A stretch of DNA of 51,703 nucleotides from Candidatus Uhrbacteria bacterium (GTDB lineage Bacteria > Patescibacteriota > Patescibacteriia > UBA9934 > GWF2-40-263). Both the position numbers and the translations under genes were made by a program. Below are positions 1 through 51,703 of this stretch, one piece after another; the stretch's first letter is position 1; each line of letters opens with the position of its first letter. The notes under the pieces are model-generated. The model saw only the letters and a list, made by a program, of their open reading frames with translations. It made no database searches and was not told the origin of the DNA. Location of the stretch: NCBI GenBank assembly GCA_016188475.1, contig JACPHT010000008.1, forward strand, positions 98,489 to 150,191, read 5' to 3'.

Positions 1-1036
1 GCGCTTTTGGAAGTTTCAAAATGATTCGACTGTCGGTTTCACCTTCTTCCGCTGTCGGAGCTTCCTCTTCAGTGTACGCTGACAAAAGCGTCACAAGCAC
101 AGATCGATCAATTCCAAATGTTGGTTCAATTACATGCGGAATGTATTTTTCGTTATTCATCGGATCCTTATATCGCATATCTTTCCCGGATTTTTCCATG
201 TGATTTTTCAAATCAAAATCCGTTCGATAAGCTATTCCGTACAATTCTTTTTGTCCAAATGGATAATGATATTCAATATCAACTGTTCGTTTTGAATAAT
301 GCGCGCGTTCGCCATCTGGAATTTCTGTCAAAACAAATTGATCTTCTTTTACACCTAAAAACAAAAGCCATGATTTCATTTCTCCAAGCCAATATTCAAA
401 CCATTTCTCCCACTCTGACGGATTCACAAAAAATTCAAACTCCATCAAATTAAATTCGCGTGTGCGAAAAATAAAATTTCCAGGAGTGATCTCGTTACGA
501 AAACATTTTCCAATTTGCGCGATTCCAAACGGAATACGTTTTCGTGAAGTTTGAACAACAAGTGGAAAATCAACAAACATTCCTTGTGCTAGCTCGCCGC
601 GCAAATACGCAACAGATGAATCGTCTTCTGTTGAACCCAAGAATGTTTTAAACATCAGATTGAAATTCTTGGATTGAGTAAATTCATCTTTCGCTCCACA
701 GTGTGAGCATGCTGAAGCAACATCAATTTGATCCGCACGAAAACGCGTGTGACATTTTTTGCATTCAACAAGCGGATCGGTGAATTCCGCAGTGTGCCCT
801 GACGCTTCCCAAACTTTTGGATTCATGATGATGGCCGCGTCAATTCCTACCATATCTTTTCTTGATGTAACAAATCGTTTCCACCATGCTTCAACGATAT
901 TTCGTTTTAACTCAACTCCAAGCGGACCGTAATCCCAAGAATTCGCAAGTCCTCCATAAATTTCCGAACCCGGATACACAAACCCTCGCGACTTCGCGAG
1001 TGCAGTTAATTTGTCCATGGTCACATTATTGCTCAT
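1..1036 (-). CDS. glyS: glycyl-tRNA synthetase, 3' part missing at window edge
   Basis: Minus-strand reading from ATG at 1036 gives MSNNVTMDKLTALAKSRGFVYPGSEIYGGLANSWDYGPLGVELKRNI..., the class II GlyRS N-terminus, followed by a zinc-binding C4 region. It runs off the window start, so it is absent from the ORF track. Overlaps the frr stop by 4 nt. Confidence 0.93.
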   Translation of the reverse strand, partial: MSNNVTMDKLTALAKSRGFVYPGSEIYGGLANSWDYGPLGVELKRNIVEAWWKRFVTSRKDMVGIDAAIIMNPKVWEASGHTAEFTDPLVECKKCHTRFRADQIDVASACSHCGAKDEFTQSKNFNLMFKTFLGSTEDDSSVAYLRGELAQGMFVDFPLVVQTSRKRIPFGIAQIGKCFRNEITPGNFIFRTREFNLMEFEFFVNPSEWEKWFEYWLGEMKSWLLFLGVKEDQFVLTEIPDGERAHYSKRTVDIEYHYPFGQKELYGIAYRTDFDLKNHMEKSGKDMRYKDPMNNEKYIPHVIEPTFGIDRSVLVTLLSAYTEEEAPTAEEGETDSRIILKLPKA

Positions 1037-1587
1037 ACAGACATTATTTCTTCCTCTTTATTTTCTCCCATTTGTGTGATCTGCTCGTTATAATCTTTTG
1101 TTAACTTTTCCAATTCATCAAATAGTTTAAACTTCTCGTCTTCAGAAAATTCTTTTTCTTTTTCTTTCTTCATTATCTCCTCGCGAATTTCCTCTCGAAT
1201 CCCGCGAGTGCGAATTCGCGCTTCTTCAATTTTTTCCTTCATGATTTTCACAATTTGCTTCCGATTTTCTTCTGTCATTTGTGGAACCATAATCCGTAAA
1301 ACACTTCCATCAACAACCGGACTCAAACCAATTCCGGCATCGCGAATTCCTTTTTCAATGTTTTGAATTAAACTTTTGTCCCACGGATCAATAACAACTG
1401 TTTTTGAATCTGGAACATTAAGAGAAGCGAGTCCGCGAATTTCCATCACAGATCCATAAGCGTTTACTTTTATATCTTCAACAAGCGCTGGAGTCGCGCG
1501 ACCTGTGCGCAAAGAACCAAGATCTTTTTGCAAGTGTTCGATCGTGATTTGAAACTCAGGTTTTTTTGAATTTAGATAAGCATGCAT
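1033..1587 (-). CDS. frr: ribosome recycling factor
   Basis: LRTGRATPALVEDIKVNAYGS...DPWDKSLIQNIEKGI...RDAGIGLSP motifs of RRF. Confidence 0.96.
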   Translation of the reverse strand: MHAYLNSKKPEFQITIEHLQKDLGSLRTGRATPALVEDIKVNAYGSVMEIRGLASLNVPDSKTVVIDPWDKSLIQNIEKGIRDAGIGLSPVVDGSVLRIMVPQMTEENRKQIVKIMKEKIEEARIRTRGIREEIREEIMKKEKEKEFSEDEKFKLFDELEKLTKDYNEQITQMGENKEEEIMSV

Positions 1588-1598
1588 ATTTTTGTTTT

Positions 1599-1635
1599 GA
1601 CCTTTTCGACTTCTCGGTCCTTTCAGACCTTAAAA
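1599..1635. repeat. CTTTTCGAC/CCTTTCAGACCTT short-word repeat between genes
   Basis: gaccttttcgacttctcggtcctttcagaccttaaaa; related copy at 17337-17389. Confidence 0.5.
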
Positions 1636-2703
1636 TTATTCTGTTGCCTCCGCGACTCCTACATATACCACTGCCGAATCCTTAGGGTCAATTACCAAAG
1701 TTCGCGGCACACGCAAACTTGGAAACTTTTGTGTTTGCCATGTTTGTCCTCCATCCGTTGTGCGGAAAAAAGTTGAATTAACAGCGTAATAAATTGTATT
1801 TGCATCTTTTGGTGAAATACCAACTGCGCGAATCACAACTTGTCCGGGTGATGTAAGAAGTTTAAGCGCTTCCCAATTCAAACCAAAATCCTTACTGCGC
1901 AAAATTCCATACTTTGTCGTGGCCAACACAACAGATGCATCCGAATTTTGTGTGAGCGAATAAACTTGCTGAGCGCCATTTAATTTCATTGTGTCGCCGC
2001 CAACTTTTTCCCAGTTGTCTCCGCCATCTGACGAACGTTGAAATCCAAGCGCGTACGAAGTAATAATTATTTGCCGACTGTCTTTATTGCTAATGAGAAT
2101 TTGAGAAACTTCCTTGCCAAGTTTCAACACAGATTTCCAAGTTTTTCCTGCGTCAGTGCTTTTAAGCACATCGCCGTTGTTCAAACCAATCCAAATCGTT
2201 CCTTTTGTGTACCAATCAAGCGCGAGTCTGACAACCGAAACTCCAGCGCGAGTTTCAACATAGGTTTCATCATCAACCGTTCGCAAACAATCCGTTGATT
2301 TATAAAGTCTTGACCCTTTAGCAATGTAAACAGTGCAACGATCAAACGGATCAACCTCAACCGCGTAAACAGAACCTTCTTTCAAAACTGCTTGACGAGG
2401 AAGTCTCCATGAAGCAGTAGCATCATCACTGTACAACACCCCGCTTTCACGAGAACCAAGAAAAAACACACCGTTGTCTTGCGGGTCAACTTCCATACTG
2501 ATTACATTTGTTGTGGCAAGAGTGCCAATCCCTTGAGCAGTAGGAACAATGTTTGCCGTAACCCAAGTTTTTCCAGCATCAGTTGTTTTGAAAACTCCGC
2601 CATCTGGCGCTTTACTTCCTTTGCCGCCGAGTTGAGAACAACCAGCGCCAAGAAGAATGAGTAAAAATACAACTGAAAAAATTGGATAAAAAGTTTTTTT
2701 CAT
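1636..2703 (-). CDS. lipoprotein with BNR/Ycf48-like repeats (sortilin/YCF48-like beta propeller)
   Basis: Signal peptide with lipobox (LLGAGCSQ) and repeated TTDAGKTW / SSDGGDNWE / SKDFGLNWE motifs. Start reassigned to MKKTFYPIF, overlapping the holB stop. Confidence 0.8.
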   Translation of the reverse strand: MKKTFYPIFSVVFLLILLGAGCSQLGGKGSKAPDGGVFKTTDAGKTWVTANIVPTAQGIGTLATTNVISMEVDPQDNGVFFLGSRESGVLYSDDATASWRLPRQAVLKEGSVYAVEVDPFDRCTVYIAKGSRLYKSTDCLRTVDDETYVETRAGVSVVRLALDWYTKGTIWIGLNNGDVLKSTDAGKTWKSVLKLGKEVSQILISNKDSRQIIITSYALGFQRSSDGGDNWEKVGGDTMKLNGAQQVYSLTQNSDASVVLATTKYGILRSKDFGLNWEALKLLTSPGQVVIRAVGISPKDANTIYYAVNSTFFRTTDGGQTWQTQKFPSLRVPRTLVIDPKDSAVVYVGVAEATE

Positions 2704-3623
2704 AGATGTGTTGATAAAAAAATATGTTCTAAAGATAAATGAGGATTGATGTTGTGAGAAATCGCTGCACGAACAGTTTGAATACAAGTTAAAACACGAG
2801 CTGTTTTATTTACGGTCGCTGTTTGCTTTTCAGCGACTGTTTTTAATAAATTCGCGCGCAGTACTTCTGACCAATCATCAAGTAAATGAGAAAGTGTAAT
2901 TGATTTATCAATTTCTGTTTTTGGAATCAATTCAAAGACTGATCGAAACTGTTCTGGAAGCGACGCATTCATCAGAGTTTCAACTTGAGCGATTGCTGTT
3001 TCTTTTCTCGCGCGCATTTCACTATCTTGAATATATCGAATAGCAATTCCTGGACAACCAAAAGATCGCTCTGAAATTTCATCTGCTTCTGTTTTTGAAA
3101 GACCGCGTTTTTGAAGCGCTGTTATGATTTCCGATTTTGCAACAGGTGGTAGTCGAAAAATCTGACATCGAGACGCAATTGTTTGCAAAACAGATTCAAC
3201 ACTTAAAACACGTAAAATTATAAGAGTGTTTCCTTTTGGCTCTTCAAGTGTTTTGAGAAGCGCGTTTGCCGCGCCAGTAGAAAGCCGATCAGCTTCTTGA
3301 ATGAACGCGATTTTCCAATTTCCTTCCATTGGAGTCATTGAAAGACGCTCAACAAGTGCTCGAACTTGTTTAACAGAAATAGCGGATTTTTTCTTACCTG
3401 TTTTTGAATCAACTTCTCTTGCTAGAAGACTAACATCAGAAATAAGCGATGGATGACGCGAGGTATTAAAAAGATGCTGAATCAACTCCGTAACAAGATG
3501 GGTTTTTCCAACATGTTTTGGACCAACAAGAAGAATGGCATGCGGAAGTTGATTATTTTCGATCATGCGCAAAAACACTTGTCGTGCCGTTTTGTGGCCG
3601 ATCGTTTTGGAAAATGGGTCCAT
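2700..3623 (-). CDS. holB: DNA polymerase III subunit delta' (AAA+ clamp-loader)
   Basis: Walker A GPKHVGKTH; ADRLSTGAANALLKTLEEP; SRCQIFRL. Start taken at MDPFSKTIGHKTAR. Confidence 0.88.
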   Translation of the reverse strand: MDPFSKTIGHKTARQVFLRMIENNQLPHAILLVGPKHVGKTHLVTELIQHLFNTSRHPSLISDVSLLAREVDSKTGKKKSAISVKQVRALVERLSMTPMEGNWKIAFIQEADRLSTGAANALLKTLEEPKGNTLIILRVLSVESVLQTIASRCQIFRLPPVAKSEIITALQKRGLSKTEADEISERSFGCPGIAIRYIQDSEMRARKETAIAQVETLMNASLPEQFRSVFELIPKTEIDKSITLSHLLDDWSEVLRANLLKTVAEKQTATVNKTARVLTCIQTVRAAISHNINPHLSLEHIFLSTHL

Positions 3624-3651
3624 AACAAAAAATAGTATATCACAATTGTCT

Positions 3652-3694
3652 GTCATACTGAGCGAGCCCAAAGGGCGAGTCGAAGGATCTCCTC
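3652..3694. repeat. TCATCCTGAGCGAGTCGAAGGATC-type palindromic repeat (family 2)
   Basis: gtcatactgagcgagcccaaagggcgagtcgaaggatct; related copies at 26079-26150, 28361-28420 and 30421-30456. Confidence 0.7.
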
Positions 3695-3768
3695 ATAATT
3701 CCAAAATCTTTTGACAATAGTCTTTGGCTTATTTTAGCCTAAAAATAACTTCTACAGACATGTGGGTC

Positions 3769-3797
3769 TTGACAGTTTTGACAGAATATGATATAGT
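3769..3797 (+). promoter_or_regulatory. sigma70-type promoter for small RNA 1
   Basis: TTGACA - 17 nt - TATAGT. Confidence 0.8.
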
Positions 3798-3803
3798 ATG
3801 ACC

Positions 3804-3962
3804 GTTAAGATGATTCTTACAAATAAGACTTTTGGGAGAGAGTCCGTGCACTACCCACGGTATAAAGGTAGCCAATAGCCATTCTTTGAATAAAAGAACC
3901 GGTTGTTGTGTACGTCTGACTCTTGCCAAAAAGAACAGACATATACGACAACCGGTTTTTTG
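3804..3962 (+). ncRNA. candidate small RNA 1 (promoter to intrinsic terminator, with H-type pseudoknot candidate)
   Basis: Consensus promoter upstream and strong terminator downstream. Stem CCGTG (3844-3848)/CACGG (3856-3860), whose loop CTACC (3851-3855) can pair with GGTAG (3867-3871). Confidence 0.6.
3897..3962 (+). terminator. strong intrinsic terminator
   Basis: AACCGGTTGTTGTGTACGTCTG / CAGACATATACGACAACCGGTT, 22-bp stem with wobble pairs, followed by a T tract. Confidence 0.85.
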
Positions 3963-3971
3963 TATAAGTGA

Positions 3972-3995
3972 GGCTTCTTCAAATTTGAAGAAGCC
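3972..3995. repeat. perfect 24-nt palindrome
   Basis: GGCTTCTTCAAATTTGAAGAAGCC. Confidence 0.85.
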
Positions 3996-4188
3996 GCCCA
4001 GAAACACGGAGGAGAGAGTAAAGCTGTCCACATCGAGTCTTCCAAGACGACATTGGCAGAGAGTCTCAAATGTGTTCACTCGGCCTAGGCTGACTGAATT
4101 CATACGCAAGAGACTCACGATCTACACCAGCCTTCGGGCAGGTCAATGGGTCACACTTTACCTCCGTATTTCTGGACCAGTTGAAAAA

Positions 4189-4322
4189 TCCGCTCCAGCA
4201 GTGTTATGACGAAATAATCCCTTAGACTCAGGCCGATTATTGCCTGAGCCTGTCGAAGGCCGTAATTGACCTTCGCTCAGGGAGTATGGCTCGCCATTGC
4301 ACTGCTGAAAGCGGATTTGACC
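4189..4322 (+). other. foldback structure enclosing a family-1 palindromic repeat
   Basis: AAATCCGCTCCAGCAGTG (about 4189) pairs with CACTGCTGAAAGCGGATTT (about 4322); family-1 repeat TTATTGCCTGAGCCTGTCGAAGGC...CCTTCGCTCAGGG at 4236-4284. Confidence 0.6.
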
Positions 4323-4371
4323 ACAGTGGTCAGGTTCGGCTGGAGGCAGGCCATCGAAAAGGAGAATTTCA

Positions 4372-4917
4372 ATGAAGACCAGCTTCCAGACACCATCGAC
4401 CGACCCCAGCCCGCTCTACGGCCGTGTGTTCGAAAAGAACCTCCGCGACAAGATCTACGCAAAGGCTGTCGAGGTACTCGGGCTCGAGCCAGCGCGCCGC
4501 GATGACTTCGTCGGGACCGAGTACTACGTGCTCCGGCTCCTCGAGGATCTCGTCAAGAAGATGGTCAAGGACGCTGTCAAGGCCATCGAGGAGAACGGCA
4601 TGGGCGTCAACTCCGCGTTCGCGTCGATCCTGGACTTCAAGGACATGGTTGCGAGGGAGTCATACTTCCCGCAGGTCAAGTTCGAGAAGCCCGCGCCAAA
4701 GCTCACGCCGAAGCCCACGCCCAAGCCCGCCCAGACCGCAAAGCCTGCGCCCGCCTCGTCCTCGATCGGTGAGCAAATCGGCGAGACAGTGGTCGCCGAG
4801 CTCAACGCCGCGGTCGGTGTGATCCCGGCCCCGGTCTCCGCGCCCGCCGCGGCCTCAGCCGCCGAGACGCCGATCGTGACCGTCAAAGGCAAGGGCCGCA
4901 AGGTCGCCAACGGCTAG
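4372..4917 (+). CDS. orphan hypothetical protein with Lys/Pro-rich linker (KPAPKLTPKPTPKPAQTAKPAP)
   Basis: SD AAGGAG upstream; GC-rich codons with strong third-position C/G bias, unlike neighbouring genes; followed by a hairpin. No family recognised. Confidence 0.75.
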   Translation: MKTSFQTPSTDPSPLYGRVFEKNLRDKIYAKAVEVLGLEPARRDDFVGTEYYVLRLLEDLVKKMVKDAVKAIEENGMGVNSAFASILDFKDMVARESYFPQVKFEKPAPKLTPKPTPKPAQTAKPAPASSSIGEQIGETVVAELNAAVGVIPAPVSAPAAASAAETPIVTVKGKGRKVANG

Positions 4918-4941
4918 ACTCGCGTTCGCTCTCTCCGCTCT

Positions 4942-4993
4942 TCTTCCGGGTGGTGTGCAAAGGGATTCTCCCTGAACACTCCACCCGGAACGA
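4942..4993 (+). terminator. hairpin downstream of the 181-aa ORF, possible terminator
   Basis: TTCCGGGTGGTGT ... ACACTCCACCCGGAA. Confidence 0.55.
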
Positions 4994-5010
4994 TCTTCTA
5001 AGTTTGGAAG

Positions 5011-5082
5011 TTTATTCCCTGAGCGAAGGCCAATTACGGCCTTCGACAGGCTCAGACAATAACTTGCCGGAGTCGAAGGGTG
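5011..5082. repeat. family-1 palindromic repeat (CCTGAGC..GTCGAAGG type)
   Basis: tttattccctgagcgaaggccaattacggccttcgacaggctcagacaataacttgccggagtcgaagggtg. Confidence 0.8.
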
Positions 5083-5218
5083 AAATACTTGCAACTTTAG
5101 AAGGTCGTAAGACCAATGTTACAGACCACGGCTAAAGCCGTGGGCTACCGCGATATAGTCCGTTCCTACGTGGTGTAGGTTCGGGACCCAAGACACATGC
5201 ATTTTCATGGAGGTTCGC

Positions 5219-6190
5219 ATGATCGCTCAACAGTTGGCACCCAAGCTCGAAGATGACTCAAAACCCGGACTCCCCGGCGATCTCGAGATCCTGGGCCGCC
5301 AAGTTGAGCGGCATTTCGAAGGTTCCATCAACTTCCTCGCCAGCCACGTCGAGCTCGGCCGCGCCGCGTTTCTCATCGAGAAAGCCGGCAAGGACTGGAA
5401 GGCCTGCGAGTCGATCGAGGACGTCGAGAAGATGGCAGAGGCGATCATCGACGGAGACAGGAAGGTAGAAACCAACCCGTCCACGGCTCCGAAAACCGAA
5501 GTGAAGCCGACGAAGGTCAACAAGACGCCCAAGGTCGAGACCAAGCCCGCGCCCGTCGAGTCGTCACTCGAGCCCGAAATTCGATTCACACCAGGACTCG
5601 TTCTGGAAAAGGACGGCATCAGCCACGTCGTGTGCCCTGGCAAGCACGGCATGTGCCTGCGTCTCGTTCCTGTGACCGAGGCACGGGTCGCGGTCACGTT
5701 CAACACGATCATGCGCGCGCTCGATGTCAAGCGGCTCGAGGATGTGACCATTAATGGTCTTCTTCAGAAGTCGTTCTGCCCCAAGTGCGCCGAAACCGTG
5801 CTTCCGCTCGGAAGCCAGACAGTGCCCGAGGCAATGGCGGCAATCGAGGAGATCTTCGAGGACGAAAGGGAGGCCGAAGAAGCAAGTCTTCAGGCCGAAG
5901 CCGAAGCTCGAGTCGACGCTAGAATCGCAGAAAGTCGTTCGATGATCGAACTCCAGCGCGACGGCAGTATGCTCGCGCACGGTCTCGGACTTGTGCGTCC
6001 GGCACGCCGCGAGAAGTCTGGCAAGATCGTCGCTGGCATTAGCTCGAACGAGTACATACAACTCGGTTACGCGAGCGACAAGATCCGCAAGTCCGGTCTG
6101 ACCGCCGCTGACGTCCGCACTCTCAAGTGCTGGACTGTCGCCGGAGTGATCTGTATGGCAGAGCTCAAGCTCCATGCCATGCTGTCCTAA
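5219..6190 (+). CDS. orphan hypothetical protein with CxxxxxxC...CPKC putative zinc-binding segment
   Basis: SD GGAGG at 5209-5213, 5 nt before ATG 5219 (MIAQQLAPKLEDD). GC-rich codon usage. VVCPGKHGMC...SFCPKCAET. No family recognised. Confidence 0.78.
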   Translation: MIAQQLAPKLEDDSKPGLPGDLEILGRQVERHFEGSINFLASHVELGRAAFLIEKAGKDWKACESIEDVEKMAEAIIDGDRKVETNPSTAPKTEVKPTKVNKTPKVETKPAPVESSLEPEIRFTPGLVLEKDGISHVVCPGKHGMCLRLVPVTEARVAVTFNTIMRALDVKRLEDVTINGLLQKSFCPKCAETVLPLGSQTVPEAMAAIEEIFEDEREAEEASLQAEAEARVDARIAESRSMIELQRDGSMLAHGLGLVRPARREKSGKIVAGISSNEYIQLGYASDKIRKSGLTAADVRTLKCWTVAGVICMAELKLHAMLS

Positions 6191-6204
6191 AAAATGGTGT
6201 AGCA

Positions 6205-6394
6205 ACGACAATGGAGGGTACGATGCGTTAATACGCCAACAAGCAAATAGCGCGATAGTATCGCGCGAACAAGCAGGTGCCAACCTACCTGCGGCGAAAA
6301 GTGGCTGGGCCTAGGAGGAGCAGAACTCCCAAGCCGAGGAGGCAAACTCTTGGGCGACCCATCACCTTTTCTCAAAGGTGCGGGGTCGCCCTCC
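6205..6394 (+). ncRNA. candidate structured RNA / long structured 3'UTR
   Basis: Serial hairpins: GCGT/ACGC (6225-6236), GCGCGATA-G-TATCGCGC (6250-6266), GCAGGT/ACCTGC (6273-6292). Direct repeat AACAAGCA at 6238-6245 and 6268-6275. Terminal hairpin GGGCGACCC..ACCTTT/AAAGGT..GGGGTCGCCC. Possible closing GGAGGG/CCCTCC. Confidence 0.5.
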
Positions 6395-6469
6395 AATCAC
6401 AGTTCTCCATTGCTCCATGCTTACAATGAAGACCTGTGAGAGGAAAGACGACCGCGCGGTCGCAAGACT

Positions 6470-6656
6470 GTATAGCCATCACATTATAAAATTGGATTTA
6501 TCCATCCTTGCCTGTGGCAGTCTGCTTGTCCTTCGCAAGATAAAATCCTCAATGTATCTACGGATACATTTGCGGTTTTATCTTGCTCCAAGACTTCGCA
6601 TCCCATCCACAGTCAAGTCTCCTAAAGTCCAATTATACAATGTGATGGCTATAGCT
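6470..6656 (+). ncRNA. candidate ~185-nt long imperfect hairpin RNA (6S-like shape)
   Basis: TATAGCCATCACATTATAAAATTGGA pairs with TCCAATTATACAATGTGATGGCTATA. Inner CTTGCCTGTGG/CCACAGTCAAG and apical GCAAGATAAAATC..AATGTATC-tacg-GATACATT..GGTTTTATCTTGC. Terminator follows. Confidence 0.55.
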
Positions 6657-6670
6657 CTTTCCCAAAAAAA

Positions 6671-6696
6671 GACGTCCTGTTTACAGGGCGTTTTTT
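6671..6696 (+). terminator. intrinsic terminator
   Basis: GACGTCCTG-TTTA-CAGGGCGTTTTTT. Confidence 0.8.
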
Positions 6697-6744
6697 GTTT
6701 GTTGCCCATCTCGCTACCTGGTAGCGAGAGAATAATCATTATCC

Positions 6745-6822
6745 ACATGAGCACATGTACAATGTTATAGGGAACAGCGGCAACAGTCCGATGACCCGAA
6801 AACATGGTACAAGGGCTCATGT
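6745..6822 (+). repeat. structured hairpin family A, divergent copy
   Basis: ACATGAGC...GTTATAGGGAACAGCGGCAACAGTCCGATGACCCGAAAAC...GCTCATGT; same core layout as the copies at 20621, 26172 and 32090. Confidence 0.6.
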
Positions 6823-6836
6823 ATTAACAAACATAA

Positions 6837-6866
6837 AACCGGCCATTGGGAGTTGGTCGGTTTTTT
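6837..6866 (+). terminator. intrinsic terminator
   Basis: AACCGGCC-attgggagtt-GGTCGGTTTTTT. Confidence 0.8.
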
Positions 6867-7007
6867 GTCCTCTCTTCCTCATTGCCCACTTCTTGAGTGA
6901 ACCGACTAAACTATCAAAAAAACTTTTGCTTGTCAATGGTAACAGGACAAAATATGTCAATATATATCAACAAATTCTCTTGATTCTTCTTCGTCCGTCC
7001 AAGTCGC

Positions 7008-7036
7008 TTGACAAAATCATCAAAAATTGCTAGAGT
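7008..7036 (+). promoter_or_regulatory. sigma70-type promoter for small RNA 2
   Basis: TTGACA - 17 nt - TAGAGT. Confidence 0.65.
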
Positions 7037-7042
7037 ATAGTC

Positions 7043-7182
7043 TCATCCTGAAGGTTTGGGGTGAGATAGCCTGGCCGGCAGGCCAAGCCGGCAGAGTCCG
7101 AGGTAATAAAATGGAAGCAGGAATGGTTCTCAAAAGGTACAAAAACGAACTCAACCCACGCCGGCTCAATCCGGCGTTTCTT
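7043..7182 (+). ncRNA. candidate small RNA 2
   Basis: Promoter upstream. Hairpins TCTCATCC/GGGTGAGA (7041-7066) and GCCGGC-aggccaa-GCCGGC (7074-7092). Ends in ACGCCGG-ctcaat-CCGGCGTTTCTT. Confidence 0.5.
7158..7182 (+). terminator. intrinsic terminator
   Basis: ACGCCGG CTCAAT CCGGCGT followed by TTCTT. Confidence 0.6.
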
Positions 7183-7308
7183 CAACCGCACATGCATTGT
7201 GCACTCGGATCGTAGCTCTTTTTCCAACTTCTCACGAAAACAAACTCTTGCGCATTTGTTGCGCTTCTCTCATACTTCTCTTGATGGACCACACTCGGTC
7301 CTATTTTG

Positions 7309-8085
7309 TTACTTATCAATTCTCGATTGATATTCCTTTGCCCCTTTCCACGCAAGTTCAAACAATGCGCGCGCAGTGTCCGCGACTTCTTTACTTACAA
7401 TCACAACAGCCAAAACCGCTGAACGATATGAAAACAAAAACACATGGTTTCCTCGAATTGTAATTTCGCCGTGATGCGGAAATTCTGAAAACGGAATCAT
7501 TTTAATCTCACCTTCACCCATATCTGGAATATCTTTTGGCTCTGCCTTATCCAAAACAGCTAAAATTCTATAAGAAGTTTTGGCTTGCCGAAGCGCTGAA
7601 ACATGTTTTGGACTTTCTTCCATCAATTCTCTTGTTGCCAAAGCATCGTCAATTGAAAGAATCTGAACAAACTCTCCATCCAATTTTTCAAACGTCTGAC
7701 GCAAAGATCGTAAGCCTTCCGGCCCTTCCAAATATCTGATCTGCGGTTTTGCGCCTTCAGCATTATAAAGCGCGAGCAATAATGGCAAAGATTTTGCAAA
7801 CTCTTTTTCTTTTTCTTCAAGTTCTTTTTGTTGAACACGCAAAATTGAAATCAATCGATCAGGACTTTCCGGCGCATAAAAACGTTTCTTCCCTTTTACA
7901 AAAGTTGAAAGAAGCCCGCGTTCTGACAATGCTTCAATCATCACATACGTTGTCGCGCGATTGATTTTTGCTTTGTGCGAAATGTCTTGCACAGAAGCAG
8001 GTCCAAGTTCAAGCGACGCAAGATAAACCGACGCTTCTTTGTCAGAAAGCCCAAGATGTTTTAGTTCGTTCATTAGTTCGTCCAT
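7309..8085 (-). CDS. TrmB-family HTH transcriptional regulator
   Basis: LKHLGLSDKEASVYLASLELGPASVQDISHKAKINRATTYVMIEALSERGLL. Confidence 0.85.
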   Translation of the reverse strand: MDELMNELKHLGLSDKEASVYLASLELGPASVQDISHKAKINRATTYVMIEALSERGLLSTFVKGKKRFYAPESPDRLISILRVQQKELEEKEKEFAKSLPLLLALYNAEGAKPQIRYLEGPEGLRSLRQTFEKLDGEFVQILSIDDALATRELMEESPKHVSALRQAKTSYRILAVLDKAEPKDIPDMGEGEIKMIPFSEFPHHGEITIRGNHVFLFSYRSAVLAVVIVSKEVADTARALFELAWKGAKEYQSRIDK

Positions 8086-8095
8086 AAAGTAGTTT

Positions 8096-8121
8096 GATAG
8101 GCAATAGGGAATAGGCGAGAG
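8096..8121. repeat. GGCAATAGGC-type repeat, left arm flanking the four-helix-bundle ORF
   Basis: gataggcaatagggaataggcgagag; inverted relative to 8486-8514. Confidence 0.75.
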
Positions 8122-8478
8122 TTAATTGCTCAACTTAGTAATCATACAATACAACATTTTTTGAACTTCCGTGAGATCACTCGAAGCTTTTTCAATAACA
8201 ATTTGTGGATAAATACTTTTCGAGAGTAACAATTGTGTTTCTAGTTCCGAACAAGAACCATCTGCGATCTTTAAAAATCTGCCGTAATCCAATCTTGATC
8301 TACGTTGATATCCTTCTGCAATATTTGAAGGTATTGAAACAGCACAACGTCTCATTTGTGCAATAAGACCGAATTGTTCTTCCTTTGGTAATGATCTACA
8401 AAGGACATAAACTTGCTTCGCTAATTCCATTGAACGTTGCCAAACAATAAGGTCTTTAAAAGAGTGAATGTCGTGCAT
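8122..8478 (-). CDS. four helix bundle protein (23S rRNA intervening-sequence protein / S23 family)
   Basis: HSFKDLIVWQRSMELAKQVYVL...EEQFGLIAQMRRCAVSIPSNIAEGYQRRSRLDYGRFL; canonical motif. Confidence 0.92.
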   Translation of the reverse strand: MHDIHSFKDLIVWQRSMELAKQVYVLCRSLPKEEQFGLIAQMRRCAVSIPSNIAEGYQRRSRLDYGRFLKIADGSCSELETQLLLSKSIYPQIVIEKASSDLTEVQKMLYCMITKLSN

Positions 8479-8485
8479 ATTTTTT

Positions 8486-8514
8486 CTCTTGCCTATTGCC
8501 TCTTGCCTATTGTC
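8486..8514. repeat. GGCAATAGGC-type repeat, right arm
   Basis: ctcttgcctattgcctcttgcctattgtc; overlaps the stop codon of the glycosyltransferase (8507-8509). Confidence 0.75.
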
Positions 8515-9667
8515 TAAAAACTTCCCATGTCTGCTTTGCAGTTTTTTCCCAAGAAAATTCTTCAACACGATTACTTCCCTTTTCAATCAATCGTTCGCGA
8601 AGTAGCGGATCGGCAACAAGTCGAGTCATTTGTTTTGCCCACAACTCTGGATCTTGAGGTGAAATATAAATCGCGCTGTCGCCGGCAACTTCGTGATGAA
8701 CTGGAATATCCGATGTTAACAAAACGGTTCCACAAGCCATTGCTTCAAGGTTTGGAATTCCAAATCCTTCATACCACGATGGAAACAAAAAAGCTGTTGC
8801 GACATTCATAAGCGCCGCGACCTCTTCATCAGGAAGATATCCGACTTCGCGAATCAGAGTCCTATTTATTGATCGTTCAATGTACGTTCTGATTTCTTCA
8901 TATCCAAATCCTTTTTCACCAACAAGCACAAGTTCAAAAGGATCGCCCATTCCGCGATTTTGTTTGAACAACTCAAACGCGCGAATGATCGTTGAAACGT
9001 TTTTCTTTTTTTCCAATCGTCCGACAAACAAAAAGAAATTATGGCCAAGACGATATTTTTGCAAAACCGGTTCGATCACTTTCGAATCTAAACGTTTGTA
9101 TATTTCTGTTGCCGCAGAAAGCAGAGTGACTGTAATTTTTGTTTCAGAAACATTGTAAACAGTTTTTAATTCTTCTTTTGTAAATTGAGAAACACTGATT
9201 AGATGTTTTGCTTTTTTTATTGCGCGTGATGTTGCAGACGCTACACGTTTTCGAACTGACGTACTATATAAATTTCCAATGCGACTAAAAGCAACATCAT
9301 GAATTGTTGTGATGATCGGAACGCGAAATGAAAAACTTGGAATTCCTTGCGCTGGTACAAAAAAGATATTCGGACGACGACGTAACAATTCCCAACTCAC
9401 ACGAAATTGCATCCATCCTCGCTTAAACTTCCATCTCAAAACGCGCGACTCCCAGCCGCTCGGCATTTGCGTAAGTTTTCCTTGCAAAGGAGTTGGCGAA
9501 AATAAAACAATCCGCTCTCCATCTTTAAGCGGTTCTTTTTTCATTGCCTCGATCAAATGAAACGCATAGTTCTCAACGCCAGTTCGTTTCATTTTGTTCG
9601 CCGAAGAAGCATCAATCGCAAAAATTGTTGTGCGTGTGGATTGTAAAAAATTAACTTCGGTTTGCAT
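8507..9667 (-). CDS. glycosyltransferase family 1 (GT4-type)
   Basis: FLFVGRLEKKKNVSTIIRAF...FLFPSWYEGFGIPNLEAMACGTVLLTSDIPVHHEVAGDSAIYI. Confidence 0.93.
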   Translation of the reverse strand: MQTEVNFLQSTRTTIFAIDASSANKMKRTGVENYAFHLIEAMKKEPLKDGERIVLFSPTPLQGKLTQMPSGWESRVLRWKFKRGWMQFRVSWELLRRRPNIFFVPAQGIPSFSFRVPIITTIHDVAFSRIGNLYSTSVRKRVASATSRAIKKAKHLISVSQFTKEELKTVYNVSETKITVTLLSAATEIYKRLDSKVIEPVLQKYRLGHNFFLFVGRLEKKKNVSTIIRAFELFKQNRGMGDPFELVLVGEKGFGYEEIRTYIERSINRTLIREVGYLPDEEVAALMNVATAFLFPSWYEGFGIPNLEAMACGTVLLTSDIPVHHEVAGDSAIYISPQDPELWAKQMTRLVADPLLRERLIEKGSNRVEEFSWEKTAKQTWEVFRQ

Positions 9668-9679
9668 AATAATACTTTT

Positions 9680-9718
9680 GTAATTGCGAGGAGCCTATTA
9701 GACCGACGAAGTAATCTC
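9680..9718. repeat. family-3 repeat left arm (ATTGCGAGGAG..GACGAAGTAATCT), overlapping the GIY-YIG 3' end
   Basis: Matches the left arm of the intact palindrome at 10080-10171. Confidence 0.75.
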
Positions 9719-10000
9719 TTCAAACAGATCTACCCATTCAGGATTTCGTGAAGCAATCAGATCTATTTTCTTTTGTCTTGAACCGCCTTTTATATGTTTT
9801 TCTCGTAAAAGTGCCTCATGTACATCGTTCCCAATTTCGTAATACACCAACTTAATAATATTGTATTTTTTTGTAAAACCATCCACTAATTTTCCTTTGT
9901 GTTCAAACACTCTTCTTACTAAGTTATTTGTTACACCAACATAAAGAACAGTATTTCTAAAATTGGTCATGATATAAACGTAATACTGTCTCTCAACCAT
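9698..10000 (-). CDS. GIY-YIG nuclease family protein
   Basis: YYVYIMTNFRNTVLYVGVTNNLVRRVFEHKGKLVDGFTKKYNIIKLVYYE...KHIKGGSRQKKIDLI. Confidence 0.94.
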   Translation of the reverse strand: MVERQYYVYIMTNFRNTVLYVGVTNNLVRRVFEHKGKLVDGFTKKYNIIKLVYYEIGNDVHEALLREKHIKGGSRQKKIDLIASRNPEWVDLFEEITSSV

Positions 10001-10038
10001 AGAGACTGCTTCAGCCGTTGGCCTAGCAATGACACATC
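10001..10038. repeat. family-3 repeat right arm (AGACTGCTTCAGCCGTTGGCCTAGCAATGACA)
   Basis: Matches the right arm of the intact palindrome at 10080-10171 and abuts the GIY-YIG start. Confidence 0.75.
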
Positions 10039-10079
10039 TACAAATATTAATCTGAGACTGTAGAAAAACTCACTTTTTC

Positions 10080-10171
10080 TGTCATTGCGAGGAGCGGAGC
10101 GACGAAGCAATCTACTGTTTGTTCGATAACCGAAAGATTGCTTCGGCCGTTGGCCTCGCAATGACACATCT
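10080..10171. repeat. intact family-3 palindromic repeat without ORF
   Basis: TCATTGCGAGGAGCGGAGCGACGAAGCAATCT...AAGATTGCTTCGGCCGTTGGCCTCGCAATGACACATCTA. Confidence 0.85.
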
Positions 10172-11174
10172 AGCTCGTAAAAATACTTCTCTTGTACGCA
10201 TCAAGATTTTCAAGCGCGATTCCTGTTCCTTTCGCAACACACTGTTGAGGATCTTCGGCAACAAAAGTTGGAACACCTGTTGCCTCTGCAATAAGTGTAT
10301 CCAAACTTCGAAGTTGCGCGGAACCTCCGGAAAGCATAATGCCTTTATCCATCACATCTGCAGAAAGTTCAGGAGGTGTTTTGTGCAAAACTTCTTTAAC
10401 AGTTGAAATTATTCCTTCAAGTTCATTTTGAATAGCAACAGTTACGTCGTCAGAAGTGACTTCAATAATTTTAGGAAGTCCTGTGATCATGTCGCGTCCT
10501 TTAACTTCCATTGATAATTTGTCTGGAAGATACATAGCGGCTCCGATTTGAATTTTGATGTCTTCTGATGTTCTCTCGCCAATCGCGAGACCATATTTGC
10601 GACGAATATATTCTGAAATCGCATGATCGAATTTCACTCCGCCGATTCGAACAGACTCTGAAGCAACAATTCCACCAAGTGAAATAACAGCCATTTCCGC
10701 TGTTCCTCCACCAATATCAATAATCATGTGCCCAGATGGAGAACCGATCGGAATGTTAGCCCCAATCGCGGCAACGATAGGTTCTTTGATGATGTATGCC
10801 GCTTTGGCTCCTGCCGCGAGAGTGGCGTCAATCACAGCGCGACGTTCTGTTGAAGTAATTCCACCAGGAACAGCGACCATAACTTCTGGACGAAACAAAC
10901 GAAAACCACCAAGCGCTTTGTTTATAAAATAACGAAGCATTGCTTCGGTTGTTCTGTAATCAGCAATAACTCCATCTTTAAGCGGACGACGCGCAACAAT
11001 AGTTTCTGGTGTTCGTCCAAGCATGTCTTTTGCTTCTTTTCCAACAGCCAAAACTTTTTTGTCAGTATATGAAACAGCAACAACAGATGGCTCATTGATA
11101 ATAATACCTCGTTTAGGAACATAAACGAGGACAGTGGTTGTTCCAAGATCAATCCCGATTTTTTTTTGAAACAT
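10170..11174 (-). CDS. mreB: rod shape-determining protein MreB
   Basis: KIGIDLGTTTVLVYVPKRGIIINEPSVVA...DIGGGTAEMAVISLGGIV. Confidence 0.96.
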   Translation of the reverse strand: MFQKKIGIDLGTTTVLVYVPKRGIIINEPSVVAVSYTDKKVLAVGKEAKDMLGRTPETIVARRPLKDGVIADYRTTEAMLRYFINKALGGFRLFRPEVMVAVPGGITSTERRAVIDATLAAGAKAAYIIKEPIVAAIGANIPIGSPSGHMIIDIGGGTAEMAVISLGGIVASESVRIGGVKFDHAISEYIRRKYGLAIGERTSEDIKIQIGAAMYLPDKLSMEVKGRDMITGLPKIIEVTSDDVTVAIQNELEGIISTVKEVLHKTPPELSADVMDKGIMLSGGSAQLRSLDTLIAEATGVPTFVAEDPQQCVAKGTGIALENLDAYKRSIFTS

Positions 11175-11177
11175 ACT

Positions 11178-13091
11178 TTACAATCCAATTTCAATCTTTA
11201 CATCTTGACTCAATTTTGTATTCAAACGATAACGATCATCGCCCCACTCGTTTCGGATTTCTGCCGGAACCGCGTGCGAGATATTCTTATCAAAATCCAG
11301 GTCAAGCGTCAACGTGTAATCACGCGCGCCCATTTGTTTCAAAAAAGTCAAACCATATGTCTGCTCTGCAATGGCTTTCACAACCGTGTCAGAAAGTTCA
11401 TATTCGTAAGTGATCGTTTTCTCCTCCCCTGGTTCCACTGAAACAAAACCGCCAAAAACTCTCATGCCAAGCTCATCAAAAACTTCTGGACCTTCATTTA
11501 ATCCTTGCACACGAACAAGAGTTGTTCCAAGCGGAACATAAAGCCGAGCATAACTTCGATATCGTGTTGTTCGCCAATCAAACTGTCCAACGTGATCGTA
11601 TATCACAGACGTTCGACCAATCCACGCGCCACTTTCATTTCTAAAAAACGAATAACGAATCGAGCGATTAACAACTGGATCTGATTTCAAACTCGCAAGA
11701 TTAGCATCAACAAACCATTGAATATCTGGCGTTGAAAATGAGGAAACTCCAGCCCATCCAACATTCACAAGCGTTTGTTGAACCTGCTCATTTTCGCTGT
11801 AAACTGCAAGTTGTTTTGATTTTAATGCTTCATCAACGATCGTAAAAATATTTCCCCATTTTGAAAACGGTAAAGCTATTAAACGCGACTGAACTTCATT
11901 AACCAAATCAGCCAATACTTCCTTTCGCTGATCAACTGAAATTCCACTTTCCCAAAAACCTTTTTCAACTTGAAATTCAATCAAATCAGGCACATTTTTT
12001 GATGTAAAAATCTGACCATCAACTTCAATTGGTCCAAGCTCATCCAAAAGCGCTGAAGCAAATACTGGTGTGAAACCAATTACGGAATCGATGATGATAT
12101 TTGATTCGTATTCAAAAGACTTGATTGATTCTTTTGAGCTGACTGAAAAATCAGGACTCCAATTTGAATCTCTAAAAAACCACTTTGAAGTTGCGTTATA
12201 TTTCTGCAAAGGAACTGGCGGAAAAGCAGTCACTGGATTTTTAGATGACTTATCAAGCGCGTAAACATCTGCTGTTTTAGTTTGTAAAACTTCCCCGTTT
12301 GAAACATTCATCACACCATACGTTCCAATAAATCCTCCTCCAGGGCGGAGCTCATCATTATTCAAAAACAGCAACAAATGATTTTTTTGTTTTCCAAAAC
12401 CGGAAAATTCCGGCAACAAATGCGCCAACACAGACGCGACCTTAAGTTGATCTTCAACTTGATCCATCTGATCTACAACCGGATTTAAAACCCCAAGAAA
12501 CGGCGAAGCTAAACGACTGTCTTTTAGCAAAGTCAATTCTTCTTTTGTGATTTGAAGTCTTGATGACAGAAGATCAAAGTCACCTGACGCAGTGCTCAAT
12601 CTTTCAAGAATAACTAATTTTGTTGATGGAGAAAGAGCGTCAAAAGTAACAGATTTATTTTCAAGTCCCGCAAGTTGAGCTACGTCTTGTCCTAATGAGA
12701 TAACATTTGATAGCGAATCAACCAATTGTTCGCTTGAAACAAACGTGCCTTTCAAATTTGAAAATTCATCTTTAAGACCCGGGAGAAACCAAACACGCTC
12801 AAGCAAAAATACGCTCTGTTCTGTCTCCTTAATTGATTGAGAAGCGCGTGATAAATTTTTTTGCGCTTCTGAAAAGTGAAGCGACTTAACGTTTTTTGCA
12901 GTATCAGAAATCGCATCGCGAGTATCAAGAGTCGCAGCGACGGCCTGGCCTAGAACAAGAAGAAGCATAACAAACCAACCCGCCAACAAAACTGCAAGCA
13001 CAACTATGAACGCGCGAAAAAATTGCCGACGACGATGGCGGCTGTGAATATTCGATGATTCACTTTTATGAATTGACGCTTGGGTGTGCAT
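11178..13091 (-). CDS. DUF4012 domain-containing membrane protein
   Basis: N-terminal TM; NHLLLFLNNDELRPGGGFIGTYGVMNVSNGEV motif typical of DUF4012. Confidence 0.85.
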   Translation of the reverse strand: MHTQASIHKSESSNIHSRHRRRQFFRAFIVVLAVLLAGWFVMLLLVLGQAVAATLDTRDAISDTAKNVKSLHFSEAQKNLSRASQSIKETEQSVFLLERVWFLPGLKDEFSNLKGTFVSSEQLVDSLSNVISLGQDVAQLAGLENKSVTFDALSPSTKLVILERLSTASGDFDLLSSRLQITKEELTLLKDSRLASPFLGVLNPVVDQMDQVEDQLKVASVLAHLLPEFSGFGKQKNHLLLFLNNDELRPGGGFIGTYGVMNVSNGEVLQTKTADVYALDKSSKNPVTAFPPVPLQKYNATSKWFFRDSNWSPDFSVSSKESIKSFEYESNIIIDSVIGFTPVFASALLDELGPIEVDGQIFTSKNVPDLIEFQVEKGFWESGISVDQRKEVLADLVNEVQSRLIALPFSKWGNIFTIVDEALKSKQLAVYSENEQVQQTLVNVGWAGVSSFSTPDIQWFVDANLASLKSDPVVNRSIRYSFFRNESGAWIGRTSVIYDHVGQFDWRTTRYRSYARLYVPLGTTLVRVQGLNEGPEVFDELGMRVFGGFVSVEPGEEKTITYEYELSDTVVKAIAEQTYGLTFLKQMGARDYTLTLDLDFDKNISHAVPAEIRNEWGDDRYRLNTKLSQDVKIEIGL

Positions 13092-13908
13092 GTGATGTCT
13101 CTCTTGGATTTTTTTGACCCTTATATTTCTTGTAATAGTATATCGCACTTTTTGCTTGAAGGCGCGTCAGCGGATTTCGAATTTGTTCCAAAAAAGATCC
13201 CTCGGCTGTTTCGCGACGATGATAATGCACAAATTGAATGTCTGGATTATATACAACTCTCCATCCTGCAAGCCAAAATCTGCGACACCAATCTTGATCT
13301 TCAAAATAAATAAAAAAATTTGGATCAAATCCACCGACTTTATCAACCGCTTCTTTTCTAACAAGCATTGCCGCGCCAAGTAGATAATCAACGTTTTGAA
13401 TCTGATTATGATCCCAATCTTTCATTTGATATTCACTATCCGCGCGTTTTGCAAAGCCAAAAGAACGTAAAATCGGAACTCTGCGATACAAAATAATTGA
13501 TGGACCCATGAATCTATAACAACTATATTGCAGTGTTCGGTCCGGATTTAAAAGTTTTGGTCCTAACATTCCAATATCTGAATGCGCGTCCATGTAAGCG
13601 ACCATTGAATCAAACACATCGTCAAAAACTGCAATGTCAGGATTAAACACAAGATAATATCGCGCATTGGCATGTTGCATTGCCAAATTCATTCCATTTC
13701 CAAAACCGATATTTTTATCACTCATTACAATTTTCACAAATGGAAATTCTTTTTGCACCCAATCACGGACTCGAACTTTTGGATTGTTATCAACAACAAT
13801 AACTTCAAAACTGATATTTATTTTGGAAGTGAAAATTCCTTTGAGCGTTTGGCGCAAAAGTCCTGGAGTATTGTAGTGCACGATCAAAATCGACAAATCT
13901 TTTTTCAT
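13066..13908 (-). CDS. glycosyltransferase family 2 (rhamnosyltransferase-like)
   Basis: LSILIVHYNTPGLLRQTL...FEVIVVDNNPK...FNPDIAVF...GAAMLVRKEAVDKVGGFDPNFFIYFEDQDWCRR. Confidence 0.92.
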   Translation of the reverse strand: MKKDLSILIVHYNTPGLLRQTLKGIFTSKINISFEVIVVDNNPKVRVRDWVQKEFPFVKIVMSDKNIGFGNGMNLAMQHANARYYLVFNPDIAVFDDVFDSMVAYMDAHSDIGMLGPKLLNPDRTLQYSCYRFMGPSIILYRRVPILRSFGFAKRADSEYQMKDWDHNQIQNVDYLLGAAMLVRKEAVDKVGGFDPNFFIYFEDQDWCRRFWLAGWRVVYNPDIQFVHYHRRETAEGSFLEQIRNPLTRLQAKSAIYYYKKYKGQKNPRETSHAHPSVNS

Positions 13909-13915
13909 ACAAATT

Positions 13916-14965
13916 TTATTTGAACCATCGGCGCAGTTCTTTTGCAGATCGCTTTTGATGCTTCTTGATCCATACGCGTTTCCTGAACATTCGTGGAAAA
14001 AGTTTTATTGCATCAATAAACGCTCGAACATTTTTTGTTTCAAAAAACAAAGTATAAATTAATCTTCCAACTTCAGATGGAACTATCCAAACGCAAGAAA
14101 ACAAAAAATCACCGATCGGAAGATTTTTGATTAGAAGCAACCATTGATTTCTGTTAGAATAATAACTTCGAAGTTTTGACTTATTGCGACGATTTTTGAT
14201 TCGCTCAATGATCCCAATTTTTTCAGGCGAGTACATTCCGCGATAATGAAATGCAACAGCTCCGGACACAAAATGCGCGTCCCATCCGAAACGCTGAAGC
14301 CGCCAAGCCAGATCAACGTCTTCTTTGTAAGCAAAAAAATCTTCGTCAAAAAATTCATCTTCAAAACGAATGTCGCTAAGAGCAGAGGCACGATACAAAA
14401 CAAGCGCTCCTGAAATTCCAAACACGTCACGCGACTCGTCGTACTGACCTTTGTCCATTTCTCCTGCTCCGCGATCAGTAAATGTTCTATTTTTATGCGC
14501 GTGTAAACCCGTTGAATCAATTAGATCAGAATGTATCGTTTCCTGAAGGGTTTCATCAGTAAGATTTTCACCAAACGCGCGACGCAACTTTCCACCAAAC
14601 GCCCCAACTGTTGGATGAGATATAACATCATGCATGAGCGTTCCAATAAAATTGGATGGTAAAATCAAATCTGGATTTGTTACCAAAACAAAATTTTCGT
14701 TAAAGTTTAATGGATCCCAATGTTCAAGCGCATATCTAATTCCCTGATTGTGCGCTCCTGAAAAACCCAAATTTCTGGCATTGCGTAAAATAGTAATTTG
14801 AGGATAATGTTCTCGTATAAATTCTACGACTCCGTCTGTTGATCCATTATCAATCACAAGAATATTGAAATCACGGAAAGTTTGACTGGACAAGCTCTTG
14901 AGTAAATCAGGCAAAAACTTCATCGAGTTCCATGCAACAATGTGAATTGAAAGAGGTGGATACAT
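13916..14965 (-). CDS. glycosyltransferase family 2
   Basis: FNILVIDNGSTDGVVEFIREHYP...DEDFFAYKEDVDLAWRLQRFGWDAHFV. Confidence 0.92.
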   Translation of the reverse strand: MYPPLSIHIVAWNSMKFLPDLLKSLSSQTFRDFNILVIDNGSTDGVVEFIREHYPQITILRNARNLGFSGAHNQGIRYALEHWDPLNFNENFVLVTNPDLILPSNFIGTLMHDVISHPTVGAFGGKLRRAFGENLTDETLQETIHSDLIDSTGLHAHKNRTFTDRGAGEMDKGQYDESRDVFGISGALVLYRASALSDIRFEDEFFDEDFFAYKEDVDLAWRLQRFGWDAHFVSGAVAFHYRGMYSPEKIGIIERIKNRRNKSKLRSYYSNRNQWLLLIKNLPIGDFLFSCVWIVPSEVGRLIYTLFFETKNVRAFIDAIKLFPRMFRKRVWIKKHQKRSAKELRRWFK

Positions 14966-15082
14966 AATGTGCCACTATATTAAGCAATACACCGCAAGAA
15001 AACAACTTAGAGTCAAATAACAACAATATAATCTTCCAAAAAATGACGGCGGACATTAAAATCCTATTGGAATGACTGAAGA

Positions 15083-16567
15083 TTAATTGCGTGTCTTTTT
15101 TGTAACCTTGAACCCAAGATATTTTCCCAACATCAATCGAGTTTGTGCGTCAATCGCCGGGATTGACCCAAATAAAATAAAAGTGATTGGAAGAAGAATC
15201 CATTGAAAAAGCATCAAAATCCACGTTCGTTTGTGAACACTGTCAGGCCTATGTGGAAGTAATGTCAAAGCAAGTACAGCAGAAATAAGCACGCCCACCA
15301 TTGCAGATTGCATAAGTTGTTCAAGTGTAAATGGGGCTACTTGAACAATCGCATTCGACTCTCCTTTCGCCAGCCAAAGCGGAAGCCATCCCAAAACAAA
15401 CATGATAAGAGGCGCTGTTGCCCATGTGAACATCCCTTCTATGTGATTGAACACATATTTTATTTTTGTACGAAGCGGAATCAGAGGATCATTTCGAAAA
15501 CCATCAATAAGGTACGGTAGATGTTCAATACCCCAAGCCCATCTGCGCATTTGAACGTACAAAGCTTTCAAAGATTCAAAGTAAGTTTCACCAAAAACCG
15601 CATCCATTGAAACAGGTAAAAAAACCGGTGTCACACGATAGTCGCCGTGATAATGCATGAATGCTTGCATAAAAATACGCGAATCTTCACTAACAATATC
15701 TTTTTGCCAAAACCCAACTTCCTTCAGCATTTTCCAAGGCATTGAGTGTGATGAAAAAGTCCAAAGTCTTTCCGGACGAGCCAATTCTGCAAACAACCAA
15801 AACGTTGTTCCAAATGCGCCAATGCGAACCGGAGCTGAAGCTGTCCAAATGTTATTTGAAAAAAGTGTGACTGGTTGAAATGAAGTTCGAGTTGGATTTT
15901 CAACTGTACAGTAAAGATAAGTGAGTAATGAAAAATATTGTGGATGAGCGATTGTGTCAATATCAAACGCTGAGACAATAATGTGTTCATCTTTTATTTC
16001 AAAAAAATCTTTTTCCAAATGTTGATCAATCTCGTTTCCAGCAAAATGTAAATTTGAACCTTTTCCAGGGATTTCATCAGGCAAACCGCGCGGATGAAGA
16101 GTTGTGTAAAGTTTCTTGAAAACAGAACCAAATTCAGCAAATGCTCGCGCGCTCACATTTTCAAAACGCACTCGATCAGCTTCTTCACCACACAACACAA
16201 CAATCATGTGTTTGTTGTCATAAGTATTTTCGCTCAAAGAACGAAGTGTGCCATGAACAATGTCATATTCTTCTTTGTATGTTGGAAGAAAAATCAAATG
16301 ATATGTTTCTTTTGCACATGAAAGTGTTTCCAAACGTTTTGCCCAATTAATTTTTGAAGTTCGTCGATATCTGATCCAAGCAACAATAATGAAAATATTG
16401 AAATAAATAACCCTAAACAACCACAAAAGATCGAATATGATAATCGCAATGATTACCCAAAGTGGTTGAAAAAATGAAAAAACAATCGCAAGTGAAAAAG
16501 TTCCCCAAACCAGAAGGCCGGGGAACATTTCCCAAAATCTCATTTTTCCGTATTTGTATGTAACCAT
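15083..16567 (-). CDS. membrane glycosyltransferase family 2 (processive/cellulose synthase-like)
   Basis: Multiple TMs, DIDTIAHP and QMRRWAWGIEHLPY motifs. Confidence 0.82.
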   Translation of the reverse strand: MVTYKYGKMRFWEMFPGLLVWGTFSLAIVFSFFQPLWVIIAIIIFDLLWLFRVIYFNIFIIVAWIRYRRTSKINWAKRLETLSCAKETYHLIFLPTYKEEYDIVHGTLRSLSENTYDNKHMIVVLCGEEADRVRFENVSARAFAEFGSVFKKLYTTLHPRGLPDEIPGKGSNLHFAGNEIDQHLEKDFFEIKDEHIIVSAFDIDTIAHPQYFSLLTYLYCTVENPTRTSFQPVTLFSNNIWTASAPVRIGAFGTTFWLFAELARPERLWTFSSHSMPWKMLKEVGFWQKDIVSEDSRIFMQAFMHYHGDYRVTPVFLPVSMDAVFGETYFESLKALYVQMRRWAWGIEHLPYLIDGFRNDPLIPLRTKIKYVFNHIEGMFTWATAPLIMFVLGWLPLWLAKGESNAIVQVAPFTLEQLMQSAMVGVLISAVLALTLLPHRPDSVHKRTWILMLFQWILLPITFILFGSIPAIDAQTRLMLGKYLGFKVTKKTRN

Positions 16568-17244
16568 TATTTGTCTGAAGAAATGTCCTTGCGTAGACGT
16601 TCAAGAAGTTTCCCTGCTTGTTCTCGTCCACCAAGACCAAACGCAAGCCCTCCTGCTAACGCGATCATAAATACAAGACCTGTAAACAAAACACGAATCA
16701 AGTCTGGTGCGATTTCCAATTGCACAAGAGCTGCCATAAAGCTGAAAATCAAGATCGCCCATTTTGCAACTCCCGATAGAAAACTTGCGGATGTTAGTTT
16801 AGCGGCTTCAACAGCAGACTTCACAACGCGCTGTACAAAGTTAGCAAGCAAAATTCCTGCAAGCAAAATGATAACGGCAATTACAACGTTTGGAATGAAT
16901 AGAACGATCTCTTGAAGATATGACGTCAACTGTTCCCATCCCAATATGTCCGTTGCCGCGATTAATGCAACGATAACGAAAAACCACTTCACAATCCAAC
17001 CCAAAAGATGGCCGATGTGAAGATGTACACCAAAACGTTCAAACTGTGAACGTATCTCGAGTTTTTGCGCTAGATCGTCAATACGCAAAAGTTTGATCAC
17101 TTGTTCAACAACGCTTCTTAGAACAAGAGCCAAGATAACACCGATCAAAAACACGATTATAGCGCCCAATAGATTTGGCAAATAAGCCAAAACTATATCC
17201 CACATTTCAAGGACTGGACCTTGAAGAATATTGGTAAAATCCAT
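16567..17244 (-). CDS. mechanosensitive-channel-like TM-helix repeat protein
   Basis: Repeated TM segments, LANFVQRVVKSA...GLAFGLGGREQAGKLLERL typical of the conserved TM helix / CmpX family. Confidence 0.75.
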   Translation of the reverse strand: MDFTNILQGPVLEMWDIVLAYLPNLLGAIIVFLIGVILALVLRSVVEQVIKLLRIDDLAQKLEIRSQFERFGVHLHIGHLLGWIVKWFFVIVALIAATDILGWEQLTSYLQEIVLFIPNVVIAVIILLAGILLANFVQRVVKSAVEAAKLTSASFLSGVAKWAILIFSFMAALVQLEIAPDLIRVLFTGLVFMIALAGGLAFGLGGREQAGKLLERLRKDISSDK

Positions 17245-17336
17245 AATGAATATTAAAATGAATTATTAAATTAGTAGTTAAGGTTAGTAACAAGATAGCA
17301 TTTTCGACTCATTTTTACAAATTCCTTATACACTGG

Positions 17337-17389
17337 TTCCCTTTCCGACCTTTCCGACATTTCAGTCCTTTCCGACATTTCAGGCCTTA
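17337..17389. repeat. CTTTCCGACATTTCAG periodic repeat overlapping the tsaB stop codon
   Basis: ccctttccgacctttccgacatttcagtcctttccgacatttcaggcctta. Confidence 0.7.
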
Positions 17390-17767
17390 AGTAATATGCG
17401 GCGGTCTGTCATAAGCCGGGGCTACATAATCAAGAGACTGCTTTCCTGTCCCATTTTTTTTAATTAAAATCTCTGGTTCTAACTTTAACGGATTTTCCAC
17501 GACAAAAATAGGGATTGCTTTTGCGAAATGCATCCCGTTTGCGATCATTAAACTTAAACGACTCGCCGTAAAAGATCCTGGACCATTTACAATTGAAATT
17601 CCGTCAAGTTTATCGATATTTATATTGTTGGTGATTATAAACTCATCAAGTTTTTTCAGAATAAACTCCGGTGAATTATTGATTTTCTCCAATACGACAA
17701 ACGACTTATCTTTGATCAAACCAAGCCAAAAATAACCGAGGTCTTGCGCACACAAAAACAAAATCAT
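17387..17767 (-). CDS. tsaB: minimal TsaB-like tRNA threonylcarbamoyladenosine biosynthesis protein
   Basis: ISIVNGPGSFTASRLSLMIANGMHFA motif; only 126 aa, ending VAPAYDRPPHIT. Confidence 0.7.
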   Translation of the reverse strand: MILFLCAQDLGYFWLGLIKDKSFVVLEKINNSPEFILKKLDEFIITNNINIDKLDGISIVNGPGSFTASRLSLMIANGMHFAKAIPIFVVENPLKLEPEILIKKNGTGKQSLDYVAPAYDRPPHIT

Positions 17768-18372
17768 ACTGAAAGTCGATTTATCATCACAATCTTATCT
17801 CCATTCAAAATTGTTAGAAGAAAACGATCGGCGATTTGTTTGCGATCCAAAAATTCATCTTTAGGCATTAGAGTGTAGTTCACCTCGTATGTTAACTCAT
17901 GCTCAAACTTTGCAATCAATTTTTCTAAAGCAACCTGTTTGATTGACCCGACAATAAACAAATCTGTTGGAATATCTTTTGCGTCAACGAAACGTCCTGT
18001 GAACGCAAGATATAAAATCTCACCACTCGAATCAATCTCTTGCACAAAATTTTGTTTCAAGAGAATCTGAACTTTTTGAAAAACACCGCGAAGATCATCA
18101 AACAAAATAAAATTCGAGTTCGCAATATAGTATTTTTTCTTTTCAGCAAGTGACTTCCCTTTCTTTCTATTTTCCACTTGCTTTTCAACAATAAGACCAA
18201 GTTCAATGAGATTTTTGAGCTCGCGACGCACTGAATTCAGTTGAGCGTCAATCCTTCGCGTAAGCTCACGGACAAAAAAAGCCTCTTTTGGATATTGTAA
18301 AAAAAGACCCATGAGTCTAGCTCGCGTCTTTGAACCAAACATCTGTTCAAGCTGAAAACCATGTGTTGTCAT
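17764..18372 (-). CDS. winged-helix transcriptional regulator-like protein
   Basis: MFGSKTRARLMGLFLQYPKEAFFVRELTRRIDAQLNSVRRELKNLIELGLI; start reassigned to MTTHGFQLEQ. Confidence 0.75.
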   Translation of the reverse strand: MTTHGFQLEQMFGSKTRARLMGLFLQYPKEAFFVRELTRRIDAQLNSVRRELKNLIELGLIVEKQVENRKKGKSLAEKKKYYIANSNFILFDDLRGVFQKVQILLKQNFVQEIDSSGEILYLAFTGRFVDAKDIPTDLFIVGSIKQVALEKLIAKFEHELTYEVNYTLMPKDEFLDRKQIADRFLLTILNGDKIVMINRLSV

Positions 18373-18380
18373 ATCCGCGT

Positions 18381-18408
18381 TTGCGTCAAGAATCTGTACA
18401 GGTATAAT
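18381..18408 (+). promoter_or_regulatory. promoter of the 711-aa ORF
   Basis: TTGCGT-16 nt-TATAAT. Confidence 0.6.
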
Positions 18409-18451
18409 GTACACAAATGGTAACAGGAGGGCAAATGGAAAGATTCTATAT

Positions 18452-20557
18452 ATGACTTTAAGCCTGAAGGCCACTGAATACTGCCCACGTTCTCCGGAAG
18501 AACGGATTGAGGGTATTTGTGTACTTTTACCGCTCCAAGAAAGAAGCGGGTGGGTATTTTTGATTGCTCGTTGCCACAAACAAACTGCCGATGCTGAAAT
18601 GCTTTTTCAACTTTTGTCAGACCAAATCCACAGGCTTGCTGATTCATTCGGATCAGAAGCAAACGCTCAACATCGCTTTGAACAATTTCTTGGTGCACTA
18701 AACGAAACACTCGCGCAAAATGTAAGAGACGGAAGATGGAGTGTTCCAATAGAACAGTTTGACGCAGTGCTTGGTATCGCCTGCGATAAACAAATGTTTT
18801 TATCAGGAACCGGGGACTTAACCGCTCTGTTTCTTCATCGCAAACCTTCACAGCGATATCAAGTCTTCAACCTCTTTCACAGCATTCAGTCAGAACAATC
18901 ACTTCCAACTTGGGAAAAAGCATTCGCTGTTGTTCTTGACGGAGACTTGCACGAAGGTGATGTATTTAGTATTTCGAACATTGATTTGCAAAGAGCTTTG
19001 GCTGTTGACGAATTAAACGCAATTCTTACGACACTCCCTCCGTCTGGCGCAACAGAAAAAATCCGTCAATATTTTCCTCTTAAAACAGCGCTGTTGCTAA
19101 TAGTGCTTAAAGTCCAAGACGTGTCGGCTCAAAATAAAAACGAGCAACAAGCAACTCTCAAAACAGACGTTTCAATTCAACATTTCAAAAGTCAAGAAGA
19201 AGAAACACGGGAATTGCTCGCTGATCAAACACCAAAACTTAAAACACTTTTGACTGTCATTAAAATCAGAACAAAAAAATTCGCTGAAAAAGAAATATGG
19301 AAATTCATTTGGCGATGGGTTCGACGTTCTGCCAAAAAATCAGTTAAAACATCACGTCATTTAATGACAAAAGAAGGGCGTCTAGAATTGCAAACAAACT
19401 TCCAACGAATTGTCAGATCGTTCACACACATGGATCGGTCAAAAAAATATCTTTTGGGCGGCATTGCCGCTGTTGTTGTCGTTTTGATTGTCAGTATTTC
19501 TCTTTTTTCATCAAGTCGCGCTCGATCGCGGGATGAACAAGCATATCAACAAAAAATCGATGTAATTACGGATCAAATGGAACGCGCAACCGGAGCTGTA
19601 ATTTATAAAGATGAAAATCAAGCTCGAAGTTTATTTGTGAATGCCGCAAACTTAATCGATCAACTGCCGTCAAATACAGAAGAGAGAGTTCAAAAAATAA
19701 ATGATCTGAAAATTGAAATACAAAAATCAATGGATGATATTCGTCATTTGGTGAATGTCCCAAATCCGGCATTGCTTGGAGATTTGTCATCAGTGACAGA
19801 TGGTATTTTCGGACAATCGTTTGTTAAAGTCGGTTCTGACGTCTATGTGTTTGCAACAGATGGACGTGTGTATCAACTCGATCGAACACAAAAAGTCTTC
19901 AAGCCTGCAAGCGTTCAAGAAATAAACGCGCGCGTTTCACTTTCAGCAAGCGTTGATAAAGATAAAGTATTTTCATTAAACGAAAACAACATTGTTTCTC
20001 AATTTATCAAAGATGAGTCAGTACAAAAACCAATCAGCCTTGAACAGATAGAAGGAAAATGGATTGATCTGCTTGCATACGCAAACCGACTCTATGTTTT
20101 GACGCAAACAGAAGCTGATGGGCAGGTTTATCGCTATGGTCGTAGTGGAGATGGATTTGGAGCGCCAGCAAAATGGATTACCTCAAAAACATCTTCATTG
20201 AAAGACGCGCGTTCATTCACGATCGATGGAACTGTTTTTGTTTTAATGAAAAACGGAAAAATCACACGGTTTGTAAGTGGGAGCGAGGTCGGATGGGAAA
20301 CAGGAATTGTTGATCCGCCGATCACAAACGCAACGGACATTTGGACTGATACGGACAGTGCATACTTGTATGTGCTGGAACCAGATACAAAACGATTGGT
20401 TGTTTTCAATAAAGACACTGGAGCGTTTGTTGTTCAATATAGTTCAGACGCATTTCAAAACTTGACTGATGTAATTGTTGACGAACCTGGATACACAATT
20501 TATCTTCTTTCAGGATCCAAACTTTACTCCATCGCCCCAAGCCACATTGCGAGATAA
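18452..20557 (+). CDS. hypothetical single-pass membrane protein: PP2C-like N-terminal region, TM, C-terminal beta-propeller-like region
   Basis: TM KYLLGGIAAVVVVLIVSISLF; C-terminal repeats with VYVFATDGRVYQLD / LYVLTQ / IYLLSGSKLYSI. Start chosen because a -10 box sits at 18403-18408. Confidence 0.7.
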   Translation: MTLSLKATEYCPRSPEERIEGICVLLPLQERSGWVFLIARCHKQTADAEMLFQLLSDQIHRLADSFGSEANAQHRFEQFLGALNETLAQNVRDGRWSVPIEQFDAVLGIACDKQMFLSGTGDLTALFLHRKPSQRYQVFNLFHSIQSEQSLPTWEKAFAVVLDGDLHEGDVFSISNIDLQRALAVDELNAILTTLPPSGATEKIRQYFPLKTALLLIVLKVQDVSAQNKNEQQATLKTDVSIQHFKSQEEETRELLADQTPKLKTLLTVIKIRTKKFAEKEIWKFIWRWVRRSAKKSVKTSRHLMTKEGRLELQTNFQRIVRSFTHMDRSKKYLLGGIAAVVVVLIVSISLFSSSRARSRDEQAYQQKIDVITDQMERATGAVIYKDENQARSLFVNAANLIDQLPSNTEERVQKINDLKIEIQKSMDDIRHLVNVPNPALLGDLSSVTDGIFGQSFVKVGSDVYVFATDGRVYQLDRTQKVFKPASVQEINARVSLSASVDKDKVFSLNENNIVSQFIKDESVQKPISLEQIEGKWIDLLAYANRLYVLTQTEADGQVYRYGRSGDGFGAPAKWITSKTSSLKDARSFTIDGTVFVLMKNGKITRFVSGSEVGWETGIVDPPITNATDIWTDTDSAYLYVLEPDTKRLVVFNKDTGAFVVQYSSDAFQNLTDVIVDEPGYTIYLLSGSKLYSIAPSHIAR

Positions 20558-20565
20558 ATGATAGT

Positions 20566-20762
20566 GATCAATATAGTTCGGATCATCTGTTCGCAGACAT
20601 TTTCAGACTATTAACACAGTAGTAGTGGTTGTGCCATGTCGAAGGGAACAACGGCGAAGAGTCCGTTGGCCCGGAGACATGGCACAACCGCTACTAATGC
20701 CTAATTTAGGCATTTGACATTTCCCAGTGGCGGTCAAGAACAGAGGATCCGGACGATCATTT
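20566..20762. mobile_element. ~197-bp terminal-inverted-repeat element carrying hairpin family A
   Basis: Left GTTCGGATCATCTGTTCGCAGACATT, right GGCGGTCAAGAACAGAGGATCCGGACGATC; both ends match the inverted copy at 43110-43273. Confidence 0.65.
20621..20695 (+). repeat. structured hairpin family A
   Basis: AGTAGTGGTTGTGCCATGTC GAA GGG AA CAACGG CGAAGAGT CCGTTG G CCC GGA GACATGGCACAACCGCTACT. Confidence 0.85.
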
Positions 20763-20795
20763 TCAACAAACTAAAATAGAGAATAAATTAAAACA

Positions 20796-20823
20796 CCCCG
20801 CACCTTTTCACAAAGGTGCGGGG
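20796..20823 (-). terminator. intrinsic terminator of rplJ-rplL; recurring stem
   Basis: CCCCGCACCTTT-TCAC-AAAGGTGCGGGG, T-rich on the minus strand; near-identical stem at 40553-40585. Confidence 0.88.
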
Positions 20824-20828
20824 TTGAA

Positions 20829-21233
20829 TTACTTGATTGTGACTTTTGCTCCAGCTTCCTCTAGCTGTTTCTTAATGTCTTCTGCTTGTTCTTTTGTGAC
20901 TCCTTCTTTCACCATCTTTGGAGCTCCATCAACGAGATCTTTTGCCTCTTTGAGTCCAAGGCCTGTGATTGCGCGTACGACTTTAATCGAACCGATCTTG
21001 TTGTCGCCAGCGGCCGTAAGTTCAACATCAAATGATGTTTTCTCTTCAACTACTGCAGCGCCTGCTCCTGCGCCCCCTGCCACCATCATGGCCGGAGCCG
21101 CCGCACTCACACCGAATTTCTTTTCCAGAATTTTCACAAGTTCTGCAAGGTCCAAAACGGACATTTGCTCGATTTTTGTAACGAGATCCTGGAACTTTGC
21201 AGGAACCTCGAGAACTGATGTTTCGTCTGACAT
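20829..21233 (-). CDS. rplL: 50S ribosomal protein L7/L12
   Basis: [44 protein letters not shown]. Confidence 0.97.
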
Positions 21234-21240
21234 AGGTATT

Positions 21241-21286
21241 AAGTTTTGGGTTTTGTGTTTTAGGTGTTAGGTTTTGAATCTTTAAC
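21241..21286. repeat. TTTTGGGTTTTAGG periodic repeat between rplJ and rplL
   Basis: taagttttgggttttgtgttttaggtgttaggttttgaatc; related words at 49940-49976 and 50889-50925. Confidence 0.6.
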
Positions 21287-21787
21287 TGCATTTAATACGT
21301 AAACGAGATTTCGCAAATTGCCAGCAAGCGCGTTGACGAATCCTGAAACTGGCGCGTTTATCGATCCAACAATTTTCGCGTACAACTCCTCTTTGCTTGG
21401 CAATGAAGAAAGCTGTTTAATCGTATCAACGTTTACATAACGTCCTTCTAAAATTCCGCCAAGTATCTTGATGCCCTCGCGATCTTTTATAAGACCTGCG
21501 ACGAGTTTAGCGGCTGAGACTTCGTCGTTGTATCCCATTGTTGTCAAAATACTTCCTTGAAGTTCATCTGCTGTGACTGACAAATTACTTTTCTCAAGTG
21601 CTTTGACAAGCAATGTCTTTTTTGCAACAACAGCTTCGACACCTTGCTCGCGACCTTTCGCGCGCAAATCGTTTGCGTCATCCATTGTGTAACCAGAGAT
21701 TGAAGTGAACACGGCAGACTTGATTCGCGCAAGTTTGCCAGAAAGTTCCGCAACGATCTCTTCTTTTTGTGAACGTGTTTTTGGCAT
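21260..21787 (-). CDS. rplJ: 50S ribosomal protein L10
   Basis: [57 protein letters not shown]. Confidence 0.95.
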
Positions 21788-21791
21788 AATG

Positions 21792-21871
21792 GAAAGCTAT
21801 TAGCCTTTAGCCTATAGCTGTTAGCTCGATTAATTGCCTTTCTAAAGGCTAGTGGCTAACGGCTAATGGCT
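21792..21871. repeat. TAGCC/GGCTA periodic inverted repeat between L10 leader and rplJ
   Basis: aaagctattagcctttagcctatagctgttagctcg...aaaggctagtggctaacggctaatggctat. Confidence 0.7.
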
Positions 21872-21884
21872 ATTTATTTTTCGA

Positions 21885-22005
21885 CCTTTAATAAAAGAAC
21901 CTGCGATTCACACCGCAAGTTGATCGAAAAACGTCAAACGTCTTTCTTTCACCTCGACGGGATTTATCCTTTCGGAACCCGTTTTCTACGGCGAATCTTT
22001 AGTTC
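21885..22005 (-). promoter_or_regulatory. ribosomal L10-leader-like autoregulatory RNA
   Basis: Minus strand reads ACGGGTTCCGAAAGGATAAATCCCGTCGAGGTGAAAGAAAG, resembling the L10 leader kink-turn region; directly upstream of rplJ. Confidence 0.72.
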
Positions 22006-22011
22006 GAATAT

Positions 22012-22040
22012 ATACTATAAGAATCTGGAACCGCTGTCAA
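22012..22040 (-). promoter_or_regulatory. promoter for rplJ-rplL, overlapping the 3' end of pyrH
   Basis: Minus strand TTGACA-17-TAGTAT. Confidence 0.65.
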
Positions 22041-22767
22041 GAGTATGTACAGTGTCGTGCACGCCAATCACACTTCCGATAAACTCATTGCCTGAAAAAA
22101 AGTCATTCAAATTTTTGATGTTTTTCCCATTAAGAAGCGCGACAGATATTCCGGATTGATGAGCTAAACGCGATGCGATCGGATCAAACGGAACATTCAT
22201 TCCAGGATCCCATTTGTTTCCAACCATTTTTCGAAAATCCTTCCAACTCATTTCACAAATCGCTTTCGCGTCAGAATGTTTGTTAGGATCTTTGTCGTAC
22301 ACATAATCAACATTCGACAAATTCACAACTACTTTCGCTTTGAAACGTTTTGCCAAACGCGTTGCAACATAATCAGTTGACCATCCTGGTTTCCATCCTG
22401 CCGCGATCAAAACCGGCTTTGTCCATTTCGATAGAGGACGAGTTGGATCTTTTACCATCACAGGATGCGCGATGTCGCGAAAAATCGTTCGCATTAAATG
22501 GCCGTTCAGTCTTGTTGAATGAATACCAATCCAATCAATGTCTTCCGGTGTGATTTTTCCAATCGCGCGAGCCGCGGATTGATACTGCCGAGCTGTTCCG
22601 CCTCCGCCGACCACAATTACAAAACGCCAACCACTTTTGATGTGATTGGAAATTAGTTTTTTGAAATCTTTGAGAAACTCTGTGTCGATTCCTCCGTTTG
22701 GAACTACAAGTGATCCACCGACAGAAATGACAAGTGTTGAAGGTTTGAAAGAGTTTTTGTGAAGCAT
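22015..22767 (-). CDS. pyrH: UMP kinase, archaeal-like amino-acid-kinase family
   Basis: LVISVGGSLVVPNGGID...VIVVGGGGTARQYQSAA...NLSNVDYVYDKDPNK. Confidence 0.88.
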   Translation of the reverse strand: MLHKNSFKPSTLVISVGGSLVVPNGGIDTEFLKDFKKLISNHIKSGWRFVIVVGGGGTARQYQSAARAIGKITPEDIDWIGIHSTRLNGHLMRTIFRDIAHPVMVKDPTRPLSKWTKPVLIAAGWKPGWSTDYVATRLAKRFKAKVVVNLSNVDYVYDKDPNKHSDAKAICEMSWKDFRKMVGNKWDPGMNVPFDPIASRLAHQSGISVALLNGKNIKNLNDFFSGNEFIGSVIGVHDTVHTLDSGSRFL

Positions 22768-22770
22768 AAA

Positions 22771-22853
22771 AATTTATTTCCTGAGCGGAGGTAAAGTTAC
22801 AGCCTTCGACAAGCTCAGGCAATAACTTTACCGAAGTCGAAGGAATAAATTTT
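22771..22853. repeat. family-1 palindromic repeat with locus-specific outer arms
   Basis: AAATTTATTTCCTGAGCGGAGGTAAAGTTACAGCCTTCGACAAGCTCAGGCAATAACTTTACCGAAGTCGAAGGAATAAATTTT. Confidence 0.85.
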
Positions 22854-22869
22854 TTCCATAACTACTAAA

Positions 22870-23223
22870 CTACGTTTCCTTTGCTTTTTCAATCATCCAA
22901 TTCGTCACCAAACTTATCACCCACAAAATAATTGCCGCAAGCAAAGCGGGAGAGAAACCAGCAACGTCAAATCCGTCAACAACCGTTGATACAAACCAAA
23001 TCATGAGCGCGTTGATAACAAACGTGAAAAGTCCTAGCGTCAAAATCGTGATCGGAAGAGTGAGGATGAATAACAACGGACGAATTAGCGCGTTAACAAG
23101 CCCAAGAACCAAAGCCGCAATCAGAGCATTGTAAAAACTCGCGACAACAAAACCAGGAACCAAATACGCAACAAGCAAAAGCGCGATCGCATTGATTACC
23201 CAACGAAAAATTAAATAGGACAT
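22870..23223 (-). CDS. phage holin family 4 / YvlD-like membrane protein
   Basis: ALVLGLVNALIRPLLFILTLPITILTLGLFTFVINALMIW. Confidence 0.88.
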   Translation of the reverse strand: MSYLIFRWVINAIALLLVAYLVPGFVVASFYNALIAALVLGLVNALIRPLLFILTLPITILTLGLFTFVINALMIWFVSTVVDGFDVAGFSPALLAAIILWVISLVTNWMIEKAKET

Positions 23224-23224
23224 A

Positions 23225-23431
23225 TTACGAAAGTTTTTTCTTAATCTCCTCGACTTTATTTTCAACTTCAGACAATTTCTTTTTCAATTCACTCGAGAGT
23301 TCAAGTCCACGTTCAAATTTCTTCAAGCCAACTTCAACATCAACATTCTCTTCAGAATCAAACCACTGCGTTATCTTTTCTAATTCTTCAAATGATGACG
23401 CGAAATCAACTGTTTTCTTTTTTTGTGACAT
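23225..23431 (-). CDS. xseB: exodeoxyribonuclease VII small subunit
   Basis: DFASSFEELEKITQWF...NVDVEVGLKKFERGLELSSELKKKLSEVENKVEEI. Confidence 0.9.
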   Translation of the reverse strand: MSQKKKTVDFASSFEELEKITQWFDSEENVDVEVGLKKFERGLELSSELKKKLSEVENKVEEIKKKLS

Positions 23432-24599
23432 AAGATTCAAATGAGCCTTTTGCCAATTGTACTCCGACTACTGCTCCGATTTCAAGTTGTGAAACATCCT
23501 TCAGAACCTGACCATTTGCTGTGACAATTCCGTAACCGCGCGCAAGCACACGCTTTGGATCAAGCTGTCGTAAAATCTTTTCAAATCCTTCGATCTGATC
23601 AAAAAGCGTTGGCGCCCAAACATGTGTCACATCAAAAAAACTCTGACGCAAATGTTTCAGACGTTCGTTTTGTTGGCTGATTACTCGTCCGATCACGTTT
23701 GTCGCGCGTTCAACAATCAATGACCTTTGACTCAACTGATCTAACAATCGTTCTTCCGAGTGTCTACACATCATTTCAATTTCATAACGAACTTCTTCTC
23801 TGTTTGGAACAGATCTCTCTGCCGCGTTTGAAGGCGTTGACGCGCGGATATCAGCAACAAAATCACAAAGCGACTCATCACGCTCATGTCCGACTCCACA
23901 AACAACTGGAATCTTTGAACTGAATACTGCGCGCGCGACACTCTCGTCGTTAAACGCATGCAAATCTTCAAGCCCTCCGCCGCCACGCGTAAGAACCAAG
24001 ACATCAGGACGCTCTGTGTCAGACATCTCATTGAAATACAAAAACGCACCTAGCAAATCAGACACGGCTTCCATTCCTTGCACATGAACATTCAAATGCA
24101 AAACCGAAACACCTCCCCAGCGGTTGTTGAGAATTTTCAAAAAGTCTCCGTACGCGGCCGCATCGCGAGAAGTGATAAGTCCAATTCGTTTTGGAAAACG
24201 AGGTAAAGAACGTTTGCGCGAAACATCAAACAAACCTTCTTGCTCTAATTTCTTTTTCAAAAGTTCGTACGCGCGTTTAAGCGCGCCTTCTCCAACAGGC
24301 TCGACTTCTTGAACATTCATTTTGAACTGCCCGTATCGCTCATAAACTTTTGGAGTTCCACGAACTTGCACGCGCATTCCGTCTTCAATCTGTGTGCGTA
24401 ATTGCCATGTTGTCATGAAACACTTGAGAACAGCCTCTTCTTTTTCGTCCTTGAGATCAAAGCTGATCCACTTGTCTTGAGCTATTCGAAAATCGGAAAT
24501 TTCACCTTCAACAACAAACTCCTGCGAAGGAATAAGTCGCAGGGTTTCATTTACGAGCTGAAGAAATTCTGAAACGCAAATTGTGCGAAGTGTATTCAC
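23406..24599 (-). CDS. xseA: exodeoxyribonuclease VII large subunit
   Basis: VEGEISDFRI...GLITSRDAAAYGDFLKILNNRWGGVSVLHLNVHVQG...RGGGGLEDLHAFNDESVARAVF...GVGHERDESLCDFVADIRASTPSNAAE. Confidence 0.96.
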   Translation of the reverse strand: MNTLRTICVSEFLQLVNETLRLIPSQEFVVEGEISDFRIAQDKWISFDLKDEKEEAVLKCFMTTWQLRTQIEDGMRVQVRGTPKVYERYGQFKMNVQEVEPVGEGALKRAYELLKKKLEQEGLFDVSRKRSLPRFPKRIGLITSRDAAAYGDFLKILNNRWGGVSVLHLNVHVQGMEAVSDLLGAFLYFNEMSDTERPDVLVLTRGGGGLEDLHAFNDESVARAVFSSKIPVVCGVGHERDESLCDFVADIRASTPSNAAERSVPNREEVRYEIEMMCRHSEERLLDQLSQRSLIVERATNVIGRVISQQNERLKHLRQSFFDVTHVWAPTLFDQIEGFEKILRQLDPKRVLARGYGIVTANGQVLKDVSQLEIGAVVGVQLAKGSFESYVTKKENS

Positions 24600-24605
24600 A
24601 TTTCT

Positions 24606-24704
24606 GTCATTGCGAATTGTTTATTCCATGAGCGAAGGTAAAGTTACGGCCTTCGACGTGCTCAGGCAATAACTTTACCGAAGTCGAAGGGCTGTAAACA
24701 ATGA
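24606..24704. repeat. family-1 palindromic repeat with locus-specific outer arms
   Basis: ATTGTTTATTCC...GGTAAAGTTA...TAACTTTACC...GTCGAAGGGCTGTAAACAAT. Confidence 0.85.
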
Positions 24705-24709
24705 CCGAA

Positions 24710-25198
24710 TTAAATTGGAACAATAAAAAATTGTGGCTGATAATACTGAATCAACAACCATAAACAAATTCCAAGAATCAAATGCGACGCGAGCGTTTCA
24801 ATCCAAACACGTTTTCCTTCGCGACGCGCGAACAATCCCATGCCAAGCGCGGGATAAATAACCACGCCTGTTACAATCCAACTTAATAAAGCATAAACAA
24901 TCAAAGACAAAAATGTATATGGCGCGTGCGTTACAAACAGCCAGCCTTGCAAAACAAACAGAATATAAATGAGCCCAAATAAAAATCCAAAAATAATGTG
25001 AATGAGCAAACCAACCAAAAATGCTTCTTGTTTTTTTAGTTTGCGACCGAAAATTTTTTTTGCGTCGACAATAAGTGGCGCATCAATCGCTTCACCTTTT
25101 TGTTTAATTTCAAGAACGACCGCCGGAATCGCGAAAACAAATGCAACTATTGCTCCAAGTGATCCGCCAAGTAAGTAGTCCATATTATGGATAAACAA
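24710..25198 (-). CDS. hypothetical multi-pass membrane protein
   Basis: Several hydrophobic segments; no family recognised. Confidence 0.6.
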   Translation of the reverse strand: MFIHNMDYLLGGSLGAIVAFVFAIPAVVLEIKQKGEAIDAPLIVDAKKIFGRKLKKQEAFLVGLLIHIIFGFLFGLIYILFVLQGWLFVTHAPYTFLSLIVYALLSWIVTGVVIYPALGMGLFARREGKRVWIETLASHLILGICLWLLIQYYQPQFFIVPI

Positions 25199-26105
25199 TC
25201 AAAACGACTTTTTTCCCTTCGGTTATTTCCGCTCCGTTGTTCCAATCATGCATTGCGTTCATAACTGTGTCAAAGTCATACACATATGCTTCGCCGTTTT
25301 TAGTTCCAGGATCGTTTGTGATAAATTTTCCATCTTTTGTGTATCCGCGAATTACGATCATATGATAAATCGGACCTGGCGCTGTGAAATTCGGATTACC
25401 AAGTAAACGTCCTGCCGCAGGGACAATGACTGGATGTCCTTCAGCGACGTGCTTTTTTATTTGTTCAACCGTTGGATTTTCTATCAGTTCAATTTTTTCG
25501 TGGCCATACATCATTTCAGCAAGAGTTCCGGTTTGCTCCGCTGTTGTGTCTTCATAATATCCAAAAATCTTTTTTTCAAATTCAACAATTTTTAAAATCT
25601 CTGCATCTGCTGTGTCGGCATCGATTTTTCCAGATTTAACTCCTTTATAATAAGCATCAACCATATAGAGTGAAGCCTCTTCGCATGTTTCTTTATATGG
25701 CAAATCCCAATTCGCGTGCGGAGCTTGAGATGTAAAAGGAACAGCGAGATTGATTTCTTCGACAACGTCATCTGTAATGCCTTCGACAGTCTCAGGCAAT
25801 AATTTTTCTTTAGACCCTTCGCTATCGCTCAGGATTACAGCAGATTCAGTTTCATTAACTTTTTCAGCTTCTTCAGCCTCTCCAGCTTCTTCAGCTTCTT
25901 GGTCTTCCTTGTCATTTTTGATCTCCTCAAACCCAACCGCTTCCGGCACTGGCGTCTCCATCATTTCTCGAAACCACTGCGAAATCCCCACGCGTTGTGT
26001 GTAAACCGTGGCAATAATAGCAATCAAGATAATCAACTCCGCACAATTGCGAAACCAACTTTTTTTCATATTTTTTATCATCTCGAGCCCTACGACTTCG
26101 CTCAT
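25185..26105 (-). CDS. C39-like (papain-like) secreted peptidase domain protein
   Basis: NLAVPFTSQAPHANWDLPYKETCEEASLYMVDAYYKG...GHPVIVPAAGRLL...GPIYHMIVIRGYTKDGKFITNDPGTKNGEAYVYDF; N-terminal TM. Confidence 0.85.
   Translation of the reverse strand: MSEVVGLEMIKNMKKSWFRNCAELIILIAIIATVYTQRVGISQWFREMMETPVPEAVGFEEIKNDKEDQEAEEAGEAEEAEKVNETESAVILSDSEGSKEKLLPETVEGITDDVVEEINLAVPFTSQAPHANWDLPYKETCEEASLYMVDAYYKGVKSGKIDADTADAEILKIVEFEKKIFGYYEDTTAEQTGTLAEMMYGHEKIELIENPTVEQIKKHVAEGHPVIVPAAGRLLGNPNFTAPGPIYHMIVIRGYTKDGKFITNDPGTKNGEAYVYDFDTVMNAMHDWNNGAEITEGKKVVLIVYP
25778..25835. repeat. in-frame repeats inside the C39 peptidase linker
   Basis: Encodes ILSDSEGSKEKLLPETVEG on the minus strand, combining family-2 and family-1 repeat units. 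Confidence 0.8.
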
Positions 26106-26150
26106 GGTAAACTCCGCCTAGAGATCCCTCGACTGAGCTCGGGATGACAG
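26079..26150. repeat. family-2 palindromic repeat
   Basis: tcatctcgagccctacgacttcgctcatggtaaactccgcctagagatccctcgactgagctcgggatgaca. Confidence 0.75.
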
Positions 26151-26171
26151 ACAAAATAAATTACTCGCTCA

Positions 26172-26250
26172 GAAGTAGCGGTTGTACCATGTCGGAGTGA
26201 ACAACGGCGAAGAGTCCGTTGGCACGGAGACATGGGACAACCGCTACTTC
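26172..26250 (+). repeat. structured hairpin family A
   Basis: GAAGTAGCGGTTGTACCATGTC GGA GTG AA CAACGG CGAAGAGT CCGTTG G CAC GGA GACATGGGACAACCGCTACTTC. Confidence 0.85.
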
Positions 26251-27646
26251 ACATTGCATTTTCGCACAACCATTTTTTTACATGCGCGGTCGCGCGCACA
26301 TCGTCTTCATTATACTCAAGGATCTTTTGCAACAACTTCTGATTTTTTTTCTTCAGCCATTCCTCAAACCACAAAACTGAATTCGCTCCTGACGCGTCTT
26401 CTGCGCGCCACTCAAAACCCAAATATGCCGCAATGTCTTTAAGAGAATAAAACGACAAAGGGAAAATAACGGTCGGACGAACAACCTCAAGCAAATCAAT
26501 CATATTTCGTTCAAGCGCTTCTCGCGCAATCGCTGAAATTCCATATCTCGCGCCAAAACGGTTTACCACCTCAACTTCAAACTGACCAAAATGATAAATC
26601 GGAGCGTCCAAATGTCCTTCAACAAATGCTACGAACTCATCCCACGCATCTTTTTCCTGCGAAGGAGTTGCCGCAAAAAAAGACTGATATGATTCACGAC
26701 GATTTTCAAGTGTAAGCACTCCAAAAAGATAATCAAAGTCTCGAAGCGGATCGCTTTCAATATCAAAAAAAACTTCGGTCTTTGCAACAGGCAGTTCAAC
26801 TGTTCCACGAAAAATATGCCGCTGCTCTTTAATAGCAATCGCCTGATCGCGCATAATCTCAAGCCGCGACGAGCTAACGTCCGGAACCAAACGTTCAAGA
26901 TCAACCAAAGATTTCAGAGAGAGTTCTGAAATGGTTTTTACTCCAGCCTTTAACAAACGCACGACTTCTTGCCTCCAAACTCGATTCAATAACGACAGAT
27001 CATCACACGCTTCAGATTCACCACGACATTCTTTGAACCATGGTGATTGTTTGCATCCAGAAGTCACAAAATGAACAGGCTGTGTGCCAACGATAATCTT
27101 TTCAATCTCCGAAAGTGTAAGTGTGAATTCTCCTTCAAACTCGCTAATCAAATACGGAATAACAATTTTGTCTGGTGTGATGATATAACCTTGAATAGGC
27201 TTCACACTTTGGATTCGTTCAAGAAGTTCGGCGTAAAAACATCCTTGAAATTTGTGATCGTCGCGAAGAAAACGCGAACGTTTAAGATCAACCGCGACAT
27301 AATAAAAATCACCGAGCTTTGAACGGCCTTCAACTTTTTCAAGCAAATCAGGATGTCCGACAAAATTTTTATCAATGAGCACAGAGTGAAAAATCGTTTG
27401 ACGACCTTCGCGCATAAATTCAAGAGTTTGTCGAAATGCTTCATCAGGGTCTTCAGCATTAATCTCGACCACGTCTAAACGATCAGAAATAATTTCACGT
27501 TGTTTTTCATCAAGAAGTCCATCATCAATCAAACGATCCATAAGAGGATCACGAACTCGTTTTTCAAACGCGTGCACATCAAAGTAAACCCAGTTCGGGC
27601 ATTTGATGTATTGATAAAAAGTTTTTTCAGTGATACGAGAAAGCAT
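26249..27646 (-). CDS. TM0106-family RecB-like putative nuclease
   Basis: YYVAVDLKRSRFL...EVFFDIESDPLRDFDYLFGVLTLENRRESYQSFFA...YNEDDVRATAHVKKWL. Confidence 0.8.
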   Translation of the reverse strand: MLSRITEKTFYQYIKCPNWVYFDVHAFEKRVRDPLMDRLIDDGLLDEKQREIISDRLDVVEINAEDPDEAFRQTLEFMREGRQTIFHSVLIDKNFVGHPDLLEKVEGRSKLGDFYYVAVDLKRSRFLRDDHKFQGCFYAELLERIQSVKPIQGYIITPDKIVIPYLISEFEGEFTLTLSEIEKIIVGTQPVHFVTSGCKQSPWFKECRGESEACDDLSLLNRVWRQEVVRLLKAGVKTISELSLKSLVDLERLVPDVSSSRLEIMRDQAIAIKEQRHIFRGTVELPVAKTEVFFDIESDPLRDFDYLFGVLTLENRRESYQSFFAATPSQEKDAWDEFVAFVEGHLDAPIYHFGQFEVEVVNRFGARYGISAIAREALERNMIDLLEVVRPTVIFPLSFYSLKDIAAYLGFEWRAEDASGANSVLWFEEWLKKKNQKLLQKILEYNEDDVRATAHVKKWLCENAM

Positions 27647-27660
27647 GAAGACATTATAGA

Positions 27661-27718
27661 ATTATTGCCTGAGCTTGTCGAAGGCTGTAAAGATTATTGC
27701 ATGAGCTTGTCGAAGGCA
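27661..27718. repeat. family-1 repeat, direct tandem pair
   Basis: attattgcctgagcttgtcgaaggctgtaaagattattgcatgagcttgtcgaaggc. Confidence 0.85.
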
Positions 27719-27752
27719 AATTAAAATGATATCTTTTTTGTTGGAGGCAAAC

Positions 27753-28313
27753 ATGGAAAATTGCGTCCAAGGTTTTTCTCAACAACCAACCGCTGAACCT
27801 GGGATTGAAGAGGACAATCCAACACCTCCACAGCGGTTGATCATTGTTCCAGATCTCGACGATGTCGCGTGGGCACACTTGCACACGATTCGTTCTACCT
27901 TCACTCTGCAGGATCTCCCACAGCCTTTGCGTCGTCGCTTGTCGCCACTTATAGGAGTATTGAGAAGATGTAATATTCCACGCGCGACTTTCGATCTAAT
28001 GGATCCGCACGAACTGAAAGTCGTGCAACCAAAAGAGAGCCAACACGTGTTTCGGTCGCGAAACTCAATCGCGCACCAAGAGAGTCTTGAGTTGACACTC
28101 TGGTGGATGAACTATCTTTTCAGACTTCAAGTTTCACGCGCTAGAAGAAAACAAAGTGCTAAACCAATTCGTTCTTACTGGCTTTGCGCTGAATGCAACA
28201 CTGAAGTCTCATCAGAACGAGATTGGTGCACAACACGCAACTGCACTTCCTGGGATCTTCTGGTCGAGTGTTCGGGAGTTGAAAAACGCGCTCCTTTGCC
28301 AGGCATTACTTGA
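27753..28313 (+). CDS. orphan hypothetical protein with C-terminal zinc-ribbon-like CxxC...CxxxxC
   Basis: SD GGAGG upstream; WLCAECNTEVSSERDWCTTRNCTSW; followed by intrinsic terminator. Confidence 0.72.
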   Translation: MENCVQGFSQQPTAEPGIEEDNPTPPQRLIIVPDLDDVAWAHLHTIRSTFTLQDLPQPLRRRLSPLIGVLRRCNIPRATFDLMDPHELKVVQPKESQHVFRSRNSIAHQESLELTLWWMNYLFRLQVSRARRKQSAKPIRSYWLCAECNTEVSSERDWCTTRNCTSWDLLVECSGVEKRAPLPGIT

Positions 28314-28321
28314 TCCACTCG

Positions 28322-28349
28322 CCGCCCTGAACTTAACGGGCGGTTTTTT
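28322..28349 (+). terminator. intrinsic terminator
   Basis: CCGCCC-tgaacttaac-GGGCGG-TTTTTT. Confidence 0.88.
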
Positions 28350-28360
28350 GATTGATTATT

Positions 28361-28420
28361 CTGTCATCCTGAGTGAAACGAAGGATCCCGCAAGATTCTT
28401 CGCTACGCTCAGAATGACAA
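28361..28420. repeat. family-2 palindromic repeat
   Basis: ctgtcatcctgagtgaaacgaaggatcccgcaagattcttcgctacgctcagaatgaca. Confidence 0.85.
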
Positions 28421-28499
28421 GAATGGGAGACTTTGCTACTCTAAATAAAAAATACGGCTTCCACTCTCCCTTACCACTTACCCCCTTTCCACTTTTCTT

Positions 28500-29003
28500 A
28501 TGCGCCTCCCAATTCGAAAATCTGAACGACTAAAAATCCATCAAGATGAAGGCCCTTTGAATTTAACTCAAACTGGGCTTCAAAAAATCAAGGACGAACT
28601 TGCTGACATTAAATCACACCAACTTCCTCAAGCGATCGAGGATGTTAAACGTACTGCCGAATTTGGTGATTTTTCTGAAAATGCAGAATATCAGGAAGCA
28701 AAAGGACGAATGCGACGATTACATAATCGCGTTATAAAACTTGAAGAACAAATCAAGCGGGCTGTCGTGTTTGAAAAAAATCAATCGCAGACTGTCCAGC
28801 TAGGTTCGACCGTTATTATTGAGGTCGAAAAAAACAAAAAAACATTCGAAATTGTTGGTCCGCACGAGGCAAATCCTGTTCGGGGACGTATATCAAACGT
28901 CTCACCACTCGGGTCAGCATTGATGAATAAAACTGTCGGCGATGCTGTTACTGTAAAAACTCAAAATGGTGATGTAATTTATTCGATTATTAAAATAAGT
29001 TAA
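28500..29003 (+). CDS. greA: transcription elongation factor GreA
   Basis: LTQTGLQKIKDELADIKS...AEFGDFSENAEYQEAKGRM...VGPHEANPVRGRISNVSPLGSALMNKTVGDAV. Confidence 0.93.
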   Translation: MRLPIRKSERLKIHQDEGPLNLTQTGLQKIKDELADIKSHQLPQAIEDVKRTAEFGDFSENAEYQEAKGRMRRLHNRVIKLEEQIKRAVVFEKNQSQTVQLGSTVIIEVEKNKKTFEIVGPHEANPVRGRISNVSPLGSALMNKTVGDAVTVKTQNGDVIYSIIKIS

Positions 29004-29019
29004 CCATTCGACTAGTGAA

Positions 29020-29125
29020 AGTTATTGCCTGAGCTTGTCGAAGGCAGTAATGCGAAATTTTCTAAAATTTATTCCATGGTCTATCTTAAAGCTATGGCCT
29101 TCAACAGGCCCAGGCAATAAGCTTT
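29020..29125. repeat. family-1 repeat pair
   Basis: gttattgcctgagcttgtcgaaggc ... atggccttcaacaggcccaggcaataa. Confidence 0.75.
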
Positions 29126-29128
29126 TGC

Positions 29129-29842
29129 TCATGGAATATATTTCAAAATTTCTTCTATCAAACCATTGTCATGATCCGTCATCTGTGTTCCATGCCCGAT
29201 TCCAGAGCGTTCGATCAAAATCGTCTGCTCTGGATTTTTTTTATGCAAAACTTGAACTGACTCAAACGATTCAGAATCATCATCGCTTGCTACCAAAATG
29301 ACTTTTTGATTCCCACCTAAATTTTGAATGGCTGGCGCTGTTAAAACTCCGTGATAATCAAGCCCGGGAGAAAGAACAACAGCCGTTGAGATATTTTTGT
29401 GTTCAACAAGCGCTTGAATCGCGAGATTCGCCCCGATAGAGGCACCGATCAAAACAATTCGGTTTTCTTCAAACCCTTTTTCTTTTGCAAACGCGATCGC
29501 GGCTTCAACATCCAAACGTTTTGCTTGCTGTTGTGCGTCGGAAAAATTTTTGTAATTCAATTCTCCGTTCATTGTGCTTTCTCCGTGTCCGCGTTCATCT
29601 ATTGCAAGTGACGCATATCCATACTTAGATAATTTTTCAGCAAAACTTTCCCAACTTTCCTTTGTGGCAGGCATCATATGAAACAACAGTGCAATCTTTT
29701 CCTGATTTGTGTTGCGATATGTTCCAATGATGTTAATTTCATCTGAAGTTTTTAGAATTATTCTTTCTGACATAGTTTTATTTTGCGCGCATCCTGCGCC
29801 GATTACAAAAATAAGCGTTAAAAAAATAACAAACAATTTCAT
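29129..29842 (-). CDS. alpha/beta hydrolase, lipoprotein
   Basis: IGAGCAQ lipobox; IDERGHGES; VLIGASIGANLAIQAL. Confidence 0.85.
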   Translation of the reverse strand: MKLFVIFLTLIFVIGAGCAQNKTMSERIILKTSDEINIIGTYRNTNQEKIALLFHMMPATKESWESFAEKLSKYGYASLAIDERGHGESTMNGELNYKNFSDAQQQAKRLDVEAAIAFAKEKGFEENRIVLIGASIGANLAIQALVEHKNISTAVVLSPGLDYHGVLTAPAIQNLGGNQKVILVASDDDSESFESVQVLHKKNPEQTILIERSGIGHGTQMTDHDNGLIEEILKYIP

Positions 29843-30417
29843 ACTGGTTTGTTTGCTTTTGTTTCAAGCAAATGGTCTAAAAGTTTTGACGAATCACCAG
29901 TAATAGTTGTAAGAGCAATGGTCGGGTTTGATTCAAAAACAATAGGATTATTTTCAAAAACAGCGAGCGAAATTGCTGCGGCGCGATGATGTCCTTCGTA
30001 CATAACGATTTTATTTTTATCCTCAAGATACAAACCAATAAATTGTGCCGACCGCGGAAAATGTTCGCGCCTTGTTTTGATTCCAATGTTTTCTTTAACC
30101 CATTCTGTTTTCTTACTAACTAAATACTCAAACGTGTGAACGTTCTTTTCTTCAAAGTGTTTTTGCCAACCTGGAAATGGACCAATCAAAAACTTGGGAA
30201 CGATTTGGTTTGGATTAAAAATTTCATACAATTTCCACTCTAGTTTAGTCGCTCCCAAAATCGAAGCTTGATATCCGCGCCACTGTTCCCACGTGTCCCA
30301 ACCTTTTTCGTTTTTTGCAAATGCTTGCCAAACAGGATCAGAGCCTTCGTTCGCTTTCCAAACATTAAAAACTTCTTGCCAAGAAACGTCGTTGATATAT
30401 TTAAGTTGATTCAACAT
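29839..30417 (-). CDS. hypothetical protein with ParB/sulfiredoxin-like signature
   Basis: KIVMYEGHHRAAAISLAV. Confidence 0.5.
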   Translation of the reverse strand: MLNQLKYINDVSWQEVFNVWKANEGSDPVWQAFAKNEKGWDTWEQWRGYQASILGATKLEWKLYEIFNPNQIVPKFLIGPFPGWQKHFEEKNVHTFEYLVSKKTEWVKENIGIKTRREHFPRSAQFIGLYLEDKNKIVMYEGHHRAAAISLAVFENNPIVFESNPTIALTTITGDSSKLLDHLLETKANKPV

Positions 30418-30420
30418 ATA

Positions 30421-30456
30421 GAGAGATCCTTCAGCCTTCGGCTTCAGGATGACAGA
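30421..30456. repeat. family-2 repeat fragment
   Basis: gagagatccttcagccttcggcttcaggatgacaga. Confidence 0.65.
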
Positions 30457-31115
30457 AAAATAGCGAGTGAATACAAATCTTGTTCAATCCATGAAACTCC
30501 AAGTTTTTTCGCGCGTGGTTCATCAAGTTCACCAGTGAGCACAACAACTGGTTCAATTCCTGCGGCTCGTGCCATTACAATATCGTTTGGCATGTCGCCA
30601 ACGTAAATAGCTTCGCTTGAAGAACAGTCAAAATGTTCAAGCGCGAGTTGAAGTGTGTATGGATTTGGTTTTCGCAAAGACGAATCAGCAACATCGTATG
30701 ATGAAAAAATCATGCGCTCGCCATCTACTCCAAAACGATTAAGCAATTTCTCAATGTAATCTTTCCGTGAGCCGCTCACTATCGCGACGTTCATTGTGCG
30801 TTCCATCAAATGAATCGCTTTGTCCGCATTTGGGACAAGACTTATGCTATCCCAAAACTTTGGTTCGTCAACACACGTTACCCATGTTTGCGCAGCACGT
30901 TCAACAAACTCCGGACGCTCGCGCAACAAAATTTTCAATTGATCGATGTGTCCGCTTCCCCATCCTTCCAAAACACGCGCATGTTCAACATCTGGAGAAA
31001 ACCCCACACCAACAGACTCAAGCGCTTTATGATAACAATCAAAATATCCTTCATTTGAGCCATTTGCAATAACTCCGTCGAAGTCCAAAAGGACAAGTTT
31101 CGTTTTATTCTTCAT
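30444..31115 (-). CDS. HAD family hydrolase
   Basis: LVLLDFDGVIANGSNEGYF...IVSGSRKDYIEKLLNRF...RKPNPYTLQLALEHF...AIYVGDMPNDIVMARAAG. Confidence 0.92.
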   Translation of the reverse strand: MKNKTKLVLLDFDGVIANGSNEGYFDCYHKALESVGVGFSPDVEHARVLEGWGSGHIDQLKILLRERPEFVERAAQTWVTCVDEPKFWDSISLVPNADKAIHLMERTMNVAIVSGSRKDYIEKLLNRFGVDGERMIFSSYDVADSSLRKPNPYTLQLALEHFDCSSSEAIYVGDMPNDIVMARAAGIEPVVVLTGELDEPRAKKLGVSWIEQDLYSLAIFLSS

Positions 31116-31166
31116 AATGTTATAATTATATCATTCAAATCATTTAATTTTTAACAAAAACCAAAT

Positions 31167-32078
31167 ATGAAACAAAACTTTCTAATTTTACCAGCCTTTT
31201 TGATGGCTCTCTTCCTTTTTGCCACTCCTGTTTTGGCTCAAACAGGCACTGATTCAGACTCTGATGATACATCAAACACAACAGAAGACACTGATTACGA
31301 AGGCATAGACGTAAATGAACCAACAGACGTTCCTTCGGAGTTTGTATTGTTCATGCGATCAATGCGCGAACGTTTTTCCCTGATGTTGACGAGAAATACA
31401 AACAGACGAGCAGAACAAGCAATCAAGTTCGCTGAAGAACGAATGCTCATCGCCGAAAAAATGTTTGAAAAAGACAAAGGAGAAAAAATGCGGCTACGAG
31501 CTCGTAGAATGCTTGAAATCGCAAATAACATGATGAACGAGTCTGAAGACAACGAAGATGCGGCGCTTAAAAATCCAAACAAAGAAACAGAACGGCTATT
31601 AAGAAACCGAGCAAAACAACTTGAACGACATCGCATGATTATGGATCGATTGGAAGAAAAAGCAACTGATGAAAAAACAACTGACGAAATTCTAAAAATA
31701 AGAGAGGAAATGGAAATGCGAGCTAGAAGACTTGAAAACGCAATCCAAAATGAAAAAATTCCTGAAGAAATACGACAGCATCTCAAAGATGTGAAAGAAC
31801 GAATAGAAGCACAAGCAACAGAGATTCGCGAACATGTTGAAGAAGTGCAGGCCTTGCGTGAACGTAGAGAACAAGGAGATGAAAAAGCGGGGAAAGAATT
31901 AAAAGCCCTGAAAGACAGGCGGCATGAAATCATCAAACAAAAAGTCGAAGAAGCGCAACAGATGATGGAAAGACGACGAGAGATGATGCAACAGAAGTTG
32001 GAGAACAAAGAAGCTGGAGAGGCTGAAGAAGCTGGAGAGGCTGAAAAAGTAGAAGAATATAATGAAGCTGGAGAGTAA
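31167..32078 (+). CDS. secreted coiled-coil protein (DUF5667-like)
   Basis: Signal peptide ending VLAQ; long Glu/Arg-rich helical region; Ala/Glu repeat C-terminus. Confidence 0.7.
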   Translation: MKQNFLILPAFLMALFLFATPVLAQTGTDSDSDDTSNTTEDTDYEGIDVNEPTDVPSEFVLFMRSMRERFSLMLTRNTNRRAEQAIKFAEERMLIAEKMFEKDKGEKMRLRARRMLEIANNMMNESEDNEDAALKNPNKETERLLRNRAKQLERHRMIMDRLEEKATDEKTTDEILKIREEMEMRARRLENAIQNEKIPEEIRQHLKDVKERIEAQATEIREHVEEVQALRERREQGDEKAGKELKALKDRRHEIIKQKVEEAQQMMERRREMMQQKLENKEAGEAEEAGEAEKVEEYNEAGE

Positions 32079-32089
32079 AAGGAAAACAT

Positions 32090-32168
32090 AAACGAGCGGC
32101 AGCACTATGTCGGAGGGAACAGCGGCGAGGAGTCCGCTGGCCCGGAGACATGGTACTGCCGCTCGTTT
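32090..32168 (+). repeat. structured hairpin family A
   Basis: AAACGAGCGGCAGCACTATGTC GGA GGG AA CAGCGG CGAGGAGT CCGCTG G CCC GGA GACATGGTACTGCCGCTCGTTT. Confidence 0.87.
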
Positions 32169-33297
32169 AATACTCCGCGGGTTCGTATACATTTCGTGCG
32201 TTCCAAAGTATCCAACCAGACGCTCCTGCATCACGAGCGGCTTTAATTTGCGCTTCGACCATATCAGCTGTATACACTGCTCCGATATCAAAATCCTGAA
32301 GCCACGGACGCCAGTGAGAGCGCAATTTCGAATCAGAGTCAGAATAAAATCCGTGAGTTAATCTTGTTCCTTCATCAAGCGAACGTTTGACAATCTCATA
32401 TGGAAATTCTGCAGGATTTGCAAAACCTTCAAACCCATCAACATAATGAGATGGGTAAACCATTGGTGAAACAAAATCAGCGTAAGGCAACACATCAATA
32501 AGACGCTGACCTATATTAAAATCATCAAACGACCAAAATGTCATACCAAAAACATCAAACGAAACTGGAATTTTTTCTTCACGCATCGCTTCGCCAATCG
32601 TTTTAAAAAAACTGCGTATAATCTCAACCTTACTTTTTTTATAGTCGTAAACTGGATAAACAATAGAATTCGTGGTTCCGTCTGAAGCAAAACGAACATA
32701 ATCAAATTGAACTTCATCAAATCCACGCGCATAAGCTTCTCTCGCAAGTTCTATCGCATAGTGAGCAACTTCTGGTGCGGCAGGATCAACCCAAATCGAA
32801 CCAATCTTGTCTGTCCAAAAATCGCCGTTGGATTGCTTCATCGCAAATTCAGGATGTGTTTCTCCAAACTTTCTATCGCGCATAACAGCAATGCGAGCAA
32901 TCCTATAAATTCCATTGTCAAAAAGTTTTACAAGAAGACCGTCAAAATCAGTAATGGCTGGTTCTGTTTGTTGATAAATTTTCAATGTTTCACTTTTTGG
33001 AATAAACGCAATTTTTCCATCGTCCATTTTAAGATCAATTACAACAGTATTAAGCCCTCGTTCTTTCATGTACGAAAGCAGTTCATCAGCTCGTTCAGAA
33101 CCGGCTGTTGAAGCTGTCCAGTACAAACCACGAACTTCTGAAGGAAGAGGAATGTGAATGTCCTCTTTTGTCATCCTTTGTTCTCCTGTGTCCTTTTCTT
33201 TAGATTCTTCACTCAACAGAGCGGTGGAGTTCAGAACAAAAACAATTCCAACCAAAAATACGAGCGACAAAATAATCAGCCCGTATTTCTTTGACAT
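32167..33297 (-). CDS. putative glycoside hydrolase (DUF4015/GHL13-like)
   Basis: VRGLYWTASTAGSERADELLSYMKERGLNTVVIDLKMDDGKI...GFDEVQFDYVRFASDG...VSPMVYPSHY. Confidence 0.88.
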   Translation of the reverse strand: MSKKYGLIILSLVFLVGIVFVLNSTALLSEESKEKDTGEQRMTKEDIHIPLPSEVRGLYWTASTAGSERADELLSYMKERGLNTVVIDLKMDDGKIAFIPKSETLKIYQQTEPAITDFDGLLVKLFDNGIYRIARIAVMRDRKFGETHPEFAMKQSNGDFWTDKIGSIWVDPAAPEVAHYAIELAREAYARGFDEVQFDYVRFASDGTTNSIVYPVYDYKKSKVEIIRSFFKTIGEAMREEKIPVSFDVFGMTFWSFDDFNIGQRLIDVLPYADFVSPMVYPSHYVDGFEGFANPAEFPYEIVKRSLDEGTRLTHGFYSDSDSKLRSHWRPWLQDFDIGAVYTADMVEAQIKAARDAGASGWILWNARNVYEPAEY

Positions 33298-33298
33298 A

Positions 33299-33892
33299 TT
33301 ATTTTGATTCCACCGCGACTGCTTCCATCTTATCTCCAACTTGGATTTGATCAACGATTTCCATTCCTTCTGTAACGCGTCCAAAAATCGTGTACGCTTT
33401 TGGAAGCGGCACATCGCCCAACATTACAAAAAACTGTGATCCGTTTGTGTTTGGCCCGCGATTGGCCATTGCGACTATTCCTCGTTTATATTGATATGAA
33501 TCAACAACTTCGTCTTCAAATTCATAACCTGGGCCTCCAGTTCCATCTCCATTTGGATCACCGCCCTGAATCACAAACCCTTCTTCACGACGGTGAAATG
33601 TGAGCCCATTGAAATATCCGCCTTTTGTTAAATAAACAAAATTGGAAACGGCCTTGGGCGCAGTGTCTGCAAACAATTCAAAAACAATATCTCCCTTCGC
33701 AGTTTTTATTCGAATTTGTTTATTCGCAATTTCTTCAGAAGAAAGCACACCAGGAAATTCCCATGTTTGTGTTTTTGTTTCTTTCACAGGTTCATTAAAA
33801 GTAATTTTTAAATTTTCTTCGGATGGTTTTGTGGCACATCCAGCGCCAAGAAGAATCAACAATCCAACAGCTGAAATGAGATACTTTCGCAT
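33299..33892 (-). CDS. peptidyl-prolyl cis-trans isomerase (cyclophilin), lipoprotein
   Basis: ADTAPKAVSNFVYLTKGGYFNGLTFHRREEGFVIQGGDPNGDGTGGPGYEFEDE. Confidence 0.95.
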   Translation of the reverse strand: MRKYLISAVGLLILLGAGCATKPSEENLKITFNEPVKETKTQTWEFPGVLSSEEIANKQIRIKTAKGDIVFELFADTAPKAVSNFVYLTKGGYFNGLTFHRREEGFVIQGGDPNGDGTGGPGYEFEDEVVDSYQYKRGIVAMANRGPNTNGSQFFVMLGDVPLPKAYTIFGRVTEGMEIVDQIQVGDKMEAVAVESK

Positions 33893-33911
33893 AAAATTGA
33901 CTAATTTATCT

Positions 33912-33942
33912 ACAGCCTTCGACTCTGCTCAGGCAATAATTA
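33912..33942. repeat. family-1 repeat fragment
   Basis: cagccttcgactctgctcaggcaataa. Confidence 0.7.
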
Positions 33943-33960
33943 AAATTTTTATGGTCTCTA

Positions 33961-34392
33961 TTATAACACACCAACAGCTATCCAAGTCGGCTCTTGTAAT
34001 TCAATCCTAACTTCAAGGGTTCCCTTTGACAAATTAACTTCTGTTGGAAGAACTTCCCATTTTGAACCAAATTCATTCCATTTATAAACAGACATTTCAG
34101 TCAAATCAGGCTGAATTTGTTTCCATTGTTCTAACACTTTAACTCTCACATCAGCAACAAATGGAACTCCGGATGGATCTGGAACCAATAAATAGTACGA
34201 ACTAACACGTTTTTCTAAAATTGGACTGAATTCTTTTGTTGGTTTAATTGACACAGAACGAACGCTACGCGAAAGACCCTGCACATCAACAACACCGTCT
34301 GATGATCTTGAAAAAACTTGCTCTGGTTGTCGCAAAATAAAAACAAAAAACGCGCCAGCAAAAACAAGAATGATAACTAAAACTCGCAACAT
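33961..34392 (-). CDS. hypothetical membrane-anchored protein
   Basis: N-terminal hydrophobic segment; no family recognised. Confidence 0.55.
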   Translation of the reverse strand: MLRVLVIILVFAGAFFVFILRQPEQVFSRSSDGVVDVQGLSRSVRSVSIKPTKEFSPILEKRVSSYYLLVPDPSGVPFVADVRVKVLEQWKQIQPDLTEMSVYKWNEFGSKWEVLPTEVNLSKGTLEVRIELQEPTWIAVGVL

Positions 34393-34408
34393 ATATTTTA
34401 TTATATCA

Positions 34409-35443
34409 CTATTTCCATGGTGTATTTTCTCGACCGAAATATCCGTACACTGCCATTTGTCGATAAATTGGCTGACAAAGTTTCAAACGTTCAACAATCG
34501 CTTCAGGACGAAAATCGAATTTTTGTTTCACAATCTGCGTCAGATCAGTTCTACCACCTTTTGCCTCACGCCTATTGCATATTGCCTCAATATGAATCGG
34601 TTCTGCTTTGCCAATTGAATATACAACGTTTACCAAAACCGAATCAGCCAAACCTTGTTCAATAAGATCGCGCGCAACATATCTTGCAAAATACGAACCA
34701 GCGCGTTCTGCTCGCAGTGGATTTTTTCCAACAAACGATTTGTCGCTGTTAGGAATAAGTCCACCATAAGTATCAACACAAATTTTTCGTCCGCTTGCGC
34801 CTGAATCACTACGAAACCCAGCAACAGTAAATTCTCCAATAGGATTGATAAAAATCTGCACAGCGTCTTCACCAATCATTGGTATGATAAGACGTTCGAG
34901 TAATGCTGTTTTTACGTCTCGCGGCTCAATATTTACATGATGCGAGGCTAAAACTGTTATTGATTTCACATGATCACCTTGCATTGTAATTTGAACTTTT
35001 CCATCGGGCTTCATCCATGAAAACTTTGGATCGATTTTACGCAAGTCATCCAACCCGCGTGCAAGCGTATGTGCGAACACAACAGATTTTGGCAGGCGTT
35101 CGCGAGTTTCGTTTGTCGCATATCCATTTATCACAACAGTATCAAGCACGCCATTTTTCACATGTTTCATTTCTTCAGACTGCATCTCTATATTCACAAA
35201 AACTTCAATATCATCCTGATAACCGATTTCCTGATATACCTTTTTAGCAAGCGCACCAACATCAAAATCAGCGCTTGAATTTACCTCGCCACCGATCATC
35301 AACATTCCGTGAGCTCCAAAAACATGAATATCAACACTTGCATGCACATCGCGGCGAATATATTCATCAACAATAGCTTCAGCAATTTGATCGCAGACTT
35401 TGTCAGGTTGACCCATTGTCACTGATTCAACAGTTTTGAGCAT
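34409..35443 (-). CDS. metK: S-adenosylmethionine synthetase
   Basis: ESVTMGQPDKVCDQIAEAIVDEYI...FINPIGEFTVAGFRSDSGASGRKICVDTYGG...KNPLRAERAGSYFARYVARD. Confidence 0.93.
   Translation of the reverse strand: MLKTVESVTMGQPDKVCDQIAEAIVDEYIRRDVHASVDIHVFGAHGMLMIGGEVNSSADFDVGALAKKVYQEIGYQDDIEVFVNIEMQSEEMKHVKNGVLDTVVINGYATNETRERLPKSVVFAHTLARGLDDLRKIDPKFSWMKPDGKVQITMQGDHVKSITVLASHHVNIEPRDVKTALLERLIIPMIGEDAVQIFINPIGEFTVAGFRSDSGASGRKICVDTYGGLIPNSDKSFVGKNPLRAERAGSYFARYVARDLIEQGLADSVLVNVVYSIGKAEPIHIEAICNRREAKGGRTDLTQIVKQKFDFRPEAIVERLKLCQPIYRQMAVYGYFGRENTPWK
34556..34594. repeat. GGCAATAGGC-type repeat in frame inside metK
   Basis: Minus strand GAGGCAATATGCAATAGGCGTGAGGCAAAAGG encodes EAICNRREAKG; same words as 8096-8121 and 8486-8514. 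Confidence 0.65.
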
Positions 35444-35517
35444 AGCTAGCACACTCTACCACTCCATCACTTAATCACTCCATAACTTTCTTCAACCACT
35501 TATCCACAGCGCACCTA

Positions 35518-35563
35518 TTGCGTTCGATTTTTGTTCGATATATCATACGAACATAAAGCGAAC
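35518..35563 (+). promoter_or_regulatory. lexA promoter with nested double-dyad operator (candidate SOS box)
   Basis: TTGCGT-17-TATCAT overlapped by GTTCG-6-GTTCG-10-CGAAC-6-CGAAC. Confidence 0.7.
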
Positions 35564-35614
35564 AATTAAAATCTAGGTGACTATAACTTCTCCAGCTTCT
35601 TTGACTTCTCTCCT

Positions 35615-36229
35615 ATGCCTCCACTAACAAAAAAACAAGCAGAAATTCTGGTCTACATTCGTTCATACATAAAAAATCGAGGCTACGCACCGTCATACAG
35701 AGAAATCGGTGAACACTTTGGACTTTCCTCCCCTGCCACTGTTCATACTCATATTCAAAGTCTTGTTGAAAAAGGAGAAATAACAGTCGGTGATGAAGGA
35801 GAAGCGAGATCAATCGAACTTGTATCGTCGGAACAAGATGAGCCTTCGGTTCTTTTGCCAATGCTTGGTTTAATTACAGCCGGAGAACCAATCGAAGCTG
35901 TTGAAGATCGAGAAACAATGGCAGTTCCAGCAACTTTTGTGCTTGATGAAGCAAATTCATTTGTTCTTCGTGTAAAAGGACGTTCAATGATCGAAGATGG
36001 AATTTTAGATGGCGATTTTGTTGTCATTGAACGCAATCCATCACCTAAAAACGGAGAAGTGGTTGTCGCATTGCTTGATAACGCTTACGCAACTCTGAAA
36101 CGATTCTATAGAGAACAAAAACGTATACGTCTTCAGCCAGCGAACAGTTCAATGAATCCTATATTTGTAAAAGATTGTATTATTCAGGGCGTGGTTCGCG
36201 CAGTTATTCGGCAATTCAGGCCGGTGTAA
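35615..36229 (+). CDS. lexA: LexA repressor
   Basis: LTKKQAEILVYIRSYIKNRGYAPSYREIGEHFGLSSPATVHTHIQSLVEKG; catalytic VKGRSMIEDGILDGDFVVIE. Confidence 0.96.
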   Translation: MPPLTKKQAEILVYIRSYIKNRGYAPSYREIGEHFGLSSPATVHTHIQSLVEKGEITVGDEGEARSIELVSSEQDEPSVLLPMLGLITAGEPIEAVEDRETMAVPATFVLDEANSFVLRVKGRSMIEDGILDGDFVVIERNPSPKNGEVVVALLDNAYATLKRFYREQKRIRLQPANSSMNPIFVKDCIIQGVVRAVIRQFRPV

Positions 36230-36329
36230 AAATCATTATAAACATTTTTGGAGCGTAACAGAAAAATCACTTCACGTGAGGCGGTTTTAGAATTGCTAAT
36301 CAATTTATTAAAAACTAAACCATACCACT

Positions 36330-36482
36330 ATGTCTGCCACAACACTGCGATACCATAATCTAACACTATCATTTCTTCCAACACGAAGAGATCGTAAAGT
36401 ACTAAACCGTTTACGCACACTTCGTCTATACACGAGCCGCCGACGTATGAAACAAATTTGCCGTCACTATATTTCAGCTTAG
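36330..36482 (+). CDS. small basic protein (50 aa), hypothetical
   Basis: MSATTLRYHNLTLSFLPTRRDRKVLNRLRTLRLYTSRRRMKQICRHYISA; below ORF-track cutoff; between lexA and dinB. Confidence 0.35.
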   Translation: MSATTLRYHNLTLSFLPTRRDRKVLNRLRTLRLYTSRRRMKQICRHYISA

Positions 36483-36547
36483 TTTGTCTTTCGTGTTCCA
36501 GTCTCTCCAGCTTCTTCATCTTCTTTAACTTCTTCAGCTTTTCTTCT

Positions 36548-36790
36548 ATGCATGAATTTCTAAACGATCAGATTGATGTAATTGCTTCATTCTGCCAAAA
36601 TCGCGTGATTCCAAAGCGGATCCGATGGAATGAACGTGATTATGATATTTCAAATGTAAATCTTGTACATACTGCGAGAGAAGGTCAAAAACGAATTTTC
36701 TATTTCTCTGTTTCTGATAATACAAATTACTTCAAACTAAAACTCGATCCTGAATATCTAGAGTGGCATTTGGTTGAACTATATAATTAG
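36548..36790 (+). CDS. hypothetical 80-aa protein upstream of dinB
   Basis: MHEFLNDQIDVIASFCQNRVIPKRIRWNERDYDI...LEWHLVELYN; short spacing to dinB. Confidence 0.65.
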   Translation: MHEFLNDQIDVIASFCQNRVIPKRIRWNERDYDISNVNLVHTAREGQKRIFYFSVSDNTNYFKLKLDPEYLEWHLVELYN

Positions 36791-36804
36791 AACCACAAAT
36801 AAAC

Positions 36805-38022
36805 ATGTCTAGAATTATCCTTCATATTGACATGAATTCTTATTTTGCATCGGTTGAACAACAAGCAAATCCTTTTTTGCGTGGTAAACCACTCGGTATA
36901 ACAGGAAAACATCAAGAACGTTCGGTTATAGCAGCAGCATCGATCGAGGCAAAAAAACTTGGCGTAAAAACAGCAATGTCAACATGGGAAGCAAAACGCA
37001 TATGTCCATCATTGATTCTATATCCAGGTGATCCAGAAAAATATTCATACATTACAAGTCAATTTAATTCCATATTCAGTGAATACACAAATTATGTTGA
37101 ACAATTTAGCATTGATGAGTGTTTTTTGGATTTAAGCAAAACTGTCGCCGATTATCTTGAAGCAATTGTTCTTGCACAAACAATAAGAGAACGAATCAAA
37201 AAAACTTGTGGCGAAAAAATCACATGTTCCATTGGAATTGCGCCAAATAAACTAATTGCAAAACTTTGTTCAGAACAAGTAAAGCCAAATGGTATTACTA
37301 CAGTTTGCAAACAAAATGTTTTGAAATTCCTTGATACTTGTAAATTAAGGGACTTATGTGGGATCGGTAACAGAATAGAAAACCGACTTGGCTCTCTTGG
37401 AATCAATACTTTTGACCAATTAAGAAAATTTCCACTTGAAAAACTCGTAAACGAATTCAATTCATACGGATACTGGTTGCACGAATCCGCTCATGGACTT
37501 AACGATTCTCCTGTCATAAATACGCGCGAAGAACCAAAATCAATCGGTCACTCATACACACTTTCAGAAAATACTGAGGACAAAAATGAAATGAAAAATT
37601 GTTTATTGGGACTTTCTGATCGTGTTGCGTGGCGCCTCAGAAACGAAGGATTTGTAGCAAGATGTGTTCACGTAATTATTCGATATTCAGATTTTACAAC
37701 AATGGCACAACAACAAACATTCACAGAACCAACTTCAAATGGCTTAATGCTATTCAAAATCGCATGGCAAATTATTGAAAAATGGCTAGATGTATCAAAA
37801 CCAGTGCGCTTGTTAGGCCTTTCAGCTTCAACACTTTCAAAAGGAAACGAATATCAATCATTATTTAAAAAGGAACGCAAAGTGCGTTCACTTCAAAAAT
37901 CACTTGATAAAATTCAAAACCGGTACGGTTCTGACGCTTGGACACGCGCATCTTTGATTGGTGTTCACTTTAAAAAAAGATCGAGTGGTTTTCATTCACC
38001 AAATTCACCCTCAACAATGTGA
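36805..38022 (+). CDS. dinB: DNA polymerase IV (Y-family)
   Basis: ILHIDMNSYFASVEQQANPFLRGKPLGI...SIDECFLDLS...CSIGIAPNKLIAKL. Confidence 0.95.
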   Translation: MSRIILHIDMNSYFASVEQQANPFLRGKPLGITGKHQERSVIAAASIEAKKLGVKTAMSTWEAKRICPSLILYPGDPEKYSYITSQFNSIFSEYTNYVEQFSIDECFLDLSKTVADYLEAIVLAQTIRERIKKTCGEKITCSIGIAPNKLIAKLCSEQVKPNGITTVCKQNVLKFLDTCKLRDLCGIGNRIENRLGSLGINTFDQLRKFPLEKLVNEFNSYGYWLHESAHGLNDSPVINTREEPKSIGHSYTLSENTEDKNEMKNCLLGLSDRVAWRLRNEGFVARCVHVIIRYSDFTTMAQQQTFTEPTSNGLMLFKIAWQIIEKWLDVSKPVRLLGLSASTLSKGNEYQSLFKKERKVRSLQKSLDKIQNRYGSDAWTRASLIGVHFKKRSSGFHSPNSPSTM

Positions 38023-38501
38023 ACTAATGGATCTTTACTCCCACCAAACTCCTGACGAGTAATCACAATTTTAGTATAACCAAAATAATCATTCTTATCC
38101 TGTGACTCCCAAACCAAAACAAAATCGCCGTCATCATTTGTCACCATCTCACCTAAAGAAAAATATCCATATGGAATTTTCCGCACAAGCCAAACATTGT
38201 AATAAAAAACTTCACGATCAATCTCCGGAAGTCGAGATTTTGTCTCAAAAAAATAATGTTCGTCCTTCAGTCCACGACGCGCCTGTCCAACATCGTCCAG
38301 TGACCCAACCAGAAATAGTTGTCCTGTTTTGGACTCCGTATCAATGGCCCCATTAAGCACGGCTTGTGAAACAGGATCTGGTTTCAAAACATCTGCAATC
38401 GAATCAATACGATTCTCGACAGTATTTTTTGGTTGTCTAAACCAAACAACGGAAACAATAAACAAAACAACAAGAGCAACAATTATTATTCCTGTTTTCA
38501 T
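37992..38501 (-). CDS. hypothetical single-TM protein
   Basis: N-terminal TM; overlaps uvrD stop/start region. Confidence 0.55.
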   Translation of the reverse strand: MKTGIIIVALVVLFIVSVVWFRQPKNTVENRIDSIADVLKPDPVSQAVLNGAIDTESKTGQLFLVGSLDDVGQARRGLKDEHYFFETKSRLPEIDREVFYYNVWLVRKIPYGYFSLGEMVTNDDGDFVLVWESQDKNDYFGYTKIVITRQEFGGSKDPLVHIVEGEFGE

Positions 38502-40522
38502 AATTCATCAACACTTCTTAAAAAACTTTTTCTTTTTCCATTTATCTCTCCGGTTCTTTCTCCAAGTTCGTCAAAAACGATAGCCACCTCATTTTGTTCG
38601 ATTTTGTTTTTATTCACGTTGTGAAACAATTTCTTTGGCAACTCTTGCAAAAACAAGGAAGGTTGCAGAACAAAATATAATTCACCACCACTTGTCATAG
38701 GGTAAGTATAATAAAGTTTTTTTCGCGCGCGCGTTGTTGCGACATAAAACAATCGTCGCTCTTCTTCAAGACCACCATCTTCATTCATTGAACGCGGACT
38801 TGGAAATTTTCCATCAACAACATGGATAACAAATACTGCGTCCCATTCCAATCCCTTAGCTTGATGAATCGTCGATAATACAATCTGCTCTTGATTCGTA
38901 TTATCGGAATTATCTTTTGCAACACCATATTCATCTGTCAGTGACAACTCGGAAAGAAACTTAGTCAAATCAGATGACTCTTCAGCAAACAAAGCAAATT
39001 GTTCCAAATCATCCAAACGATCTTTGAAATCCGAATATTCTGTTTCTATGAAAGAACGGTAATCACCTTCCGTAACAATACGAATAAGATCTGAAGGCGA
39101 AGACTGCGAAATCAGTTCCCGCAAAATGCCAGTCAAAGATGACCACGCTGAAAGAGCTTTTTTTGGAAGAGAGATATCCATTGCACAGACTTGTGAAAGA
39201 TCTCCAACCGATTGAATATTCAAAATTATCTTTTGCGCAGTTACGATTCCAATCCCATGTTGATGCCCAAGAACTCGAAGCCACGCCGCTTCATCTTTTG
39301 GATTTGCCTTCAAACGCAAATACGCCAATACATCTTTCACATGAGCGCGCGCAAAAAACCTCAAACCTCCTCTATACTCATACGGAATGTCTCGCTTCAT
39401 TAATTCAAACTCAAGCGCTTGAGAATGAAACGCCGCTCGAAACAAGACCGCAATCTCACTTAAAGGCACACCATCTTCAATCAACTTACCTATCTCTTTT
39501 GTTATGTATTGAGCCTCTTTTATACCGTTTGCAAGTCCGGTAAGTCTAGGTTTTTCAAGTGATGGACAAATTGACTTGAGATCTTTTTTAAATTGATCAA
39601 AATTATTTCCAATCGAATAATTTGCAATATCCAAAATTTCAGGTGTTGAACGATAGTTTGTTGTCAAGCGAAATGTTTTCGCGCTTGGATACATCTTTGT
39701 AAAATCCAAAATGTTCCGAATACATGCAGCGCGAAATGAATATATCGATTGTGCATCATCGCCAACAACAAGGATATTTTTGTGCGTCGCGCTTAACAAT
39801 CTTACAAGATTTGCCTGAATAATATTTGTATCCTGATATTCATCAACAAGCACATACCGAAACTGATTAGAAAATTGTTCACAAATGTCTGGATTTTCAA
39901 CAAGTAATTTCTGGAGATTTAACAACAGATCATCAAAATCCATTGCATCGGCATTGCGTTTGTGTTGAGCGTATACTTCAACAAGTCGATCAAAAACGGA
40001 ATACAAAGAAAAAAAATTTGTATTTCTGTTTTCTAAAACAGACCTTACTGGAACTGATGCATTGCGCGCATAACTCAAAATTGAAGCAACGTTTGCTGGT
40101 GATGGAAAACGACGTTCCTTTGTGTCAACATTCATTTCTTTCAAACATGTTTTGATCAGCGAGTTCGTATCTTCTTGATCAAGAATCGTAAAATTTTGTG
40201 TGTACCCAATTTTATGCGCATACAAACGCAACATCCGATTTGCTATCGAATGAAAAGTTCCGCCCCACAAACCTTTCAAATCTTTTCCGGCCAATTTCGC
40301 AACTCGAGTAAGCATTTCTTTCGCGGCTTTGTTTGTAAATGTTAAAAGCAAAATCTGTTGTGGCAAAACTCCATGTTCGAGCAAATACGCAACTCTATAT
40401 GTAATAGTGCGTGTTTTCCCAGAACCAGCGCCTGCCAAAACCAAAACAGGCCCATCTCCATGAAGCACAACTTCGAGCTGTTGTTTATTTAAGTCCTTTT
40501 CGTAATCAATAAACGCAGACAT
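38498..40522 (-). CDS. UvrD/PcrA-family DNA helicase
   Basis: LNKQQLEVVLHGDGPVLVLAGAGSGKTRTITYRVAYLL...VDEYQDTN...VVGDDAQSIYSFRAA...STIHQAKGLEWDAVFV. Confidence 0.96.
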   Translation of the reverse strand: MSAFIDYEKDLNKQQLEVVLHGDGPVLVLAGAGSGKTRTITYRVAYLLEHGVLPQQILLLTFTNKAAKEMLTRVAKLAGKDLKGLWGGTFHSIANRMLRLYAHKIGYTQNFTILDQEDTNSLIKTCLKEMNVDTKERRFPSPANVASILSYARNASVPVRSVLENRNTNFFSLYSVFDRLVEVYAQHKRNADAMDFDDLLLNLQKLLVENPDICEQFSNQFRYVLVDEYQDTNIIQANLVRLLSATHKNILVVGDDAQSIYSFRAACIRNILDFTKMYPSAKTFRLTTNYRSTPEILDIANYSIGNNFDQFKKDLKSICPSLEKPRLTGLANGIKEAQYITKEIGKLIEDGVPLSEIAVLFRAAFHSQALEFELMKRDIPYEYRGGLRFFARAHVKDVLAYLRLKANPKDEAAWLRVLGHQHGIGIVTAQKIILNIQSVGDLSQVCAMDISLPKKALSAWSSLTGILRELISQSSPSDLIRIVTEGDYRSFIETEYSDFKDRLDDLEQFALFAEESSDLTKFLSELSLTDEYGVAKDNSDNTNQEQIVLSTIHQAKGLEWDAVFVIHVVDGKFPSPRSMNEDGGLEEERRLFYVATTRARKKLYYTYPMTSGGELYFVLQPSLFLQELPKKLFHNVNKNKIEQNEVAIVFDELGERTGEINGKRKSFLRSVDEL

Positions 40523-40552
40523 AAAGCTAAGCTATTGTATCACATCAAAAAA

Positions 40553-40585
40553 GACCCCCGCACCTTTTCACAAAGGTGCGGGGTC
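40553..40585 (-). terminator. intrinsic terminator; same stem as 20796-20823
   Basis: GACCCCCGCACCTTTTCACAAAGGTGCGGGGTC with minus-strand TCTTTTTT; overlaps the stop codon of the upstream gene. Confidence 0.85.
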
Positions 40586-41855
40586 AGAGAGGTTTGCACG
40601 CAGTCTTCAAGTCGTTATACAACGACGGAAGAAAAACGCCTCCTTCACCTCGAAGGTTGGTCAAACAAGAAAGCACACTGCCAACAACGGTTGGCAACAC
40701 ATCTGTCTCGAAGTCTGTGTCGATATGAACTCCTGTAACAGGATCTTGATTGGTCAAGGTGCGATGCACTTCATCGAGTTCTTCTGTAAAAAGACGGATC
40801 TGATCAGCAGATAGAACTTCGACGTTGTGAACATGAGAACTGACAACTATCAAAACCTCTTCAAGACGCCAGTGTTGTTCAAGCAAAATCATCGAACGAT
40901 AGATTTTGCCAAAAAGCAAACGAACGCGTTCTAGATGTTGAGTGTTGCGCTTATCTGCTGTGTCATGCAAAAGTTCAGCCGCCTCTTCAAGCTCACTCAC
41001 AACGTGATTGAATACTCGTGTGAAAGTTCTAACTTGCACTGTTTTGAGAAACCGTATATAGTCACTGATTCGATTTGCGCGAATACGCAGTGACTTAGGT
41101 GTACGATTTTGTCCAAAGATATCGCTTGCTTGAAGAGCTTCTTGCGTGGCACGACGGATACTGCGGCATTCGGTCTGCAGCTGATCAATGACATATTCCA
41201 GAACAACTGCCCGCCAATCCATTCGTCTTCCGATTCCACGAACTTGTTGAGTCCGAGCTTCAAGCGAACGATCAACAGCACAACATACCAACGGGATCAT
41301 GGTTGTGTTTCTTCTTCCAAGCGAATCTGTGAGAGTTGAAATCTTAACAAATCGTTTAAGAGCATCAATCTTGATCTCTGATTTGTCACGTTCGTGCTCT
41401 CTGATACGACGTTCAGCCTGCCAGACGAATTGCTCTTCTTGTTCCTTTGTTGCGCGATGAAGCGTCCATGAAGTTCGAAGCAACCAGTCTGTGTCTATTT
41501 TCCAACGTCTAAGTTCAGGGATTTCGATCTCGTTATATCTACCGTACACGCGTCCGATTCCACGACGCGCATCAAAGATGCTTTTGTAACGAACAAACAC
41601 TTGCTCGGATGGTTCTGTTGTGTCTCCACCCTTTCGCCGAGTCAAATCAAGGTTTCGAGAAAGTATATCACCCGCTCTCAATCCTTGTCCGTCTTCAAGT
41701 ACAACATATAAACAGCCATTGACGAGCACGACCACTTTTATAGATTCGATGGTCGTTTGCTCATTAGACTTTCCGTTTGCGACTCGTAAAGGTCTTTCGA
41801 CTGTGACCGGATTTTTTATATCCGGCCAAACTACACCTGTCTCCAAGTAGTACAT
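40584..41855 (-). CDS. orphan hypothetical protein (423 aa, charged, helical)
   Basis: Long open frame flanked by its own terminator; no family recognised. Confidence 0.7.
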   Translation of the reverse strand: MYYLETGVVWPDIKNPVTVERPLRVANGKSNEQTTIESIKVVVLVNGCLYVVLEDGQGLRAGDILSRNLDLTRRKGGDTTEPSEQVFVRYKSIFDARRGIGRVYGRYNEIEIPELRRWKIDTDWLLRTSWTLHRATKEQEEQFVWQAERRIREHERDKSEIKIDALKRFVKISTLTDSLGRRNTTMIPLVCCAVDRSLEARTQQVRGIGRRMDWRAVVLEYVIDQLQTECRSIRRATQEALQASDIFGQNRTPKSLRIRANRISDYIRFLKTVQVRTFTRVFNHVVSELEEAAELLHDTADKRNTQHLERVRLLFGKIYRSMILLEQHWRLEEVLIVVSSHVHNVEVLSADQIRLFTEELDEVHRTLTNQDPVTGVHIDTDFETDVLPTVVGSVLSCLTNLRGEGGVFLPSLYNDLKTACKPL

Positions 41856-41940
41856 CTTTCCCTCACACGAATCCCGAATTGATCGGGAAGGTCAAACTAC
41901 TTGAAAGCAACAAAAATGTCAAAAAAGATGACGTTTATTA

Positions 41941-42015
41941 TTGTTGCCTATTCGACTCCGGTAATTATTGCCTGAGCCGGTCGAAGGCTATAATTGCCTC
42001 CGCTCAGGGAATATA
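41941..42015. repeat. family-1 palindromic repeat
   Basis: ttgttgcctattcgactccggtaattattgcctgagccggtcgaaggctataattgcctccgctcaggga. Confidence 0.75.
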
Positions 42016-42061
42016 GTGCTGCCGCTTTTTGTAATTATTGTATTATTGGATAACGACAATT

Positions 42062-43087
42062 TTACTTAAGGTACTTGTACTTGTTTGCTATGTGATCATC
42101 AAACGTTTTTGAGTAAATAACCTGTCCTGCTGGAGTTGTTAAAAAATATAAATCATTTGACGCACTTGGATTGAGCACTGCCTGAATCGCGTTCATGCCT
42201 GGATTGCTGATTGGTCCAGGAGGAAGCCCAAGAAACTTGTATGTGTTATATGGCGAATCAATTTTACTGTCAGTGATCGAAACGGAACTATCTTGTTTTC
42301 CAGTTACAAAATTTACAGTTGAATCTGCCTGAAGCGCCATGCCTATTTTTAGTCTGGTTAAAAAAATTCCTGCAACATGCGCCATGTCTTCTTTTGATCT
42401 AACTTCTCGTTCAACAATCGAAGCAAGTGTCAGCACTTGATGAAACGTCATTCCATTTTGCATTACTAAATGATCAGGAACAATAATATTATTTTCAGCC
42501 AGCCGTCGCTTCAAAGTTATTATCATTGTTTCAGCGATCGTTTTTGCATCAGCATCTTTTCGAAAACGATATGTGTCTGGAAAAAGGTAACCTTCGAGTC
42601 CTTGACCGGAAGGAATTCCGGAAAGGATATCTTGTTGTTCTGTAAAATCATTCGCGGAGTTTGTGACAGAATCCCAATCCGCTACTGAAATTTGTGAAAA
42701 ATTTTTCTCAACTTCTTGCCCTATTTGTTGAAGCGAAAATCCTTCCGGAATTGTAAGCTGAATTTCTTGCGCTTGAGCATTTGTCAGTGACGCAACGATT
42801 TTTTTAAATGACATTTGTGGTTTCAAAACAAACACTCCAGCTTGAAGTGAGGATTGCGCATTTGCAAACTTTGTATAAGTCTTAAAAAGGAAACGGCTTG
42901 AGATAATCTTATTTTTTTTCAAAAGTTTAGAAATCGCGTCCACAGATGAACCTTCAGGAATTTCAACTTTTATTTCTGTTGCATCACGATCTGGAGACAA
43001 AAAATACGAATCCCAGACAAAAGAACCCGAGAGCGCAATCCCCACCAAAATTCCGATCCCTAAAATGAGTCCAATTATTCGAAGCAT
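42062..43087 (-). CDS. mltG: endolytic transglycosylase MltG
   Basis: IPEGSSVDAISKLLKKNKII...EGFSLQQIGQ...EGYLFPDTYRF...LASIVEREVRSKEDMAHVAGIFLTRL...SPYNTYKFLGLPPGPISNPG. Confidence 0.96.
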   Translation of the reverse strand: MLRIIGLILGIGILVGIALSGSFVWDSYFLSPDRDATEIKVEIPEGSSVDAISKLLKKNKIISSRFLFKTYTKFANAQSSLQAGVFVLKPQMSFKKIVASLTNAQAQEIQLTIPEGFSLQQIGQEVEKNFSQISVADWDSVTNSANDFTEQQDILSGIPSGQGLEGYLFPDTYRFRKDADAKTIAETMIITLKRRLAENNIIVPDHLVMQNGMTFHQVLTLASIVEREVRSKEDMAHVAGIFLTRLKIGMALQADSTVNFVTGKQDSSVSITDSKIDSPYNTYKFLGLPPGPISNPGMNAIQAVLNPSASNDLYFLTTPAGQVIYSKTFDDHIANKYKYLK

Positions 43088-43109
43088 ATTTGAAAAAATT
43101 TTATATTTT

Positions 43110-43273
43110 CAGACCGTTCGGTTCCTCTGTTCTTGACCGCCGCAGTGTGTCGAATAGGAAAACCAGTGTTCGTGGCGGCGGCTTATTTCTCGACGGCGTG
43201 GATCGACGGTATTGACCAAACGGTCGTACTAGCCGTCTGCGAATGTCGGCGAACAGAGGATCCGAACGATCTG
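43110..43273. mobile_element. ~164-bp terminal-inverted-repeat structured element, inverted relative to the 20.6-kb copy
   Basis: CAGACCGTTCGGTTCCTCTGTTC ... GAACAGAGGATCCGAACGATCTG; internal hairpins CGCCGC/GTGGCGGCG and GACGG..GACC-AAAC-GGTC..CCGTC. Confidence 0.7.
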
Positions 43274-43460
43274 TAAAAACCTTCCTCTTTAGTATCAAAT
43301 CAAACAATTAAATACATTAAGTTCACAAGAGACAGTTACGGGACGCTTTTTCTACCTCTACTTCTATGTATAAGGCCAAGAAAAAGTCGGCCCGTCTGTC
43401 TCTGCTGCAACAAACGATGGTGATAAGATGAGTGAAGAAAACAAAGCACTTGAAAATCCA

Positions 43461-44531
43461 TCACACAAGATCGCTGTCGCCGTTTTCCAATAATCGCGAG
43501 ACAATTTTTTTAACTTCTTGCGCGCGTGATTTTGGACACACAAGTAAAGCGTCGCCCGTATCAACCACTACTACATCTTCCATTCCAAGCACTGCTATAA
43601 GTTTATTTTCTGGCGCGTATGCCAAGGATCCTTTTGTATCAATCATCAAACACTTCCCTTTTGTGACATTTTTTCCTTGATCTGAAAGATGGTCAAATAA
43701 TGTATCCCACGCGCCAATATCGCTCCATCCAAAATTCCCCTTCATAATAAGAACGTCTTCTGGATCCATTTTTTCCGTAACAGAATAATCAAAAGAAATT
43801 TTTGGAAGCAACCCGAAGAGAGTATCTATACCCTGAGCTTGTCGAAGGGTTGAATGTTGAATCTCTCTCAACACTTTTCCAATTTCTGGCGCGTATGTTT
43901 CAAACGCTTCCATAAACTTGCACGGTGTCCACATGTAATAATTAGCATGCCACAAATACGACCCTTCCTCAAGATATTGTTTTGCAACTTCGTATGGCGG
44001 TTTTTCTGTGTGACCTGCGAAATTATACACTTCAACACCATCGATTGTGTCATACAATTCCCCGATTCTGGTATATCCAAGAACTGTGCTTGGAAAAGTC
44101 GGAGTCACGGCTATATCAAGAAGCTTACCTGTTTTTTTTACAAGCGCGTCTCCGACTGCAAGCGTACGCAAAAACATTTCTTCATCTTTGATATCGTGAT
44201 CGGATGGAATAAAAACAATTGGCTCATCAGGATCGATTAATTCCATAATTGCCGCAATATAACCCATTGCAGGACCAGTGTCTCGTTTTTCAGGTTCAAT
44301 CAAAACATGATCGCTCGAAATTTGAGGAAGTGCATCATGCAACAGCTTGTCAAAAGACGGAGAAATAGAAAAGTATATTTTATCGGATGGCAATAATTTA
44401 AGAAGACGTTCATACGTCTCTTTAATTAATGGTTTGTCGTTTACAATCTCAAAAAATTGTTTTGGTTTTTGTTGACGCGACATTGGCCAAAGCCTTGTTC
44501 CGACTCCGCCAGCTAGAATAATTGCTTTCAT
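43461..44531 (-). CDS. manC: mannose-1-phosphate guanylyltransferase
   Basis: AIILAGGVGTRLWPMSRQQKPKQF...FIPSDHDI...FDYSVTEKMDPEDVLIMKGNFGWSDIGAWDTL. Confidence 0.95.
   Translation of the reverse strand: MKAIILAGGVGTRLWPMSRQQKPKQFFEIVNDKPLIKETYERLLKLLPSDKIYFSISPSFDKLLHDALPQISSDHVLIEPEKRDTGPAMGYIAAIMELIDPDEPIVFIPSDHDIKDEEMFLRTLAVGDALVKKTGKLLDIAVTPTFPSTVLGYTRIGELYDTIDGVEVYNFAGHTEKPPYEVAKQYLEEGSYLWHANYYMWTPCKFMEAFETYAPEIGKVLREIQHSTLRQAQGIDTLFGLLPKISFDYSVTEKMDPEDVLIMKGNFGWSDIGAWDTLFDHLSDQGKNVTKGKCLMIDTKGSLAYAPENKLIAVLGMEDVVVVDTGDALLVCPKSRAQEVKKIVSRLLENGDSDLV
43829..43852. repeat. family-1 repeat unit in frame inside manC
   Basis: ccctgagcttgtcgaagggt, encodes TLRQAQG on the minus strand. Confidence 0.8.
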
Positions 44532-44549
44532 AAATGAAAAGTCATGGAG

Positions 44550-45035
44550 TCAAAAGGATGAGATAGCAATACGCATTGCAAATGCTAAAACAATTCCCAA
44601 AATTGCTCCAACAATAACATCACTGAAATAATGAACGCCAACTGCGACTCGACCAAATGAAACAAAAATCGCCGCAACTAACATAACAGGCCAAACCAAA
44701 GGGAAATGCAAAAAAACAACGAAAAGTGCAAACGCAACTGTACTGTGTGAGGATGGAAAACTGGGAGTTTCAACAAGAAGATGAATGAGAGGTTTGTATC
44801 CTTCAGGATGAAACGGCCTTGCACGACGTAATAACTCCGAAATCAACAATGAAATTCCAAGTGGAAATAACAAGACTGGAACCAGTGGTTTAATATTTGG
44901 AAATAAAAGTCCAAACGCAATTCCAATCATCAACCAAAGTAAATATGATGCACAAAAAACCGCAGTATAAATTTTCCATTTAGAAATACGCGTTGCGTCA
45001 AATAATGCTCTTGAAATTTTTGCGTCTTTTGTCAT
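44550..45035 (-). CDS. PAP2 superfamily phosphatase
   Basis: SFPSSHSTVAFALFVV...SFGRVAVGVHYFSDVIVGAILG. Confidence 0.9.
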   Translation of the reverse strand: MTKDAKISRALFDATRISKWKIYTAVFCASYLLWLMIGIAFGLLFPNIKPLVPVLLFPLGISLLISELLRRARPFHPEGYKPLIHLLVETPSFPSSHSTVAFALFVVFLHFPLVWPVMLVAAIFVSFGRVAVGVHYFSDVIVGAILGIVLAFAMRIAISSF

Positions 45036-45745
45036 ATTTTACATGCGTATTTTCTCAAAAACTCGAGCTCTTTTTCGCGTTGTTCAATATCATTCAAAAT
45101 CACTAAAGCGTTTTTTGGCTTTACTAAATTTTTATTTTTGTATTTACAATATTTTTGAATCGGACATGCCCAACATCTAGGCTTTCCAGGAATGCAAATA
45201 TATCTTCCTAGTTTCACAAACACTCGATTGACTGTTGGTTGCCAAGATATGGGAATAATCTTCAACAATGCTTTTTCTGTTTTTTCTGGTGTGTTTGTTT
45301 TCACCCATCCAAGACGGTTGGTGACTCGATACACATGAGTATCAACCGCGATTGCTGATTTCGAAAATGATGTTACAAGTAAAACAGAGGCTGTTTTTCG
45401 ACCAACGCCTGGAAGGGTTGTCAATTCATTCATCGTGCTTGGTATTTTCCCATTAAACTTTTTTTCAACCTCAACTGCCATCTTATGTAAATTTTTTGCT
45501 TTTTGTCTATACATGCCAATCGAGCGAATGTAGCTCTCGATTCGATTTGGAGTTGATTTCGCAAGTTTGTTCACTGTTGGAAACGCATTCAAAAATCTTG
45601 GAAACAATTTCAAAACTTGCTCATCGCGCGTGCGCGCAGATAAAATAACAGCAACAAGATTTTGATATGGATTTCCTATTTCCATTGCTCCTGGATTTGG
45701 AAAAATCGTTTCCAAAATTTTCAAAACTTTTGCAGTGTCGCTCAT
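45032..45745 (-). CDS. nth: endonuclease III
   Basis: LTTLPGVGRKTASVLL...AVDTHVYRVTNRLGW...CIPGKPRCWACPIQKYC (Fe-S cluster). Confidence 0.93.
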   Translation of the reverse strand: MSDTAKVLKILETIFPNPGAMEIGNPYQNLVAVILSARTRDEQVLKLFPRFLNAFPTVNKLAKSTPNRIESYIRSIGMYRQKAKNLHKMAVEVEKKFNGKIPSTMNELTTLPGVGRKTASVLLVTSFSKSAIAVDTHVYRVTNRLGWVKTNTPEKTEKALLKIIPISWQPTVNRVFVKLGRYICIPGKPRCWACPIQKYCKYKNKNLVKPKNALVILNDIEQREKELEFLRKYACKI

Positions 45746-47322
45746 ATTAGCTGTTGTCCATCCATCTCAACAGGTTGTTCAATTCCCATAATAGCCAAAA
45801 TCGTTGGCGCAACATCCGCAAGCATTCCAACTGGCGACATAAGAGATAAATCTCCTTCAGGTACTTCTCCAGCGATTGACGGTTGTCCTTCAAACTTTTT
45901 TCCAATCAAAACAAACGGAACAGGATTCGTGGCGTGTTCTTTATTTATATCCCCGGTTCGAAGATTGATTCTTTCTTCAGCATTTCCGTGATCTGCGGTC
46001 AAAAAAACAACTCCATCTCGCGAGAGAGTTTCATCAACGATTTTCCCCAAACATTCATCAACAACTTCAACAGCCTTAATTGTTGCGTCAACATTTCCAG
46101 TATGCCCAACCATGTCAGGATTTGCGAAATTCAAAACAATAAAATCGTACTCATTTTTTCGCATCTCTTTTACTACATTTTCTGTAATTGCTCTAGCGCT
46201 CATTTCAGGCGCTTCATCATAAGAAGAAACATTTTTTGAAGGAACGATAATCCTGTCTTCTCCTTTGAACGGCTCTTCCTTTGTGCCGTTCAAGAAAAAT
46301 GTTACGTGCGCATATTTTGTTGTTTCTGCAATATGCAATTGCCGCAATCCATTTTCAGAAATTACCTGCGCAAGGCAATGTTCAACTTGCATGCGAGGAA
46401 AAGCAATTTCAACTGGCAAATCTTTTTCATATTCAGCCATTGTTGTAAAAAAAAGATTCTCAAGTTTAACGCGATCGAATTTATCAAATTCTGGAAGCAC
46501 AAAAGATTTCGTAATTTGACGCATGCGGTCAGGACGAAAGTTAAAAAAAATTATCGCGTCATTTGATTGAACTTGACCGACTGGTTTTCCATCATCTACT
46601 AAAACAGTTGGGACAAATTCTTCATCGTACTTTTCATTTGTGTATGACTCTTTCAGAGTTGAGATTGGATCACTCGTCGTTGGGCCTTTTCCGCGAACTA
46701 TTGCGTCATAAGCTTTTTTTGTTCTATCCCAACGATTATCTCGATCCATTGCGTAATATCTTCCGGCAAGGGTCGCAATTTTCCCAACACCAATTTTTTT
46801 TATTTTCTTTTGAAGCGCTGAAATAAAATCTATTCCGGAATTGTAAATTGTGTCTCGACCGTCCAGAATCGCATGAACAAAAACTTCTTTGATTTTTTTC
46901 TTTTTTGCAAGTTCAAGAAGAGCAAAACAATGTTCGTCCATTGAATGAACGCGTCCGGCGCTAATCATTCCAATCAAATGCAAACGACTGTTATTTTTTT
47001 TAACATGATCTATCGCGTGAAGGAATGCCTCATTTTCAAAAAATGACTTATCCGCTATCGCGCGATTGATGCGAGGAAACATTTGGTAATAAACTCGCCC
47101 GGCTCCGATTGCCAAATGACCGACTTCTGAATTTCCCATTTCACCCCAAGACAAACCAACCTCTTCTCCGGAAGCTCGCAAAGTCATTGTTGGATATGTT
47201 CGAATATAGCGATCAAAGTTTGGGGTATTTGCGCGTGTTATAGCATTTCCTTCGCTGTCCGGAGCAACACCAAATCCATCAATTATAACAAGCACGTATG
47301 GTTTTTTTATTTTATCATTCAT
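45742..47322 (-). CDS. gpmI: 2,3-bisphosphoglycerate-independent phosphoglycerate mutase
   Basis: LVIIDGFGVAPDSEGNAI...MGNSEVGHLAIGAGRVYYQ...LTADHGNAE. Confidence 0.97.
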   Translation of the reverse strand: MNDKIKKPYVLVIIDGFGVAPDSEGNAITRANTPNFDRYIRTYPTMTLRASGEEVGLSWGEMGNSEVGHLAIGAGRVYYQMFPRINRAIADKSFFENEAFLHAIDHVKKNNSRLHLIGMISAGRVHSMDEHCFALLELAKKKKIKEVFVHAILDGRDTIYNSGIDFISALQKKIKKIGVGKIATLAGRYYAMDRDNRWDRTKKAYDAIVRGKGPTTSDPISTLKESYTNEKYDEEFVPTVLVDDGKPVGQVQSNDAIIFFNFRPDRMRQITKSFVLPEFDKFDRVKLENLFFTTMAEYEKDLPVEIAFPRMQVEHCLAQVISENGLRQLHIAETTKYAHVTFFLNGTKEEPFKGEDRIIVPSKNVSSYDEAPEMSARAITENVVKEMRKNEYDFIVLNFANPDMVGHTGNVDATIKAVEVVDECLGKIVDETLSRDGVVFLTADHGNAEERINLRTGDINKEHATNPVPFVLIGKKFEGQPSIAGEVPEGDLSLMSPVGMLADVAPTILAIMGIEQPVEMDGQQLI

Positions 47323-48575
47323 ACTTCTTCTTCTATTTCGAGTAACCTGTTGTATTTCGCGAGCCTCTCGGATCGGGACAGTGATCCTGTTTTAATAAAA
47401 TCCGCATTCACAGCAACAGCTAAATCAGCGATCGTTGTATCTTCTGTTTCTCCTGAACGATGGGAGACTGAAACCTTATACCCGAATTGCTGTGCAAGCA
47501 AAATCGCATCCACTGCTTCAGACAAAGTTCCAATCTGATTCAATTTGATTAAAATTGCATTTCCCGCGCCAAGTTCAATTCCTTTTTGCAATCGTTCAAC
47601 ATTTGTCACAAAAAAATCATCACCGACAAGCGTAACTTTATTTCCAATCTGTTTCGTCATTTCAACCCAACCGCCCCAATCATCTTGATTGAGTCCATCT
47701 TCCAAAGAAATAATCGGATATTTTTTTATCCAATTCTTCCACAAAGCAATCATTTGTTTTTGTGTAAAAATTTTCTTATCAACTTTGAGATGATAACGTT
47801 CGTCTTTTTTCTTGTAGAGTTCTGAAACTGCAGGATCGATCGCGAGAAAAACATTTTTTCCAGATTGATATCCGGCTTGCTTGATAGCTTTCATTATAAA
47901 TTTCAAGGCTTCTTCATTTTTTTTCAACTTAATCGCGTAACCACCTTCGTCGCCTTTCAATGTTGTAAAACCTTTCCTTTTCAAAAGTTCTCCAAGCGCG
48001 TAGAAAACTTCAGCTCCGCATCGCATTCGCTCTTTAAACGAATGTTGAGCAGGAACAATCATAAATTCCTGAAAATCCAAAATCCATCCAGCATGAACGC
48101 CGCCGTTTAGCACATTCATTGTAGGAATTGGCAGACGATATTTTTTATGTGAAATATCAAAAACAAAACGAAGATAAGAATACAACGGTATCTTTTTTGC
48201 TTTTGCCGCAACATGAGCGCATGCAAGCGACACTCCTAAAATTGCGTTTGCGCCAAGCCGGCTTTTATTCTTTGTTCCGTCAAGATCAATCATGATCTGA
48301 TCAATCTGCCTTTGTTTTGTGACGTCCATTCCGCGCAGAGCTTTCGAAATTGTTGTGTTGACATTGTGAACCGCTTTCAACACACCTTTTCCTTTGTATC
48401 TTTTTTTATCATTGTCTCGCAGTTCAAGCGCTTCATGTGATCCTGTTGAAGCGCCACTTGGCACAGATGCAATGCCAACCGTTCCGTTGTTTAACAAAAC
48501 AGAAACTTGAACGGTCGGATTTCCGCGCGAGTCTAAAATCTCATCAGCGTGAATAGATTCGATTGTGTATTTCAT
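47319..48575 (-). CDS. eno: enolase
   Basis: ILDSRGNPTVQVSVLLNNG...SVPSGASTGSHEALELRD...SHRSGETEDTTIADLAVA. Confidence 0.98.
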   Translation of the reverse strand: MKYTIESIHADEILDSRGNPTVQVSVLLNNGTVGIASVPSGASTGSHEALELRDNDKKRYKGKGVLKAVHNVNTTISKALRGMDVTKQRQIDQIMIDLDGTKNKSRLGANAILGVSLACAHVAAKAKKIPLYSYLRFVFDISHKKYRLPIPTMNVLNGGVHAGWILDFQEFMIVPAQHSFKERMRCGAEVFYALGELLKRKGFTTLKGDEGGYAIKLKKNEEALKFIMKAIKQAGYQSGKNVFLAIDPAVSELYKKKDERYHLKVDKKIFTQKQMIALWKNWIKKYPIISLEDGLNQDDWGGWVEMTKQIGNKVTLVGDDFFVTNVERLQKGIELGAGNAILIKLNQIGTLSEAVDAILLAQQFGYKVSVSHRSGETEDTTIADLAVAVNADFIKTGSLSRSERLAKYNRLLEIEEEV

Positions 48576-48584
48576 AAAAATGAA

Positions 48585-48621
48585 ATCACACTTAACTCCC
48601 GATCGGTAGTTAAGTGTGATT
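48585..48621 (-). terminator. perfect hairpin between pgk and eno (terminator/attenuator)
   Basis: AATCACACTTAACT..CCGATCGG..AGTTAAGTGTGATT followed on the minus strand by TTTCATTTTT. Confidence 0.75.
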
Positions 48622-48623
48622 GT

Positions 48624-49820
48624 TCAATCATAAACTTTCAATGGTTCTAAACCGGGAAATTTCTGACCAGCTAAAAAATCAAGAAGCGCTCCTCCGCCTG
48701 TTGACAGTAAAGTAAATTTATCCGATAGCTTCATTCGTTCAAGCACCGGACCTGTGTCACCACCGCCGACAATAGTTGCCGCCACACCAGTTCTATCCGC
48801 AATTGCTTGCGCGATCGCTCTTGTGCCAGCGCAAAAATTTCCAATCTCACAATATCCAAATGGACCATTCCAAACAATCGTTTTTGCATGTGAAATTTTT
48901 TTTATAAATTGATCACGCGTTTTTGGTCCAATATCAACAATCCGATCTCTTGAACCAATATCATCGGCTGAAACAATTTTTGTCTTTGCGTCTTTACGGA
49001 AACTCGAAGCTACAACAACGTCTTCTGGAAGAATAATTTTCTTCAAAAGATGTTTCGGCAAAGAACGAACGAGTTCAACTCCTTCAGTATCATAAATAGA
49101 ACGACCGACTTCAATTCCTTGTGCAACAAAAAAAGTTGTTGCGAGAGCACCACCAAGCAAAACATAATCCGTATGGCTTGAAAGATGTTTTATAACTGGA
49201 AGTTTTGTGTCAATCTTCAGTCCTCCCATCAACAAAATAAAAGGAAGTTTTGTATTTTTTTCAAGTTGAGATAAAACGTTCACTTCGCTTGCAAGAAGTG
49301 GGCCAGCATAAGATGGAAGCTCTTTCGCGATTGCGTTGAGTGAAGCATGAGCTCTGTGAGAAACAGCAAAGGCGTCATTGACATATACGTCACCCAGTCG
49401 CGCGAGAGCTTTTGCAAATACAGGATCATTAGCTGTTTCGCGTGGATCAAAACGTAAATTTTCCAAAATCAAAATTTGACCATCTTTTAAGTTCGCAACA
49501 GCCTGTTCAGCTCGTGCTCCAAAAAGCGCGCGCGAAATCGCAATTTTTGTCCCAAGCAAACTTCCCAATCGTTTTGCAATCGGTACAACAGAGTTTGCGG
49601 CTTTTCGTTTTCCACTTGGACGTCCGAGGTGCGTAAGAACAACTACACGAGCTCCGTGTTGTGAGAGCCAATCAATATCAACTGCGGCGCGAGCTATCCT
49701 TCCATGTGGACCATCAACAGCGCGCCCATTCTCAATTGGCACATTTCCATCAATACGTATAAGAACACGCTTGCCTTTAAGCGGTAAATCTTGTGGAATT
49801 TTGCGAAGCTTAATAGACAT
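48624..49820 (-). CDS. pgk: phosphoglycerate kinase
   Basis: GKRVLIRIDGNVPIENG...VVVLTHLGRPSGK...VWNGPFGYCE...GGGDTGPVLE. Confidence 0.97.
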   Translation of the reverse strand: MSIKLRKIPQDLPLKGKRVLIRIDGNVPIENGRAVDGPHGRIARAAVDIDWLSQHGARVVVLTHLGRPSGKRKAANSVVPIAKRLGSLLGTKIAISRALFGARAEQAVANLKDGQILILENLRFDPRETANDPVFAKALARLGDVYVNDAFAVSHRAHASLNAIAKELPSYAGPLLASEVNVLSQLEKNTKLPFILLMGGLKIDTKLPVIKHLSSHTDYVLLGGALATTFFVAQGIEVGRSIYDTEGVELVRSLPKHLLKKIILPEDVVVASSFRKDAKTKIVSADDIGSRDRIVDIGPKTRDQFIKKISHAKTIVWNGPFGYCEIGNFCAGTRAIAQAIADRTGVAATIVGGGDTGPVLERMKLSDKFTLLSTGGGALLDFLAGQKFPGLEPLKVYD

Positions 49821-49849
49821 GCACCTAATGAAATTAAAGAAAAAAACGC

Positions 49850-49926
49850 TTTTTATTCCCTGAGCTTGTCGAAGGGATAAAAAGCGATCTCATGTTACAT
49901 CGCCTTCGACAGGCTCAGGCAATATT
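49850..49926. repeat. family-1 palindromic repeat with locus-specific outer arms
   Basis: CGCTTTTTATTCCCTGAGCTTGTCGAAGGGATAAAAAGCG ... CGCCTTCGACAGGCTCAGGCAATA. Confidence 0.85.
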
Positions 49927-49959
49927 AGCACAAAAACCTTTCGATCTAAAACCCAAAAC

Positions 49960-50865
49960 CTAAAACCCAATTTTCATCTCTACAATCTCCGGTATATTAA
50001 ACAATCGCGCGCGAGTTCCGGTTTCACCAACACCGCTTGTTATAAAAAACGGCTGACCGTTATATTCAAACCAACCTTTATCAAACGCGCGACCAAGTCT
50101 TGTTGGAACAGCAGGAACAGGTCCAATAAACGGAAGACTGATTTGGCCTCCGTGAGTGTGAGCCGCGAGCACAAGATCAGCCAAACGCGTTGTGTCTGAA
50201 AAAACAACATCTGGATTATGCGCTAACATAATCGTAGTATCTTCTTCAACAACACTTTGCATTGTTTTGCCAATATCTCCTTCAAACCAAATGTCAGATA
50301 CTCCTGCGATACGCAATGTTTTATTTTCGATCTCGAGATTAAGAGTTTCGTTCTCGATAACTTCGATTCCGAATGATTCAAGAGCGGCGATCACTTCGTT
50401 TGACGCGTTAGCATAATATTCGTGATTTCCAGTCACAGCATAGACACCGTATGGAGCACGAAGTTCTGCGAGCGGAGAAAGATATTGAATATCAGTAGCT
50501 GATTTGACAACAAAATCTCCTAAAATAAAAATGATGTCCGGTTGAATTTCCTGCACGCGTTTAACAACTTTTGAAACCCAATCAGATTTTTTGAATGGTC
50601 CAGCATGAATGTCAGAAAAAACTACCGCTCGAATCGTCTGCGTTGGCGCTTCAATAAGATTCACTGAAGTTTGTTTGATGATCAATAAACGTGGTTCAAT
50701 GAAACTTCCGTAAAAAATTGTAATCCAAGATAAAATAAACAAAACAAAAATAGTCTGTCTTAATTTTGAATTTCGCAATCTCACGCGATGATGACTCTCT
50801 TGCAACAAAAAAATTCCAACTGTGATGAGATAGAAAAAAATAATGAAATCAAAAGCAAGTTCCAT
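49960..50865 (-). CDS. metallophosphoesterase, membrane-anchored
   Basis: VFSDIHAGPF...FILGDFV...VTGNHEYY...LAHNPDVV...AAHTHGGQISLP. Confidence 0.94.
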   Translation of the reverse strand: MELAFDFIIFFYLITVGIFLLQESHHRVRLRNSKLRQTIFVLFILSWITIFYGSFIEPRLLIIKQTSVNLIEAPTQTIRAVVFSDIHAGPFKKSDWVSKVVKRVQEIQPDIIFILGDFVVKSATDIQYLSPLAELRAPYGVYAVTGNHEYYANASNEVIAALESFGIEVIENETLNLEIENKTLRIAGVSDIWFEGDIGKTMQSVVEEDTTIMLAHNPDVVFSDTTRLADLVLAAHTHGGQISLPFIGPVPAVPTRLGRAFDKGWFEYNGQPFFITSGVGETGTRARLFNIPEIVEMKIGF

Positions 50866-50926
50866 AAATAAAAATTTGAAAAAAACTTTTACCCCACACC
50901 CAACATCTAAAACCAAAAACCTTTTT

Positions 50927-51703
50927 TTACAATTTCCCTACATACTGCACCATATCCATCAATCTTTCCGAATATCCCCATTCATTGTCATACCACGCGA
51001 GAACTTTCAAAAGATCGCCATCAACCAAACGTGTCATTTGAAGATCAACGACAGTTCCAAATGTTGACCCTATAAAATCTGTTGAAACAAGCGGCTCGTC
51101 TGTAACTCCAAGAATGTTTTTCCAACGCGGATCGCGTGCCGCATCGCGAAATACTTGATTGACTTCTTCAACGGTTGTTTGTTTTGAAAGAAGAAAAGTA
51201 AAATCAGTTAAAGAAACATCAATCGTTGGAACGCGAACAGCGATCCCGTCAAATTTATTTTTAAGTGACGGTATCGCTTGGGTGGTTGCTTTTGCCGCGC
51301 CAGTGCTTGTTGGAACTAGATTCACAAGCGCGCTTCGAGCTCGTCGCAAATCAGGATGAAGTTTCGGAGGAATACTGTCAACAGTGTTTTGCTCGGCTGT
51401 CACTGAATGAATTGTTGTAAGCATTGCTTTTTTCACGCCAAACGCCTCAACCAAAATCTGCGCGACAGGCGCAACAGAATTCGTTGTGCAAGAAGCGTTG
51501 TTGATTATTGTTTGATCTTTTAGACAAGTTTTGTGATTAACTCCAATTAAGAAAGTTGGAGCATCATCGGACGGCGCGCTAATAACAACTCTCTTTGCGC
51601 CGGCTTGCAAATGTTTTTTCGCGTCTTCTGTTTTTGTAAATCTTCCTGTCGATTCAACGACAACATCAACTTTGTGAGCGCCCCATGGGATTACTGATGG
51701 ATC
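50927..51703 (-). CDS. gap: glyceraldehyde-3-phosphate dehydrogenase, N-terminus beyond window edge
   Basis: NNASCTTNSVAPVAQIL...TTIHSVTAEQNTVDSIPPKLHPDLRRARSALVNLVPTSTGAAKA; frame continues open to 51703 (VDVVVESTGRF upstream). Confidence 0.96.
   Translation of the reverse strand, partial: DPSVIPWGAHKVDVVVESTGRFTKTEDAKKHLQAGAKRVVISAPSDDAPTFLIGVNHKTCLKDQTIINNASCTTNSVAPVAQILVEAFGVKKAMLTTIHSVTAEQNTVDSIPPKLHPDLRRARSALVNLVPTSTGAAKATTQAIPSLKNKFDGIAVRVPTIDVSLTDFTFLLSKQTTVEEVNQVFRDAARDPRWKNILGVTDEPLVSTDFIGSTFGTVVDLQMTRLVDGDLLKVLAWYDNEWGYSERLMDMVQYVGKL

Follow-up and report, generated by a model that had tools for sequence, protein, structure and literature searches.

A covarying hairpin of Uhrbacteria-type Patescibacteria that is probably a small dispersed palindromic DNA repeat

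The stretch of DNA analysed here (the window) comprises 51,703 nucleotides of a Candidatus Uhrbacteria genome, bases 98489-150191 of contig 1 in an assembly of 893 kb in 10 contigs that is 97.7% complete (G000). It holds four copies of a hairpin that we call hairpin A (Table 1). A preliminary description made from the sequence had reported four such hairpins in one orientation, and all of them are found where it placed them, each folding far better than shuffled sequence (z of -5.0 for the copy at 6745, -10.6 at 20621, -11.2 at 26172 and -9.9 at 32090). The common layout it proposed fits closely at 20621, 26172 and 32090, where the last has TATGTC in place of CATGTC, but not at 6745, where CATGTC has become AATGTT, GRA has become ATA, GGA has become GAA, the loop reads CAACAGT, and the pairing of CAGCGG with CCGATG contains a mismatch. 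The ortholog of this degenerate copy in a sister species (G001, locus L072) is intact, with compensatory changes in its arms. Also real are the compensatory pairs claimed among the copies, namely CAACGG/CCGTTG versus CAGCGG/CCGCTG, GGG/CCC versus GTG/CAC, and outer arms that are specific to each locus and remain complementary.

Table 1. Hairpin A copies in the window and the larger inverted repeat around one of them.
Feature	Position in window	Strand	Description
Hairpin A copy 1	20620..20696	+	21-bp arm, GAA/GGA internal loop, GGG/CCC, AA/G, CAACGG/CCGTTG, loop CGAAGAGT
Hairpin A copy 2	26172..26250	+	GTG/CAC variant
Hairpin A copy 3	32089..32169	+	CAGCGG/CCGCTG, loop CGAGGAGT
Hairpin A copy 4	6745..6822	+	degenerate
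Repeat B (larger inverted repeat enclosing copy 1)	about 20576..20754	+	stem GTTCGGATCATCTGTTC ... GAACAGAGGATCCGGAC

Copy 1 scores 101.5 bits with the R1 model (as G000:C1:119099-119184), and the repeat B around it recurs in the genome, where it encloses several further hairpin A copies too. Copy 2 adjoins the stop codon of a gene at 26249-27646 (-), and the stop codon of another gene, at 32167-33414 (-), falls within the outer arm of copy 3. The window contains other repeats as well. Three near-identical terminator-like hairpins (CCCCGCACCTTTTCACAAAGGTGCGGGGT) lie at 20796-20824, 40556-40584 and 6358-6386, the first of which comes after the stop codon of ORF 20829-21233 (-). Repeats of the CCTGAGCTTGTCGAAGG / CCTTCGACAAGCTCAGG type occur at 4230-4261, 5010-5080, 22773-22843, 24620-24690, 27655-27718, 29015-29138, 41958-41989 and 49854-49924; several of these are long intergenic hairpins, and elsewhere in the genome the same family carries the 92-nt module described below.

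Hairpin A has a stem whose length peaks at 20-22 bp (~21 bp), with a conserved asymmetric core of ~38 nt at the stem tip. After the stem, the core runs through a 3x3 internal loop of GNA opposite GGA, a 3-bp step (GGG/CCC, at times GTG/CAC or AGG/CCT), AA/G and a stem of 6 bp, which is CAACGG/CCGTTG or a variant of it, and closes with a loop, either CGA[C/T]AGT or CGANNAGT. The covarying pairing claimed in the preliminary description is very strongly borne out. A covariance model was built from 14 copies (its E-values are rough) and related genomes were searched with it. Among 45 copies from seven genomes, double-sided changes occur in 25 of the 29 pairs, and not one of 500 shuffles reached the covariation score; in the 45 copies, 95.2% of cells are paired in register, compared with at most 42.4% when the arms are slid against each other. 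Among 30 distinct arm groups, the core is 92% identical (in copies with the 8-nt loop) and its unpaired positions are conserved as had been described, while the 5' arm is only 35% identical, yet the arms are 93% paired. Within the same 30 groups, G.T wobble pairs outnumber A.C mismatches by 38 to 13 (p=0.0006), which indicates that the fold being kept is that of the strand originally written out. Selection on the fold of one strand is suggested both by the excess of G.T over A.C and by the conservation of unpaired positions. Since GNA/GGA internal loops and C-GNNA-G loops are stable in DNA as in RNA, what is recognised could be single-stranded DNA; a literature search on DNA tetraloops returned nothing relevant. 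Neither hairpin form has a match over the element in Rfam 15 at the gathering score, in agreement with the initial failure to place it among known ribozymes and riboswitches, and when the thresholds are relaxed, the microRNA, snoRNA or unrelated models that turn up near the element remain below threshold.

The four copies in the window are a sample of a larger set. A pattern search of the genome recovered 13 copies of the short kind and, besides these, a longer form, and the covariance-model search found ~27 short copies in G000, plus longer forms. Match counts give ~18 copies for G001, ~30 for G002 (the other sister species), ~23 for G015 and ~10 for G027, numbers that are approximate because in some of them one copy is also matched on its reverse strand, and because weak copies are missed. 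MAG fragmentation hides copies and genes. Of the five multi-copy carriers, three belong to the home genus and two to a second genus of the family, and single copies occur in three further genomes belonging to other genera of the family. Among the carriers with named records, one is a Ca. Parcubacteria MAG and the others are MAGs of Candidatus Uhrbacteria. No match was obtained in the remaining genomes of the order that were searched, none outside the family among 389 sampled genomes of the class (under tighter filtering, with a small number of candidates taken from each), and none for the core pattern in the viral contigs searched. Hairpin A is absent from most of the family and occurs in a few genera, a distribution that would not be expected of a housekeeping RNA. 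Searches of the literature gave no relevant account of palindromic repeats in Patescibacteria.

The uniform orientation noted in the window extends to the whole host contig (10/10 copies) but fails genome-wide. Replication-strand bias, which the contig 1 copies had suggested, was rejected, since it is not significant across G000 (21 copies on the lagging strand against 10 on the leading strand, p=0.07) and is absent in a second genus (8:8 in G015). With gene context taken from simple ORF calling, about 60 copies could be placed: one lies between divergent genes, 12 lie between convergent genes, and the rest are in co-directional pairs, about 22 in sense and 28 in antisense. In all but the one divergent setting, therefore, the copy is 3' of at least one gene.

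Comparison of orthologous loci with the two sister species revealed both gain or loss of copies and inversion of the core. Two positions in the home genome (C9:78650 and C1:12763) are empty where G002 is filled by hairpin A, and at C1:98093 a different palindrome, of the GCTTGTCGAAGG type, occupies the slot where G001 carries hairpin A. At C1:130570, which is the 32090 copy of the window, the core has the same orientation in G000 and G001 and the opposite one in G002, with flanks that remain alignable over ~500-600 nt at 77-84% identity; the core at C10:44269 also points the other way from that of G002 (88-91% identity). At C9:132772 the G000 core bears an extra ~92-nt two-hairpin module and the G001 core is plain, reflecting a gain or a loss. 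Over eight orthologous loci, 15 stem pairs have changed on both sides and nine on one side without losing their pairing, and a further 13 lack pairing in one species. Two of these loci show the double changes as blocks of four neighbouring pairs. Divergence between the species is too great for target-site duplications or precise empty sites to be read, and no clean example of either was seen.

The core is also found within other palindromes. It sits inside TCATTGCGAGG...CCTCGCAATGA palindrome arms (L133), inside TCATTTTGA...TCAAAATGA palindrome arms (L113, L115, L124 and L125) and, as for copy 1 of the window, in repeat B. The ~92-nt module occurs within hairpin A and within the GCTTGTCGAAGG palindrome. 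Three copies of a ~150-bp unit that includes hairpin A, with near-identical arms, are present in G015 (L143, L145).

Several companion sequences were recorded alongside these. The ~92-nt two-hairpin module (GTCGAGGAGGAGTAAAGAAGCC...CAACACC) recurs almost unchanged at nine or more places, in two unrelated palindrome families (L014-L016, L019 and L021-L025, about 1430-1600). In two copies of hairpin A a small extra hairpin, CCTGCC-AAA-GGCAGG, is inserted close to the terminal loop (L060 and L061, about 1501-1606, -). The 3' end of the ~150-bp unit of G015, TTTCGTAATTCA, is similar to the ends of another palindrome family of the home genome. A structured element, D (GAGACAGACGGGCCGACTTTTTC...GAAAAAGCGTCCCGTAACTGTCTC), lies 5' of repeat B, upstream of hairpin A, at L045, L047, L054 and L057; it also stands alone, for example near 43300 of contig C7 in the home genome, and has no Rfam match at the gathering score. 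The conserved 16-nt motif TTTCGTARTTCAYARC was considered as a transposon end and rejected, since it is mainly part of another palindrome family.

In seven genomes (G001, G002, G015, G027, G006, G060 and G019) a hairpin A copy lies inside tgt, the gene for queuine tRNA-ribosyltransferase, which we identified by its conserved motifs, and introduces neither a stop codon nor a frameshift. The insertion position is the same throughout, between RWAKRCK and LFGIVQGG, where the other tgt genes that were read have short linkers or unrelated inserts, often repetitive or palindromic; in G063 the linker is occupied by a palindrome of the TCATTGCGAGG type. G006 and G060, which belong to one genus, carry the tgt hairpin in opposite orientations. 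The linker is apparently a tolerant insertion site. Among 90 copies scanned, tgt was the only host gene, and the other open frames running through copies were not recognised as genes. In G000 the tgt gene was not found, though both sister species have it, and it has either been lost or falls in an assembly gap. Across many genomes of the family, the short repeats and palindromes found in the RWAKRCK-LFGIVQGG linker (L243-L272) differ from one another.

We consider hairpin A to be a small dispersed mobile-type palindromic DNA repeat, REP/RPE-like in its behaviour, of one Uhrbacteria-type family of Patescibacteria, a reading to which we give a probability of roughly 60%. A stem that is variable yet paired, together with in-frame entry into tgt, points to a mobile palindromic repeat rather than to something like a riboswitch or ribozyme. 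What speaks against this reading is that no mobilising enzyme is identified among the Y1, IS110-type and reverse transcriptase candidates, that between species so diverged neither a clean target-site duplication nor a precise empty site could be read, and that template switching alone does not account for the signs of selection on one strand's fold. The preliminary description had instead seen selection on an RNA or single-stranded DNA fold, and the covariation, the G.T excess and the conserved unpaired core all agree with it; selection on RNA, however, is not required to explain them. In its explicit form this alternative is a functional structured RNA (an mRNA 3'-end stabiliser, an RNase III or protein-binding site, or an sRNA) that is selected for its fold and spread by ordinary duplication. 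The number of double-sided pairs, the pairing in register, the mismatch ratio, the conserved purine internal loops and GANNA-type loop, and a position nearly always 3' of a gene would all suit such an RNA. Sense and antisense placements are about equal, however, and the core flips at orthologous loci and within tgt. Most of the family does without the repeat, seven genomes hold it in a coding gene, and different palindromes can take its place at the same locus. Because of the mixed gene orientation, the flipped cores, the copies gained and lost, the nesting and the in-frame tgt copies, selection on a cis-acting RNA is not the best reading, and we regard a structured RNA as possible but unlikely.

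The system closest to hairpin A in behaviour, by its in-frame insertion, is that of the Rickettsia palindromic elements (RPE; traits from PMC10969869), the two being compared by their traits. Each is a palindromic repeat dispersed through a group of bacteria with small genomes, and each occurs in frame inside protein genes. Hairpin A is shorter (about 80 bp versus about 150 bp for RPE), has a conserved core but arms that are different at nearly every locus, and is mostly intergenic, with tgt as its sole host gene, whereas RPE insert into many unrelated genes. Classical REP elements and related GTAG- and CGTC-tagged palindromes (PMC3733652, PMC8266576) resemble it in being numerous, intergenic hairpins 3' of genes with conserved internal mismatches, and placement between divergent genes is as rare for hairpin A as noted above. 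Yet hairpin A is about twice as long, has variable arms, and does not form the close opposite pairs of BIMEs or REPINs, its nearest neighbours being about 1.1-1.5 kb apart.

A classical REP element would be mobilised by a RAYT/TnpA-REP transposase, and there are three Y1_Tnp genes in G000. None of them is flanked by hairpin A, however, and the many-copy genomes G001, G015 and G027 (three of the five multi-copy genomes, all of the comparison resting on incomplete MAGs) have no Y1_Tnp match. The foot of the hairpin is GTAG in 0/84 copies and CGTC in 1/84. RAYT (Y1_Tnp) was accordingly rejected as the driver for want of co-occurrence and flanking copies, IS110-type transposases because they are absent from all carriers, and reverse transcriptases because their distribution does not track the repeat. 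The preliminary description had named a match to a described Rfam or REP family as what would count against its fold-selection reading. Hairpin A does behave as REP-type dispersed palindromic DNA, but Rfam offers no match, and the REP definition fails because the GTAG/CGTC foot is missing and three of the five multi-copy genomes lack RAYT, which leaves a true REP element very unlikely. MITEs are similarly short and non-coding, with inverted repeats, and are presumably mobilised in trans; the inverted repeats of hairpin A differ from theirs in not being common to the copies, which fall into the distinct arm groups described above, no parent transposon was found, and the empty sites are too diverged for a target-site duplication to be read. 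Integron attC sites have a conserved outer part and a variable inside. This is the reverse of the pattern in hairpin A, and attC was set aside.

Template switching during replication leaves blocks of neighbouring compensatory changes, lengthens stems and inverts loops (PMC8794818). Hairpin A shares these traits, having adjacent compensatory blocks at two orthologous loci, stem extension, and inversions at C1:130570, C10:44269 and in tgt. Since adjacent paired runs and flips are the footprint of template switching, covariation of the arms does not by itself prove RNA selection. Hairpin A differs from the hairpins of that study in that its tip is a conserved, dispersed cassette, its stems are about 21 bp, and the part that inverts is ~38 nt long instead of a 4-8-nt loop. 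The same process could in principle account for everything, if hairpin A were an old inert palindrome whose arms stay complementary solely through template switching, with no recognised core. The double changes and core inversions fit this, but the contrast in identity between core and arms and the persistence of unpaired positions imply that the core is not freely drifting. Such a purely mutational origin is very improbable.

A family of intrinsic or bidirectional transcription terminators, for which a stable hairpin mostly downstream of genes would be apt, is hardly credible given that only 6/84 copies have a T-rich 3' foot, as expected from the original remark that this is not a simple terminator, and that the 6745 copy is flanked by two separate terminator-like hairpins. 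Least credible is a self-cleaving ribozyme or riboswitch: the asymmetric conserved core and strong fold would be appropriate, but neither form matches Rfam, the orientation of downstream genes is inconsistent, and the core is invertible.

If hairpin A is a mobile palindromic repeat, we infer that a trans-acting factor may recognise the fold of the single-stranded core and so bring about dispersal. Template switching between the two arms would keep them complementary, sometimes extending them and sometimes flipping the core. Weak selection might then favour hairpins that are harmless at the 3' side of genes, where copies would persist. A more specific form of this idea, which we offer tentatively and think unlikely, is a mobile "hairpin-tip cassette", in which the conserved ~38-nt core would enter the tips of unrelated palindromes or be exchanged between them, and fold-back synthesis would rebuild the flanking ~21-bp stem anew at every site, using the local sequence. 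Were this true, hairpin A would have no fixed ends as a mobile element, and the factor that moves it would recognise the single-stranded core.

Strong covariation is usually taken as proof of a functional RNA. In hairpin A, covariation at nearly every pair occurs alongside DNA that is invertible, nested and apparently mobile, and this combination provides a natural test for distinguishing RNA selection from template switching. The repeat apparently adds an undescribed palindromic family, with insertion inside a gene, to the candidate phyla radiation.
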